Notes under the pieces: model-generated
What the model saw: only the letters and a program-made list of their open reading frames with translations
Databases searched by the model: none
What the model was told of the DNA's origin: nothing
Assembly: GCA_035316325.1 (NCBI GenBank)
Contig: DATHJB010000051.1
Span: 1 to 52,577, forward strand
Length of the DNA: 52,577 nt
Origin: Acidimicrobiales bacterium
GTDB lineage: Bacteria; Actinomycetota; Acidimicrobiia; Acidimicrobiales; VFJN01
Direction: 5' to 3'
Translations under genes and position numbers: made by a program
Shown here: one piece after another, positions 1-52,577 of the stretch
How positions within the stretch are numbered: the first letter of the stretch is position 1
Layout: every line of letters begins with the position of its first letter

Positions 1-1599
1 CCCCTTGATCAGGTCGAGATAACCGGCGACCTGGTCGTCGGGCGCGTAGGGATGGATGGCACCGAACTCGGGCCAGGTGATCGGCTCCATCTCGGTGGTG
101 GCGTTGAGCTTCATCGTGCACGACCCGAGGGGGATCATCGCCCGGTCCAGCGCCACGTCGCGGTCCGCCAGCCGCCGCAGGTACCGCAGCATCTCCGTCT
201 CGCTGTGGTGCTCGTGGAAGACCGGGTGGGTGAGGTACTCGGTGGTCCGGCGCTCGCCCTCGGGGATGCCCTGGGCCCTCGCCGGCGAGGCGGCCGGCAG
301 GCCGAACACGCCGGCGACCTTGGCGAGCACCGACTCGTCGGTCGTCTCGTCGAGGGAGAGGCCGACGGTGTGGTCGTCGACGTGCCGCAGGTTGATGCCG
401 GCGGCCACGGCCCGGGCGTGGACGGCCGCGGCATCGGTGACCCGGACCGTCAGCGTGTCGAACCAGGTGTCGTTGACCAGGTCCAGGCGGGCAGCCAGAT
501 CGGAGGTCAGACCGTGGGTCCGGGCGGCGATGGCCCGCAGGCCGTCGGGGCCGTGGTAGACGGCGTACATCGACGCCATCACCGCCAGCAGCACCTGGGC
601 GGTGCAGATGTTCGACGTCGCCTTCTCGCGGCGGATGTGCTGCTCCCGGGTCTGCAGCGCCAGGCGGTAGGCGAGGCGCCCGGCGGCGTCGACCGACACG
701 CCCACCAGCCGACCCGGCAGCGAGCGCTTGAAGGTGTCGCGGGTGGCCAGGAAGCCGGCGTGGGGGCCGCCGAAGCCGAGCGGCACGCCGAAGCGCTGCG
801 TCGACCCGACCGCGGCATCGGCACCCAGGTCGCCCGGCGGCACCAGCAGGCAGCACGCGAGCAGGTCGGTGGCGACGGTGACCAGCGCCCCGGTGCCGTG
901 CGCCTCCTCGACCACCGGCCGCAGGTCGCGGACCACGCCCGAGGTGCCCGGGTGCTGCAGCAGCACGCCGAAGCAGTCCTCGGCCGAGTAGGCCGCCGAG
1001 AACGGGTCGCCCACGACCACCGGGATGCCCAGCGCCTCGGCCCGGGTGGCGACCACGGCGATCGTCTGCGGGTGGCACTCGGCGTCGACGAAGAACGTGG
1101 CGCCCGAGTGCTTGGTGGACCGCCGGCACAGCGTCATGGCCTCGGCGGCGGCGGTGCCCTCGTCGAGCATCGAGGCGTTGGTGATGTCGAGCCCGGTGAG
1201 GTCGCACACCATCGTCTGGAAGTTGAGCAGCGCCTCGAGGCGGCCCTGGCTGATCTCCGGCTGGTAGGGCGTGTAGGCCGTGTACCAGGCGGGGCTCTCC
1301 ATCACGTTGCGCAGGATCACGCCGGGCGTGTGGGTGCCGTAGTAGCCCTGCCCGATCAGCGAGGTGGCGACGGTGTTGCGGTCGGCCAGCTCCCGCAGCC
1401 AGGCGAGGGCCTGGGGCTCGCTCACCGCGTCGTCGAGGGCGAGCGGCTTGTCGGTGCGGATCGAGGCGGGAACGGCCTGGTCGATCAGCTCGTCGAGGCT
1501 CGACAGCCCCAGGGTGGCGAGCATCTTCTCCAGGTCGGCCGGCGTCGGTCCGATGTGGCGGGTGGTGAACGACTCGGTACGGCGGGACGGCTCGGTCAC
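1..1599 (-). CDS. gcvP: Glycine dehydrogenase (decarboxylating), P-protein, N-terminal part (runs off the left edge)
   Basis: The P-protein is the PLP enzyme that decarboxylates glycine and passes aminomethyl to the lipoyl arm of H-protein. The minus strand is open to base 1, giving 533 residues; full P-proteins are about 950, so the C-terminal half with the PLP lysine lies outside. The GTG start at 1599 gives an N-terminus with the family's RHIGPT motif, followed by [29 protein letters not shown] and, late in the visible part, [13 protein letters not shown], all P-protein hallmarks. It is a single-chain (not split) type as far as visible. Partners gcvH and gcvT lie 22-26 kb to the right on the same strand. 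No glycine riboswitch is recognisable upstream. I am very sure of the family. Confidence 0.96.
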
Positions 1600-1657
1600 G
1601 GCGGCCAAGCTACCCGGCCGTCACATCCCCGAGAGAGTCTGCTGTCGCGGGACTGAC

Positions 1658-1716
1658 CACCCGAAATCTCGACAGAAGTGGTGGCCATAGCGCCAGCTGT
1701 GTCGAAGTTTCGGGTG
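1658..1716. terminator. CGAAA-family hairpin, copy 1 (likely terminator of the ABC operon)
   Basis: The outer arms CACCCGAAA and TTTCGGGTG pair perfectly and continue with two mismatches through CGACA/TGTCG. The centre reads GTGGCCATAGCGCC. It lies between the last gene of the ABC operon (stop at 1735) and the gcvP start. It is one of six related hairpins in the window. There is no clear U-tract, so terminator function is inferred from position and structure. Confidence 0.6.
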
Positions 1717-1734
1717 ATGTGCGGCGGTCGGCGG

Positions 1735-2508
1735 TCAGTCGTCGCCGCTGAGCGGGCGCATCCGGGCCAGCCGCCAGTTGGCGACCGCCAGGCACACCAC
1801 GGCGACGATGGCCAGGCGGACGATGGCGGCCCAGCTGTCGGGCATGCCGTCACGCAGGATGTAGTGGCCGCCCTCGTCCCACAGGCCGGCGAACGTCTGC
1901 TGGGCCTGCCACATCGGCGAGATCTGGCCGATGCCCGACAGCTCGCCGCCGACCAGCCGCTCGCCGACCAGCACCACGGCCAGCGACCACACCGTCGACC
2001 GCTTCACCAGGACCCCGAGCAGCAGGAACAGGGCGATGTAGGCGGCCGAGCCACCGGCCGCGGCGAGCGCCATCGGACCGACGGCCTCGGGCATGCCGGC
2101 GATCACGGCGCCGAGGGCGAAGGCGGGCACCACGGTGACCAGGGCGACGATCCAGCCGCCCAACCAGCGGCCCACGGCGATAGTGCCGAAGTGGACCGGC
2201 GACAGCCAGGTGAGCTGGAAGGTGCCGGCGCGGGCGTCGGCACCGAGGACGGCGTCGCCGATCACCAGGCAGGCCAGCGGAAGGATGAGGCCGAAGAGCC
2301 CCTGTCGGGAGATCTCGGCGAAGGCCTCGACCTGGTCCTCGCTGTCGACGGCCTGGGTGATCCAGGCGAACAGCAGGGCGCCGACGCAGGGGAGCAGCAC
2401 GCCGAACCAGCGCTTGGCCGGCAGGCACGCCCGCAGCGTGTAGCCCACCACGGCGACGAAGGGGGAGGGGATCGCCGCCCCTTGCACCGGCGGCGTCGCG
2501 ACGCTCAT
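1735..2508 (-). CDS. ABC-2 type transporter permease (second pair)
   Basis: This 257-residue membrane protein has about six hydrophobic segments, for example around VLLPCVGALLFAW, LILPLACLVIGDAVLG, IVALVTVVPAFALGAVIAG and IALFLLLGVLVK. The motif GADARAGTFQLTWLSPV resembles the sector of ABC-2 permeases that precedes the second membrane block. The ATG start overlaps the TGA of the upstream ATPase (ATGA), so the two are probably translationally coupled. It is the last gene of a four-gene operon with two ATPase/permease pairs. The substrate cannot be read from sequence; drug, lipid or peptide export are all possible for ABC-2 systems. Confidence 0.82.
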   Translation of the reverse strand: MSVATPPVQGAAIPSPFVAVVGYTLRACLPAKRWFGVLLPCVGALLFAWITQAVDSEDQVEAFAEISRQGLFGLILPLACLVIGDAVLGADARAGTFQLTWLSPVHFGTIAVGRWLGGWIVALVTVVPAFALGAVIAGMPEAVGPMALAAAGGSAAYIALFLLLGVLVKRSTVWSLAVVLVGERLVGGELSGIGQISPMWQAQQTFAGLWDEGGHYILRDGMPDSWAAIVRLAIVAVVCLAVANWRLARMRPLSGDD

Positions 2509-3491
2509 CGGAGCAGCTCCCGGAAGACGCTCTCGAGGGAGTCGTCGAGGGGGCGGACCTCGCGGAGGCGGGCGCCAGCCTTCCGTGCCACCACCGGGAG
2601 GGCCTCGGCCAGATCGCCGGCCCGGGGCGACGTCACGACGAGGCCGGCGCCGTCGATCGTCACGCCCTGCACGGACTCGAGGGCCAGCAGGTCGGCGGCG
2701 AGCCGGCGGGGGTCGGGGGTGCGGATCAGCACCGAGCGGGGGCGGTCGGCCAGCGAGTCGCGGATCGCCCGGTGCTCACCCGCGGCGGCCAGCCGCCCCC
2801 GGATGATCACGATCTGGCGGGTGGCCAGCCGCTCCACCTCGTGCAGCACGTGCGAGCTGACGATCACCGTGCGCCCCTCGCTGCCGAGGCGCTGGAACAG
2901 CTCGATGAGCGCCACCCGCTGCACCGGGTCGGCGCCGTTGAGGGGCTCGTCGAGCACCAGCACGCTGGGGTTGGTCACCAGCGCGGCGGCCACCTTGGCC
3001 CGCTGACGCATGCCCTTCGAGAAGCCCGCCACCTTCCGGTCGGCGACGTCGAGCAGCCCCACGCCGTGGAGGCACTGCTCGGGGGCGTTGCGGTCGGCGA
3101 TGCGGTGCAGCGCGGCGGTGTAGCGCACCAGCTGGCGGGCGGTGAGGGCGTTGGGGACGGCGTCGTCCTCGGGGACGAGCGCGATGTCGTGCTGGGCGGC
3201 CCGGTCGGTGCGGGGGTCGCGGCCCAGCACCCGGATCGTGCCCTGGTTGGGCGGCAGCAGCCCGCAGATCGTGCGCATGAAGGTGGTCTTGCCGGCGCCG
3301 TTGGGCCCCAGGAGGCCGGTCACGCCCGGGCCGAACGAGCAGGACAGCTCGGTCACCGCCACCTTGTGCCCGAACCAGATCGACACGCCCGAGGCGATGA
3401 CGGTGGCGTCGTTCACGAACGCCGGGTCGAGCTGGTCGGGCGGGGGAGGGGGGAGGGGTGGAGACGGCAGGGGGACCGCCGGGTTGCTCAC
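2505..3491 (-). CDS. ABC transporter ATP-binding protein (second pair)
   Basis: This ATPase powers the adjoining ABC-2 permease. Counting from the chosen GTG start (3491), Walker A GPNGAGKTT is at 62-70, signature FSKGMRQR at 157-164 and Walker B VLVLDEPLNGAD at 177-188; the family's usual DEPxxGLD is DEPLNGAD here. The N-terminus is unusually proline-rich (residues 7-18). A longer frame opens at 3515, but GTG 3491 has GGGAGG just upstream and overlaps the preceding TGA by GTGA, the same coupling seen elsewhere in this window. About 110 residues follow the nucleotide-binding domain, as in DrrA/CcmA-like exporters. Confidence 0.9.
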   Translation of the reverse strand: MSNPAVPLPSPPLPPPPPDQLDPAFVNDATVIASGVSIWFGHKVAVTELSCSFGPGVTGLLGPNGAGKTTFMRTICGLLPPNQGTIRVLGRDPRTDRAAQHDIALVPEDDAVPNALTARQLVRYTAALHRIADRNAPEQCLHGVGLLDVADRKVAGFSKGMRQRAKVAAALVTNPSVLVLDEPLNGADPVQRVALIELFQRLGSEGRTVIVSSHVLHEVERLATRQIVIIRGRLAAAGEHRAIRDSLADRPRSVLIRTPDPRRLAADLLALESVQGVTIDGAGLVVTSPRAGDLAEALPVVARKAGARLREVRPLDDSLESVFRELLR

Positions 3492-4417
3492 AATTGAACC
3501 TCCCGGTAGCGCCACACGAGCACTGCCGAGCTGGCGGCCACGATGGCGACGTACACCAGGAGCGCCATGACCCCGGCGCCGGCGACGCCCGACAGCGGCT
3601 CCGACCAGTGGATGTGGCCGAGGAAGACGATGTCGCGCAGGGCCCGTGGGGGACTGAGGACGCTCAGCAGGTCGAACGCCGACTGGTCGCCGCTGCCGGT
3701 GGCCGCCACCAGCGTTCCGCTCACGGCCGCGCTGACCAGCACCACGCCCAGGAAGGCGATGGCGCCGACGATGCGGCGGTCGGTCAGCGAGGCCAGCGCC
3801 ACGCTGATCACCGCGTAGTAGAAGGCGAAGATCGCCACCGACACGGCGGCCTGCCAGATCACCTCGTCGTGGTCGAGGTAGTAGTCGAGTGCCCCGTCGC
3901 GGCTCACGAACATCTGTCCGACGAACAGCACGACCTGGGGCAGGAAGGCGAACCCGAACAGCACCGTGGCGACCGCGCCCACCTTGGCGACCACGTAGTC
4001 GATCCCGGTGAGCTGCCGGGAGAAGATCAGCGGTAGCACCCGGTCGTGGCGGTCGGGGCAGATGACGTCGGGCGCCGCCACGGCCACGAACAGCAGCAGC
4101 ACCGTCGACACGTCCGTGTACTCACGGAACGTGAAGAACTCGGGGATGAAGCTCTGCTCCTGCTGGCGGGAGATGTACTCGGCGCCCACGTTGATGATGG
4201 CGGGCAGGGTGGCGATGCCGAGCAGCGTCCAGGGCAGCACCTTCTGGCGCCACGAGCGGCGCAGGCCCAGCGTGCGGCGCACCGACAGCCGCCACAGGGC
4301 CCAGCGGGCCGCCGAGCGTCCGCCCCGCTGACCTTCGTAGGGCCGGTAGCCCCGGTCGTAGACGGCGCCGCCGACGGCCCGTCCGATGGTCGCACTGGTC
4401 GCACCGATGAGGCTCAT
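3488..4417 (-). CDS. ABC-2 type transporter permease (first pair)
   Basis: This 309-residue protein begins at ATG 4417, three bases past the stop of the upstream ATPase. A longer in-frame opening reaches 4744 but is antisense-like arginine-rich sequence inside the ATPase gene and was discarded. An N-terminal motif, VYDRGYRPYEGQR, typical of many actinobacterial ABC permeases, is followed by six or so membrane spans (VLPWTLLGIATLPAIINVG, VSTVLLLFVAVAAPDVI, ATVLFGFAFLPQVVLFVG, AFYYAVISVALASL, IAFLGVVLVSAAVSG, MALLVYVAIVAASSAVLVW). DVICPDRHDRVLPLIFSR resembles the ABC-2 loop where regions of the membrane domain are exchanged. The substrate is unknown. Confidence 0.85.
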   Translation of the reverse strand: MSLIGATSATIGRAVGGAVYDRGYRPYEGQRGGRSAARWALWRLSVRRTLGLRRSWRQKVLPWTLLGIATLPAIINVGAEYISRQQEQSFIPEFFTFREYTDVSTVLLLFVAVAAPDVICPDRHDRVLPLIFSRQLTGIDYVVAKVGAVATVLFGFAFLPQVVLFVGQMFVSRDGALDYYLDHDEVIWQAAVSVAIFAFYYAVISVALASLTDRRIVGAIAFLGVVLVSAAVSGTLVAATGSGDQSAFDLLSVLSPPRALRDIVFLGHIHWSEPLSGVAGAGVMALLVYVAIVAASSAVLVWRYREVQL

Positions 4418-4419
4418 CG

Positions 4420-5364
4420 CTAGTGCGAAGCCTCTTGGAGGAACAGGTCGTCGAGGGAGCGGTGCCGGCTCGACAGCGAGTAGAGGCGCAGGTTCAGGTC
4501 GGCGATCGTGTCGCGCACGACGTCGAAGGCGTCCTCGCCCTGCACCGACGTGTCGACGTCGAGCGTGTGGATGTCGATCGCCCGGCTGGCCAGGCCTCGC
4601 TCGTACAGCTGAGCCCCCAGCGCCGCCACGCAGTCGGGCCGGCCGCCCACCTCCACCCGCAGCACGCCGGTGCGCTCCACCAGCTGGTCGATTGGGCCGG
4701 TCAGCACCAGCCGGCCGCCGTCGATCATCACCACGTGGTCGCACACCCGCTGCACGTCGTCGAGCAGGTGGGTGGCGAAGAGCACCGAGATGCCGAAGCT
4801 CGCCAGGCGCTCCACCAGCTGCAGCATCTCCTCGCGGCCCATGGGGTCGAGGCCGGCGGTGGGCTCGTCGAGCAGCAGCAGCTCGGGGTCGGCGACGAGG
4901 GCCTGGGCGAGCTTGGTGCGCTGGCGCATGCCGGTGGAGAAGCCGCCGATGGGGCGGAACCGGGCCTCGTCGAGGCCGACCAGGTCGAGCACGTCGGAGG
5001 CCCGCTGGCGGGAGGCCCGGGCGGGGAGTCCGGCCAGCTCGCCGAACGTCGCCACCAGGTCGGACGCCGACTGGTCGGGGGGCAGGCAGTCGTGCTCGGG
5101 CATGTAGCCGAGGCGGCTGCGGATGCCGATGGGATCCTCGCTCACGAGCCGGCCGGTCACCTCGATCGCCCCGGAGGTGGGGAACATGAGACCGAGCATG
5201 AGGCGGAACAGCGTGGTCTTGCCGGCCCCGTTGGCGCCGACCAGCCCGACGGAGCCCCGGGGTACGTCGACGTTCAGCCCCGCGAGCGCGGTCGTGCCGC
5301 TCGGGTACGTCAGGGTCAGGTCAGCCGTCCTGAGCAGCGACGACGACACGGGCTCCACGAACAT
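4420..5364 (-). CDS. ABC transporter ATP-binding protein (first pair)
   Basis: This is the first gene of the two-pair ABC operon. The 314 residues carry Walker A GANGAGKT (43-50), signature FSTGMRQR (142-149), Walker B LLLLDEPTAGLD (162-173) and H-loop His199. A roughly 100-residue C-terminal extension ends in SLDDLFLQ, as in the DrrA/NatA type of exporter ATPases. It shares the MRQR signature and general layout with the second ATPase but has diverged strongly, so the two pairs probably arose by an old duplication and could form either two exporters or one hetero-complex. Its upstream region is about 290 bases and contains the dispersed palindromic repeat. Confidence 0.92.
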   Translation of the reverse strand: MFVEPVSSSLLRTADLTLTYPSGTTALAGLNVDVPRGSVGLVGANGAGKTTLFRLMLGLMFPTSGAIEVTGRLVSEDPIGIRSRLGYMPEHDCLPPDQSASDLVATFGELAGLPARASRQRASDVLDLVGLDEARFRPIGGFSTGMRQRTKLAQALVADPELLLLDEPTAGLDPMGREEMLQLVERLASFGISVLFATHLLDDVQRVCDHVVMIDGGRLVLTGPIDQLVERTGVLRVEVGGRPDCVAALGAQLYERGLASRAIDIHTLDVDTSVQGEDAFDVVRDTIADLNLRLYSLSSRHRSLDDLFLQEASH

Positions 5365-5456
5365 CGAACCGAGTCTGGCACGCCGTCACGAGGTTCCCGC
5401 GTCAGGGCGTCGCCTGTGCCATCAGCCGAGCTGCTGGCCGATGGCGGCGGAGTTGG

Positions 5457-5568
5457 TGAGTCGTTTGTGGTCGTTTGGTTGTTCTCGAGTCGTCTGTGAT
5501 CGGTCTCCGACGACGAACGACTCGACTGTGGTTTCGGGCGACTACAGATGACTCGGCACGGGACGGTC
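5457..5568. repeat. Dispersed palindromic repeat, copy 1 (four-unit element)
   Basis: About 112 bases are roughly 85% identical by eye to the reverse complement of 52332-52443. The element consists of four copies of a unit close to CGAGTCRTYTGTGGTCG, the first two forward and the last two reversed, so it can fold into an outer stem of about 17 bp enclosing an inner imperfect stem. It lies in the intergenic space between the ABC operon and the cupin gene. No ORF is contained in it. REP/MITE-like nature is inferred. Confidence 0.75.
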
Positions 5569-5652
5569 GCCTCTGGCCGCGTTGCCAACGCGTGGACCCG
5601 GACTTCACGAACGAGGGCCATTACGTTCGACGGCGGAAGAACGGGAGCGAAT

Positions 5653-6033
5653 GTGACCAAGGAAACCTGGGTGACCACCGTCGGCCGAGTGGACAAGCCC
5701 TGGGGCTTCGAGACCCATTTCGCCGTTGTGTCAGGCAAGTACTGCGGCAAGACGCTCCACATACGTGAGGGAGAGGCGCTGTCGTTGCAGTATCACGAGC
5801 GCAAGGAGGAAACCATCGCCGTCCAGTCCGGCAGGCTGTGGCTCGAGATCGGCATGCTCGGCGAGCCGTTGGACAGCTTCGAACTGGTTCCTGGCGAGGC
5901 TGTCCACATTCGACCGGGTATGTGCCACCGGATGACGGCGATCGTCGACACGGTAGTGCTGGAGGCGAGCACGACCGAGCTAGCGGATGTCGTCAGGCTC
6001 GAGGATCGTTACGGGAGAGAAGCGTCGTCCTAA
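5653..6033 (+). CDS. Small cupin protein (phosphomannose-isomerase-like cupin)
   Basis: This 126-residue protein is a single cupin domain. It opens with VDKPWGFE, the KPWG motif of type II phosphomannose isomerase cupins. Candidate metal ligands are His48 and Glu53 (QYHERKEET) and His92 (GMCHRM). It is short for a stand-alone isomerase, so a sugar-nucleotide isomerase or small-molecule-binding role is equally possible. GTG 5653 is chosen because GGGAG lies six bases upstream; in-frame sequence back to 5548 overlaps the repeat and looks non-coding. Its GC content is visibly lower than the neighbours and it uses rare codons such as ATA, which hints at transfer. It stands alone between a dispersed repeat and a strong hairpin. 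Confidence 0.8.
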   Translation: MTKETWVTTVGRVDKPWGFETHFAVVSGKYCGKTLHIREGEALSLQYHERKEETIAVQSGRLWLEIGMLGEPLDSFELVPGEAVHIRPGMCHRMTAIVDTVVLEASTTELADVVRLEDRYGREASS

Positions 6034-6150
6034 CAACCGCTCCGGCGGGTTCGCCCTCTGCGGGGGTGGGCAGCGAAAGGTGCTGGTCGATTCCCGGCAC
6101 TCTGCGCCAACCCCTGAGGGGAGAGGCTCCTCACGGCAACTTGACAGAAC

Positions 6151-6188
6151 GTGGATTCTCGGCGGTCGAAGACCAGCCGAGAATCCAC
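6151..6188. terminator. Strong stem-loop between convergent genes
   Basis: GTGGATTCTCGGC (6151-6163) pairs perfectly with GCCGAGAATCCAC (6176-6188). The loop GGTCGAAGACCA can add four more pairs with one bulge. It sits between the ends of the cupin gene (+) and the mycothiol-type enzyme gene (-), the expected place for a bidirectional terminator. Confidence 0.75.
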
Positions 6189-6208
6189 TCAGCCTCCAGT
6201 GCGCCGGG

Positions 6209-6961
6209 TCAGGACCAGCGGACTTGGACGTTGTCGCGCCAGGCGGCCAGCAGCGACTCGTCGCCCTCGTAGGTGAGGTTCGAGGCGTCGGTGCGGTTCC
6301 AGAGCCAGAGGTAGAGCGACGGGGCCTCACCGGTGACGGTCAGGTCGGGTGCCGGGGACGACGAGCGCTCCGTCGTGATGCGCTCGGGGCCGATCTCGAC
6401 GGTCCACGCCGAGCCGGTGTCGGTGGCGGCGACGGCGATCGTGCGAGGCGGGTCGAGCCGGAGGCGGGTCTTCGGTCGGGTGATGAAGCACGTGAGCAGC
6501 TCGTCGATCCCGTCGGACGCCAGGTCGGGCGCCGGCGGGGTCAGGTAGCCGGCCGCCGCCTCGGCGTCGACCCGGTGGATCGCGGTCTCGTGGGCCTGGC
6601 GCCGGGCCCACATCTGCAGCGGCGACGGCGCCCGCAGGAACGTGAAGCACTCGAGGTCGGCCGGAGCGGCCCGCAAGGCGTCGACCAGCAGCCCGTGCCC
6701 CTCCCGGAACCACGGCACCAGCTCGTCGTCGGATGGCCAGCCGCCGACGAGCGGCTCCAGGTCCTGGTCGATGACGTCGACCACGGCGTCGCACACGTAC
6801 GTCGCCGCCCACCGGTGGACTCCCCCGGTGTGGCGCACCAGGTCCCGGACGACCCACTCGGGGCAGGTGGGCACCGGGGCGTCGACCCCGGCAGCCTCGG
6901 CGGCGTCGGCGAGGAGGCGCCCCTCCCCCGCCAGGGCGTCGATGTGCTCTGCGACCTCCAC
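6209..6961 (-). CDS. Maleylpyruvate isomerase family mycothiol-dependent enzyme (DinB-like)
   Basis: The 250 residues match the DinB-like/MDMPI fold: an N-terminal helical region with CPEWVVRDLVRHTGGVHRW and a later HETAIHR motif. Likely zinc ligands are His49, Glu125 and His129, in the spacing known for Corynebacterium maleylpyruvate isomerase. The C-terminal third resembles the SCP2-like lobe of this family. Members use mycothiol as thiol cofactor in isomerisation or conjugation; the actual substrate is unknown. It starts at GTG 6961, ten bases after the TetR gene stop, and is last in an MFS-TetR-enzyme operon, so a role in handling the compound exported by the MFS pump is plausible. Confidence 0.85.
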   Translation of the reverse strand: MEVAEHIDALAGEGRLLADAAEAAGVDAPVPTCPEWVVRDLVRHTGGVHRWAATYVCDAVVDVIDQDLEPLVGGWPSDDELVPWFREGHGLLVDALRAAPADLECFTFLRAPSPLQMWARRQAHETAIHRVDAEAAAGYLTPPAPDLASDGIDELLTCFITRPKTRLRLDPPRTIAVAATDTGSAWTVEIGPERITTERSSSPAPDLTVTGEAPSLYLWLWNRTDASNLTYEGDESLLAAWRDNVQVRWS

Positions 6962-6971
6962 CGCCGGAAGA

Positions 6972-7574
6972 TTACGGCGACGACGGCGGCGAAGGCAGCA
7001 GGAGAGCCACCAGGCCCGGCACCTCGTCGGGCTGCACCGGGCGCCGGTGGAAGAGGCCCCGCAGGAAGATCGGTCCTGTCAGGGCGTCGGCCAGCAGCAT
7101 CGTGTCGAGCTCCGCCGGCAGCTCGCCGACGGCGACCCCGTCGTCGAGCACGGCCTTGACACGGGACATGCCGGCCTCCGCCAGGTCGCGCGACACGTCG
7201 GCCACCTCGGGGCACCGGGCCGACGCCTCGATCAGCGCGGGCAGGCAGTTGACCCGCCAGTCGGTCCCGATGACGTTGCGGGCGATGTCCATCAGAAGGT
7301 CGGTGACCCGCTGCGCCACCGGACCGGGGGCCGGCGGGGGCTCGGCCACCTTCATCTCGTGGAACGCATCGGTCACCAGCTCGAGCTTGCCCTTCCAGTG
7401 CCGGTAGATGGTGCTCTTGGCGACGCCGGAGCGGGCGGCGACGGCCTCGATGGTCAGGTCGCCGTAGCCGACCTCGCCCAGCAGCTCGAGCGTGGCGTGC
7501 AGCACCTGCACGCGAGAACGCTCCACCCGAGGGTCGATGTCGACCTTCGTGGTGGAGACGTCCTGCACGGTCAT
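6972..7574 (-). CDS. TetR family transcriptional regulator
   Basis: This 200-residue repressor has an N-terminal TetR DNA-binding domain: helix-turn-helix within TIEAVAARSGVAKSTIYRHW (about residues 41-60), preceded by RVQVLHATLELLGEVGYGDL. The remainder is the helical ligand-binding domain. It is encoded between the MFS exporter and the mycothiol-type enzyme (15 and 10 base gaps), so it probably represses its own operon. A perfect 17-base palindrome upstream of the MFS gene (9217-9233) is the obvious candidate operator. The ligand is unknown; by analogy with other TetR/MFS pairs it would be a toxic small molecule or the pump substrate. Confidence 0.93.
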   Translation of the reverse strand: MTVQDVSTTKVDIDPRVERSRVQVLHATLELLGEVGYGDLTIEAVAARSGVAKSTIYRHWKGKLELVTDAFHEMKVAEPPPAPGPVAQRVTDLLMDIARNVIGTDWRVNCLPALIEASARCPEVADVSRDLAEAGMSRVKAVLDDGVAVGELPAELDTMLLADALTGPIFLRGLFHRRPVQPDEVPGLVALLLPSPPSSP

Positions 7575-7589
7575 GGTGACCAGTGTGCC

Positions 7590-9200
7590 CTAGGCCTCGG
7601 CCGGCTGCAGGTCGAGCCCGCCGGCCTCGTACTCCAGCTCCAGCTCGTCGTCGGTGGCCGGGGCGAGGTTGTCGTCGTCGCCGGGACGACGGCGCAGCGC
7701 GAACAGCACCATCGCCGCGGCCCCCAGCGTCATGGCGATCGACAGCGTGTTGGTGACCCGGAAGGCGTCGACGAACGCCTCCTGGGCCTGGGCCAGCACC
7801 GGCGCACCTCCGCCGGGCAGGTCGCGGGCGACCGAGACCGCGCCGCCGATCGACTCCCGGGCGACCTCGCGGGCCTCCGGGCTCAGGTCGGCGCCCGACA
7901 GGTCGATCGACGAGCGGTAGGCCGAGCCGATGATGGTGCCGAGCACTGCGATGCCGAGGGCGGCGCCCAGCTCCCGGGTGGTGTCGTTGACGGCCGAGCC
8001 GACGCCGGCCTTGTCGAGCGGCACCGCCGCCATGATGCTGCCGGTGGCGGGGGCGAACACCGCGCCCATGCCGGCACCCTGCAGGGCGAAGGCGATGCCG
8101 AGCACGGCGTAGGGCGAGCCGACGTCGAGCTGGGCGAGGATGGCGAACGCCACCGCGACCATCACGAACCCGAAAGCCATCGTGCGGGCGAGGCCGAAGC
8201 GCTCGCTCAGCGCCGCGCTGCGGGGCGCCGTCAGGATGAGGGCGCCGGCCCAGGGCAGCGTGGCGAAGCCGGTGGCCAGCGTCGAGTAGCCGAGCACGTA
8301 CTGCATGTAGAGCGTGCTCAGGAAGAACACGCCGAAGGCGCAGAAGAACCCGAGCATGATGACGCCGCTGCCCACGCTGAAGCGGCGGTCGGCGAACAGC
8401 GACATCGGCAGCATCGGGTGCTCGGCCCGGCGCTCCCACAGCACGAAGCCGACGAGCAGCACGACCGCGGCGACGAACGCGCCCAGCACCCGGGGGGAGG
8501 TCCAGCCGTACTCGGCGCTCTCGATGATCCCGTAGAGCAGGCTGACCATGCCGCCCACGGACAGGACGGCGCCGCCCAGGTCGAGCGGCGTGGACTGGCT
8601 GTCGCGCGAGCGGGGCGAGAGGGCGGCGATGGCGACGGCGGCCAGCAGCACGATCGGCAGGTTCACGAGCACCGTGGAGCCCCACCAGAACTGCTCCAGC
8701 AACGCACCCGACATGATGGGCCCGATCGCAGCACCGCCGCCGGCGAACCCGCTCCACATGGCGATCGCCTTGGTGCGCTCCTGCGGCGGGAAGATGGCGG
8801 TGAGCATCGACAGCGTGGCCGGCATGACCAGCGCCGAGCCGGCGCCCATGATCCCCCGGCCCACGATGACCTGGCCCGGAGCGTCGGCGACGCCCGCGAC
8901 GGCCAGGCCGACGGCGAACACCCCCAGACCGGCGAGCAGGGCGCCCTTGCGGCCGTAGCGGTCGCCGATGGCGCCGGCCGGCAGCAACAGGCCGGCGAAC
9001 ACGATGGCGTAGGCGTCGATCATCCAGTGGAGTTGGGTGGATGTGGCGTTCAACGCCTGTTGCATGGAGGGCGTGGCCACGTTGAGCGACGACACCGCCA
9101 TCACGACGAGGACGAGCGACAGGCACATGACGCCGAGCAGCGCCCAGCGCCGGCGGTAGATGGCAGGGTCTTCCCAGAGGGCGGACGACGTAGCGGACAT
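7590..9200 (-). CDS. MFS transporter, DHA2 family (14-TM drug/proton antiporter)
   Basis: The 536 residues carry about 14 hydrophobic segments. Motif A GDRYGRKGALLAGL follows the second segment, motif C-like GRGIMGAGSALVMPA is present, and QLHWMIDAYAIVFAGLLLPAG is the classic DHA2 signature region. The C-terminus is an acidic cytoplasmic tail. DHA2 members (QacA/EmrB type) export drugs, dyes or antibiotics with proton antiport. It is the first gene of the operon with TetR and the mycothiol-type enzyme, and is read divergently from the LtrA-family gene. The 5' leader is very short: the 17-base palindrome ends only 17 bases before the ATG. Confidence 0.93.
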   Translation of the reverse strand: MSATSSALWEDPAIYRRRWALLGVMCLSLVLVVMAVSSLNVATPSMQQALNATSTQLHWMIDAYAIVFAGLLLPAGAIGDRYGRKGALLAGLGVFAVGLAVAGVADAPGQVIVGRGIMGAGSALVMPATLSMLTAIFPPQERTKAIAMWSGFAGGGAAIGPIMSGALLEQFWWGSTVLVNLPIVLLAAVAIAALSPRSRDSQSTPLDLGGAVLSVGGMVSLLYGIIESAEYGWTSPRVLGAFVAAVVLLVGFVLWERRAEHPMLPMSLFADRRFSVGSGVIMLGFFCAFGVFFLSTLYMQYVLGYSTLATGFATLPWAGALILTAPRSAALSERFGLARTMAFGFVMVAVAFAILAQLDVGSPYAVLGIAFALQGAGMGAVFAPATGSIMAAVPLDKAGVGSAVNDTTRELGAALGIAVLGTIIGSAYRSSIDLSGADLSPEAREVARESIGGAVSVARDLPGGGAPVLAQAQEAFVDAFRVTNTLSIAMTLGAAAMVLFALRRRPGDDDNLAPATDDELELEYEAGGLDLQPAEA

Positions 9201-9216
9201 AGATGTGAAACGTAGT

Positions 9217-9233
9217 CGTAGCGCAGCGCTACG
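9217..9233. promoter_or_regulatory. Candidate TetR operator (17-base palindrome)
   Basis: CGTAGCGCAGCGCTACG is a perfect palindrome around a central A. It is flanked by further CGTAG half-sites on both sides (from 9211 and at 9238). It lies between the divergent MFS and LtrA-family genes, close to the MFS start. Assignment to the adjacent TetR protein is inference. Confidence 0.6.
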
Positions 9234-9280
9234 GCAACGTAGCGTATGTCACACCTCGGACCCGTCGTATCCTCCCGAGC

Positions 9281-10510
9281 GTGTCCATGCGGTCCATGCG
9301 ATCGACGCCGGCGAGGTTGCGGGGGCGGGCTCTCGTCCGTGATCCCGACGAGGGCCACCGCACCTCCACGCCGCTGGAGCTCCTCTACGACCTGACCGCC
9401 GTGGTCGGCGTCGCGCGGGCGGCGTCGTCGCTGCACCACGAGCTGGCCGCCGACCACATCGGCCAGGCGCTCATCGGCTACTCCACCGTGTTCTTCGCCG
9501 TGTGGTGGGCCTGGATGAACTTCACCTGGTTCGCCTCGGCCCACGACTCCGACGACGTCCCCTACCGGCTCCTCACGCTGGTGCAGATGGCCGGCGTGCT
9601 GGTGCTGGCCGCCGGGGTCACCTCCGCCAGCGAGGACGGCGAGTTCCTGGCCGTCACCGTCGGCTACGCCATCATGCGGCTGGGCCTGGTCCCCGGCTGG
9701 CTGCGGGTCGCCCGGGACGAGCCGACGATGCGACTGCGGGCCCAGCGCTACGCCCTCGGCATCACCGTGCTGCAGGTGCTGTGGTTCCTGCGGCTCGCCC
9801 TGCCGGAGGACCTGCAGGTGCCGGGGTTCCTGGTGCTGGCCGGCTGCGAGCTGCTGGTACCCCTGTGGGCGGAGCGGGCCACCGGCCGTCCGGTGTTCCA
9901 CTCCGGCCACATCGAGGAGCGCTACGGGCTGTTCACGATCATCGTGCTGGGCGAGTCGATCCTCTCGGCGACGATGGGCATCCAGGCGGCGCTCGACGAG
10001 ACCGGGCTCACCAGCCAGCTGCTGACGATCGGTATCTCGGGCCTGGTGCTGGCGTTCGCGGCGTGGTGGATCTACTTCGACCACCCGGGCCACCTCTCCC
10101 CCACGCCCGACATGGCGTTCCGCTGGGGCTACGCCCACGTGGGGATCTTCGCCTCGCTGGCGGCCATGGGCGCGGGCCTCCACCTGGCCAGCGAGGCGTC
10201 GTCGGGCCACGCCGACGAGCGCGTGGCGGCCCTCGCAGTGGCGCTGCCGACCGCCGGCTACCTGCTCGGCCTCGCCCTGGTGATGACCAGCGCCGGCATC
10301 GCCGTGACCGACGAGCGGGTGTTCCCCAAGCTCGGCGGCGCCGCGGTGCTGGTGGCGATCGGGGCCACCGCTCCCCTGTCACCCGCCGTCGTGGCGTGCG
10401 CCGTGGTGATGGTCGTCCTCACAACGACGATGGTCCTGTCCGGTCCCCCACCGGCTCGGCCCTCAGGCCGTGGCGAGGAGGGGGGACTGGGCGAGGGTGT
10501 CGGGCGGTGA
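9281..10510 (+). CDS. Low temperature requirement protein A (LtrA) family membrane protein
   Basis: The 409 residues begin with an LtrA-family signature, RTSTPLELLYDLTAVVGVARAAS, and carry about ten hydrophobic segments. Other family-like stretches are WAWMNFTWFAS, GHIEERYGLFTIIVLGESIL and WWIYFDHPG. The family is named after a Listeria mutant defective in growth at low temperature; its biochemical activity is unknown. The GTG start at 9281 gives a basic N-terminus. The gene is divergent from the MFS operon, and its last 48 bases overlap the 3' end of the AraC gene on the other strand. No terminator is visible between them. Confidence 0.85.
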   Translation: MSMRSMRSTPARLRGRALVRDPDEGHRTSTPLELLYDLTAVVGVARAASSLHHELAADHIGQALIGYSTVFFAVWWAWMNFTWFASAHDSDDVPYRLLTLVQMAGVLVLAAGVTSASEDGEFLAVTVGYAIMRLGLVPGWLRVARDEPTMRLRAQRYALGITVLQVLWFLRLALPEDLQVPGFLVLAGCELLVPLWAERATGRPVFHSGHIEERYGLFTIIVLGESILSATMGIQAALDETGLTSQLLTIGISGLVLAFAAWWIYFDHPGHLSPTPDMAFRWGYAHVGIFASLAAMGAGLHLASEASSGHADERVAALAVALPTAGYLLGLALVMTSAGIAVTDERVFPKLGGAAVLVAIGATAPLSPAVVACAVVMVVLTTTMVLSGPPPARPSGRGEEGGLGEGVGR

Positions 10511-11458
10511 CCGGCGGGCGGCACCGGGCGAGATGCCGACCGTGCGCTTGAACGCCCGGCTGAACGCCGCTTCCGACTCGTAGCCCAGACGGGCGGCCAG
10601 GTCGGCGACGGGGACGTCGTCGTGCTGCAGCCAGTCGAGCGCCACCTGCATCCGCCAGCGGGTGACGTACTGCATCACCGGCTCACCCATCAGGTCGGTG
10701 AACCGGGCCGCGAACGCCGACCGCGACATGGCGGTCTCCCGCGCCAGCGACGCCACCGCCCAGGGCTTGGCCGGGTCGCGGTGCACGAGCGACATGGCCC
10801 GCCCGATGCGGGGATCCTGCAGTGCACCCAGCCAGCCGGTCTGCCCCACCGGGTCACCGGCGATCCACGAGCGGATGGCCTGGATGACCAGGATGTCCGA
10901 CAGCCGCGTGATCACGGCCTCGCCGCCCGGCCGCAGCCCCCGCCCCTCGGCGGCGATGAGCCGGAGCGTGCTGTGCATCCAGTCGGCCTCGGGTGAGGGC
11001 GACCCCGGCGCCCCCTCGACGACGATCGTGCGGGGCAGCAGCGCCACCAGGTTGCGGGCCGCCGGGTGTCCGAAGCGGACGGTGCCGCACACGATGCTCG
11101 TCGGCGCCCCACCGCCGCCGTGACGCAGGATCGCGTAGCGGTCGCTGGCGTAGTCGTAGTCCAGCCCGTCGACCCGGGGAGCCGGAGCCCCGGGCTCGCT
11201 GCGCAGCACGTGGCCCTGGCCGTGGGGCACCAGGGCGAAGTCGCCGGGCTGCAGCTGCCGGGGCTCGACGCCGTCGACCTCGAGCCAGCAGCGCCCGGTG
11301 TTCACGACGTGGAACCACATCGAGTCGGGCTCGGGCGGCAGGTCCAGCCCCCAGGGAGCGGTCAGCTCGGACCGGCAGTAGAAGGTGCCCGACATGCGCA
11401 GCACGTGGAGTGCCTCACCGAGCGGATCGGGTGTGGTCCAGGGATCGTCGCCTCGCAT
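10463..11458 (-). CDS. AraC family transcriptional regulator with N-terminal cupin domain
   Basis: With the ATG at 11458 the protein has 331 residues. The N-terminal cupin (GRCWLEVDG, LQPGDFALVPHGQGHVL) is followed by a helical linker and a C-terminal double helix-turn-helix (WAVASLARETAMSRSAFAARF and VADLAARLGYESEAAFSRAFKRTVGISPG). This is the cupin_6/AraC layout common in actinobacteria. In-frame sequence extends to 11587, but that segment is the divergent promoter region, so the shorter start is preferred. It is divergent from an NmrA-like/DUF1772 pair, its likely target. An 11-bp inverted repeat lies about 25 bases upstream of the ATG. Confidence 0.9.
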   Translation of the reverse strand: MRGDDPWTTPDPLGEALHVLRMSGTFYCRSELTAPWGLDLPPEPDSMWFHVVNTGRCWLEVDGVEPRQLQPGDFALVPHGQGHVLRSEPGAPAPRVDGLDYDYASDRYAILRHGGGGAPTSIVCGTVRFGHPAARNLVALLPRTIVVEGAPGSPSPEADWMHSTLRLIAAEGRGLRPGGEAVITRLSDILVIQAIRSWIAGDPVGQTGWLGALQDPRIGRAMSLVHRDPAKPWAVASLARETAMSRSAFAARFTDLMGEPVMQYVTRWRMQVALDWLQHDDVPVADLAARLGYESEAAFSRAFKRTVGISPGAARRSPPDTLAQSPLLATA

Positions 11459-11483
11459 GAGCCCCAGTGTGTCGCCCTCGACG

Positions 11484-11512
11484 CCGTTCGTCCACCACCG
11501 CTGGACGAACGG
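11484..11512. promoter_or_regulatory. Perfect inverted repeat in the AraC/NmrA divergent region
   Basis: CCGTTCGTCCA (11484-11494) and TGGACGAACGG (11502-11512) are perfect inverted copies separated by seven bases. The site lies in the 149-base divergent intergenic region between the AraC gene and the NmrA-like gene. It could be an operator for either promoter or an RNA hairpin in the AraC leader. Confidence 0.55.
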
Positions 11513-11607
11513 GCATGAATGAGCGACGTGTGAGCATTGTTCCACCGGCTCGGCTCCCTCAGAGTGGACGTCAGGTACACCGATCAAACCAAGGGAGAGG
11601 ATCCACC

Positions 11608-12456
11608 ATGACCGAGATCATGCGAGACGAGAGGCCGACACTGGTCCTCGGCGGCACGGGCAAGACGGGTCGGCGGGTCGCCGATCGGCTCGCCGCACGC
11701 GGTCTCCCCGTGCGGGTGGGCTCCCGTTCGGGACAGCCGCCCTTCGACTGGGCCGACCAGTCCACCTGGACGCCGGTGCTGCAGGGCGTGCGGGCGGCCT
11801 ACATCCCCTACCCCGACCTGGTCATCCCCGAGGCGACGAAGGCCACCCGGGCGTTCGCCGAGCTCGCGATCGACCAGGGCGTCACCCGGCTGGTGCTGCT
11901 GACCGGCCGAGGCGAGGACGAGGCCCAGCGGGCCGAGCGTGAGGTCCAGGACACCGGCGCCGACGTGACCGTCGTGCGCTGCTCCTGGTTCATGCAGAAC
12001 TTCAGCGAGGACTACCTGCTGGACCCGATCCGGGCCGGCGAGGTGGTGCTCCCGGCCGACGAGGGCCAGCTCGACCCGTTCGTCGACGCCGACGACATCG
12101 CCGACGTCGCGGTGGCGGCGCTCGCCGAGCCCGGCCACGCCGGCCAGGTCTACGAGCTGACCGGCCCACGGTTGCTGAGCTTCCCCGAGGCCGTCGTCGA
12201 GATCGCCAAGGCGAGCGGCCGGGACATCAACTACGTGCCGGTGTCGGTGGACGACTACGCCGCCGGCGCCGCCGAGCAGGGCGTCCCCGCCGAGCTCGTC
12301 AAGTTCCTGACCTACCTGTTCAGCGACGTCCTCGGCAACAACCCCCACGTGGCCGACGGCGTGCAGCGAAGCCTGGGCCGCCCGCCGAGGGACTTCACGG
12401 ACTACGCCACCCGTACCGCCGCCACCGGCACCTGGACCCAGGGAGTGGACCGATGA
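11608..12456 (+). CDS. NAD(P)H-binding NmrA-like protein (atypical short-chain dehydrogenase)
   Basis: The 282 residues form an NmrA/SDR-a5-like Rossmann protein. The N-terminal glycine motif is VLGGTGKTGRRVA, close to the GxxGxxG of this class. RLVLLTGRGED and VVRCSWFMQNFSEDYL correspond to the usual central strands, and there is no YxxxK catalytic pair. Such proteins bind NAD(P)H and act as redox sensors, isoflavone-reductase-like or ergot-type oxidoreductases. AAGGGAGAGG lies seven bases before ATG 11608. It is followed with a 4-base ATGA overlap by a DUF1772 protein, a pairing that suggests joint action. It is probably controlled by the divergent AraC protein. Confidence 0.88.
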   Translation: MTEIMRDERPTLVLGGTGKTGRRVADRLAARGLPVRVGSRSGQPPFDWADQSTWTPVLQGVRAAYIPYPDLVIPEATKATRAFAELAIDQGVTRLVLLTGRGEDEAQRAEREVQDTGADVTVVRCSWFMQNFSEDYLLDPIRAGEVVLPADEGQLDPFVDADDIADVAVAALAEPGHAGQVYELTGPRLLSFPEAVVEIAKASGRDINYVPVSVDDYAAGAAEQGVPAELVKFLTYLFSDVLGNNPHVADGVQRSLGRPPRDFTDYATRTAATGTWTQGVDR

Positions 12457-13076
12457 CCGACCACGACGTCCGCTACCCGGTGGCCGAGCCGGTCCGGCCG
12501 GCCCCCCACAGCTTCGACGGTGACAGCTGGACCGGTTGGGTGCTCGGCGCCGCGCTGGTGTCGATGGCCCTCGTCGCCGGACTGAACTTCACCTTCTCGG
12601 TTGCCGTCATGCCCAACCTCGCCGGCGCCGACGACCACACCTTCGTGGCGACCATGCAGCGGTTCAACACGAACCCGGCGTTCCCGCTCACCTTCACCGC
12701 GGCGCTGGTGCTGATCCCGCTGGCCGCGGTGCTGCAGCGACGCCACAGCCCTGCCCTCGCCACGCGCTGGACCGTCGTGGGTCTCGGGCTCTACGCCGTC
12801 GTCCTCGCCGTGACCTCCGCTCTCCACCTCCCGCTCAACGCGGAGATCGACGAGGCCGGGGACCCCGACCGCATCGCCGACCTCGCCCACGTCCGCGACC
12901 AGTTCGAAGGACCGTGGGTGGCCGGCAACCACGTGCGCACCCTGCTCTGCACCGCGGCGGTCGCCGCCCTCGCCCGTGCCCTCCTCCTGCACGGACGCGG
13001 CAAAGCCGGCGCGGCGGCACGAGCGAGCACCGGGGGCCAGCACCAGCAGTGGCCGACACCGCCCTCCGGCCCTTGA
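12453..13076 (+). CDS. DUF1772 (anthrone oxygenase-like) membrane protein
   Basis: This 207-residue protein has four hydrophobic segments (WVLGAALVSMALVAGLNFTF, FTAALVLIPLAAVL, VVGLGLYAVVLAVTSALH, TLLCTAAVAALARALLL). HLPLNAEID near the third segment corresponds to the conserved NVPLN region of DUF1772, a family that includes fungal anthrone oxygenases. It overlaps the NmrA-like gene by ATGA, implying coupled translation. A strong hairpin follows within ten bases of the stop. Oxygenation of an aromatic substrate is possible by family analogy, but the substrate is not evident. The C-terminal 25 residues are polar and poorly conserved looking. Confidence 0.75.
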   Translation: MTDHDVRYPVAEPVRPAPHSFDGDSWTGWVLGAALVSMALVAGLNFTFSVAVMPNLAGADDHTFVATMQRFNTNPAFPLTFTAALVLIPLAAVLQRRHSPALATRWTVVGLGLYAVVLAVTSALHLPLNAEIDEAGDPDRIADLAHVRDQFEGPWVAGNHVRTLLCTAAVAALARALLLHGRGKAGAAARASTGGQHQQWPTPPSGP

Positions 13077-13082
13077 CACGGC

Positions 13083-13129
13083 AGGGTCCGCGATCGGGTC
13101 GGGGAGCCTCGACCCCGATCGCGGACCCT
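13083..13129. terminator. Strong terminator hairpin after the NmrA/DUF1772 operon
   Basis: AGGGTCCGCGATCGGG (13083-13098) and its exact reverse complement (13114-13129) form a 16-bp perfect stem with a 15-base loop that can pair further. It lies seven bases after the DUF1772 stop. No U-tract follows, as is common in high-GC actinobacteria. Confidence 0.8.
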
Positions 13130-13173
13130 CCGGTCACCGGCCGTCCCGGGGGGCGCCGCTAGGGTCACGCGCC

Positions 13174-14478
13174 GTGGCCGTCCCGGATCGAGTGAACCGA
13201 GCCATGGCGGGCGAGTTCCTGGTGCGGCTCGGTGGGGACATGGCCCTGGCGGGCGAGTCGGTCGACCGGATCCGGGCCCGCCTCCTGGCCGTCGGGCGGG
13301 CCTTCGGGCTCGGCGACCTCGAGGTAGCGGTGTTCCCCACGATGCTGCTCATCGAGACCGGCCAGGGCGAGACCGCCCAGGTGCACCTGAGCTCGCAGAC
13401 CGGGCGGTCGCTGCGCCTCGACCAGGTGGCCGAGCTCTACGAGGTGCTCAAGGACGCCGAGGCGGACCGCCTGACGCCGGCCGACGGCATCGAGCGGCTC
13501 GACGCCATCCAGGCGATGCGGGCCCGGCTGCCGTGGTCCGTGCGGGTGCTGGGTCACGGTGTGCTGAGCGCGGGGCTGGCGCTGCTGTTCCAGCCGACCG
13601 TGGAGGGCCTGGTGGCCGCCGCACTGTTGGGACTCGTGGTCGGCCTGCTGAAGCTGCCGCACCGGCCCACCCTCGAGCTGGTGTTCCCGGTGGTGTCGTC
13701 GTTCACGGTGGCGGCGATCGTGCTAGCCCTGTTCGACCGGATCGACGACCCGCTCGGCACCCTCATCCCGCCGCTCATCACCCTGCTGCCGGGCGCGGCG
13801 CTCACCACCGGCGTGGTGGAGCTGGCCGCCGGCCAGATGATCAGCGGCGCCGGCCGGCTCGTGTACGGCGGCATGCAGCTCCTGCTGCTCGCCTTCGGCA
13901 TCCTGGCCGCCGCGGCCCTGCTGAACACCGAGACGAACGAGCTCGTGTACACGGCCGAGTCGGGCTTCGGCTGGTGGGGTCGGTGGCTGGGCGTGCTGGT
14001 GCTGGCGGCCGGCTACTTCCTGCACTACTCGGCACCGGCGCGGGCGCTGCCGTTCATCACCGGGGTGCTGCTGCTGGCCTATCTGGGTCAGACGGTCGGG
14101 GCCACGGTGTTCGACGCCCAGATCAGCGGGTTCTTCGGGGCTCTGGCCATGACGCCGGTGGTGCTGTGGCTCGACGCGACCAACCACGGGCCGCCGTCGC
14201 TGGTGACGTTCCTGCCCAGCTTCTGGCTACTGGTGCCCGGCGCCGGCGGGCTGCTGGGCCTCACCGAGATCGTCGGGTCCGACCAACAGGTGGGCCTGCA
14301 GACGTTCGTGTCGGCGGTGATCACCATCATGTCGATCGCCCTCGGCGTGCTCATCGGCACCGCCGCGTACCGCACGGTGGCCACCAGCGTGCAGGTGGTG
14401 TCGTCGACGGTGCCGGTCCCCCGCTGGCTCGACGTCCCGGTCCCCCGCGGCGACGTCCCCCGCCGGCGTCAGCCCTAG
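13174..14478 (+). CDS. Threonine/serine exporter family protein (ThrE-like)
   Basis: With GTG 13174 the protein has 434 residues. An N-terminal cytoplasmic domain (DMALAGESVDRIRARLLAVG, then VAVFPTMLLIETG and the QVHLSSQ stretch) corresponds to the DUF1212/ThrE hydrolase-like domain. It is followed by about ten membrane segments that make up the ThrE and ThrE_2 halves in one chain. The Corynebacterium homologue exports threonine and serine by proton antiport. In-frame sequence upstream to 12976 crosses the terminator hairpin and is not coding. The stop shares the four bases CTAG with the stop of the convergent gene. Export substrate specificity cannot be confirmed. Confidence 0.85.
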   Translation: MAVPDRVNRAMAGEFLVRLGGDMALAGESVDRIRARLLAVGRAFGLGDLEVAVFPTMLLIETGQGETAQVHLSSQTGRSLRLDQVAELYEVLKDAEADRLTPADGIERLDAIQAMRARLPWSVRVLGHGVLSAGLALLFQPTVEGLVAAALLGLVVGLLKLPHRPTLELVFPVVSSFTVAAIVLALFDRIDDPLGTLIPPLITLLPGAALTTGVVELAAGQMISGAGRLVYGGMQLLLLAFGILAAAALLNTETNELVYTAESGFGWWGRWLGVLVLAAGYFLHYSAPARALPFITGVLLLAYLGQTVGATVFDAQISGFFGALAMTPVVLWLDATNHGPPSLVTFLPSFWLLVPGAGGLLGLTEIVGSDQQVGLQTFVSAVITIMSIALGVLIGTAAYRTVATSVQVVSSTVPVPRWLDVPVPRGDVPRRRQP

Positions 14479-15578
14479 CCCTCGGCGACGATCCGGATCT
14501 CCCGGCCGGGGTGGTCCGGGGCGGTGAAGGCGAGCAGCTCGTCGCCCTCCTCGTGGAGGGCCTCGTGGTCATCCGGGCTGAGCGGGGCGAAGGAGGTGAC
14601 GGTGAGGGTCGCCGTGTCGTCGTGCCGGGTGACCCTCCAGTCGGCGGACCACGTGCCGTCGACCAGGACCGTGCCCTGGCTCCCGCCGAGGCCGGGCGGG
14701 AGCGGCACCCGGCGACCGTCGGGGATCACCCGCGAGCGGTCGGCGTGCGACAGCAGCAGGTTGTCGTACTCGGGCAGGAAGCGGACCGGCGCGGGTGTGT
14801 CGGCGTCGGGGCGTGGGGCGTCGGGCAGGTCGAACAGCTCACGGCCGTGCTCGTCCCGCAGCTCGACGAGTCCGGGCCGCAGGCGGTCGACGACCTCGCG
14901 CAGCCGGGTGAGGCCCGACCACTGCTGCACGTCCTTCACGGTCGCCGGACCGAAGGCCCCCAGGTAGCGCAGCACGAGCTCGTCGGGCGACGGGTCGGCG
15001 TCGAGCGGGCGGCCGAGCCACCGGCGGGCCGAAGCCCACGTGGCCGGGCCGTTGGTGCCCCAGATGCCGCGCGGCGGCGCCTGCACGAGCGGCTCCAGGT
15101 AGGTGACCGCGAAGGCCAACGAGTCGGCGTCACGTTCGGGCCAGAGCGGGGCGAGGTGCCGGGTCAGTTCGGCACGGGTGTGGGGCCGCTCCGCCAGCAG
15201 CGCCCGGGCGGCGGCGCACACCTCGTCGAGGTCGACGCCGGCCAGGCTCTTCGCGAACTGCTGGCCTCTGAACGCCCGGGCCAGCACCGGCTGGATGAGC
15301 GGGCGGAACGCCAGGAAGTCGTCGGCCGTGGCGAGGTGGACGGTGGACCGCATCAGCGTGCCCCGCACGGCCCGTCGCTCGGTGATGAGCGTGGCCAGCT
15401 CGTCGGGGCGGAAGCCGACGAGCCGGGTCCACAGGCCGACGTAGGGCGACAGCGGCGCCTGCGCCTGCATGCCGCCGAGGTGGGCGATCGTCGCCTCGGC
15501 TGTCCGTCGCTCCCGGCGCAGCAGGAGCTGCCGGGACAGCGTGGCGCGGTTGAGGGCGCGGAGGGACAGCGGCGACAT
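14475..15578 (-). CDS. Winged-helix DNA glycosylase of the AlkZ/YcaQ (HTH_42) family
   Basis: The 367 residues belong to the winged-helix HTH_42 family. Near the N-terminus is GGMQAQAPLSPYVGLW; the pair Gln38-x-Gln40 matches the QxQ catalytic motif of AlkZ-like glycosylases rather than the QxD of E. coli YcaQ. Further family stretches are LMRSTVHLATADDF, LGRPLDADPSPDELVLRYLGAFGPAT and FLPEYDNLLLSHADRSRV. AlkZ removes interstrand crosslinks or bulky adducts produced by certain natural products; this homologue may have a narrower or different substrate. Start ATG 15578 is used; upstream in-frame sequence is divergent promoter. It overlaps the ThrE-like gene tail-to-tail by four bases. Confidence 0.85.
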   Translation of the reverse strand: MSPLSLRALNRATLSRQLLLRRERRTAEATIAHLGGMQAQAPLSPYVGLWTRLVGFRPDELATLITERRAVRGTLMRSTVHLATADDFLAFRPLIQPVLARAFRGQQFAKSLAGVDLDEVCAAARALLAERPHTRAELTRHLAPLWPERDADSLAFAVTYLEPLVQAPPRGIWGTNGPATWASARRWLGRPLDADPSPDELVLRYLGAFGPATVKDVQQWSGLTRLREVVDRLRPGLVELRDEHGRELFDLPDAPRPDADTPAPVRFLPEYDNLLLSHADRSRVIPDGRRVPLPPGLGGSQGTVLVDGTWSADWRVTRHDDTATLTVTSFAPLSPDDHEALHEEGDELLAFTAPDHPGREIRIVAEG

Positions 15579-15718
15579 GGGCCGCCAAGTATGGGTCACT
15601 CCCCCACCGCCGTAGCGGCGGCGCCACGATGTGCGTGGAACTGACTGGGAAGCCCATCCAACCACCCCGCCGCCGCCCCGAGCGGCCTCGGCTGCGCCGA
15701 CACGATTAACTGGTACCC

Positions 15719-18000
<2,282 letters not shown>

Positions 18001-18003
<3 letters not shown>

Positions 18004-18165
18004 GGCGTGTCCTGTGAGTCCGGTGTGCGGATCTCCGAGTCAGGGGCGTCGCTCGGCGTGCCATCCCGACGCAGGAACCCACCAGGGTTTCAATGTCGGC
18101 ATGGTGCGGCGAGCGACGTCATCTGGCCGGAGAGGCGTGCGCCATGACTTGCAGGACACGCCCTA
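18001..18165. mobile_element. MITE-like element with about 20-bp terminal inverted repeats and TA duplication
   Basis: TAGGGCGTGTCCTGTGAGTC (18001-18020) and the reverse complement of 18146-18165 match at 18 of 20 positions. Each end carries a TA that fits a 2-bp target duplication. The 165-base element has no credible ORF. The ends and TA target resemble IS5/IS427-type elements of actinobacteria, recalled from general knowledge and not checked. It interrupts the junction of the aldolase-like and SnoaL-like genes. No autonomous transposase is in this window. Confidence 0.8.
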
Positions 18166-18201
18166 CGCGTGGCTCCCCCGGGACCGGGTAGTGCGGTGGA
18201 C

Positions 18202-18621
18202 GTGACGCCGATCGGGATCGCGCTGCGGCGCCGGCGCGACGAGGTGCTGCAGCAGCTGCTGGAGGCCCAGAACGCCGGCGACGTGACGGCCGCGCTCGAC
18301 TGCTTCACCCACCCGCGCTACGAGCTGATCGGCAACTCCCGGGTCTACGACGGCGACGACGACGTCCGGCGCTACTACGAGATGACCCGCCACTACTTCC
18401 CCGACCTGCACTTCGAGGTGATCGAGGTGCACCACGCGGCCGACGCGGTGGTCGCCGAGCTGTGGATGTCGGGCACGCACCTGGGATCGGGCCCGGACTT
18501 CGAGGCGAGCGGCAAGCGCTTCCGCTGCCGCACGGCGGTGATCTTCACCTTCGCCGACGACCTCGTAACCTGCGCCCGGGTGTACTACGACACGGGGACG
18601 ATCGCCCGCCAACTGGCCTGA
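18202..18621 (+). CDS. SnoaL-like / NTF2-fold protein
   Basis: This is a 139-residue single-domain protein of the NTF2/SnoaL superfamily: QNAGDVTAALDCFTHPRYEL at the start, then VRRYYEMTRHYFPDLHFEVIEV and FRCRTAVIFTFADDLV, the usual cone of helices and sheet. Members are small isomerases, hydrolases, dehydratases or cyclases acting on polyketide-like or steroid-like substrates, or have no enzymatic role. GTG 18202 is chosen because it would form a GTGA overlap with the aldolase-like stop if the MITE were absent; GTG 18196 is two codons earlier. The MITE now separates it from its upstream partner by 198 bases. The ADC-like gene follows after 13 bases. Confidence 0.8.
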   Translation: MTPIGIALRRRRDEVLQQLLEAQNAGDVTAALDCFTHPRYELIGNSRVYDGDDDVRRYYEMTRHYFPDLHFEVIEVHHAADAVVAELWMSGTHLGSGPDFEASGKRFRCRTAVIFTFADDLVTCARVYYDTGTIARQLA

Positions 18622-18634
18622 ACTGGGGGACCTC

Positions 18635-19345
18635 ATGCAGTACGACATCGCCGGTCGCACCGTCACGATGCCGGTGGAGGTGCGCGACGCCTGCGCCGGC
18701 ACCGCCATGTTCGACGTGGACGCCGGGGCGGCCGCCGCGCTGCTGCCCCCGGGCGATGCGTTCACGGTCGTCGAGTCGTCGCCGGGGCGGGCCCAGCTGG
18801 TGCTGGCCACCATCGACTACCGCGACAACGACCTGGGCGACTACCTCGAGGTGGGCATCACGATGTTCGTCACGCCCCGTTCGGGCTCGGGCTCGGGGTC
18901 GGCTGACAGGGAACCAGGTACGTTCATCACCCGGCTGCCGGTGAACCAGGAGTTCACCTGCGTGGCAGGCCGCACGATCTGGGGCTTCCCCAAGACCGTG
19001 GAGGACATCACCGTGGTCCACAAGGAGGACTCGGCGGTGACGACCCTGCGGATCGACGGCGAGCTGGTGCTGCGGTTGACGCTCCCCCGGGGCGGTGCCG
19101 ACGTGATGCCCCAGATGCCGATGACCACCTACACCTACATCGACGGCGTCCCCCACGCCACGCCGTTCAGCCAGGGCGGCGCCGGCTCCCAGGTGCTGGT
19201 CGGCGGCACGGGCGTCGAGCTGGAGCTGGGCACCCATCCGGTCGCCGACGAGCTCGCCGCCCTCGGCCTCCCCACCCAGACCCCCGTCATGTCCACCTGG
19301 ACGGAGCACATGCGCGGCACCTTCGGCACCCCCGTCCCGCTCTGA
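18635..19345 (+). CDS. Acetoacetate decarboxylase (ADC) family protein
   Basis: This 236-residue protein is of the ADC superfamily. The Schiff-base lysine of acetoacetate decarboxylase corresponds to Lys120 in TIWGFPK. A preceding YLEVGITMFV stretch and FITRLPVNQEFT are also family-like. Many ADC-like proteins in actinobacteria are hydratases, aldolases or decarboxylases of unknown substrate. GGGGGA precedes ATG 18635. It is last in the esterase/aldolase-like/SnoaL-like operon and is followed six bases later by a CGAAA-family hairpin. A serine/glycine stretch (SGSGSGSA, about residues 83-90) is an unusual low-complexity insert. Confidence 0.85.
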   Translation: MQYDIAGRTVTMPVEVRDACAGTAMFDVDAGAAAALLPPGDAFTVVESSPGRAQLVLATIDYRDNDLGDYLEVGITMFVTPRSGSGSGSADREPGTFITRLPVNQEFTCVAGRTIWGFPKTVEDITVVHKEDSAVTTLRIDGELVLRLTLPRGGADVMPQMPMTTYTYIDGVPHATPFSQGGAGSQVLVGGTGVELELGTHPVADELAALGLPTQTPVMSTWTEHMRGTFGTPVPL

Positions 19346-19350
19346 CGGAG

Positions 19351-19401
19351 CGAAATTGCGTGGCTGGCGGTCGCCATAGGGCCGCCACGCACGCAATTTC
19401 G
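19351..19401. terminator. CGAAA-family hairpin, copy 2 (between convergent genes)
   Basis: CGAAATTGCGTGGCTGGCGG pairs with CCGCCACGCACGCAATTTCG at 17 of 20 positions around the loop TCGCCATAGG. It fills nearly the whole gap between the ADC-like stop (19345) and the SurE-like stop (19403). It is closely related to the copy at 21612-21662. Confidence 0.7.
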
Positions 19402-19402
19402 A

Positions 19403-20224
19403 TCAGGGGGCGACCTCGGCGAGGGGGGCGTAGCCGGTGAGGAAGGCGGCGATGTCGTCGGCGGGGTCGGTGGCGGTGGAGGTGCAGTCGGAGGGGTCGG
19501 TGACGGGGTTGCGGCTGCCGACGTCGGTGGCGGTGGGGACCTCCACCACGCCGCGCACCTCGCCCGTGGCGCAGCTGGGGACGTTGAGGTTGGCGACGGC
19601 GTCGGCCTCGACCTCGCCCGCCAACAGGGCGTCGCGGTGCTCCTCCACCCAGTCGATCGCCAGCTCGACCCCCGTCGGGTAGTCGATCGGGTCGGCCAGG
19701 CCCTGGCTCACGGCCAGCGCCGGGATTCCCTCGCTCACCGCCTTGCGGGCGGCACCGACGGTCCCCGACAGCTCGACGATCGGCCCCATGTTCTGCCCGG
19801 CGTTGATGCCCGACACCACCACGTGGGGCGGCTCGTCGAGCACCTCCGCCAGGGCGTACACCACGCTGTCGGCCGGGAAGCCGTCCACGGCCACGGCCGG
19901 GGCGCCGCCGATCAGCTCGGCGTCGGTGGCGGTGAGGGGCGTCGGCGTGGTCTGACCGCCGGTGCCGCTCTGGTCCTCGAGCGGGGCGACCACGGTGACC
20001 TCCACGTCGTCCAGCTCCAGGAGGGCGTCGACCAGCAGCGAGATGCCCTCGCCCCCGACACCGTCGTCGTTGGTCACGAGGATCCGCAGCGGCTCCACGG
20101 CCGCGGCGGTGGGCGTGGGGGTCGATGTGGGCTCGGCGCTGTCGTCGTCGTCACCACCACAGGCGACGAAGGTGAGGAAGGTGAGGACGAGGAGAAGCGG
20201 TGCCCAGGGCCGTCGTGCGATCAC
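19403..20224 (-). CDS. SurE-like 5'/3'-nucleotidase with lipoprotein signal peptide
   Basis: The 273 residues start with a lipoprotein signal (basic start, LLLVLTFLTF, lipobox FVAC with Cys22), then an acidic and Thr/Pro linker. A SurE domain follows: TNDDG (Asp53 and Asp54), Ser86 in DQSGTGG and Asn141 in SGINAGQNMG are the expected metal ligands, and SGTVGAARKA is also conserved. SurE acts as a survival-associated nucleotidase in the cytoplasm of E. coli. Here the signal peptide predicts export and lipid anchoring, which is atypical. GTG 20224 is preferred with AGGG eight bases upstream; GTG 20233 is an alternative. It is convergent with the ADC-like gene. Confidence 0.87.
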   Translation of the reverse strand: MIARRPWAPLLLVLTFLTFVACGGDDDDSAEPTSTPTPTAAAVEPLRILVTNDDGVGGEGISLLVDALLELDDVEVTVVAPLEDQSGTGGQTTPTPLTATDAELIGGAPAVAVDGFPADSVVYALAEVLDEPPHVVVSGINAGQNMGPIVELSGTVGAARKAVSEGIPALAVSQGLADPIDYPTGVELAIDWVEEHRDALLAGEVEADAVANLNVPSCATGEVRGVVEVPTATDVGSRNPVTDPSDCTSTATDPADDIAAFLTGYAPLAEVAP

Positions 20225-20250
20225 GGGCGGCACCCTAGAACAGGTTGCAG

Positions 20251-20646
20251 TCAGGCGACCTGTTCGTCGTAGGCGGCCCGGGCGCGGGCGATCTCGCCGG
20301 GGTGCCGCCGGCTCCAGGTCACCAGCGGGCCGACGGCGTCGAGCAGCGCGGCCCCCAGCGGGGTCAGCTCGTAGTCGACCCTCGGGGGGACCACCGGGTG
20401 GACCGTGCGGTGCACGAGGCCGTCGCGCTCCAGCCGGCGGAGCGTGAGGGTGAGCATCCGCTGGCTGATGTCGTCGATGGCGCGCCGTAGCTCGGTGAAG
20501 CGGTGGGTCCGCTCCCCCAGCAGCTCGACGACCAGCAGCGACCACTTGTCGGCCAGCCGGTCGAGCAGGTCGCGCAGCTCGCAGGCCTGGGTCTCCTCCA
20601 CCTTCGTGGACGGGCAGTCGGTTCCCTCGCTGTGCCCTGGTGACAT
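20251..20646 (-). CDS. HxlR family winged-helix transcriptional regulator
   Basis: This 131-residue HxlR-type regulator carries CELRDLLDRLADKWSLLVVE, then RFTELRRAI and ISQRMLTLTLRRLERDGLV (recognition helix region) and YELTPLGAALLDAV, the canonical run of this family. ATG 20646 is preferred because GAAGG lies seven bases upstream; an in-frame ATG at 20664 is possible. It is divergent from the LLM-class oxidoreductase (49 bases apart) and probably controls it. HxlR members often sense electrophiles or redox change through cysteines; here a Cys sits just before the HTH (QACELRD) and another in DCPST near the N-terminus. Confidence 0.92.
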   Translation of the reverse strand: MSPGHSEGTDCPSTKVEETQACELRDLLDRLADKWSLLVVELLGERTHRFTELRRAIDDISQRMLTLTLRRLERDGLVHRTVHPVVPPRVDYELTPLGAALLDAVGPLVTWSRRHPGEIARARAAYDEQVA

Positions 20647-20694
20647 CGGAGTACCTTCTTCCATCGCCCATCAGCATGGCGCAGGATGAGCCGC

Positions 20695-21606
20695 ATGACA
20701 GCTCCGGCGATCGGCGTCTTCCTCCCGACGATGAGCCCGCAGAACGAACCGCTGCTCGACGTCGTCGCTGCGGCCCGGCAGGCCGAGGACCTCGGCTTCG
20801 AGTCGGTGTGGGTCGTCGACCAGCTCGTCGGCGGCACCGGCGTGCCGTTCCTCGACAGCACGGTGGCTCTGGCCGCGGCGGCCGGGGCGACCGAGCGCAT
20901 CCGGATCGCCTACGGCGTGATGATCCTGCCGTTGCGACCGGTGGTGTGGGCCGCCAAGCAGGTCGGCTCGCTGCAGCACGTGTCGGGCGGCCGGGTGCTG
21001 TTCGGGGTCGGCGTCGGCGGCGACCGCCACGACCTCTCGTGGCTCGCGGCCGGTGTGCCCCGCCGCGAACGGGGCCGGCGCACCGACGCCGCCCTCGAGG
21101 TGCTGCCCGACCTGATCGCCGGCAAGGCGGTCGACCTCGACGGCACCACCGTGCAGCTCTCCCCCGCCGTCGCCGTGCCGCCGATCCTCGTGGGCGGCAT
21201 GGCCGACGCGGCGCTGGCCCGGGCGGCCCGCCACGACGGCTGGTTCGCCCTCCCCCTGCCGCCGCCGCAGCTCGTCCCGCTGGTCGATCGGCTCGGGGAG
21301 CTGGCGGCGGACATCGGTCGCCCGCGGCCGTCGATCACCGGCAGCGTCATGGTGGCGATCGACGGCGACCCGACGGTCCCCGACGCCGCCGGCCTCGTCC
21401 GCCTGCTCGGCGATCCCGACGGGGTCTACGGCATGCCCGCCGAGGCGGTGCCCGACATGATCGTGACCGCGGGCCCGGAGGTGGTCGCGGAGCGCATCGC
21501 GGCGCTGCAGGCGCTGGGCGCCGAGCGGGTGGTGGTCACCCTCGCCGCCGGCACCTGGTCGCGCCAGGCCGAGCTGCTGGCCGAGGCCGTCGCTCTGGTC
21601 GGCTAA
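20695..21606 (+). CDS. LLM class flavin-dependent oxidoreductase (F420-type likely)
   Basis: The 303 residues form a luciferase-like TIM barrel: GVFLPTMSPQ at the start, AEDLGFESVWVVDQL, LDSTVALAAAAGATERIRI, VGSLQHVSGGRVLFGVGVGG and PPILVGGMADAALARAARHDGW. In actinobacteria most such proteins use coenzyme F420 rather than FMN; this is inferred, not visible. ATG 20695 has an AGGATGAG-like site with suitable spacing. It is divergent from the HxlR regulator, which likely regulates it. A CGAAA-family hairpin follows six bases after the stop. Confidence 0.9.
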   Translation: MTAPAIGVFLPTMSPQNEPLLDVVAAARQAEDLGFESVWVVDQLVGGTGVPFLDSTVALAAAAGATERIRIAYGVMILPLRPVVWAAKQVGSLQHVSGGRVLFGVGVGGDRHDLSWLAAGVPRRERGRRTDAALEVLPDLIAGKAVDLDGTTVQLSPAVAVPPILVGGMADAALARAARHDGWFALPLPPPQLVPLVDRLGELAADIGRPRPSITGSVMVAIDGDPTVPDAAGLVRLLGDPDGVYGMPAEAVPDMIVTAGPEVVAERIAALQALGAERVVVTLAAGTWSRQAELLAEAVALVG

Positions 21607-21611
21607 CCGAC

Positions 21612-21662
21612 CGAAATTGCGTGGCTGGTGGTCGCTCTAGGGCCGCCAGCCACGCAATTTCG
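21612..21662. terminator. CGAAA-family hairpin, copy 3 (between convergent genes)
   Basis: CGAAATTGCGTGGCTGGTGG pairs with CCGCCAGCCACGCAATTTCG at 19 of 20 positions (the last a G-U) around TCGCTCTAGG. It sits between the LLM stop (21606) and the stop of the methyltransferase gene (21676). It is nearly identical to copy 2. Confidence 0.72.
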
Positions 21663-21675
21663 ATCAGGACGACCG

Positions 21676-22914
21676 TCAGAAGTAGCTCTCGCGCAGGTCG
21701 GTCCCGCCGTCGCCGTTGCCGTCGGGCACCACCGAGAGCACCTGGTAGATCTGGTTGCGGCCGGCGGTGAAGTTGACCGCCGAGCCCGCCATGTAGAGCC
21801 GCCACACCCGGGCCCGGCCGACACCGACCTCGGCCACCGCGTCGTCCCAGCGGCTCTCCAGGTTGGCCACCCACTGGCGCAGCGTCATCGCGTAGTGCTC
21901 CCGTAGCGATTCGACGTGGCGCACCTCGAACCCGGCCTCCTGGATGTACGACACCACGCGCCCCACCTCGTGCAGCTCGCCGTCGGGGAACACGTAGCGG
22001 TTGACGAAGCTGCGGGGCGCCAGGCGGGCCCTTCCGCCGGGACTCCGGGAGATGCCGTGGTTGAGGAACCGGCCGCCGGGCCGGACCAGCTGCCGGAGCC
22101 GGCCGAAGTACTCGGCGATCCGGGCTTCGCCGACGTGCTCGAACATGCCGATCGAGCTGACCGCGTCGTACGGGCCGTCGTCGACCTCGCGGTAGTCCTG
22201 CAGGCGGATCTCCACCCGGTCGGACAGGCCGGCGTCGCTCACCCGCTTCTTCGCCATCTCGTACTGGCGCTGGGAGATGGTCACCCCGACCGCGTGGACG
22301 CCGTGGTGCTCGGCCGCGTGCATCACCAGGCTCCCCCAGCCGCAGCCGACGTCGAGCAGCCGGTCGCCGGGCGACAGGTGGAGCTTGCGGCACACCAGCT
22401 CGTGCTTGGCGGCCTGGGCCTGCTCCAGCGTGGACCTGGGCGTCTCGAACACCGCGCACGAGTAGGTGAGGCTCGGCCCGAGGACCATCTCGTAGAAGGC
22501 GTTGGAGACGTCGTAGTGGTAGCTGACCGCGGCCCGGTCGCGGGCGAGCGAGTGCCGGCGGCCGTGCAGCCGCACCTCCTCGAGCGGAGGCGGGACGGGC
22601 CGGACCCCCTTCAACCCGCCGAGCTCCTTCACGATCCCGCGCATCACGCTGGCGGACAGGCGGAAGCTCGGCATCCGCTCGCGCAGGTCGAGCAGGGCGA
22701 AGATGTCGCCCTCGACGTCGAGGTCGCCGGCGACGTAGGCCCGGGACATGCCCAGCTCACCCGGCGACGTGACGATGCGGCGCAGTGCGTCCGGTGTGCG
22801 GATCACCAGCGTCGCCAGTGGGTTCGGCGGCCCGGCGGTGCTGCCGTCGTAGGCGGTGACGCCCACGGGGAGATCCTCCCCAAGCACCTCCTCGACCAGC
22901 GTTGCCAGCGTCAT
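21676..22914 (-). CDS. Cyclopropane-fatty-acyl-phospholipid synthase family SAM methyltransferase
   Basis: The 412 residues have an N-terminal lipid-binding region (MSRAYVAGDLDVEGDIFALL) and a CFA/mycolic-acid cyclopropane-type methyltransferase domain: VSYHYDVSNAFYEMVLGPSLTYSCAVF, SAM motif LLDVGCGWGSL (from 187), GVTISQRQYEMAK, and SIGMFEHVG. It adds a methylene (or methyl) group from SAM to unsaturated acyl chains in the membrane. ATG 22914 is chosen with AAAAGGGGG upstream; the longer frame crosses non-coding sequence. It follows gcvT on the same strand after 107 bases that contain a perfect 16-base palindrome, so it may have its own promoter. Confidence 0.9.
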   Translation of the reverse strand: MTLATLVEEVLGEDLPVGVTAYDGSTAGPPNPLATLVIRTPDALRRIVTSPGELGMSRAYVAGDLDVEGDIFALLDLRERMPSFRLSASVMRGIVKELGGLKGVRPVPPPLEEVRLHGRRHSLARDRAAVSYHYDVSNAFYEMVLGPSLTYSCAVFETPRSTLEQAQAAKHELVCRKLHLSPGDRLLDVGCGWGSLVMHAAEHHGVHAVGVTISQRQYEMAKKRVSDAGLSDRVEIRLQDYREVDDGPYDAVSSIGMFEHVGEARIAEYFGRLRQLVRPGGRFLNHGISRSPGGRARLAPRSFVNRYVFPDGELHEVGRVVSYIQEAGFEVRHVESLREHYAMTLRQWVANLESRWDDAVAEVGVGRARVWRLYMAGSAVNFTAGRNQIYQVLSVVPDGNGDGGTDLRESYF

Positions 22915-22972
22915 GATGCGACCCCCTTTTGGGACGTGCCACGGTCTGCGTCCGCTCCTGGGGAAAATCTTC

Positions 22973-22988
22973 TCGCGTCGCGACGCGA
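22973..22988. promoter_or_regulatory. Perfect 16-base palindrome upstream of the CFA-type gene
   Basis: TCGCGTCGCGACGCGA is fully self-complementary and lies in the 107-base gap between gcvT and the CFA-type methyltransferase. Next to it is an unusually AT-rich stretch for this genome (GGGGAAAATCTT). It could be an operator for the methyltransferase promoter or the stem of a gcvT terminator. Confidence 0.45.
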
Positions 22989-23021
22989 ATTCCTCGCAAC
23001 TTCGGGATGTATTTCGGGAGA

Positions 23022-24074
23022 TCAGGCCTTGTAGAAGGGGGTAGGGACGATGGTGGCGGGGATGGGGGTGCCGCGGACGTCGATCGCCACGGGCGTCCCC
23101 TCGGTCACTCCCGGTGGCATGAAACCGAGAGCGATGCCCCGTTCGAGGGTCGGGGAGAAGTTCCCGCTGGTCAGCTCGCCGACGACCTCGCCGTCGAGGA
23201 TGACCTTGCACTCGGCCCGGGGCGGGCGGCGGCCCTCCACCTCGAAGCCCCGGAGGCGGCGGGTGACGCCACGCTCCTTCTCGGCGGCCAGGGCGGCGCG
23301 GCCCCGGAAGTCGCCTTTGTCCCAGGCGACGACCCAGCCCAGGCCGGCCTGCAGCGGGGTGATCCCCGGGCCCAGCTCGTGGCCGTGCAGCGGCAGGGCG
23401 GCCTCCAGTCGCAGGGTGTCGCGGGCGCCGAGGCCGGCCGGTCGGATGCCGGCGGAGAGGACCCGCTCCCACACCGCCGGGGCGACGTCGGCCGGCACCG
23501 CCAGCTCCACGCCGTCCTCACCGGTGTAGCCGGTGCCGGCGACCACCCACGTGGCGCCGTCGACCCTCATCTCCTCGACCCGGAAGCGCCCGACCCCCGC
23601 CGCCGACGGGTAGACCGTCGCCAGCCTCGCCCGGGCGGCCGGCCCCTGCACGGCGATGATCGCCCGGGTGGGCGTCACGTCCTTGCCACCGATGGCGTCG
23701 ATCACCCGGCTGGTGTTCGAGGCGTTGGGCATCACGTCGAAGCGGTCGTCGTTGACCCACCACACGATGATGTCGTCGAGGACCGAGGCGTCGGCCTCGT
23801 CGAGCAGGTGGGTGTACTGGGCCCGGCCGGGGGCGATCTTCTGCAGGTCGTTGGTCAGCGCCGACTGCAGCAGGTCGAACGCCTTGGGCCCGTCGATCCG
23901 CACGGTGCCGAGGTGGCTGACGTCGAACGCCACCGCACCCGTGCGGCAGGCCCGGTGCTCCGCCAGCGTCCCGGACGGATACTGCAGCGGCATGTCCCAC
24001 CCACCGAACGGGACGAGCTTCGCTCCCAGCTCCCGGTGGGCGGCATCGAGTGGCGAGTGATGCAGGGTGGTCAC
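23022..24074 (-). CDS. gcvT: Aminomethyltransferase, glycine cleavage T-protein
   Basis: T-protein transfers the aminomethyl carbon from H-protein to tetrahydrofolate, releasing ammonia. The 350 residues have the folate-binding GcvT domain with FGGWDMPLQY, FDVSHLGTVRIDG, LQSALTNDLQKI and the catalytic Asp101 in VLDDIIV, the same position as in E. coli. GTGYTGEDGVEL and the C-terminal barrel (GFEVEGRRPPR, VVGELTSGNFSPTLERGIALGFM) are complete. It is downstream of gcvH and regulatory genes on the same strand; gcvP is at the left end of the window. The length and all motifs are normal. Confidence 0.96.
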   Translation of the reverse strand: MTTLHHSPLDAAHRELGAKLVPFGGWDMPLQYPSGTLAEHRACRTGAVAFDVSHLGTVRIDGPKAFDLLQSALTNDLQKIAPGRAQYTHLLDEADASVLDDIIVWWVNDDRFDVMPNASNTSRVIDAIGGKDVTPTRAIIAVQGPAARARLATVYPSAAGVGRFRVEEMRVDGATWVVAGTGYTGEDGVELAVPADVAPAVWERVLSAGIRPAGLGARDTLRLEAALPLHGHELGPGITPLQAGLGWVVAWDKGDFRGRAALAAEKERGVTRRLRGFEVEGRRPPRAECKVILDGEVVGELTSGNFSPTLERGIALGFMPPGVTEGTPVAIDVRGTPIPATIVPTPFYKA

Positions 24075-24162
24075 GGCATCGAAGCTACTTGCCCCGGCGC
24101 AGCCCGAGACCCCTTGGCCCGCCGGCGGGGTGGTCGGCGGGGCCGACGCGCCGCCGCGTGGC

Positions 24163-24648
24163 TCAGGAGTTGGCGGCGCGGGCTACGCGTCCTGGCTTCT
24201 CGGTCTCGGGAAAGAGGTCGACGATCGCGCTGTCGACCTCCTTCGTGACGTCGTCGAGGTCGAGGAAGTTGAGGACGCCCTGGCCCTTGTACTTGCTCAT
24301 GACGTCGATGAGCTCTTCGTTCTCGCGCACCAGGACGGCCGAGTTGCCCGACAGGACGAGCCTCGCCGACGTGAGGTCCTCACCCAGCTGGTCGCGCACG
24401 TACTCGAAGGCCTGCCGGATGTTCTCGAGCTTGGTGCCGTTGTCGAGGAACGTCTTGATGAGCTTCAGCTCGATCAGGTCGCGGTAGCTGTAGCGACGCC
24501 TGCTGCCGCTGCCGTGGGCGTCGGCCAGGCTCGGCCGGATCAGATCGGTGCGCGCCCAGTAGTCGAGCTGCCGGTACGAGATCCCCACGATCTCCGCCGC
24601 CCGCTTGCCGCTGTAACTGTCGACCGGTGTGCCCGAGGTGTCCTTCAC
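24163..24648 (-). CDS. MerR family regulator (Rv1830-like)
   Basis: This 161-residue MerR-type protein has a winged-helix domain GKRAAEIVGISYRQLDYWARTDLIRPS near residues 14-40, followed by RRRYSYRDLIELKLIKTFLDNGTKL and a short C-terminal helical dimer or effector region. The position next to a DUF151 protein, a second MerR and an FHA protein in a glycine-cleavage neighbourhood parallels Rv1830 of M. tuberculosis. GTG 24648 is preceded by GGGAGCG. The 99 bases upstream (24649-24747) contain repeated GTGAC/GTCAC half-sites and probably hold a promoter. No cysteine metal site is visible, so it is not a typical metal sensor. Confidence 0.88.
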   Translation of the reverse strand: MKDTSGTPVDSYSGKRAAEIVGISYRQLDYWARTDLIRPSLADAHGSGSRRRYSYRDLIELKLIKTFLDNGTKLENIRQAFEYVRDQLGEDLTSARLVLSGNSAVLVRENEELIDVMSKYKGQGVLNFLDLDDVTKEVDSAIVDLFPETEKPGRVARAANS

Positions 24649-24747
24649 AATCGACGCTCCCTGCCTGTGACTGGTGACACGGACGGAATTACGTCGATGT
24701 CACTCACCGAGGCTAGGTCGCCCCGCTGCGAAGGTCAACGCAGGGAC

Positions 24748-25239
24748 CTACTGGGCGAAGTCCTCGGGGTTGACGTGGTCGATGAAGGTGCGGAACTCCT
24801 CGACCATCTGCTCGGCCTCCTCGGAGTCGGGCTGCTCGGTGCGACCCGCCTCGTCGAGCACCTCCTCCTCCGCGAAGATCGGTGACCCGATCCGGATGGC
24901 GAGGGCGATCGCGTCGGACGGACGGCTCGAGACCGCCCGCACCTGACCGTCGGCGCGCAGCAGGATGTCGGCGTAGAACGTGCCCTCCCGCAGCTCGGTG
25001 ACGACGATCCGCTCGACCTGCGCGCCCAGCTCGTCGAGCAGGGAGCGCATCAGGTCGTGGGTCATCGGACGAGGGGTCTCGATCCGCTGCATCGCCAGGG
25101 CGATCGCCTGGGCCTCAGGGGTGCCGATGAAGATCGGGAGCAACCGCCGCCGCCCCGAACGCTCGCGAAGGATGACCACCGGCGTTCGTGCCGGCAGCTC
25201 TGGTGCCTCGACGCTCACCAGTTCCATCTCGACGGCCAT
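24748..25239 (-). CDS. Bifunctional nuclease family protein (DUF151, Rv1829-like)
   Basis: The 163 residues are a DUF151 domain: TPVVILRERSGRRRLLPIFIG, EAQAIALAMQ, RPMTHDLMRSLLDELG, VVTELREGTFYADI and SRPSDAIALAIRIGSPIF. Plant and Thermotoga members have been described as DNase/RNase proteins; bacterial actinobacterial members such as Rv1829 are essentially uncharacterised. It sits between two MerR genes as in mycobacteria. The C-terminal 35 residues are acidic (EEAEQMVEEF), a tail not needed for the fold. Spacing to the neighbours is about 100 and 190 bases, so separate promoters are possible. Confidence 0.9.
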   Translation of the reverse strand: MAVEMELVSVEAPELPARTPVVILRERSGRRRLLPIFIGTPEAQAIALAMQRIETPRPMTHDLMRSLLDELGAQVERIVVTELREGTFYADILLRADGQVRAVSSRPSDAIALAIRIGSPIFAEEEVLDEAGRTEQPDSEEAEQMVEEFRTFIDHVNPEDFAQ

Positions 25240-25429
25240 CGGAAATCACCCTACTCGCCGAGGTCTGCTTTTCGTCCGCCATCCGACTCAGTCAGGAGCT
25301 GCGCGGACAGGTCACGTTTCCTTGTCTCGGCGCTTCGCCGCCGAGGGGTCAAACCATGCGGCGGACTTCCCGCTCTTGGCGCCTGCGGCGCCGGGCCGCT
25401 CGGGCCACGCCTCGCCATCGCTCGGCTCT
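25240..25429. other. Intergenic region between MerR and DUF151 genes
   Basis: I see no credible ORF in these 190 bases. Two small stem-loops are visible, CTCGGCG/CGCCGAG around 25336-25355 and GGCGCC/GGCGCC at about 25378-25392. Either could terminate the MerR/FHA/gcvH transcript, in which case the DUF151 gene would have its own promoter near 25245-25300. Confidence 0.4.
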
Positions 25430-26719
25430 TCACGGTCCGCCGATGTGGTCCCGCAGCTCGCGGCGCAGGAGCACCCCTCGCATCACCTCGCCGAGGCGGA
25501 TCAGCTCGGTGACGGTGCGCGTGGCACGGGTCCGGGCCTCGGGGTTCCGCTGCTTGAGGAGCGGCGAGACGATCTGCTCGAACAGCCCCGCCTCCCGGTC
25601 GACCGCCACCTTGTAGCTGCGCATGTGGCGGGCTTCGATGCCGTGCTGGAGGAACCCGGCGGCGGTCCGGGAGATGATGAGGGCGTCGCCGTCGTAGTGG
25701 CTGGGGCCCTCGCTGTCGCGGGCCTCGATCAGGCCGAAGCGCTCCAGGTCGCGGATGTCGCGGACGGTCAGGCCACTGGCTTCGGCCAACTCCTCGAGGG
25801 TGAGGTTGACGGCGTCGGCACCGGCGTCGAAGCCCACGCCGGCGAGCGGACGGTTGTCGGGACCGGTGCCGTCGGCGCGGGGCGGCGGCTCGGCCCGGGG
25901 CGACGACGGGGCGGCGTTGCGGTCGCCGGGACGTTGGCCCTGGCGCGCCCGTGTCGAGGCCCCGGCCCGGGGGGCGTTGGCGGACGGCTGTGGGGCACGG
26001 CGGACCGGGGCCCGCCCGCCCGGTTGGCGGGCAGCGGGCGCGGGTGCCGGAGCGGGCGACGCGGCACGTGGGGAAGCCGGGGCGGCGTTGCGGGCCCGGG
26101 CGGCCGGAGGACGGGCACGAGGTTCGGTGGCAGCGGCGTCGGAGCGCGCCGAAGGAGCCGGGGCCGGCGCGCTGGCCGACCGTGACCCGGACCCCGAGCC
26201 GCCGGAGGACGGAGGAGGCGACGAGGGTGACGAGGGCGACGGGGCCACCCGCACCGCCCGCTCGGTGACGGCGACCCGACCCGAACCCGACCCGGCGCCG
26301 TCCGCGCTGGAGAACAGCGTGGCGGCCCCGTTCGACTCGGCGGCCTTCCCCTTGCCGTCCTTGGCCCCGGCCGCCTCGGTCGCCTCGGCAGACGCCGCGG
26401 CCGCGGCGTCTGCACCGTCGGCCCCCAGGCCCATCTCGGCCATGTCGGCGGGTGGGATGCCGCCGGCCTCGTCGAGCCGGTCCTTGATCACCTTGAGCGG
26501 GAGGTAGTGGTCCTTCTGCAGCCGCAGGATCCAGCGCAGGCGCTCGATGTCGTACTCGTAGAACTTGCGGTAGCCCGACGGCGTGCGCTCCGGGTCGAGC
26601 AGCCCCTGGCTCTCGAGGAAGCGGATCTTCGAGATCGTGACGTCGGGGAACTCGTCCTGCAGGAGCGAGAGCACCTCGCCGATCGAGAGATGGGCCCGGC
26701 CGATCGACGGCCGGTTCAC
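25430..26719 (-). CDS. MerR family regulator with long disordered insert (Rv1828-like)
   Basis: The N-terminal MerR domain ([20 protein letters not shown], then [21 protein letters not shown], about residues 10-60) and the C-terminal domain ([30 protein letters not shown] and onwards, from about 295) match the two parts of the mycobacterial Rv1828 type, which is about 250 residues. Here the chain is 429 because roughly 190 residues of Ala/Pro/Ser/Arg-rich low-complexity sequence separate them. The C-terminal part itself looks like a second winged-helix module. GTG 26719 overlaps the FHA gene stop (GTGA), so the two are coupled. It is probably a regulator of the glycine-cleavage/central metabolism block. 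Confidence 0.87.
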
Positions 26720-27204
26720 CCCGCTCCCCTCCCGGTGAGGAACACCAGCTTGAACGTGCCGATCTGCAGCTCGTCGCCGTTCTCCAGCGGCGAGGAGTCG
26801 ACCCGCTCGCGGTTGACGTAGGTGCCGTTCAGCGACCCGGCGTCGTAGACGACGTACTGGCCGCCCTCGCGGCGGATCTCCACGTGGCGACGCGAGACGG
26901 TGATGTCGTCGAGGAAGATGTCGCTCTCGGGATGGCGGCCGGCCTGGACGACGTCCTTGTCGAGGGCGAACCGCGATCCGACGTTCGGGCCCCGCTTGAC
27001 CACGAGGAAGCCCACGCCTGCCGGGACCTCACCCAGCTCGAGCGCCAGCTCCTCGTCACCCTCGATCTCCGGAGCGAAGACGATGGTGGATGTCGTGCGG
27101 TCGGCACCCGACGGCGGAAGCAGCGCCGCCCCACACGACGAGCAGAAGTTCGAGCCTGGCGGGTTCCGGTGGCCACACTGGTTGCAGAAAAGATCCTCGG
27201 CCAC
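26716..27204 (-). CDS. Zinc-ribbon plus FHA-domain protein, GarA-like
   Basis: The 162 residues start with a zinc ribbon (Cys7, Cys10, Cys21, Cys24) followed by TTST at 37-40 in DRTTSTIVF, which resembles the ETTS phosphoacceptor motif of mycobacterial GarA/OdhI. A C-terminal FHA domain has GR (89-90), Ser94, SRRH (104-107) and NGT (126-128). In mycobacteria GarA, once phosphorylated by PknB/PknG, binds itself and stops inhibiting 2-oxoglutarate dehydrogenase while relieving glutamate metabolism enzymes. Between gcvH and an Rv1828-like MerR gene, the context matches Rv1827. The zinc ribbon is absent from mycobacterial GarA, so partners may differ. Confidence 0.88.
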
Positions 27205-27207
27205 GAA

Positions 27208-27588
27208 TCACCCCTCGATCAGCGCACGATAGCCCTCGGCATCGACGAGCTCCCCCACTTGATCCGGGTTGTCGAGCTCGATCACGAAGATCCAGCCCTC
27301 CCCATATGGATCCTCGTTCAGCCGATCGGGATTGTCCGACAGGTCCCCGTTGACCTCGACCACCGTGCCCGACACCGGCGCATAGATCTCGGACACCGAC
27401 TTGGTGGACTCCACCTCGCTGCAGGATTGCCCCTTGTCGACGTGGCTGCCGACCTCGGGGAGATCGACGAACACCACGTCGCCCAGGGCGTCCTGCGCGT
27501 AGTCGGTGATTCCCACACGTACCCGTCCGTCTTCGGTGCGCGCCCACTCGTGATCGGTCGAGTACCGGAGATCGTCGGGGATGTCCAT
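27208..27588 (-). CDS. gcvH: Glycine cleavage system H-protein (lipoyl carrier)
   Basis: H-protein shuttles the aminomethyl group between P-, T- and L-proteins on a lipoyl lysine. The 126 residues include YSTDHEWAR, VGITDYAQDALGDVVFVDLPEVG and the lipoylation site VESTKSVSE with Lys63. ATG 27588 matches the family start; in-frame sequence back to 27672 is extra and poorly supported. It is immediately followed (3 bases) by the FHA gene, so gcvH, FHA and MerR probably form one transcript, as gcvH-garA do in mycobacteria. Confidence 0.96.
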   Translation of the reverse strand: MDIPDDLRYSTDHEWARTEDGRVRVGITDYAQDALGDVVFVDLPEVGSHVDKGQSCSEVESTKSVSEIYAPVSGTVVEVNGDLSDNPDRLNEDPYGEGWIFVIELDNPDQVGELVDAEGYRALIEG

Positions 27589-27740
27589 GGGTGCGCAGGC
27601 TAGCGAATGGGTGCAAGTCACCAGGGACTCGGCGGGCGTCGTGGCGGGCATGGGGTCGCACCTTCGCGGCACCCGCGCAAAAACATCGCAAAATCAACGG
27701 TTATCTGGACGCAGCGGGGTTGCGCTCGCCCTCCGCGAGC
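27589..27740. other. Intergenic region upstream of gcvH
   Basis: There is no ORF. It contains the most AT-rich short stretch of the neighbourhood (27676-27713, with runs of A and T), a likely location for the gcvH promoter. I searched for the two conserved glycine-riboswitch aptamer motifs and did not find them. A weak hairpin, CTCCGC/GCGGAG, overlaps the end of the upstream gene at 27731-27749. Confidence 0.4.
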
Positions 27741-30230
27741 TCAGCGGAGCAGCTGGCGAATGCGCCGGGCGTACTCCTGGACCAGCCGGCGGGCGCCCGC
27801 TTCGTCGAGCGCCTCGGCCCACACGTGGGTCACCGGCTCCTCCGGGTCGGGCAGGGCCAGCGCCCAGCCGTCGTCGTGGAGCACCCGCACGCCGTCGACC
27901 AACTCCACCTGCCGGTCCTTCGACAGCTCCACCAGCGAGCGCATGACCGCGCCCTTCTGCTCCCACGGCGTCACCACGGTCTCGTGGGCGATGTGGACCG
28001 CCGGCAGGCTGCCCACCACCTTCGAGAGGGCGATGCCGTCGCTCGCCAGCAGCTCCAGCAGCTTCACCAGGGCGGCGGCGGCGTCGAACGAGGGCAGGAA
28101 CGCCGGCAGGATGAAGCCGCCGTTGGTGCTGGCCGCGAAGGCCACGCCCTTCTTGGCCGCCGCGGCCATCAGCGCCGAGTTCGACAGCTTGGTGCGGATC
28201 ACCTCGACGCCGTGCTCCCGGGCCAGCTCCTCGGCGCGCATGGTCGCCACCAGGGGCAGGGCGATCGCGGTCCCCGGCTCCAGCGAGCCCGACATGAGCG
28301 ACACGAACGCCAGCAGCGACTGGACGTCGTCGAGGACGCGGCCGGTGTCGTCGATCAGCATCAGGTGCTCGCCGTCGGGGTCGATCACCGCCCCGAGGTG
28401 GGCGCCCGACGCCCGCACCAGCCGGGCGACGTAGGCGGCGTGCTCGTCGCGCTTCCAGTCCATGGCGCCGCTAGTGGAGGCATAGGGGTTGACCGCCAGG
28501 ACGTCGGCGTTCAGCCGGGCCAGCACGTTGGGCATCACGAACGACGTGGCGCCGTAGGCGTAGTCGAGCACCACCTTGAACCCGGCGCGGCTGATGCGCT
28601 CGACGTCGACGGTGGCCTCGATGGCGGCGCTGTAGTGCTCCAGGTGGCGGGGCGGGAAGCCGATGTCGCCGATCTCGCCGGGGAACACCCGGCGGAAGTC
28701 CTCCCGCAGGAACAGGCGCTCGATCTTGCGCTGGCCGGCCTCGGTGATGTCGGCGCCGTTGGTGTCGAAGAAGCGGATGACCACCGACTGCGGGTCGCTC
28801 TCCACCAGCCGGATGGTCAGGGCGCCGGCGGCGTCGGGGCTGCGGGCGGCGAAGCGGGTGACCGGCACCGAGGCGACCTCGAGGTCGCGGGCGTTGACCC
28901 CCGCGGCGTTGAGGCCCGCCATGGCGGCCCGCTTCAGCATCCGCGACGACCGGCTGGAGTCGCGGGAGGTCACCACCGTGGCGTCCTTCTTCAGGGTGGT
29001 GGCGTAGGCCATCGCCACCCTGGTGGCCAGCTCGGGGGTGACGTCGACGTTGGAGAGGCCGGCCACGCCGAAGCGGCCGAACAGGCTGCGGGCGCCCCGC
29101 GACTCCCACACGATCGACGAGTTGATGATCGCCCGCGCCTCGACGGTCTTGAAGGGGTACACCTTCACCCCGGCGCTGAGCACGGCCTGGTCGCCGACGA
29201 AGCACTCGTCGCCCAGGACCACGCCCTCCTCGGCCCGCACGCCGTTGCGCAGGTCGCAGGCCCGGCCGACGGTGGCGCCCCGCAGGCGCACGCCCTCGCC
29301 GATGTAGGTGTTGTCGTGGACGATGCTGCGCTGGAGGTCGGCCCCGCCCCGGACGCGCACGTTGGTGCCGAGCACCGTGTACTCCCCCAGCCGGGCGGTG
29401 GCCTCGATCCGGCAGTAGTCGCCGATGATGGCGGGGCCGACGACCTCGGCGTCCGGGTGGATCTCGGCGCCCTCGCCGATGTACACGCCGTCGCTGATCT
29501 CGAAGCCGGGGACGTCGATCGTCACCTTGCCGTCGAGCACGTCCTTGTGGGCCCGCTGGTAGGCCTCGAGGGTGCCGACGTCCTCCCAGTAGCCCTCGGC
29601 GACGGCGCCGAACAGCGGCTTGCCGGCCTCCAGGATCTTGGGGAACACCTCGGAGGAGAAGTCGACCGAGCGGTCGGGCGCGATGTAGTCGAAGACCTCC
29701 GGCTCCAGCACGAAGATCCCGGTGTTGATGGTGTCGCTGAACACCTGGCCCCACGTGGGCTTCTCCAGGAAGCGCTCGATGCTGCCGTCCTCGCGGGTGA
29801 TGACGATGCCGAACTCGAGCGGGTTCTCCACCGGGGTCAGCCCGATGGTCGCGAGCGCACCCTTCTCCTCGTGGAACGCCATGATCGAGCCCAGGTCGAT
29901 GTCGGTGACGACGTCGCCGGAGATCACCAGGAAGCGCTCGGTCAGCACGTCCATGGCGTTGCGGACCGACCCGGCCGTGCCCAGCGGCGTCTCCTCGGTG
30001 GCGTACGACATGCGCACGCCCAGCTCGGAGCCGTCGCCGAAGTAGTTGCGGATGTGGTTCGCCAGGAAGGCGACCGTCACGACGATCTCGTCGACCCCGT
30101 GCTCCTTGAGCAGGTTGACGATGTGCTCCATCATCGGGCGGTTCGCCACGGGCATCATCGGTTTGGGCGCGTTCGAGGTGAGGGGCCTGAGCCTGGTGCC
30201 CTCACCTCCGGCCATGATCACGGCCTTCAT
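27741..30230 (-). CDS. Mannose-1-phosphate guanylyltransferase-like / phosphomannomutase-like fusion protein
   Basis: The 829 residues carry a nucleotidyltransferase domain (GGEGTRLRPLT at 8-18, then ISGDVVTDIDL and GYWEDVGTLEAY), a left-handed beta-helix region (GVYIGEGAEIHPDAEVVGPAIIG and following hexapeptide repeats) and a C-terminal phosphohexomutase-type region. In the last part the phosphoserine loop TASHNP is not recognisable, the metal loop reads DPDGEH instead of DGDxDR, and the sugar-binding GEQSGH loop is missing. This architecture is known in cyanobacteria and actinobacteria with similar degeneracy. The first domain likely makes GDP-mannose or a related sugar nucleotide; the mutase-like part may be inactive. 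It lies 10 bases downstream of pgsA. Confidence 0.9.
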   Translation of the reverse strand: MKAVIMAGGEGTRLRPLTSNAPKPMMPVANRPMMEHIVNLLKEHGVDEIVVTVAFLANHIRNYFGDGSELGVRMSYATEETPLGTAGSVRNAMDVLTERFLVISGDVVTDIDLGSIMAFHEEKGALATIGLTPVENPLEFGIVITREDGSIERFLEKPTWGQVFSDTINTGIFVLEPEVFDYIAPDRSVDFSSEVFPKILEAGKPLFGAVAEGYWEDVGTLEAYQRAHKDVLDGKVTIDVPGFEISDGVYIGEGAEIHPDAEVVGPAIIGDYCRIEATARLGEYTVLGTNVRVRGGADLQRSIVHDNTYIGEGVRLRGATVGRACDLRNGVRAEEGVVLGDECFVGDQAVLSAGVKVYPFKTVEARAIINSSIVWESRGARSLFGRFGVAGLSNVDVTPELATRVAMAYATTLKKDATVVTSRDSSRSSRMLKRAAMAGLNAAGVNARDLEVASVPVTRFAARSPDAAGALTIRLVESDPQSVVIRFFDTNGADITEAGQRKIERLFLREDFRRVFPGEIGDIGFPPRHLEHYSAAIEATVDVERISRAGFKVVLDYAYGATSFVMPNVLARLNADVLAVNPYASTSGAMDWKRDEHAAYVARLVRASGAHLGAVIDPDGEHLMLIDDTGRVLDDVQSLLAFVSLMSGSLEPGTAIALPLVATMRAEELAREHGVEVIRTKLSNSALMAAAAKKGVAFAASTNGGFILPAFLPSFDAAAALVKLLELLASDGIALSKVVGSLPAVHIAHETVVTPWEQKGAVMRSLVELSKDRQVELVDGVRVLHDDGWALALPDPEEPVTHVWAEALDEAGARRLVQEYARRIRQLLR

Positions 30231-30240
30231 GGGAAGGAAC

Positions 30241-30855
30241 CTACCCCCTTGCTGCCCTTCCCTCCGAGAGCGCGCTCCGCGCGAGCGGGACGTACAGGGC
30301 GGCGGCGTAGAGGCTGAACGCCAAACCCGGGATCCCGGCGACCCAGGCCAGGTCGAAGGCGGTGTCGGCCCACGAGACGGTCGACTCGGACGCGAGGAAG
30401 AGCGGGAACGCGACCATCAGCCCGAAGGTCCCGGCCTTGCCGAACCAGGTCACGTCGATGCGTTTCGCGCCCAGCGCGGCGAGAAGAATCGTGGCTCCGC
30501 CGACGAGGAGCTCGCGGGTGAGGACCACCACGGCGAACCACGTGGGCACCGACCCGTCGATCAGGATCCCGCCCGCGCCCAGGAAGAACAGCAGGCGGTC
30601 GGCCACGGGATCGAGGACCTTGCCCAGCTCGCTGGTCTGGTGCAGGTGGCGGGCCAGGTAGCCGTCCACCCAGTCGGTGATGCCGAGCGCAGCCAGGAGC
30701 AGGGCGGCGGCCAGCCGGTCCTCGGCGCCGAACAGCAGCCAGAGGAACACCGGCAGGCAGACCAGGCGCACCACGGTGACGACGTTGGGCAGCGTCATCA
30801 GACGATCGGTCGACTCGGTCGACTCCGTCGGCTCGATGGCGGGCCCGTCCTGCAT
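30241..30855 (-). CDS. CDP-alcohol phosphatidyltransferase (PgsA-like)
   Basis: This 204-residue membrane enzyme transfers a phosphatidyl group from CDP-diacylglycerol to an alcohol such as glycerol-3-phosphate. The catalytic motif D-x2-DG-x2-AR-x8-G-x3-D-x3-D is complete: Asp61, Asp64-Gly65, Ala68-Arg69, Gly78, Asp82, Asp86. About five membrane segments surround it. ATG 30855 is chosen; the frame remains open far upstream but there it is antisense to other genes. In mycobacteria the corresponding locus holds pgsA2 (Rv1822), whose exact product is debated; phosphatidylglycerophosphate synthase is the default. It is co-transcribed with the nucleotidyltransferase fusion and divergent from a HIT gene. 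Confidence 0.88.
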   Translation of the reverse strand: MQDGPAIEPTESTESTDRLMTLPNVVTVVRLVCLPVFLWLLFGAEDRLAAALLLAALGITDWVDGYLARHLHQTSELGKVLDPVADRLLFFLGAGGILIDGSVPTWFAVVVLTRELLVGGATILLAALGAKRIDVTWFGKAGTFGLMVAFPLFLASESTVSWADTAFDLAWVAGIPGLAFSLYAAALYVPLARSALSEGRAARG

Positions 30856-30891
30856 CGGGCGGGAGACTACGCAGGAATAACGTGTCCAACC

Positions 30892-31320
30892 ATGCCGACC
30901 CTGTTCACGCGCATCATCGACGGCGAGATCCCCGGGCGCTTCGTGTGGAAGGACGAGGCGGCGGTCGGGTTCCTGACCATCGCCCCGATCACGCCCGGCC
31001 ACGTGCTGGTGGTGCCGCGCGAGGAGGTCGACCACTGGCTCGACCTGTCGCCCGACCTGGCCGCGCACCTCATGCAGGTGGCCCAGGTGGTGGGCCAGGC
31101 GCAGATGGCGGCGTTCTCCCCCAAGCGAGTGGGGCTCATCGTCGCCGGCCTGGAGGTGCCGCACTGCCACCTCCACCTGGTGCCGATCGACTCCGAGGCC
31201 GACCTGTCGTTCGCCAAGGCTGACCACTCCCCCGCCCCGGAGGCGCTCGACGACGCGGCCGCGCGGCTGCGGGAGTCGCTCCGCACCGCCGGCCGGGGCG
31301 AGCACGTGCCGGACGCCTAG
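30892..31320 (+). CDS. HIT family hydrolase/phosphorylase
   Basis: This 142-residue HIT protein starts with FTRIIDGEIPGRFVWKDE and PITPGHVLVVPREEVDHW. The histidine triad is HCHLHLVP, with His91, His93 and His95. Members hydrolyse or phosphorolyse nucleotide conjugates such as adenosine phosphoramidates or diadenosine polyphosphates. It is divergent from pgsA with only 36 bases between starts, so promoters overlap. Its TAG stop shares CTAG with the convergent SRAP gene. A HIT gene next to a CDP-alcohol transferase also occurs in mycobacteria (Rv2613c and pgsA1), though there in tandem. Confidence 0.92.
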   Translation: MPTLFTRIIDGEIPGRFVWKDEAAVGFLTIAPITPGHVLVVPREEVDHWLDLSPDLAAHLMQVAQVVGQAQMAAFSPKRVGLIVAGLEVPHCHLHLVPIDSEADLSFAKADHSPAPEALDDAAARLRESLRTAGRGEHVPDA

Positions 31321-32069
31321 AGTAGCGGCGGGTCGTCGTCGGCCGAGGGCTCGTAGGGGTCGATCAGCTCCGGGCCCTTGTTGCGCACCGAGTTCACCTC
31401 GGTGGAGACCGGGTGCATCGTGATGATCGACGTCGGGGCCGGCACCAGCAGCTGGCCCAGCGTCTCGACGTCGTCGTTGGCCGGGTCGAGCCACTCCGCC
31501 CACTTCGACGCCGGCAGGATCACCGGCATCCGGTCGTGGATCTTCGCCATCGTCTCGTTGGGCGTGGTGGTGATGATGGTGGCCGACCGCAGCGGCGACT
31601 CGTCCGCCTCGGTGGTCGTCGGCGGGGCGGCGTCGCCCTCGACCTTCTCGCGCTTGGGCCGCCACACCTCCCACAGGCCGGCGAAGGCCAGGGGCTCGTC
31701 GTTGGGGTTGTGGATGTAGTGGGGCTGCTTGCGCTTCTGCCCCTCGATCTTCTGCCACTCGTAGAAGCCGTCGACCGGGATGATGCAGCGCCGCCGCTTG
31801 AACGCCGCCCGGTAGGCGTTCTTGGTGGCGATGCCCTCGGCCCGGGCGTTGATCATCTTGGAGCCGATCTTCGGGTCCTTCGCCCAGCTGGGCACCAGGC
31901 CCCAGTGGAAGGCCTCGACCTTGCGGATGCCGCCGTCCTCGGTGACCGCGTAGATGTCGTTGGTGGGCGCCACGTTGAACGACGCCTCCAGGTCGATGTC
32001 CGGCCCCTCGGCGTCGAAGTACCGGGCGATCTCGTCGGGCGGCGAGGCGGAGACGAAGCGGCCACACAT
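31317..32069 (-). CDS. SRAP domain protein (HMCES/YedK-like abasic-site sensor)
   Basis: SRAP proteins covalently trap abasic sites in single-stranded DNA through Cys2 and shield them. Here Cys2 follows the initiator Met, as required after Met removal, and the other active-site residues are visible: Asn74 (MINARAE), Glu104 (GFYEWQ) and His178 (HDRMPV). The usual FNVAPT, HWGLVPSWA and CIIPVDGFYEW motifs are present. At 250 residues the length is normal, with a Glu/Thr-rich insert around 142-160. It is convergent with the HIT gene, sharing a CTAG stop. In other bacteria the family is linked to the SOS response; no LexA box was recognised here. Confidence 0.93.
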   Translation of the reverse strand: MCGRFVSASPPDEIARYFDAEGPDIDLEASFNVAPTNDIYAVTEDGGIRKVEAFHWGLVPSWAKDPKIGSKMINARAEGIATKNAYRAAFKRRRCIIPVDGFYEWQKIEGQKRKQPHYIHNPNDEPLAFAGLWEVWRPKREKVEGDAAPPTTTEADESPLRSATIITTTPNETMAKIHDRMPVILPASKWAEWLDPANDDVETLGQLLVPAPTSIITMHPVSTEVNSVRNKGPELIDPYEPSADDDPPLL

Positions 32070-32091
32070 GGCTCCGGACCCTACCGGGCCG

Positions 32092-32775
32092 TCAGGAACC
32101 GGCGAGCGACGCGGCCACGGCGTCGACCAGCACGGGGAGCGCCCGGAAGCCGGCCTCCGCGTCGGCCACGTCGTCGGGCACGGTCAGGGACACCCCGAAG
32201 CCGCCGTCGACCCAGACGAGCTGGGTGGCACCGTCGCGGGCGACGGCGAGCACGTGATCGCCGTCGAGGCCCGGCGCCTCGCCGTCGACCTCCTCGATCT
32301 CGTCGTCGTTCAGCTCGGCGCCCCGGCGCATGTCCTGGAGCACCTCGGCCCGGTCGCCGTCGAGGGTGCCGGCGTTCACGCCGACGTTCTCGTCGACGCC
32401 GGCAAGGCTGATGGGGCAGACGAGCAGCTCACGGTCGTCGGGCGGACCACTGATGAAGCCGTCGCCGGCCAGCTCGGCGCCGTCGGGATCGTCGACACCC
32501 AGGGCGTCGGCGACGGCGACGGCCCCCGCCTCGTCGAGCACGAAGCAGCCCGTCTCCGCCACGCCCCGCGTGAAGTCCTCCTGCCGGTCGCTGCCGGCTG
32601 CCTCGTAGGCCTCCTCGGCCGCAGCGTTGAAGGGCTCGACGAGGCTGGCGCCGTCCGGCTCGTCGACGCGCCCGCCGCTGTCGTCGTCGTCACCGGAGCA
32701 CGCCACGCCCGCCAGTGCCACCGTGAGTGCCACCAGCAGCGAGAACCGGACCGGTCGTGATCTTCTCGTCGACAT
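32092..32775 (-). CDS. Hypothetical lipoprotein
   Basis: The 227 residues begin with a lipoprotein signal (MSTRRSRPVRF, LLVALTVALAG, lipobox VAC with Cys26), then an acidic GDDDD linker. The mature part is strongly acidic and I do not recognise a domain. Two further cysteines (in TGCFVL and LVCPIS) could form a disulfide in the envelope. The gene stands alone, 22 bases beyond the SRAP start in the same direction, so it may be read into the SRAP gene. A strong hairpin lies just upstream of its start and belongs to the PhoX-like gene. Function unknown. Confidence 0.7.
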   Translation of the reverse strand: MSTRRSRPVRFSLLVALTVALAGVACSGDDDDSGGRVDEPDGASLVEPFNAAAEEAYEAAGSDRQEDFTRGVAETGCFVLDEAGAVAVADALGVDDPDGAELAGDGFISGPPDDRELLVCPISLAGVDENVGVNAGTLDGDRAEVLQDMRRGAELNDDEIEEVDGEAPGLDGDHVLAVARDGATQLVWVDGGFGVSLTVPDDVADAEAGFRALPVLVDAVAASLAGS

Positions 32776-32791
32776 GGCAGCCGACGGTAGT

Positions 32792-32823
32792 GCCGGTCGC
32801 GCCGACCGTTCGGCGCGACCGGC
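32792..32823. terminator. Terminator hairpin after the PhoX-like gene
   Basis: GCCGGTCGCGCCGA (32792-32805) and its exact reverse complement (32810-32823) form a 14-bp perfect stem with a CCGT loop, 10 bases past the stop of the PhoX-like gene on the minus strand. There is no U-tract. Confidence 0.8.
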
Positions 32824-32833
32824 GCACGTCGGG

Positions 32834-34234
32834 TCAGAGTCCCAGCTTGTGCCAGGGACCGGTGATGGCGAACGTGATCCCCGGGCTCTGCAGGTTCACG
32901 AACAGCCACTGGCCGTGCTTCGGCTCGAACGTGGCGCCGCACCACTCGGAGCCGGAGAAGTCGCCGACGAAGCCGCGCTCGCCGTTCAGCACCGCGGCGT
33001 TCTCCGCGAAGCGGAAGATCTGGCCCCGCTGGGTCAGGCCGTGCAGGTACTCGACACCGCTGCCGTCCTCGCAGAGGATCATCCCGCCGCGGGGGCTGAG
33101 GCAGATGTTGTCCGGCGCGTCGAGCACCTCGGGGCCGGGGCTGGAGAAGATCAGCTCCAACCGGCCGGTGCGCAGCGACAGGCTGAACACCTGGCCGTTG
33201 AACGGGCCGCCCGACGTGGTGACGAAGTACATCTTCCGGTCGTGGTACCAGATGCCCTCGAGCCGCTCGAACTGGGCGCCGCCCGCGACGATGCCCTGCT
33301 GGACCGTCGAGGTCTCACCCGGGCCCGGGTCCGGCTGGTCGACGTCGACCCAGTGCACCCGGCCGTAGTCGCGGGGGCCGGCATCGGCGTAGGTGACGTA
33401 CGAGGTATCGCCGATGGCCAGCATCTGCAGCTTCCCGTCGCCGGTGGGCCGGTGGCGGTACTTGGGGACGAACCGGTACAGGCCCGAGGGCGTGGAGTCC
33501 TCGGTCAGGTAGGTGATGTTCGTCTCCGGGTCGGTCGCGGTCGCCTCGTGCGAGAAGCGGCCCATCTGCCGGAGCGGCTCACCGGTCGCCGTGCCGTCGG
33601 CGGGCACGTCGAACACGTAGCCGTGGCGCACCGCGCCGTTGACCAGCGTGGTCTCCTCGCACGACAGCCACGAGCCCCACGGCGTCGGGCCACCGGCGCA
33701 GTTGCGGATGGTGCCGGACAGGCTGGCCCAGGAGTCGACGAACTCGCCGTCGTCGGTGTCGAACACCAGTGTGCTGGTGCCGCCGTTGGCCATCGGGTCG
33801 TAGGTCATGCCCTCGGCGAACGCGCCGCTGAGGCTGCCCTGCTCGTGGTTGCGGACGATGTGCACCAGCTCGCGGTCGCGGCCGCGCCGGCGGTCGTGAC
33901 CACCCCGCCCGTTGCGGACCCGGAACGCCGCCATCCCGTCGTGGGCCGACGGCGTGGCGATGCCGTCACCCATCGGGTCGCCGGTCCAGCCGTAGGTGGT
34001 GTAGTCGAAGCCCCTCGGCAGCTTGATGAGCTCCAGGCCGGTGGCGCGGTCCTTCACCGGCACCAGCTCGGGCGGCGACACCGGGCGGTGCGACCCGCCG
34101 CGGGTGCTGGCGCCGGCGCCTGTCGCCCCCAGCACGTCGATGCCCAGACCCGTGGTCACACCGGCCGCGGCCAGTGCGGACGCGCCCTTCAGGAGCGACC
34201 GGCGCCCCACGCCGGTCGATGTCAACTCAGTCAT
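32834..34234 (-). CDS. PhoX/DUF839 family phosphatase with Tat signal
   Basis: The 466 residues begin with a twin-arginine signal GRRSLLKGASALAAAG, predicting folded export. The rest is a beta-propeller of the DUF839/PhoX family: RGFDYTTYGWTGDPMGDG, RNHE, NCAGGPTPWGSWLSCEE, RFSHEA, YLTEDS, and DNICLSPRGGMILCEDG. In PhoX, such residues bind an iron/calcium cofactor and hydrolyse phosphate monoesters; the cluster-binding Cys (LSCEE) and Glu are present. It probably scavenges phosphate outside the cell, though many DUF839 proteins lack proof of activity. It is a single gene bounded by a strong terminator; about 210 bases upstream to the next gene show no recognised Pho-box. Confidence 0.88.
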   Translation of the reverse strand: MTELTSTGVGRRSLLKGASALAAAGVTTGLGIDVLGATGAGASTRGGSHRPVSPPELVPVKDRATGLELIKLPRGFDYTTYGWTGDPMGDGIATPSAHDGMAAFRVRNGRGGHDRRRGRDRELVHIVRNHEQGSLSGAFAEGMTYDPMANGGTSTLVFDTDDGEFVDSWASLSGTIRNCAGGPTPWGSWLSCEETTLVNGAVRHGYVFDVPADGTATGEPLRQMGRFSHEATATDPETNITYLTEDSTPSGLYRFVPKYRHRPTGDGKLQMLAIGDTSYVTYADAGPRDYGRVHWVDVDQPDPGPGETSTVQQGIVAGGAQFERLEGIWYHDRKMYFVTTSGGPFNGQVFSLSLRTGRLELIFSSPGPEVLDAPDNICLSPRGGMILCEDGSGVEYLHGLTQRGQIFRFAENAAVLNGERGFVGDFSGSEWCGATFEPKHGQWLFVNLQSPGITFAITGPWHKLGL

Positions 34235-34444
34235 TCCCCGTCTCCTCCAGGTCGGTTTCCACCCAACTCCGGAGGCGACCGTACGGGGCCCGATCGACCT
34301 CCCGGGAAGGACGGGAAGACGGTCGGGCCGCCGGCAGATGAACGCTCGGTGACCTGGCCCCGATCACGATCTTTATGAGTTCTTTGCCCCTGACCTGGGC
34401 TTCTTTACGTGCCCTTTGCAGGCCCACCCGTACCGTCCCGAGCG

Positions 34445-36865
34445 ATGACGGCTCCCGCCTCCTCCGACTTCGCCACCACCTTCGAGGCGCCGGCCCCGCT
34501 CCCCGCGGAGCCGCCGGTCGAGCTGCTGCCGCCCGACAGCGTCGGCTACCGGCTGAAGCGTCGGCTGCTGGGCAAGCCCATGCACTCCGAGCAGCTCGAG
34601 CACGAGCGGCTGGGCAAGCCGACGGCCCTCGCGGTGTTCGCCTCCGACAACCTGTCGTCGTCGGCGTACGCCACCGAGGAGATCCTCCACATCCTGGTGC
34701 CGGCGGTCGGCATCGCCGCGTTCTCGCTGGTCGTCCCGATCACGCTGGCGCTGCTGGTGGTGCTGGCGTTCCTGATCCTCTCGTACCGGGAGACCATCAA
34801 GGCCTATCCGTCGGCCGGCGGCGCCTACCTGGTGACCCGCGACAACTTCGGCGAGGGCCTCGCCCAGGTGGCGGGGGCGTCGCTGCTGACCGACTACGTG
34901 CTGACCGTCGCCGTGTCGATGTCGGCGGGCACGGCGGCGCTGGTCTCGGCGTTCCCGGCGCTGGCGCCATACCGGGTGCCGATCTCACTCGTGTTCATCG
35001 CCGTCGTCGCCCTCGGGAACCTGCGGGGGGTGCGCGAGTCGGGCCGGATCTTCGCCGTGCCCACCTACTTCTTCATGGCCAACATGGTGCTGCTGCTGGT
35101 CGTGGGCGTCGTCCGCCACCTGCTGGGCGACCTCCCCGAGGGTGGCGGTCACCTCCCCGGGATGATCGAGTTCGGCGACCAGGGAATGGGCCTGCTGATG
35201 GGCGCCTCGCTCTACAAGGTCCTGACCGCCTACGCCTCCGGTGGCGCCGCGGTGACCGGCGTCGAGGCGATCTCCAACGGCGTGCCCGCCTTCCAGAAGC
35301 CGGAGTGGCGCAACGCCCGCCAGACCCTGGTGGTGATGGGCGTCAGCCTCGGGGCCATGTTCCTGGGCCTGTCGTTCCTGGCATCCCAGATCAAGGTCGC
35401 CCCCTACGAGTCGGGCACCCCGACCGTGATCGCCCAGATCGGCGAGGCGGTGTTCGGCGGCGGCCTGCTGGGCGACGTGCTCTTCTACTCGCTGCAGGCC
35501 GGCACCATGCTGATCCTGATCCTGGCGGCCAACACCGGCTTCGCCGACTTCCCCCGGCTCGCCAGCTTCCAGGCCGAGGACCGGTTCCTGCCCCGCCAGC
35601 TCACCAAGCGGGGCCACCGGCTCGTCTACTCCAACGGCATCGTCGCCCTGGGCGCGGCGGCCGCGGTGCTGGTCGTCGCCACCGGTGCCAAGGTGACCCA
35701 GCTCATCCCCCTCTACGCGGTGGGCGTGTTCACCGGGTTCACGCTGTCGCAGGCGGGCATGACCAAGCACCACTGGCGGCTGCGCGAGGAGGGCTGGAAG
35801 CGGGGCATCGCCATCAACGGGTTCGGCTGCTTCCTGTCGGCCGTGGTGCTGGTGATCATCGCCGTCACCAAGTTCAGCCACGGCGCCTGGCTGATCCTCG
35901 TGATCCTGCCGGTGCTCGTGCTCATCTTCCTGCGGGTGCACCGCCAGTACATGGCCGAGGACGCCCAGCTCGAGCACGACGTGCCGCTGGCGATCAACGT
36001 CCCGATCATGCGGCGCCACGTGGTGCTCGTGTTCGTCGACAAGCTCGACGCGGCGACGGCGCGGGCCATCCAGTACGCCCGCACGCTGACGCCCGACGAG
36101 CTGCGGGCGGTCCACTTCGCCCTCGACCCCCAGGCGGCCGAGGAGCTGGGCGAGCGCTGGGCCGAGGCGGGCATGTCACGGGTGCCCCTCGACCTGGTGG
36201 CGTGCCCCGACCGGCGCCTGACCCGGGCCGCGGTCGAGCTGGTGGCCCGCGACCTGGCCGACGGCGAGACCGAGGTGTCGGTCCTGCTGCCGGACCGGAA
36301 GTTCAAGGGCTTCTGGAACCGCATCCTGCACGACCGCACCGCCGAGGCCATCGAGCGCGACGTGTCGCAGCTGCCGCACGCCAACGTCACCACCGTGCCG
36401 TTCCACTTCGGCCCGGACGGACAGCCGGTGGGTGGCTTCCGGACGAGCCGTGACGCGCTGCCGGTGTCGCGCAACGGTGGGTCGGCCGCCGCCGGCCCCA
36501 AGCACCCGGGCGTGCCGCCGGTGGCGGAGGTCCCGGAGCGGTCGGAGCCGTCGTCGCCGGCCCCCCGGCGGACGGCGCCGGCCGAGGGCATCACCCCGAT
36601 CGTCGACGTGCGCTGGCGGCAGCGGGTGACGATCGAGGGTCGGGTGCAGACCCTGCGGGTGAAGCCCAGCGCGGGCAGCAGCACCGTGGAGTGCGTCGTC
36701 GAGGACGGCACGGGCGCCATGTCGATCGTGTTCGTCGGCCGGCGCCACATCGGCGGCCTCGAGGTCGGCACCCGCATCCGGGCCCAAGGCACCGCCGCCG
36801 AGTGGAAGGGCAAGCTCGCCATCCTCAACCCGGCCTACGCGCTCCTCGTGCATCGGCAGGAGTGA
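34445..36865 (+). CDS. KimA-like APC-family potassium transporter fused to a C-terminal OB-fold domain
   Basis: The 806 residues begin with an APC permease of about 12 membrane segments: SDNLSSSAYATEEILH, SYRETIKAYPSAGGAYLVTRDN, YASGGAAVTGVEAISNGVP, ANTGFADFPRLASFQAEDRFLP. This is the KimA/YdaO type of potassium importer. A cytoplasmic region (about 515-680) with RRHVVLVFVDKLD and RVPLDLVACPDRRL follows, then a Pro/Ser-rich linker (about 660-715). An OB-fold (about 720-806) carries VTIEGRVQTLRVKP, ECVVEDGTGAMSIVFVGRRHI and KLAILNPAYALL, as in the stand-alone OB-fold protein (Rv2694c type) encoded near Trk/APC genes in mycobacteria and Streptomyces. ATG 34445 chosen. KdpD/KdpE-like genes follow, supporting a role in potassium homeostasis. 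Confidence 0.88.
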   Translation: MTAPASSDFATTFEAPAPLPAEPPVELLPPDSVGYRLKRRLLGKPMHSEQLEHERLGKPTALAVFASDNLSSSAYATEEILHILVPAVGIAAFSLVVPITLALLVVLAFLILSYRETIKAYPSAGGAYLVTRDNFGEGLAQVAGASLLTDYVLTVAVSMSAGTAALVSAFPALAPYRVPISLVFIAVVALGNLRGVRESGRIFAVPTYFFMANMVLLLVVGVVRHLLGDLPEGGGHLPGMIEFGDQGMGLLMGASLYKVLTAYASGGAAVTGVEAISNGVPAFQKPEWRNARQTLVVMGVSLGAMFLGLSFLASQIKVAPYESGTPTVIAQIGEAVFGGGLLGDVLFYSLQAGTMLILILAANTGFADFPRLASFQAEDRFLPRQLTKRGHRLVYSNGIVALGAAAAVLVVATGAKVTQLIPLYAVGVFTGFTLSQAGMTKHHWRLREEGWKRGIAINGFGCFLSAVVLVIIAVTKFSHGAWLILVILPVLVLIFLRVHRQYMAEDAQLEHDVPLAINVPIMRRHVVLVFVDKLDAATARAIQYARTLTPDELRAVHFALDPQAAEELGERWAEAGMSRVPLDLVACPDRRLTRAAVELVARDLADGETEVSVLLPDRKFKGFWNRILHDRTAEAIERDVSQLPHANVTTVPFHFGPDGQPVGGFRTSRDALPVSRNGGSAAAGPKHPGVPPVAEVPERSEPSSPAPRRTAPAEGITPIVDVRWRQRVTIEGRVQTLRVKPSAGSSTVECVVEDGTGAMSIVFVGRRHIGGLEVGTRIRAQGTAAEWKGKLAILNPAYALLVHRQE

Positions 36866-36887
36866 CCCCGGGAGGCAGACTCCTGGA

Positions 36888-37974
36888 GTGCTCGCCGACT
36901 CGCCGCCCCCCGCCCGCCGGGTGCTGGCCGCGCTCGCCGGGCTGGCGCTGGTCGGGCTGCTCACCGCGGCGTTGCTGCCCGTCCGGGAGGACGTCAGCGT
37001 CGCCACCCCCGCGCTGCTGCTGGTGGTGCCGGGCATCGTGGCCGGGCTGCTGGGCGGGCGGCTGGCGGCGCTGGTCACGTCCACGGCCGCGGCCCTCGCC
37101 CTCGACCTGACCTTCATCGAGCCCTACGGGACCCTCGACGTCCACGTCGTCGACGACGTGGTGGCCCTGGTGACGTTCGTGGCGGTGGCGCTCACGGTCG
37201 CCACGCTGCTGACCATGGCCACGGAGCGGCGTCGCCTCGCCGAGCGCCACGCCGCCGAGCTCGTCGCCATGGAGCAGGCGGGCGACGCCCAGAAGGCGCT
37301 GCTCCGGTCGGTGTCGCACGACCTGCGCACGCCGCTCGCCGCCATCCGGGCCGTCACCACCGACCTGCGCGACGACTCCGCCGCCTACGACGAGACCACC
37401 CGTCATGAGCTGCTCGACATGGTCAGCGACGAGGCCGAGCGCCTCGACCGCCTGGTCGCCAACCTCTTGAGCCTCAGCCGCGTGGAGGCAGGGGCCCTGG
37501 CGCCCGACCTGCAGGCCGTCGACCTCGACGAGCTGCTCGCCGACCGGGTGCGGCGCCTGCCGCGCATCCTGAAGGACGTGAAGGTGGAGACCCACGCCCC
37601 CGAGGTGCTCCCCCTGGTCGATGCCGACTACACCCTGCTCGACCAGGTCCTCACCAACCTCCTGGAGAACGCCGCCCGCCATGCCCCCGCCCACAGCACC
37701 ATCCGCATCGACGTGCGGGAGCTACGCGGCGACGACAGCGTCGAGGTGGCCGTGAGCGACCAGGGCGGTGGCGTCCGGCCGGCCGACCGCCAGTGGATCT
37801 TCGAGCCGTTCCGCAGCGGCAAGAGCAGCCACACCAGCGGCATCGGCCTGGCGATCTGCAAGGCGATCGTCGAGGCGCACGGCGGGCACATCACGGTGGG
37901 CGACAGCGTCGACGGCAAGGGCGCCCGCTTCGCCTTCACCCTGCCCGTCCACTGGGCCCGGCCGGAGCCCGCCG

Positions 37975-37982
<8 letters not shown>
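36888..37982 (+). CDS. KdpD C-terminal-like sensor histidine kinase
   Basis: The 364 residues have four membrane segments in a DUF4118 arrangement (LAALAGLALVGLLTAALL, ALLLVVPGIVAGLLGG, LAALVTSTAAALAL with the DLTFIEPYGTLDV stretch typical of KdpD, VVALVTFVAVALTVATLL). A HisKA domain follows with phosphoacceptor His144 in SVSHDLRTPLA, then the HATPase N box (NLLENAARHAP) and G boxes (DQGGG, GIGLAICKAIVEAHGG). The long N-terminal KdpD and USP domains of E. coli are absent, a short form seen in actinobacteria. GTG 36888 has GGGAGG upstream. It probably senses potassium limitation or turgor and phosphorylates the KdpE-like partner, whose gene overlaps it by 8 bases. Confidence 0.92.
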
Positions 37983-38721
<739 letters not shown>

Positions 38722-38739
38722 CCCTGCTAGGAACCGTGA

Positions 38740-39375
38740 ATGGCCTTCATTCATACCGTTCCCGAGGACGCGGCCGACGGTGAGGTCGCCGAGATGTACG
38801 AGACCGACCGCTCGAACCTCGGGTACGTCGCCAACTACACGAAGGCGTTCTCGCTGCGGCCGAACGTGATGCAGGCCTGGGACGGGCTGGCCGGTGCCGT
38901 GCGGTCGGGCATGGAGCTGCGGGCCTACGAGCTGGCCACCGTGGCCGCGGCGCAGCAGCTGCGGTCGAGCTACTGCTCGTTGGCGCACGGGAAGATCCTC
39001 GCCGAGCAGGTGTTCGACGGCCCGGACGCGGCGCGGGCGGCGGTGGTCGATCCCGCCGGCTCGGGCCTCGCCGAGGTGGACGTGGCGGTGATGGACCTCG
39101 CCGGCAAGGTCGCCGCCGACGCCGCCTCGGTGACCGAGGGCGACATCCAGCGGCTCCGCGACCTGGGCTGCAGCGACACCGACATCCTCGACGTGATCCT
39201 CGCCGCGTCGCTGCGCTGCTTCTTCAGCAAGGTGCTCGACGCCACCGGCTCGCTCGCCGACAGCGCCTTCCGGTCGCTCGACCCGCAGCTGCGCGACGTC
39301 CTCACGGTCGGGCGCCCGATCGCCGACGCCGCCGAGGGATCCGGACCCGAAACTTCGACACAGGTGGCGCTCTAG
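38740..39375 (+). CDS. Carboxymuconolactone decarboxylase/AhpD-like protein, C-terminal end made by repeat
   Basis: This 211-residue alkylhydroperoxidase D-like protein has FIHTVPEDAADGEVAEMYE at the start and RAYELATVAAAQQLRSSYCSLAHGKIL. The usual redox motif CxxCxxxH appears as SSYCSLAH, so only the second Cys is kept, as in the peroxidase-related subset. ILDVILAASLRCFFSKVLDATG forms the second helix-rich half. It may be a peroxidase-type or decarboxylase-like antioxidant protein. The last nine residues (from Pro203) and the stop are encoded within a CGAAA-family hairpin (39347-39399), so the C-terminus probably changed when that element arrived. ATG 38740 has AGGA upstream. Confidence 0.85.
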   Translation: MAFIHTVPEDAADGEVAEMYETDRSNLGYVANYTKAFSLRPNVMQAWDGLAGAVRSGMELRAYELATVAAAQQLRSSYCSLAHGKILAEQVFDGPDAARAAVVDPAGSGLAEVDVAVMDLAGKVAADAASVTEGDIQRLRDLGCSDTDILDVILAASLRCFFSKVLDATGSLADSAFRSLDPQLRDVLTVGRPIADAAEGSGPETSTQVAL

Positions 39376-39399
39376 CGACCGTTTCTGTCGAGGTTTCGG
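39347..39399. terminator. CGAAA-family hairpin, copy 4 (between convergent genes)
   Basis: CCGAAACTTCGACA (39347-39360) and TGTCGAGGTTTCGG (39386-39399) form the arms with one mismatch; the centre is GGTGGCGCTCTAGCGACC. It overlaps the 3' end of the AhpD-like gene and ends 14 bases before the stop of the convergent synthetase gene. Confidence 0.7.
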
Positions 39400-39412
39400 T
39401 GGGTGGCGACGC

Positions 39413-40897
39413 TCAGTAGACGATGTCGGGGCGGGACTTCTTGCCGTTGTCGGTGTAGGGGATGGCGTCGACGGCCCGGACGGCGGCGGGGACGGCCTTC
39501 TTGCCGACCGCCAGGCGCACCGCCTCCTTGAGCTGACGCGGGAGGCCGGTGGCGGCGAGGTCGACACCGGGGGCGGGCAGCACGTCGAGGGCGATGGCCC
39601 AGCCGCGGTCGGTCTTCACCGGGCGGGCCAGGGCGTCGGCGATCTCGTCGCGGTGCGCGGCGAGCACGGCGTGCTCCACCGCCTCCAGCGAGACCCGCTC
39701 GCCGTCGAGCTTCACGAACGTGGAGCGGCGGCCGCTGATGTAGAGGTAGCCGTCCTCGTCGACGTGGCCGAAGTCGCCGGTGAACAGCCAGCCGTCCCGC
39801 AGCACCTCGGCGGTGGCGGCCGGGTCGCCGTAGTAGCCGTCCATCAGGGTGGTCCCCCGCACCACGATCTCGCCCTCGTGGCCGGCGGGCACCTCGGCGC
39901 CGGCGTCGTCGAGGATCCGCACCGTCAGCCCCTGGATCGGCGTGCCGACGGAGGTGGGGGCCTTCTCGTAGGCGTCGGCCGGGAGGATCGCGATGCGGGC
40001 CGCGGCCTCGGTCTGGCCGTACATCGGGAACAGGCGGCAGTCGGGGGGCAGGGTCGCCACCAGGGCCGCGGCGTCGTCCGGTTCGAGGCGCCCGCCGGCC
40101 TGGAGCACCAGGTCGACGGCGAGGGTGCGTCCCGGGGTGCGGGCGAGGCTGGCGGTGAGCGACCGCAGCTGGGTGGGCACTCCCGCCATGGCGTTGGCCC
40201 CGCCCTCGGTGAAGGCCCGCAGCACGTCGCCGGGGAACTCGGCGCGCTCGACGCAGTAGAGCGACGCGCCCACCCGCAGGTGGGTGTTGAGCACCGACAG
40301 GCCGAAGCTGTGGGCCAGCGAGAGCACCAGGGCGGTGCGGTGGTCGGGGCGCACGGGCACCCGGTCGAGGATGGCCTCGGCGCTGTGCACCAGCGCCGAG
40401 TGGCTCAGCTCCACCATCTTGGGGCGGCCGGTGGTGCCGGAGGTGAAGAGGTCGACCGCGGGCCGGGTCGGGTCGGCGAAGTCGATGCCGTTGGGGCCGC
40501 CGTCGGGGTCGGCGGGCCCGGTCGGGAGGGCGATCGTCGTCTCGTCGCGACCCCGGCGGACCACGACGACGCCGTCGCCGGCCTGCACGATCGCCGAGAG
40601 GTCGGCGGCGTCGAGGTAGGCGGGCCAGGGCGGCTGGTCGATGCGGCGGGCCAGCACGGCGGTGTTGCCGGCGGCGAGGATCGCCAGGTAGGAGGCCACG
40701 GCACCGAAGCGGGGGCCGATGTCGAGGCCGACCCGGGTGCCGGTGAGGCCCTCGGCGGCGAACGCCCTCGTCAGCCCGGCCACGGCCGCCCGCAGCTCCC
40801 CCCGGCTCTGGGTTCCCTCGGTGGGCGACACCAGCACCGGAGCGTCGTCGGATCCCTCCGCCAGGAGATACCGCGCCAGGTTGGTCCGGTCGTTCAT
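39413..40897 (-). CDS. AMP-dependent synthetase/ligase (acyl-CoA synthetase-like)
   Basis: The 494 residues are of the adenylate-forming superfamily. The P-loop LFTSGTTGRPKMVELSHSAL is intact. YGQTEAAARI, the A5-like motif, DGWLFTGDFGHVDEDGYLYISGRRSTFVKLDGERVS and a C-terminal catalytic Lys in YTDNGKKSRPD match the class. The protein thus adenylates a carboxylic acid and may transfer it to CoA or a carrier protein. The N-terminus (FGAVASYLAILAAGNTAVL) is somewhat short compared with typical acyl-CoA ligases of about 530. No acyl-carrier-protein gene is nearby, so the acceptor is not known. It is convergent with the AhpD-like gene through a hairpin. Confidence 0.9.
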   Translation of the reverse strand: MNDRTNLARYLLAEGSDDAPVLVSPTEGTQSRGELRAAVAGLTRAFAAEGLTGTRVGLDIGPRFGAVASYLAILAAGNTAVLARRIDQPPWPAYLDAADLSAIVQAGDGVVVVRRGRDETTIALPTGPADPDGGPNGIDFADPTRPAVDLFTSGTTGRPKMVELSHSALVHSAEAILDRVPVRPDHRTALVLSLAHSFGLSVLNTHLRVGASLYCVERAEFPGDVLRAFTEGGANAMAGVPTQLRSLTASLARTPGRTLAVDLVLQAGGRLEPDDAAALVATLPPDCRLFPMYGQTEAAARIAILPADAYEKAPTSVGTPIQGLTVRILDDAGAEVPAGHEGEIVVRGTTLMDGYYGDPAATAEVLRDGWLFTGDFGHVDEDGYLYISGRRSTFVKLDGERVSLEAVEHAVLAAHRDEIADALARPVKTDRGWAIALDVLPAPGVDLAATGLPRQLKEAVRLAVGKKAVPAAVRAVDAIPYTDNGKKSRPDIVY

Positions 40898-40943
40898 TGC
40901 CCGCTCCCTGTCGCCCGGGCCGCCGTGCCCCTGACGTACTCCG

Positions 40944-41348
40944 TCAGGTTAAGTCGTCACGCCACGACACGCAGCCGTCCACGTACGTGGGCAGCTCCGT
41001 GCGGGCGAACCACGCCGGGTCCCAGTCGTGGGCGGCGACGGCGGCGCCGTCGCACCAGACGTAGGTCCAGACCTGCCGATCGTCGCCCAGGACCAGTTCA
41101 CGGCGGTCGTAGGCGTCGCCCTCGAAGGCGTCGAGCACGGCCCACTCCCCCGCCGACAGCCCCGTCAGCACCTGGCCCGCCGCCCCTCGGCCGGAGCCAT
41201 CGGTCGCCGGCACCAGCCCCGGGTACACCCGCCCGGGCAGCGCCGCCGCCCGCCAGCCCGGGAGCGACGCCGGGGTCATGATCGGCACCCGGCCCAGCAC
41301 GGCCTGCAGCACGTCGGGGAACAGCAGCGTCCCGTACACGAACAGCAC
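40944..41348 (-). CDS. Gamma-glutamylcyclotransferase-like protein (AIG2/GGCT fold)
   Basis: This 134-residue GGCT-fold protein has the substrate-binding loop LFVYGTLLFPDVL and the general-acid Glu76 in FEGDAYDRRE, followed by VWTYVW. GTG 41348 is preferred because GGAG lies nine bases upstream; the longer open frame runs antisense through the acyltransferase. The family includes gamma-glutamylcyclotransferase and gamma-glutamylamine cyclotransferase; the substrate here is unknown. It lies 23 bases beyond the acyltransferase stop, on the same strand, and may share its transcript. Confidence 0.85.
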   Translation of the reverse strand: MLFVYGTLLFPDVLQAVLGRVPIMTPASLPGWRAAALPGRVYPGLVPATDGSGRGAAGQVLTGLSAGEWAVLDAFEGDAYDRRELVLGDDRQVWTYVWCDGAAVAAHDWDPAWFARTELPTYVDGCVSWRDDLT

Positions 41349-41371
41349 GGCCGCATTCTCCCGTTCCTCGG

Positions 41372-43354
41372 TCAGGGCGCGGGTGCGGCGGCGCGGAGCC
41401 AGTCCCGCACCTGGGGCAGCAGCCAGCGGGCGGCGCGCCGGCCGCCGGAGGGGGCGAGGTGGACCGAGTCGGCGAACACGGTCCCGTCGTCGGGGAGCGA
41501 CTCGACGTAGGCGTTCAGGTCGAGCACCCGGGCGCCGGGCACGGTCGCCGCGGCCCGGACGTTGGTGGCGTTGCGGCAGTCGACGGCCTCCCGGGTGCCC
41601 GGCAGCAACGTGGCCGTGTAGGGGCTGGTGGCGTACGCCAGCGCGGCGCCCCCGGCGGTGAGCAGCTCGGCCTCGTCGCGGAGGGCCTGCTCGAGGTAGG
41701 CGTCGTAGCGGGGGTCGCACTCGGGCACCCACCGGCCGTCCACCAGGTGGTCGTGGGTGAAGCCGGCGTTGGCCAGGTAGTAGACGACCACGTCGGGGTC
41801 GTACCGCTCGACGAGCTGGCGCCACATGCGGCGGCGCACCCCGTGGCACGGCTCGTCCTCGATGACGGTCTCGTCGGGCGCCACGGTTGGGCCGTCGGCG
41901 TTGACGATCGAGCACCCGTACTGCGACGCCCAGGCGACGTCGATCGGCGGTGCGCCACCGTCGCGCTCGGCCACGTCGACCAGCTCCGGGCCCCAGGCGC
42001 CGGGGCCGCTGTCGCCCACGAGCAGCAGCCGCGCGGCGTCGTCCGGGATGTCGCGCGGCGCCGGCAGGTAGAGGATCGGGCTGTCGATCGCCTGCTGCCG
42101 CGCCTGGTCCTCGAGGTCGTCCGCCAGCTCGGCGGCGTCGTCGAGCGTGGCCGACCGGGTGGGGCCGTCGGTGGCGATCAGCACCGCTCCCAGGGTCACG
42201 GCCACGGCCACGCCGGACGCCACCCAGGCCCGGCGGCCGGGCAGGGCGCCACGGCGGATCGGACGCTCCAGCCCGACGTACGACGCCGCGGCGACGGCCA
42301 GCGTGGTGGCGAGCCGCAGGGCGTCGGCCTCCCAGCGGTCGAGGCGCAGGCGGTCGGTCGAGATGTACACGAAGATCGGCCAGTGCCACAGGTAGATGCC
42401 GTAGCTGATCAGCCCGAGCCAGCGCAGCGGCGGGAGTGACAGCGCTCGGGCGACCAGGCCGGGCGGCCCGCCGGTGGCGGCCCAGATCACCGCGCACGAC
42501 GCCAGCGCGAACACGGCGAGGCCGCCCCGGTAGTAGAGGCCCTCCGTGCCGTCGAGCGAGAGCACCAGCATCGTCATCACGAACAGCGCCGCCAGGGCGA
42601 GGATGTCCCGTTCGGGGGCCCGGCGCTGCGTGCGGCGGGTGCGGTTCAGCGTGAAGGTGGCGAGGGCCGCGCCCAGCAGCGTCGGGCCGAGGCGGGTCGG
42701 CGTCGAGAAGTAGGCCCAGTTGGTGTCGCTCTCGTTGTAGGTGAGGGCCATCCAGGCGAGGGACACGGCGGCGCCGCCGAGCGCCACGTTGCGGACCCGG
42801 TCGATCCTTCGGTGACGACGCAGCAGCAGCGCGGCGACCAGCGGCCACACCACGTAGAACTGCTCCTCGATCGCCAGGCTCCACATGTGCTCCAGCGGCG
42901 ACTTCTGGCTGAAGAGGTCCCAGTAGGAGGTGGTGGCCGTGATGCGCTGCCAGTTGGTGACGTAGCCGAGGGTGGCGAGGGCGTCGTCGCGGAACAGGCT
43001 GCGCTCCGCGTCGGGCGTGTAGAGGAGCAGCAGCACCGACACCCCGACCAGCAGCAGCCACAGGGCCGGGAGCAGCCGGCGGGCGCGCCGGGCCCAGAAG
43101 GCGCCGAGGGCGATCCTGTCGTGCAGCAGCAGCGAGGTGATCAGGAAGCCGGAGAGGACGAAGAAGAGGTCGACGCCCAGGAACCCGCCCGGCAGGCGGT
43201 TCATGTGGAACACGACCACCGCCATGACGGCGACGCCCCGCAGCCCGTCGAGCGCCGGTTCGTGCACCAGCGGGGACCGGGTCGCGGGCGCACCGCCATC
43301 GCCATCCTCCGGAGCCCCCCGCTCCGCGACGCCTACCCCGGCAACCCCCGCCAT
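41372..43354 (-). CDS. OafA/YrhL-type acyltransferase with C-terminal SGNH hydrolase domain
   Basis: The 660 residues have an acyltransferase-3 membrane domain (PALDGLRGVAVMAVVVFHMN at the start, DLFFVLSGFLIT, ARRLLPALW, WSLAIEEQFYVVWPL, GLISYGIYLWHWPIF), about 10-11 membrane segments. The extracytoplasmic SGNH domain carries the GDS nucleophile loop (LLVGDSGPGAW) and the catalytic pair in DSVHLAPSGG. Such proteins O-acetylate or otherwise acylate sugars of cell-wall polymers, glycolipids or antibiotics. ATG 43354 is used; the ribosome-binding site is uncertain since AGGGG is only one base upstream, so translation could begin a little later. An AT-rich promoter-like stretch lies just upstream. 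Confidence 0.9.
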   Translation of the reverse strand: MAGVAGVGVAERGAPEDGDGGAPATRSPLVHEPALDGLRGVAVMAVVVFHMNRLPGGFLGVDLFFVLSGFLITSLLLHDRIALGAFWARRARRLLPALWLLLVGVSVLLLLYTPDAERSLFRDDALATLGYVTNWQRITATTSYWDLFSQKSPLEHMWSLAIEEQFYVVWPLVAALLLRRHRRIDRVRNVALGGAAVSLAWMALTYNESDTNWAYFSTPTRLGPTLLGAALATFTLNRTRRTQRRAPERDILALAALFVMTMLVLSLDGTEGLYYRGGLAVFALASCAVIWAATGGPPGLVARALSLPPLRWLGLISYGIYLWHWPIFVYISTDRLRLDRWEADALRLATTLAVAAASYVGLERPIRRGALPGRRAWVASGVAVAVTLGAVLIATDGPTRSATLDDAAELADDLEDQARQQAIDSPILYLPAPRDIPDDAARLLLVGDSGPGAWGPELVDVAERDGGAPPIDVAWASQYGCSIVNADGPTVAPDETVIEDEPCHGVRRRMWRQLVERYDPDVVVYYLANAGFTHDHLVDGRWVPECDPRYDAYLEQALRDEAELLTAGGAALAYATSPYTATLLPGTREAVDCRNATNVRAAATVPGARVLDLNAYVESLPDDGTVFADSVHLAPSGGRRAARWLLPQVRDWLRAAAPAP

Positions 43355-43398
43355 TCCCCTACTCTGCCATTAAATGTCCCTTAGTAACTTTTCTCGCT

Positions 43399-43461
43399 CG
43401 TCCGGCGCCGGTGAACCGGACGGGGTGGCCCGTGCTGACGTCCAGGGGCCGTGCCCACCCC
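43399..43461. terminator. Two adjacent hairpins after the DUF2630 gene
   Basis: CGTCCGG/CCGGACG (43399-43422) and GGGGTGG/CCACCCC (43422-43461) are separate stems just downstream of the DUF2630 stop on the minus strand. They could end that transcript before the OafA-like gene promoter. Confidence 0.5.
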
Positions 43462-43467
43462 GGGCCG

Positions 43468-43710
43468 CTATTGCTGGTAGTGCTCCACCACGTCGCCCGG
43501 GCGGGCCTGCGCCTCGTCGGGGTCGACGCCGGCGTTGCGGCGGGCGCGGCGCTGGCGCAGCAGGTCCCAGCACTGGTCGAGGGCGACCTCGAGCTCCTGC
43601 AGGCGCTTGTCGGCCTCGGGCGTCTCGGGGTCCTGCGCCAGCGTCCGCTCGAGGGCGTGCTCCTCCTCGACCAGGGCGCCGATGCGTTCGATCAGGGTCT
43701 CGTCGTTCAT
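43468..43710 (-). CDS. DUF2630 family small protein
   Basis: This 80-residue protein is almost entirely helical with a heptad-like pattern (LIERIGALVEEEHALERTL, LQELEVALDQCWDLLRQRRARR). It matches DUF2630, an actinobacterial family of unknown function, including the typical LDQCWDLLRQRRA and VEHYQQ C-terminus. A coiled-coil dimer or a small binding partner is likely. It is divergent from the DUF885 gene with 95 bases between the starts. The single Cys47 is conserved in the families I remember but its role is unknown. Confidence 0.82.
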   Translation of the reverse strand: MNDETLIERIGALVEEEHALERTLAQDPETPEADKRLQELEVALDQCWDLLRQRRARRNAGVDPDEAQARPGDVVEHYQQ

Positions 43711-43805
43711 GGCTCGTCCTCGGGTCTGCGTCTGCGGGCCACCCGCCCTCGTGTCCCTCGCATCCTGCCACCGGATCGGCCGGCTTCCGCGGCATCATTC
43801 TGCGG

Positions 43806-45503
43806 GTGACGCCCCGCCCCGAGCTGCACGACCTGGCCGCCGAGTACTGGGAGGGCGTGCTCACCACCTTCCCCACGTTCGCCACGCTGCTGGGCGACCA
43901 CCGCTTCGACGACCGCATCGAGGACGTCTCCGTCGAGGCCGAGGACCGGCTCCGGGCCACCTGGCAGGAGTTGCTCACCCGGGTCGAGGCGCTCGACGTC
44001 GCAGGGCTCGACGCCGACGGGCGGGTCACCCACGGCCTCCTCCGCACCGAGCTGGAGCTGGGCGTCGAGCAGCTGGGGTTGCGGCGCTTGGAGCTGGCGT
44101 CCGACCAGATGGAGGGCGTCCACGCCGGCCTGCTCACCCGCGCTCCCCAGGTCACGGCCCCGACGCCCGGGAGCGCCACGGCGCTGGTGGCGAGGCACCG
44201 GCAGATCGGCGGGATGCTCGACCAGGCCGTCGAGCGGTTTCGGGCCGGGCTCGCCGCCGGACGCACGCCCGCGAGGATCGTCATCGACCGGTCGATCAAC
44301 CAGCTCGACAACTACCTGGCGTCCGACCTCGGCACGGATCCGTTCGTGGCGCTGGCCGGCCCGCCCGGCGGCTGGGACGGCGAGGCGGCCTGGCGTGAGC
44401 AGCTCACCGAGGTGGCCCGCGACGTCATCCGGCCCGGCTTCCGGCGGTACCGCGACGTGCTGGAGAACGAGCTGCTCCCGGTGGCCCGGCCCGACGACCG
44501 TGCCGGCCTCTCGTGGCTGGGCGACGACGGCGGGAGCCTCTACGACGCCGCGGTCCGCCAGCACACCACCCTCCCCGACCTCGGCCCCGAGGAGATCCAC
44601 CGGATCGGCCTCGCCGAGGTCGAACGCCTGGCCGACGAGTACGCCGAAGTGGGCGGGCGGCTGTTCGGCACCACCGACCAGACCGACGTCTTCGCCCGCC
44701 TGCTGGGCGATCCGGCGCTGCGCTACGACGACGCCGACCAGATCCTGTCCTACGTCCACCACTGCGTCGACAGCGCCTGGTCGCTGATGGGCGACTGGTT
44801 CGGCCGCCTGCCCGAGGCCCCCTGCGACATCCAGCCGGTGCCCGAGTTCCTGGCCGCCGACGCCCCGGCCGCCTACTACTTCCCGCCCGCGGCCGACGGC
44901 TCCCGGCCCGGTGCCTACTGCGTCAACCTGCACGCACCCCAGGAGCGGGGCCGCTACGAGACCGCCTCGTTGGCCTACCACGAGGCCATCCCCGGTCACC
45001 ACCTGCAGCTCACCATCGCCAGCGAGCTGACCCACCTGCCGAGCTTCCAGCGCTTCTCGTTCTCGAACACGGCGTTCGAGGAGGGCTGGGCCCTCTACAC
45101 CGAGCGGCTGGCCGACGAGATGGGCCTCTACGACGACGACCTCGACCGCCTCGGCCTGCTCGCGGGCGACTCGTGGCGGTCGTGCCGGCTGGTGGTCGAC
45201 ACCGGCCTCCACGCCCTGGGCTGGAGCCGCGGGCAGGCGATCGACTTCATGGTCGCCAACGTGCCCGCCGGGATCGATCACATCGAGGTGGAGGTCGACC
45301 GCTACATCGCCATGCCGGGCCAGGCGCTGAGCTACAAGGTCGGCCAGCTGGAGATCCAGCGGTTGCGGGCGTCGGCCGAGGCGGCGTCGGCGTCGAACGG
45401 CGGGTTCGACCTGAAGGGCTTCCACGACGTCGTCCTCGGCTCCGGTTCGCTGAGCCTCCCGGTCCTCCGCGAGGTCGTCGCCACCTGGACCACGCCGGAG
45501 TGA
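43806..45503 (+). CDS. DUF885 family putative metallopeptidase
   Basis: The 565 residues form a DUF885 protein: the zinc-binding motif HEAIPGHHLQ is a variant of HExxH, and EEGWALYTERLADE provides the downstream glutamate. ITHG-like ARPDDRAGL, YYFPPAADGSRPGAYCVNL and MPGQALSYKVGQLEI are also family-like. DUF885 members are related to M32/M3-like peptidases, and their substrates are poorly known. No signal peptide is visible, so it is probably cytoplasmic. GTG 43806 starts the conserved region; the longer frame runs through the DUF2630 gene antisense. A perfect 14-bp hairpin of the CGAAA family follows. Confidence 0.88.
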   Translation: MTPRPELHDLAAEYWEGVLTTFPTFATLLGDHRFDDRIEDVSVEAEDRLRATWQELLTRVEALDVAGLDADGRVTHGLLRTELELGVEQLGLRRLELASDQMEGVHAGLLTRAPQVTAPTPGSATALVARHRQIGGMLDQAVERFRAGLAAGRTPARIVIDRSINQLDNYLASDLGTDPFVALAGPPGGWDGEAAWREQLTEVARDVIRPGFRRYRDVLENELLPVARPDDRAGLSWLGDDGGSLYDAAVRQHTTLPDLGPEEIHRIGLAEVERLADEYAEVGGRLFGTTDQTDVFARLLGDPALRYDDADQILSYVHHCVDSAWSLMGDWFGRLPEAPCDIQPVPEFLAADAPAAYYFPPAADGSRPGAYCVNLHAPQERGRYETASLAYHEAIPGHHLQLTIASELTHLPSFQRFSFSNTAFEEGWALYTERLADEMGLYDDDLDRLGLLAGDSWRSCRLVVDTGLHALGWSRGQAIDFMVANVPAGIDHIEVEVDRYIAMPGQALSYKVGQLEIQRLRASAEAASASNGGFDLKGFHDVVLGSGSLSLPVLREVVATWTTPE

Positions 45504-45509
45504 CCCCGC

Positions 45510-45562
45510 CCGAAACTTCGACACAGCTGGCGCCATGGCGACCAGTTCTGTCGAAGTTTCGG
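45510..45562. terminator. CGAAA-family hairpin, copy 5 (between convergent genes)
   Basis: CCGAAACTTCGACA and TGTCGAAGTTTCGG are perfect 14-bp inverted copies; the centre CTGGCGCCATGGCGACCAG can pair further. It begins seven bases after the DUF885 stop and ends 41 bases before the DUF2461 stop. It is the best-conserved copy of the first arm type. Confidence 0.75.
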
Positions 45563-45603
45563 CTCGGGCTCGGGCGCGGGCTCGGACCGCGCCGGAGTGA
45601 CGA

Positions 45604-46275
45604 CTAGCGGCGGCCGCGGGTCTCGGGTGGGAGGTGGCTCGGGCCGACGTGCTGCTCGAGCCAGGCGTTGAGCGGGCCGAGGTGGCGCCAGCCGTCGGCG
45701 ACCACGTCGCGGGCCTTGTCGGTCTGCAGCCACGGCTCGGGCGGGTACGAGAACGTGCCGATGATGCCCTTCATGCGGAGCAGCTCGATGCGGGGGTGGT
45801 CGGCCGGGTAGCCCCGTGGAGCGGTCTTGAGCGCGTCGCGGGTCTCGATGCTGCCGCCGGCGCCTTCGAGGTCGGCGGCGATGCGCTCCAGGCGGGCGCC
45901 CGTCGTGTCGTCGGCGATGACCTCCCGCAGGCGGCCGAGCTGGTCCTTCGCCGGGTGGTACACACCGCCGCCGAGCAGCAGGCCGTCGGCGGCGATCTGC
46001 ACGTAGAGCAGACCACCAGAGGTGCCGAACCCGATCGACGCCGCGGCCGCCGTCTTGTAGGGCGACTTGTCGGCCGAGAAGCGGGTGTCGCGGTTGGGGC
46101 GGAACACCTTGGCCTCGCCGAACTCGTCGGCCAGGTCGGCCAGGAGGTGCTCCAGCGGCGCCCGGACCTCGGCCTCGTAGCGGGCCTTGTTGGCGAGCCA
46201 CCACACCCGCGTGTTGTCGGCGGCCAGGTCGTCGAAGAAGGTGGCGGCGCCCGGCCCGAACCCGGTGAAGGCCAT
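45604..46275 (-). CDS. DUF2461 family protein (TIGR02453-like)
   Basis: The 223 residues belong to DUF2461/TIGR02453: FTGFGPGAATFFDDLAADNTRVWW, then FRPNRDTRFSADKSPYKTAAAASIG, GLLYVQIAADGLLLGGGVYHP and GYPADHPRIELLRMKG. The family is widespread in actinobacteria and has no established function; the conserved basic residues in RDTRFSADKSPYK suggest a ligand or nucleic-acid pocket. ATG 46275 is chosen; in-frame sequence upstream overlaps the sigma-factor promoter. It is divergent from the ECF sigma operon (99 bases between starts). Confidence 0.87.
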   Translation of the reverse strand: MAFTGFGPGAATFFDDLAADNTRVWWLANKARYEAEVRAPLEHLLADLADEFGEAKVFRPNRDTRFSADKSPYKTAAAASIGFGTSGGLLYVQIAADGLLLGGGVYHPAKDQLGRLREVIADDTTGARLERIAADLEGAGGSIETRDALKTAPRGYPADHPRIELLRMKGIIGTFSYPPEPWLQTDKARDVVADGWRHLGPLNAWLEQHVGPSHLPPETRGRR

Positions 46276-46373
46276 GACGCCGACTCTACGGGGTCGTCGT
46301 CCCGGTAAGCGGCGGAGGCCGGTGCTGCGAGTAGACAGGCGTGGTCGACACGCTGGCGACGAGAGGGCCGGAC

Positions 46374-46886
46374 ATGGGAGCGGACGAGGCATCCCGGTTC
46401 GACGAGCTGTACCGACGCGAGTTCCACCCGCTGGTGGCACTGGCGTACGGCCTGTCGGGCAACCGGGCGGCGGCCGAGGAGCTGGTGCAGGAGGCCTTCG
46501 TGGCCGCCCACCGCGACTGGCGGAAGATCGGGGGCTACGACAACCCGTCGGCCTGGCTGCGCCGGGTGGTCCTCAACCGGTCGGTGTCGGCGTTGCGGCG
46601 CCGGGCGGCCGAGCGCCGGGCGCTGACCCGGCTGGGCGGCCAGCGGGCCCTCCCCGACGAGCTGCCCGAGCCCGACGAGGCGGTGTGGCGGGCCGTCCGG
46701 GCGCTGCCCCACCGCCAGGCCCAGGTCGTGGCCCTCTACTACGTCGACGACCGTTCCACGGCCGACATCGCCGCCGTCCTCGGCTGCGCCGAGGGGACCG
46801 TGCGGGCGCAGCTCCACAAGGCCCGCCAGACCCTCGCCAAGACCCTCGACCTATCCGTCGCCGACGACGAGGAGGCCTCCCGATGA
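46374..46886 (+). CDS. ECF sigma factor (SigE/SigM-type, SigE subfamily)
   Basis: The 170-residue ECF sigma factor has region 2 (FDELYRREFHPLVALAYGLSG, then AAAEELVQEAFVAAHRDWRKI, with NPSAWLRRVVLNRSVS) and region 4 (LPHRQAQVVALYYVDDRSTADIAAVLGCAEGTVRAQLHKARQTL). ATG 46374 is preferred: GAGAGGG lies eight bases upstream, whereas a GTG 33 bases earlier has no good site. The SigE-type family is common in actinobacteria. It is coupled by ATGA with the next gene, which occupies the usual anti-sigma position. The target promoters are not identified. Confidence 0.93.
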   Translation: MGADEASRFDELYRREFHPLVALAYGLSGNRAAAEELVQEAFVAAHRDWRKIGGYDNPSAWLRRVVLNRSVSALRRRAAERRALTRLGGQRALPDELPEPDEAVWRAVRALPHRQAQVVALYYVDDRSTADIAAVLGCAEGTVRAQLHKARQTLAKTLDLSVADDEEASR

Positions 46887-48427
46887 GCGGCACGAGCGAT
46901 CTCGACACCCGCCTGCGGTCCGCCGGCACCTCGCTGCACCGGGCGGTCGATCCGCTCGACCCCGGCGCGGCTCCGTCGGGTGCCGGCCGCCCCGACCGGA
47001 GGCCTCTCCTGGCGGCCGCGGCCGCCGTCCTGCTGGTCGTCTCACTCGCCGCCGTCGCCCTGGCGCTCCGCGACGACAGCGACTCCGACGTCACCACCGA
47101 CCCGGAGGTCGTGCCCCGGCTGGTGCTCGACGAAGCGGTGGTCGGCCTACCGGCGACCGGCGCAATCGACCTGCCCCTCGCCTCCGACGAGGGCGGCCTC
47201 GGCAGTGCCGCCGACCTCGCCCTCTTCGACGCCCCCGCGCCGACCCGGCCGGGCGGCTCGCTGGACGTGCTGCTCCTCACGTTGCCGGCGGCCGAGGACG
47301 GGGCCACGATGGAGGTGTCCGAAGGTGACCCGGTGACCGTGCAGGGGGTGTCCGGTCGGGTCACGGAAGACCCGCTGCTCGGTCTGTCGGTCGGCTGGCA
47401 GGACGAGGATGGCCGGTCGTACGTGCTCGCCACGCGTGACACCGGCGCCCGCGAGGAGCTGCTGGCGACGGCGAACGCCGGGACGGCATCGTCGGACGGG
47501 TTCGCGCCGGGCCCGACCGGGGCAGGCGTCGACCCGCCGAGCCTTCGGGCCGCGGTCGACGACGTCGACATGTGGAGCGGCATCCCGGTGCCGACCTCCA
47601 CTGTCGGTCACACCGTCGGCTACCAGTCCGACAGCGACGACGGCATGCGCACGGTGATGCTCACCACCTTCGCGGGCTCGGACGACGACGCCGAGGTCGT
47701 CCGCTGGATGACCGGGGCGCAGGAGCCCGTCGAGGTGCGCAGCCACGCCGGGTGGACGGGAGCGCAGGAGTTCACCAGCGGCAGCTCCGGCAGCGGATCG
47801 AGCGACGGCGGCACCCAGGAGGAGACCTTCACCAGCACGACCCGCACCCTGGTGTGGGAGGAGGCGCCGGGGGTCTACGTGGTGCTGCGGGGCACGGGCG
47901 ACGGTGACGGCTTCGGAGTCGACGAGCTGCGGGCCGCGGCCGACAGCCTGCGGCCCGCCAGCGAGGCCGAGTGGGGTGCCCTGGGCGACCGGGCCGACTC
48001 GGCGGCCGAGCCCGACGCCTCGGCCGTCATCGAGGGCGAGTACGACGGCGGCACCTGGGCGGTGTACGTCGACGCCGAGGGGTCGCTGTGCGCGGGCATC
48101 AATGCCGACTCGTCGGGCACGTCCTCGTGCGGCTCGCCGGGGTCGCCGCCCGGTGGTGCCGAGATCCTCACCGACGACGACGGCACGCCGCTCGTCGTCT
48201 ACGGCGCCCTCCCCGACGGCGCCACGGACGTCCAGGTCCCGAGCGGAGCGTCCGGAGTGTCCACCAGCCAGTCGAACGACGGCACCACCACCGTCTACGC
48301 GATCACGCTCGACGGAGGTCCCGTGCCCACCGAGGCGGTCTTCGTCGACGCTGCGGGCCAGGAGGTCGGCCGGGTGGCGGCCGGGTCGGGGCCCACCCAG
48401 GACACCATCCCCGGCACCGTCCCGTGA
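46883..48427 (+). CDS. Membrane-anchored partner of the ECF sigma factor (putative anti-sigma/sensor)
   Basis: The 514-residue protein has a short cytoplasmic N-terminus (about 40 residues with basic RPDRRP), one membrane segment (LLAAAAAVLLVVSLAAVALAL) and a large extracytoplasmic part with Ser/Gly and Asp-rich low-complexity (for example SGSSGSGSSDGG). Its start overlaps the sigma gene stop. The 40 N-terminal residues lack the HxxxCxxC zinc motif of ZAS anti-sigma factors, so it would be an atypical anti-sigma factor or only a co-regulated protein. Two nearby cysteines in the mature part (SLCAGIN and SSCGSP) may form a disulfide. I do not recognise a domain in the ectodomain. Confidence 0.72.
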   Translation: MSGTSDLDTRLRSAGTSLHRAVDPLDPGAAPSGAGRPDRRPLLAAAAAVLLVVSLAAVALALRDDSDSDVTTDPEVVPRLVLDEAVVGLPATGAIDLPLASDEGGLGSAADLALFDAPAPTRPGGSLDVLLLTLPAAEDGATMEVSEGDPVTVQGVSGRVTEDPLLGLSVGWQDEDGRSYVLATRDTGAREELLATANAGTASSDGFAPGPTGAGVDPPSLRAAVDDVDMWSGIPVPTSTVGHTVGYQSDSDDGMRTVMLTTFAGSDDDAEVVRWMTGAQEPVEVRSHAGWTGAQEFTSGSSGSGSSDGGTQEETFTSTTRTLVWEEAPGVYVVLRGTGDGDGFGVDELRAAADSLRPASEAEWGALGDRADSAAEPDASAVIEGEYDGGTWAVYVDAEGSLCAGINADSSGTSSCGSPGSPPGGAEILTDDDGTPLVVYGALPDGATDVQVPSGASGVSTSQSNDGTTTVYAITLDGGPVPTEAVFVDAAGQEVGRVAAGSGPTQDTIPGTVP

Positions 48428-48479
48428 CCTGACGCACACCTGCCGAGCACAGCGGCGCGATCGTCTCTACGGTGGCGGG

Positions 48480-49148
<669 letters not shown>

Positions 49149-49152
49149 CCGG

Positions 49153-50196
49153 GTGGCGCCCGTGACCCGGTGGAACCGGGCCCGCCAGGCCTGGGCCGAC
49201 TTCCGCCCACTCGACCGCATCGGGTCGATCAAGCTCAAGCTGGGCCTCACCATCGCGCTGGGCGTGTTCGTGAGCAGCGCGGTGTCGGTGGTCGGCCTGC
49301 GCTGGCACTGGCCGGTGTGGGTGCGCCTGTCGATCTCGATGGTGATCGCCCTCGCCCTGGTCCAGGTGCTGACCCGGGGCATGACGTCGCCGCTGCGGGA
49401 GATGGCGGCCGCCGCCCGCAACATGGCCGAGGGCAACTGGCGCGGCCGGGTCACCGACACGTCGGCCGACGAGGTGGGCGAGCTGGCCCGGGCCTTCAAC
49501 GCCATGGCCGCCGAGCTGGCCGTGGTCGACCGCATGCGCAAGGACCTGATCGCCAACGTCTCCCACGAGCTGCGCACCCCGATCTCGGCGCTGCAGGCCC
49601 GGCTGGAGAACATGGTCGACGGCGTCGAGGCCCCGGACGAGGACCTGCTGCGGTCGATGCTCGACCAGACCGAGCGGCTGGGTCGCCTGGTGGCGCAGCT
49701 GCTGGACCTGTCGCGCCTGGAGTCCGGGGCGGTGCCGTTGCGGCGGGAGCTGCTGGAGGTGGCGCCGCTGCTCGACGCCGTGGCCGCCGAGGCCCGCCTG
49801 CAGGCGCCGGGCCGGGCGATCGAGACCACCGTCCATCCGGCGGACCTGTGGGTGCTGGCCGACCCCGACCGGGTCCACCAGGTGCTGGCCAACCTCACCG
49901 ACAACGCCCTGCGCCACGGCCCCGCCGACCGTCCGGTGCGCCTGGCGGCCGCGTCCGCCGACCGCCACGTGGTGCTGACCGTGAGCGACGAGGGGCCGGG
50001 CATCCCCGACGCCGAGGCCGAGCGGGTGTTCGAGCGGTTCTACCGGGCCGACTCGGTGCGCCCCGGGTCGTCGGGCGGCGCGGGGCTGGGGCTGTCGATC
50101 GCCCGCTGGATCGTCGACCTGCACGGCGGCGACATCCGCGCCCGCGCCAACGCCCCGTCGGGCTGCAGCGTGGTCTGCCGCCTCCCCCGCCACTGA
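49153..50196 (+). CDS. Sensor histidine kinase with HAMP domain
   Basis: The 347-residue kinase has two membrane segments near the N-terminus (LKLGLTIALGVFVSSAVSVVG and VRLSISMVIALALVQVL) with only about a dozen residues between them, so it has almost no extracytoplasmic sensor. A HAMP domain follows (SPLREMAAAARNMAEGNWRGRV), then HisKA with His138 in ANVSHELRTPISA, and an HATPase with N box NLTDNALRHG and G boxes DEGPG and GAGLGLSIARWIVDLHGG. It is paired with the response regulator just upstream. GTG 49153 is used; a second GTG at 49162 is possible. A hairpin follows within 12 bases of the stop. Confidence 0.93.
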   Translation: MAPVTRWNRARQAWADFRPLDRIGSIKLKLGLTIALGVFVSSAVSVVGLRWHWPVWVRLSISMVIALALVQVLTRGMTSPLREMAAAARNMAEGNWRGRVTDTSADEVGELARAFNAMAAELAVVDRMRKDLIANVSHELRTPISALQARLENMVDGVEAPDEDLLRSMLDQTERLGRLVAQLLDLSRLESGAVPLRRELLEVAPLLDAVAAEARLQAPGRAIETTVHPADLWVLADPDRVHQVLANLTDNALRHGPADRPVRLAAASADRHVVLTVSDEGPGIPDAEAERVFERFYRADSVRPGSSGGAGLGLSIARWIVDLHGGDIRARANAPSGCSVVCRLPRH

Positions 50197-50207
50197 GCCC
50201 ACCCCGG

Positions 50208-50259
50208 CGAAATGTGCACCGTGGCGCACGGATTCCGTGCGTTTCCGTGCAAGTTTCGG
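50208..50259. terminator. CGAAA-family hairpin, copy 6 (between convergent genes)
   Basis: CGAAATGTGCAC and GTGCAAGTTTCG pair with two mismatches; the interior has a separate GCACGGA/TCCGTGC stem. It lies between the kinase stop (50196) and the M48 gene stop (50276). It has CGAAA/TTTCG ends like the others but a different centre, so membership is less certain. Confidence 0.55.
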
Positions 50260-50275
50260 CTCGACTGACCCCGCT

Positions 50276-51292
50276 TCAGCTCGAGCGGCCGGTGAAGATG
50301 CCGGTGGCCCAGTCGCGCACGCTGGCGAGCCCGCCGCCGACGTCGCGCAGCAGCGACGCCAGGGCGTCCTGCGAGCGGGCGAACGCCGACGAGTAGTGGT
50401 CGGTGGCGTCCTTCACGTCCTGGGTGATGGTCGGCTGGCCGTCGTCGCCGCGGCGCGGGTAGTCGCCGCCGAGGATGCGGGTGTAGTCCCCGTCGTCGAC
50501 CCAGCGCTGCAGCTCGGCGGCCCGCACCACCATGAACGGGTGGCTGCGGGCCTCCAGGAGGAGCAGCTTGAGGACGCTGTCACGCACGTCGGGTGACGCC
50601 AGGTACTCGTCGCCCTGGGCCCGGAAGGCGGTGATGTCGAGGTCGTCGAGGTGCCCGCCGCCGGCCCGCTTCATGTGCCAGCGCAGCGCCGCCGCGGGGT
50701 CCTGCGTCGCCAGCAGGCCGGCCCGGTCGCCCGACAGCTCGGCCTTCCGCTGCCACTCGAACAGCGCCGCGACGATCGCCCGCAGCCCCAGCGCCCCGAA
50801 CGGGATCCACGACCAGGCGCCCGACATGTTGAGCAGCCGCAGCAGCATCGTCGTGTAGAGGGCGTGGCCCGACACGGCATGGCCCAGCTCGTGGCCGAGC
50901 ACGAAGCGCAGCTCGTCGTCGTCGAGCAGGTCGACCATGCCGCTGGTGATCACGATGAACGGCTTGTCGAGGCCGATCGTCATGCCCTGCGGGTTGGGGT
51001 CGGCGTAGACGTAGAGGTCGGGGAGGTCGCGCACGTCGAGCGCCGCCGCAGCTTCCAGGTAGCGCTGGTAGACGCCGGCGAACTGCCGGTGGTCGACCCG
51101 CACGGCCGAGCCGACGTAGACGAGCCGCAGCGCCCGCTCGTTCCAGAGGGCGAACAGCTTCTTGACCACGAAGTCGAAGCCCCGGAGCTGGCGGAGGGCG
51201 TTGAGCGCGCCCCGGTCGGCCGGGTGCTCCCAGGCTCGGGAGCTGATCTCCGTGAGGGCGACGCGGGTGCGCGCCAGCTGGTCATCCGTCAC
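50276..51292 (-). CDS. M48 family metalloprotease
   Basis: The 338 residues carry the zinc motif HELGH (134-138) in LRFVLGHELGHAVSGHALYTTM and the downstream ligand Glu185 in QRKAELSGDRAG, the pattern of HtpX/Ste24-like M48 peptidases. Hydrophobic segments flank the motif, one before (PFIVITSGMVDLL is a strand) and one after (WSWIPFGALGLRAIVAALF), so it is probably membrane associated. GTG 51292 is chosen; upstream in-frame sequence belongs to the divergent region and antisense of the DUF4349 gene. Such proteases take part in membrane-protein quality control or stress response. It is divergent from the DUF4349 lipoprotein gene, 82 bases apart. Confidence 0.9.
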   Translation of the reverse strand: MTDDQLARTRVALTEISSRAWEHPADRGALNALRQLRGFDFVVKKLFALWNERALRLVYVGSAVRVDHRQFAGVYQRYLEAAAALDVRDLPDLYVYADPNPQGMTIGLDKPFIVITSGMVDLLDDDELRFVLGHELGHAVSGHALYTTMLLRLLNMSGAWSWIPFGALGLRAIVAALFEWQRKAELSGDRAGLLATQDPAAALRWHMKRAGGGHLDDLDITAFRAQGDEYLASPDVRDSVLKLLLLEARSHPFMVVRAAELQRWVDDGDYTRILGGDYPRRGDDGQPTITQDVKDATDHYSSAFARSQDALASLLRDVGGGLASVRDWATGIFTGRSS

Positions 51293-51374
51293 GGTCCCCA
51301 ACGTAGGCGCCCTCGCCGGCGTGGGGACCGCGGCTCGTGGGAACTCCGGGGCGGGTGACGAGCGTCTCACGGGC

Positions 51375-52304
51375 ATGATACGACGACGAGGTGGGCGGGC
51401 CCGCTGGTCGCTGCTCGCGACGATGGTGGTGCCGGTGGCGCTGGTGGTGGGGTGCAGCTCCAACTCCGACGAGAGCTCGAGCGAGGCGTCGTCGGGCGGC
51501 GCGGACGGCGGCGCACTGGAGCTCGGCGACGACCAGGCGGCGCGGGCCGAGGAGGCCGGCGGTGCGGGCGAGGGCACCGGAGACGGGGCCGAGCTGGCCG
51601 TCGACACGGTGGCGCTGGCGCAGGACCGGGAGGTGATCCGCACCGGCGTGCTGAACCTGAGCGTCGACGACGTCGCCGACGCCGCCACCGAGGTCCGTCG
51701 CATCGCCGGCGCTGCCGAGGGGTTCGTCGCCGACGAGCAGCAGCACGCCGCCGACGCCGAGGTGTCGATCACCGTGCGGGTGCCGACCGACGACTTCGAC
51801 GGCGTGCGGGCCCAGATCGCCGACCTGGGCGACGTCGTGGAGCAGACGGTCGAGGCCCAGGACGTGACCGCCGAGATGGTCGACGTCGAGACCCGCATCG
51901 AGTCGCTGCAGAAGTCCGTGGACCGACTGCAGGGGATGCTCGGCGCGGCCGGCGACGTGATCCAGCTGTCGACGGTCGAGGGCGAGCTGGCACGGCGGGA
52001 GCAGGAGCTCGAGGCGATGCTGGGTCAGCAGCGGCTGCTGCAGGACCAGGTCAGCCTGGCGACGCTGACCGTCCAGCTGTCCGAGGACGAGGCCCCCACG
52101 CCCGACGACGACGCCGCCGGCTTCCGCGACGGGATGCGGCAGGGCTGGGTCACGTTCGTCGACGGCGGCCGGGCGGCGCTGGCCGTCCTCGGCTTCCTGC
52201 TGCCGTTCGCGCTGCCGGCCCTGCTGGTCGGCATCCCGCTGCGCTGGTGGGTCGTCCGCCGCCGCCCCACACCCGCCCCTCCCCCAGCGCCCGCCGACGC
52301 TTGA
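51375..52304 (+). CDS. DUF4349 domain lipoprotein with C-terminal membrane anchor
   Basis: The 309 residues begin with a lipoprotein signal (MIRRRGGRARW, LLATMVVPVALVV, lipobox VGC with Cys27), then a Ser/Gly/Glu-rich linker. The DUF4349 domain follows (TGVLNLSVDDVADAATEVRRIAGAAEGFVADEQ, VRVPTDDFDGVRAQIADLG, TAEMVDVETRIESLQKSVDRLQ), with a predicted coiled coil in the second half and a C-terminal membrane segment (ALAVLGFLLPFALPALLVGIPL) plus a basic Pro-rich tail. The family is common in actinobacteria and its function is not known; the coiled coil resembles those of envelope-spanning adaptor proteins. It is divergent from the M48 gene. Confidence 0.87.
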   Translation: MIRRRGGRARWSLLATMVVPVALVVGCSSNSDESSSEASSGGADGGALELGDDQAARAEEAGGAGEGTGDGAELAVDTVALAQDREVIRTGVLNLSVDDVADAATEVRRIAGAAEGFVADEQQHAADAEVSITVRVPTDDFDGVRAQIADLGDVVEQTVEAQDVTAEMVDVETRIESLQKSVDRLQGMLGAAGDVIQLSTVEGELARREQELEAMLGQQRLLQDQVSLATLTVQLSEDEAPTPDDDAAGFRDGMRQGWVTFVDGGRAALAVLGFLLPFALPALLVGIPLRWWVVRRRPTPAPPPAPADA

Positions 52305-52331
52305 CGTGGCGGGGCTCGGGCAGGGCTTCCG

Positions 52332-52443
52332 GACCGTCCCGTCCCGAGTCATCTGTGGTCACAAACCAACAGTCGAGTCATTCGTCGTCGGAGACCGACC
52401 ACAAGCGACTCGAGAGCAACCGAACGACCACAGACAACTCGCC
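52332..52443. repeat. Dispersed palindromic repeat, copy 2 (four-unit element, opposite orientation)
   Basis: The reverse complement of these bases is about 85% identical to 5457-5568 over about 112 bases, including the flank GGGACGGTC. The four units near CGAGTCRTYTGTGGTCG are all recognisable. It lies between the ends of the DUF4349 gene and the edge gene, where it may also act as a terminator. Confidence 0.75.
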
Positions 52444-52471
52444 AGCCTGCCGGGGAACCAGCCGGCTACGG

Positions 52472-52577
52472 CTAGGGCAACGTCGGGACCAGCCCGAACT
52501 CCTCGCGCATCGCCGTCTCGGCCGCCCGCACCGCCCGGCGGTGGGCCTTGAAGAGGACGTCGCGGTCGGTGACGTCG
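52472..52577 (-). CDS. C-terminal end of an unidentified protein (runs off the right edge)
   Basis: The minus strand is open from the right edge to a TAG at 52472-52474, encoding about 34 residues that end in REEFGLVPTLP. The piece is amphipathic and charged (FKAHRRAVRAAETAMREE) and looks like a C-terminal helix. Codon use and GC match the neighbours, so it is probably a real gene end. I do not recognise the family from so little sequence. Confidence 0.55.
   Translation of the reverse strand, partial: DVTDRDVLFKAHRRAVRAAETAMREEFGLVPTLP

Follow-up and report, generated by a model that had tools for sequence, protein, structure and literature searches.

The window analysed here is a stretch of 52,577 nucleotides, contig C51 of a 6.37-Mb draft genome (244 contigs, 96.8% complete) of an Acidimicrobiales bacterium. 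A carboxylesterase gene, an aldolase-like gene and a SnoaL-like gene follow one another on its forward strand, and a short palindromic element lies between the last two. The features are as follows.

15719-17245, + strand: carboxylesterase gene (PF00135), with a GTGA overlap with the aldolase-like start
17242-18003, + strand: class II aldolase/adducin-like gene (PF00596), 253 codons plus stop, ending as in relatives
18001-18003, + strand: TAG stop of the aldolase-like gene, TA plus the first G of the element
18001-18002: left TA, presumed target duplication (from the window sequence and the IS flanks)
18002-18164, + strand (the strand with the G.U-type mismatches): non-autonomous IS5-type element (palindromic MITE), 163 bp
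18002-18020, + strand: left terminal arm, AGGGCGTGTCCTGTGAGTC
18146-18164, - strand: right terminal arm, reading AGGGCGTGTCCTGCAAGTC on the - strand
18164-18165: right TA, presumed target duplication (from the window sequence)
18196-18621, + strand: SnoaL-like gene (PF07366), with GTG 18196 as its likely start

For the SnoaL-like gene, GTG 18196 was preferred to GTG 18202 because relatives align from 18196. TA was seen at both outer edges of the element (18001-18002 and 18164-18165), and the sequence at 18001-18003 agrees with a TAG stop made of TA and the first G of the element, both as described in an earlier sequence-only reading. The inverted repeat reported by that reading is present, but its extent (20 bp flanking 125 bp) was understated, as the whole 163-165 bp self-pairs. 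An unrelated second palindrome of about 50 bp (GAAATTGCGTGGC...CACGCAATTTC), REP-like, occurs in the window at 19351-19402 and 21612-21663, both intergenic.

Five full copies of 163-164 bp were found at unrelated loci of this genome (C51, C80, C94, C34 and C50). They are 90-93% identical to the window copy and 93-100% identical to the C80 copy. A sixth, diverged copy lies on C160, and remnants with one end only were found in about a dozen further places. The proposal that the genome would hold other copies was thus borne out, and the five full copies have the short, non-coding, dispersed and multicopy character of a MITE. This genome has 11 occurrences of AGGACACGCCCTA, and 59 relatives have 6 between them; reversed as a control, the sequence occurs once here. 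TA on both sides, as the proposed duplication would leave, was seen in two of the five full copies (C51 and C50), and on one side or neither in the other three. TA also stands on both sides of four remnants. The remnant at C62, C126, C153 and C243 reads TA-GGACACGCCC-TA, which would be the expected product of a deletion from the left-end AGG (TAGGGCG) to the right-end AGG (CAGGACACG).

Most remnants lie at the stop codons of frames with a strong GC3 bias. Among the full copies, the stop of the flanking gene is formed at the element edge in C51, C80 and C50, and on the right side of C34. Single-end remnants at gene ends were recorded at L077, L080, L082-L086 and L088-L090 (C3, C29, C52, C58, C62, C126, C153, C210, C243 and C91). 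On C153, two convergent genes each take their TAG from their own side of one 14-bp remnant. Contig C20 breaks off partway through an end of the element (L079:9147-9165), as expected if the assembly had broken in a further copy.

The 19-base end AGGGCGTGTCCTGYGGATC matched 69 loci in genome_contigs, mostly from Actinomycetia. Among these, fifteen bounded copies measure 892-1206 bp, with most at 922-960 bp; most contain transposase frames, and most are flanked as C-TA[GGG...CCC]TA-G. Two of their transposases were scanned and matched PF13340 and PF01609, i.e. the IS5 type. The 19-bp terminal inverted repeat of the element is therefore also carried by IS5-type copies in other genomes. These IS5-family insertion sequences of Actinomycetota (e.g. 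in Actinokineospora, Egibacteraceae and Actinopolymorpha) resemble the element in their ends (GGGCSTGTCCTGYGGATC) and in their TA-flanked C-TA-G target, and several of them supply an edge TAG stop. They differ from it in being autonomous and coding, and they have no whole-length hairpin. The earlier description of a MITE that has a TA target, bears the ends of IS5-type elements and supplies a stop codon is supported.

The IS5-type transposase with the same ends that had been anticipated is present in other Actinomycetota, but none of these insertion sequences was found in this genome. No PF01609 protein was found in the draft (96.8% complete), and a protein query with one AGGGCGTGTCCTGYGGATC-bounded transposase, run without a positive control, gave no match there. 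Because no IS5-type transposase was found in this genome, we can only infer that one mobilized the element in the past. We class the element as a palindromic MITE whose ends are of the IS5 type. A mobilizer of the IS630/Tc1 type, suggested by the TA target, was dropped: the ends of the resident PF13358 elements read CTAGTGGGSTGTCGC rather than GGGCGTGTCCTG. Two resident IS630-type elements with CTAGTGGGSTGTCGC ends are 85% identical (L098:946-2031 and L099:1235-2326).

An exact scan of genome_contigs with the core of the window copy gave no match, and the wider family was then reached via the shared ends. Plasmids gave no match to the window copy's subfamily. Mini-hairpins of about 58 bp with the same IS5-type end were seen in Streptomyces (L113, L124, L138, L147, L158 and L168), apparently at one locus shared across several species.

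A sample of 247 kb from this genome, with 165 predicted genes, contained 54 CTAGs, of which 20 fell within predicted stop codons; for TA the figure was 56 of 1955. The insertions at stop codons would follow from this, because the CTAG target often lies in stop codons here. Since the element begins with G and duplicates TA, C-TA-G would become C-TA followed by the G of the element, and TAG would be kept. At eight of the 15 bounded IS copies, too, a neighbouring frame of high GC3 is closed by a TAG at the edge of the IS, and annotated Streptomyces and Kitasatospora genes, e.g. wrbA and a cyanophycinase, end at the edge of related hairpins.

According to the sequence-only reading, the element trimmed the aldolase-like protein (by 13 codons as counted here) and broke an ancestral, GTGA-coupled operon. 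The observations behind it were confirmed. The esterase and aldolase-like genes overlap by GTGA (17242-17245), and joining 18002 to 18166 in silico gives 13 sense codons (YAWLPRDRVVRWT) and then a TGA (18203-18205) that overlaps GTG 18202 in the same way. The 13-codon open frame is however uninformative, as 37% of flank shuffles were equally open. All 29 aldolase-like orthologues (67-80% identity; same family and order, none of the same genus) are without the element and stop at the same codon (...QPDLLD or equivalent) within 0-2 residues, a result that the reading had itself named as speaking against trimming. Seven relatives keep the SnoaL-like neighbour; its start lies about 6-58 nt beyond the aldolase stop, and none of the seven has a GTGA overlap. 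Neither the extra 14 codons nor the overlap expected of relatives was seen, in the 29 orthologues or in the seven with the neighbour, and neither the longer protein nor the overlap appears ancestral at the family or order level. The joined sequence is thus a poor candidate for the ancestral operon. The distance from the aldolase stop to the SnoaL-like start is 192 nt in the window and 27 nt without the element. Relatives lack the element at the same gene boundary, all of them being from other genera, and the insertion appears to have widened the spacer from about 27 to 192 nt. Of the about 200 bases said to separate two coupled genes, an insert of about 165 bp in a conserved gene pair stands; the loss of translational coupling is unproven, because the GTGA overlap is not ancestral among relatives. 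The truncation of the protein is very improbable. For the C80 copy, an oxygenase search returned only distant homologues, their C-termini differing by a few residues.

Probably, a non-autonomous element with IS5-type ends was inserted into or next to the existing stop of the aldolase-like gene, TAG was re-created and the protein was left unchanged; the hairpin would be kept by selection, most simply as RNA. A transposase no longer detectable in the genome would have put the element into the TA of, or next to, this stop; TA and the G of the element would then have re-created TAG, so that a C-TA-G stop was kept. Removal of the element leaves GAC TAC, and the right flank (TACGCG) gives no stop. 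As TAC and not TAG or TAA follows the element, either a later one-base change on the right side or a loss of the stop just before insertion is needed. The first may be reconstructed as a TA duplication at the window copy followed by loss or change of one right-side base. In the second, the ancestral stop was lost by mutation and the insertion re-supplied one at the same place. The TAC speaks for this rescue, but it needs a positional coincidence, and relatives, the nearest available included, keep their stop there; we regard it as improbable, if somewhat less so than truncation.

The region 18001-18165 folds as one hairpin of 72 pairs, with an RNA MFE of -129.7 kcal/mol (z -14); shuffles of the element gave -70 +/- 4 kcal/mol, and 0 of 200 were as stable. 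A covariance model was built from seven copies and retrieved hairpin relatives in other genera. Most are 160-177 nt long; they form hairpins over their whole length, and their ends and apical loops differ. Two-sided changes were seen at 39 of 64 pairs across 13 sequences; covariation was 0.531, versus 0.221 for shuffled alignments and no more than 0.13 when the structure was slid. The five copies in this genome show 17 changes at paired sites, of which 16 preserve the pairing, four through double change. Embleya replicons are rich in the hairpin family, with 24 places in NZ_CP108785.1 (L227) and 13 in NZ_CP108777.1 (L230).

Mismatches between the arms are asymmetric. With one sequence per family and an alignment blind to wobble, 125 G.T were counted versus 23 A.C; the structure-aware model contributed part of this set, but the ratio is 10:0 and 15:1 in the two MITEs that had been found from sequence alone. 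In twelve plasmid copies it is about 81 G.T to 13 A.C. Whether the neighbouring gene is sense or antisense, the surplus of G.T falls on the same homologous strand. An early tally and the five own copies had suggested that the G.U strand is always sense to the upstream gene. This was overturned by annotated antisense copies, and no orientation bias is claimed. G.T far above A.C on one fixed strand, together with conserved pairing, points to RNA selection: most simply, the hairpin would be transcribed and its pairing kept by selection on RNA from that strand.

The same pattern could be left by mere debris of a palindromic transposon, with arm-to-arm correction producing the covariation and a strand bias in C to T mutation the G.T excess. 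Template switching can correct long palindromes, and the elements do bear transposon ends; arm-to-arm correction, or a constraint of the transposase on the ends, could explain part of the covariation. However, single changes among the own copies, read on the G.T strand, comprise one C to T site versus four G to A sites. Read-through transcription bias does not explain the excess either, because the G.T strand is homologous and constant in both gene orientations. We consider the debris explanation unlikely, although it is the most serious of the competing ones. A stable hairpin at gene ends would also suit a terminator or a structured intergenic RNA that does not move, but both are contradicted by dispersed copies at unrelated loci with IS5-type ends. 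Moreover, no U-tract terminator pattern was found at the element, and no Rfam 15 family reached the gathering score over the element, in its copies or in the relatives. Such an immobile feature is the least probable reading of all. The likely local effect of the insertion would be to widen the gap between two co-directional genes and to place a very stable hairpin there, with possible consequences for message processing or for downstream gene expression.

No published description of this hairpin family was found in the literature searched. Stop supply without truncation is already published for the pneumococcal BOX repeats: in Streptococcus pneumoniae, the stop codon of 36 genes is BOX-encoded, without strong evidence of truncation, and BOX repeats form transcribed stem-loops in operons (PMC3049150). 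The window element resembles BOX as a hairpin that supplies a stop without clear truncation, whereas BOX is modular, has another sequence and another proposed mobilizer and belongs to Firmicutes. Correia, ERIC, RUP and YPAL are likewise mobile hairpins of small size, and TA termini and effects on mRNA processing are recorded for some of them (PMC2229807, PMC3049150). The first three (Correia/NEMIS, ERIC and RUP) share with the element a length of about 100-160 bp, TA termini and long stem-loop transcripts; they differ in hosts and sequences, and the passages of PMC2229807 consulted do not give stop-codon targeting as a rule for them. RUP is also tied to an IS through shared ends, but that IS is of the IS630 type (PMC2229807). 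YPAL of Yersinia is a very stable, conserved, intergenic hairpin of about 168 bp like the element, but is without TA termini and has target duplications of 3-26 bp (PMC2267715, PMC2229807).

Taken more broadly, these data may, tentatively and at less than even chances, describe mobile structured RNAs that form one family in Actinomycetota: hairpins of 160-177 nt with IS5-type ends, inserted into C-TA-G so that stops are kept, and with a fold selected as one-strand RNA rather than arising as a by-product of the DNA ends. The target offers a simple mechanical reason why some transposons would enter operons without harm to the upstream protein. Stop codons account for many C-TA-G sites in a GC-rich genome, and TAG would be rebuilt from the duplicated TA by an element whose first base is G. 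Nor should an element that supplies the stop be read as a truncation without recourse to orthologues. The conserved one-strand hairpin is the part most worth following, and its G.U excess makes it a testable question whether these MITEs carry a selected RNA.
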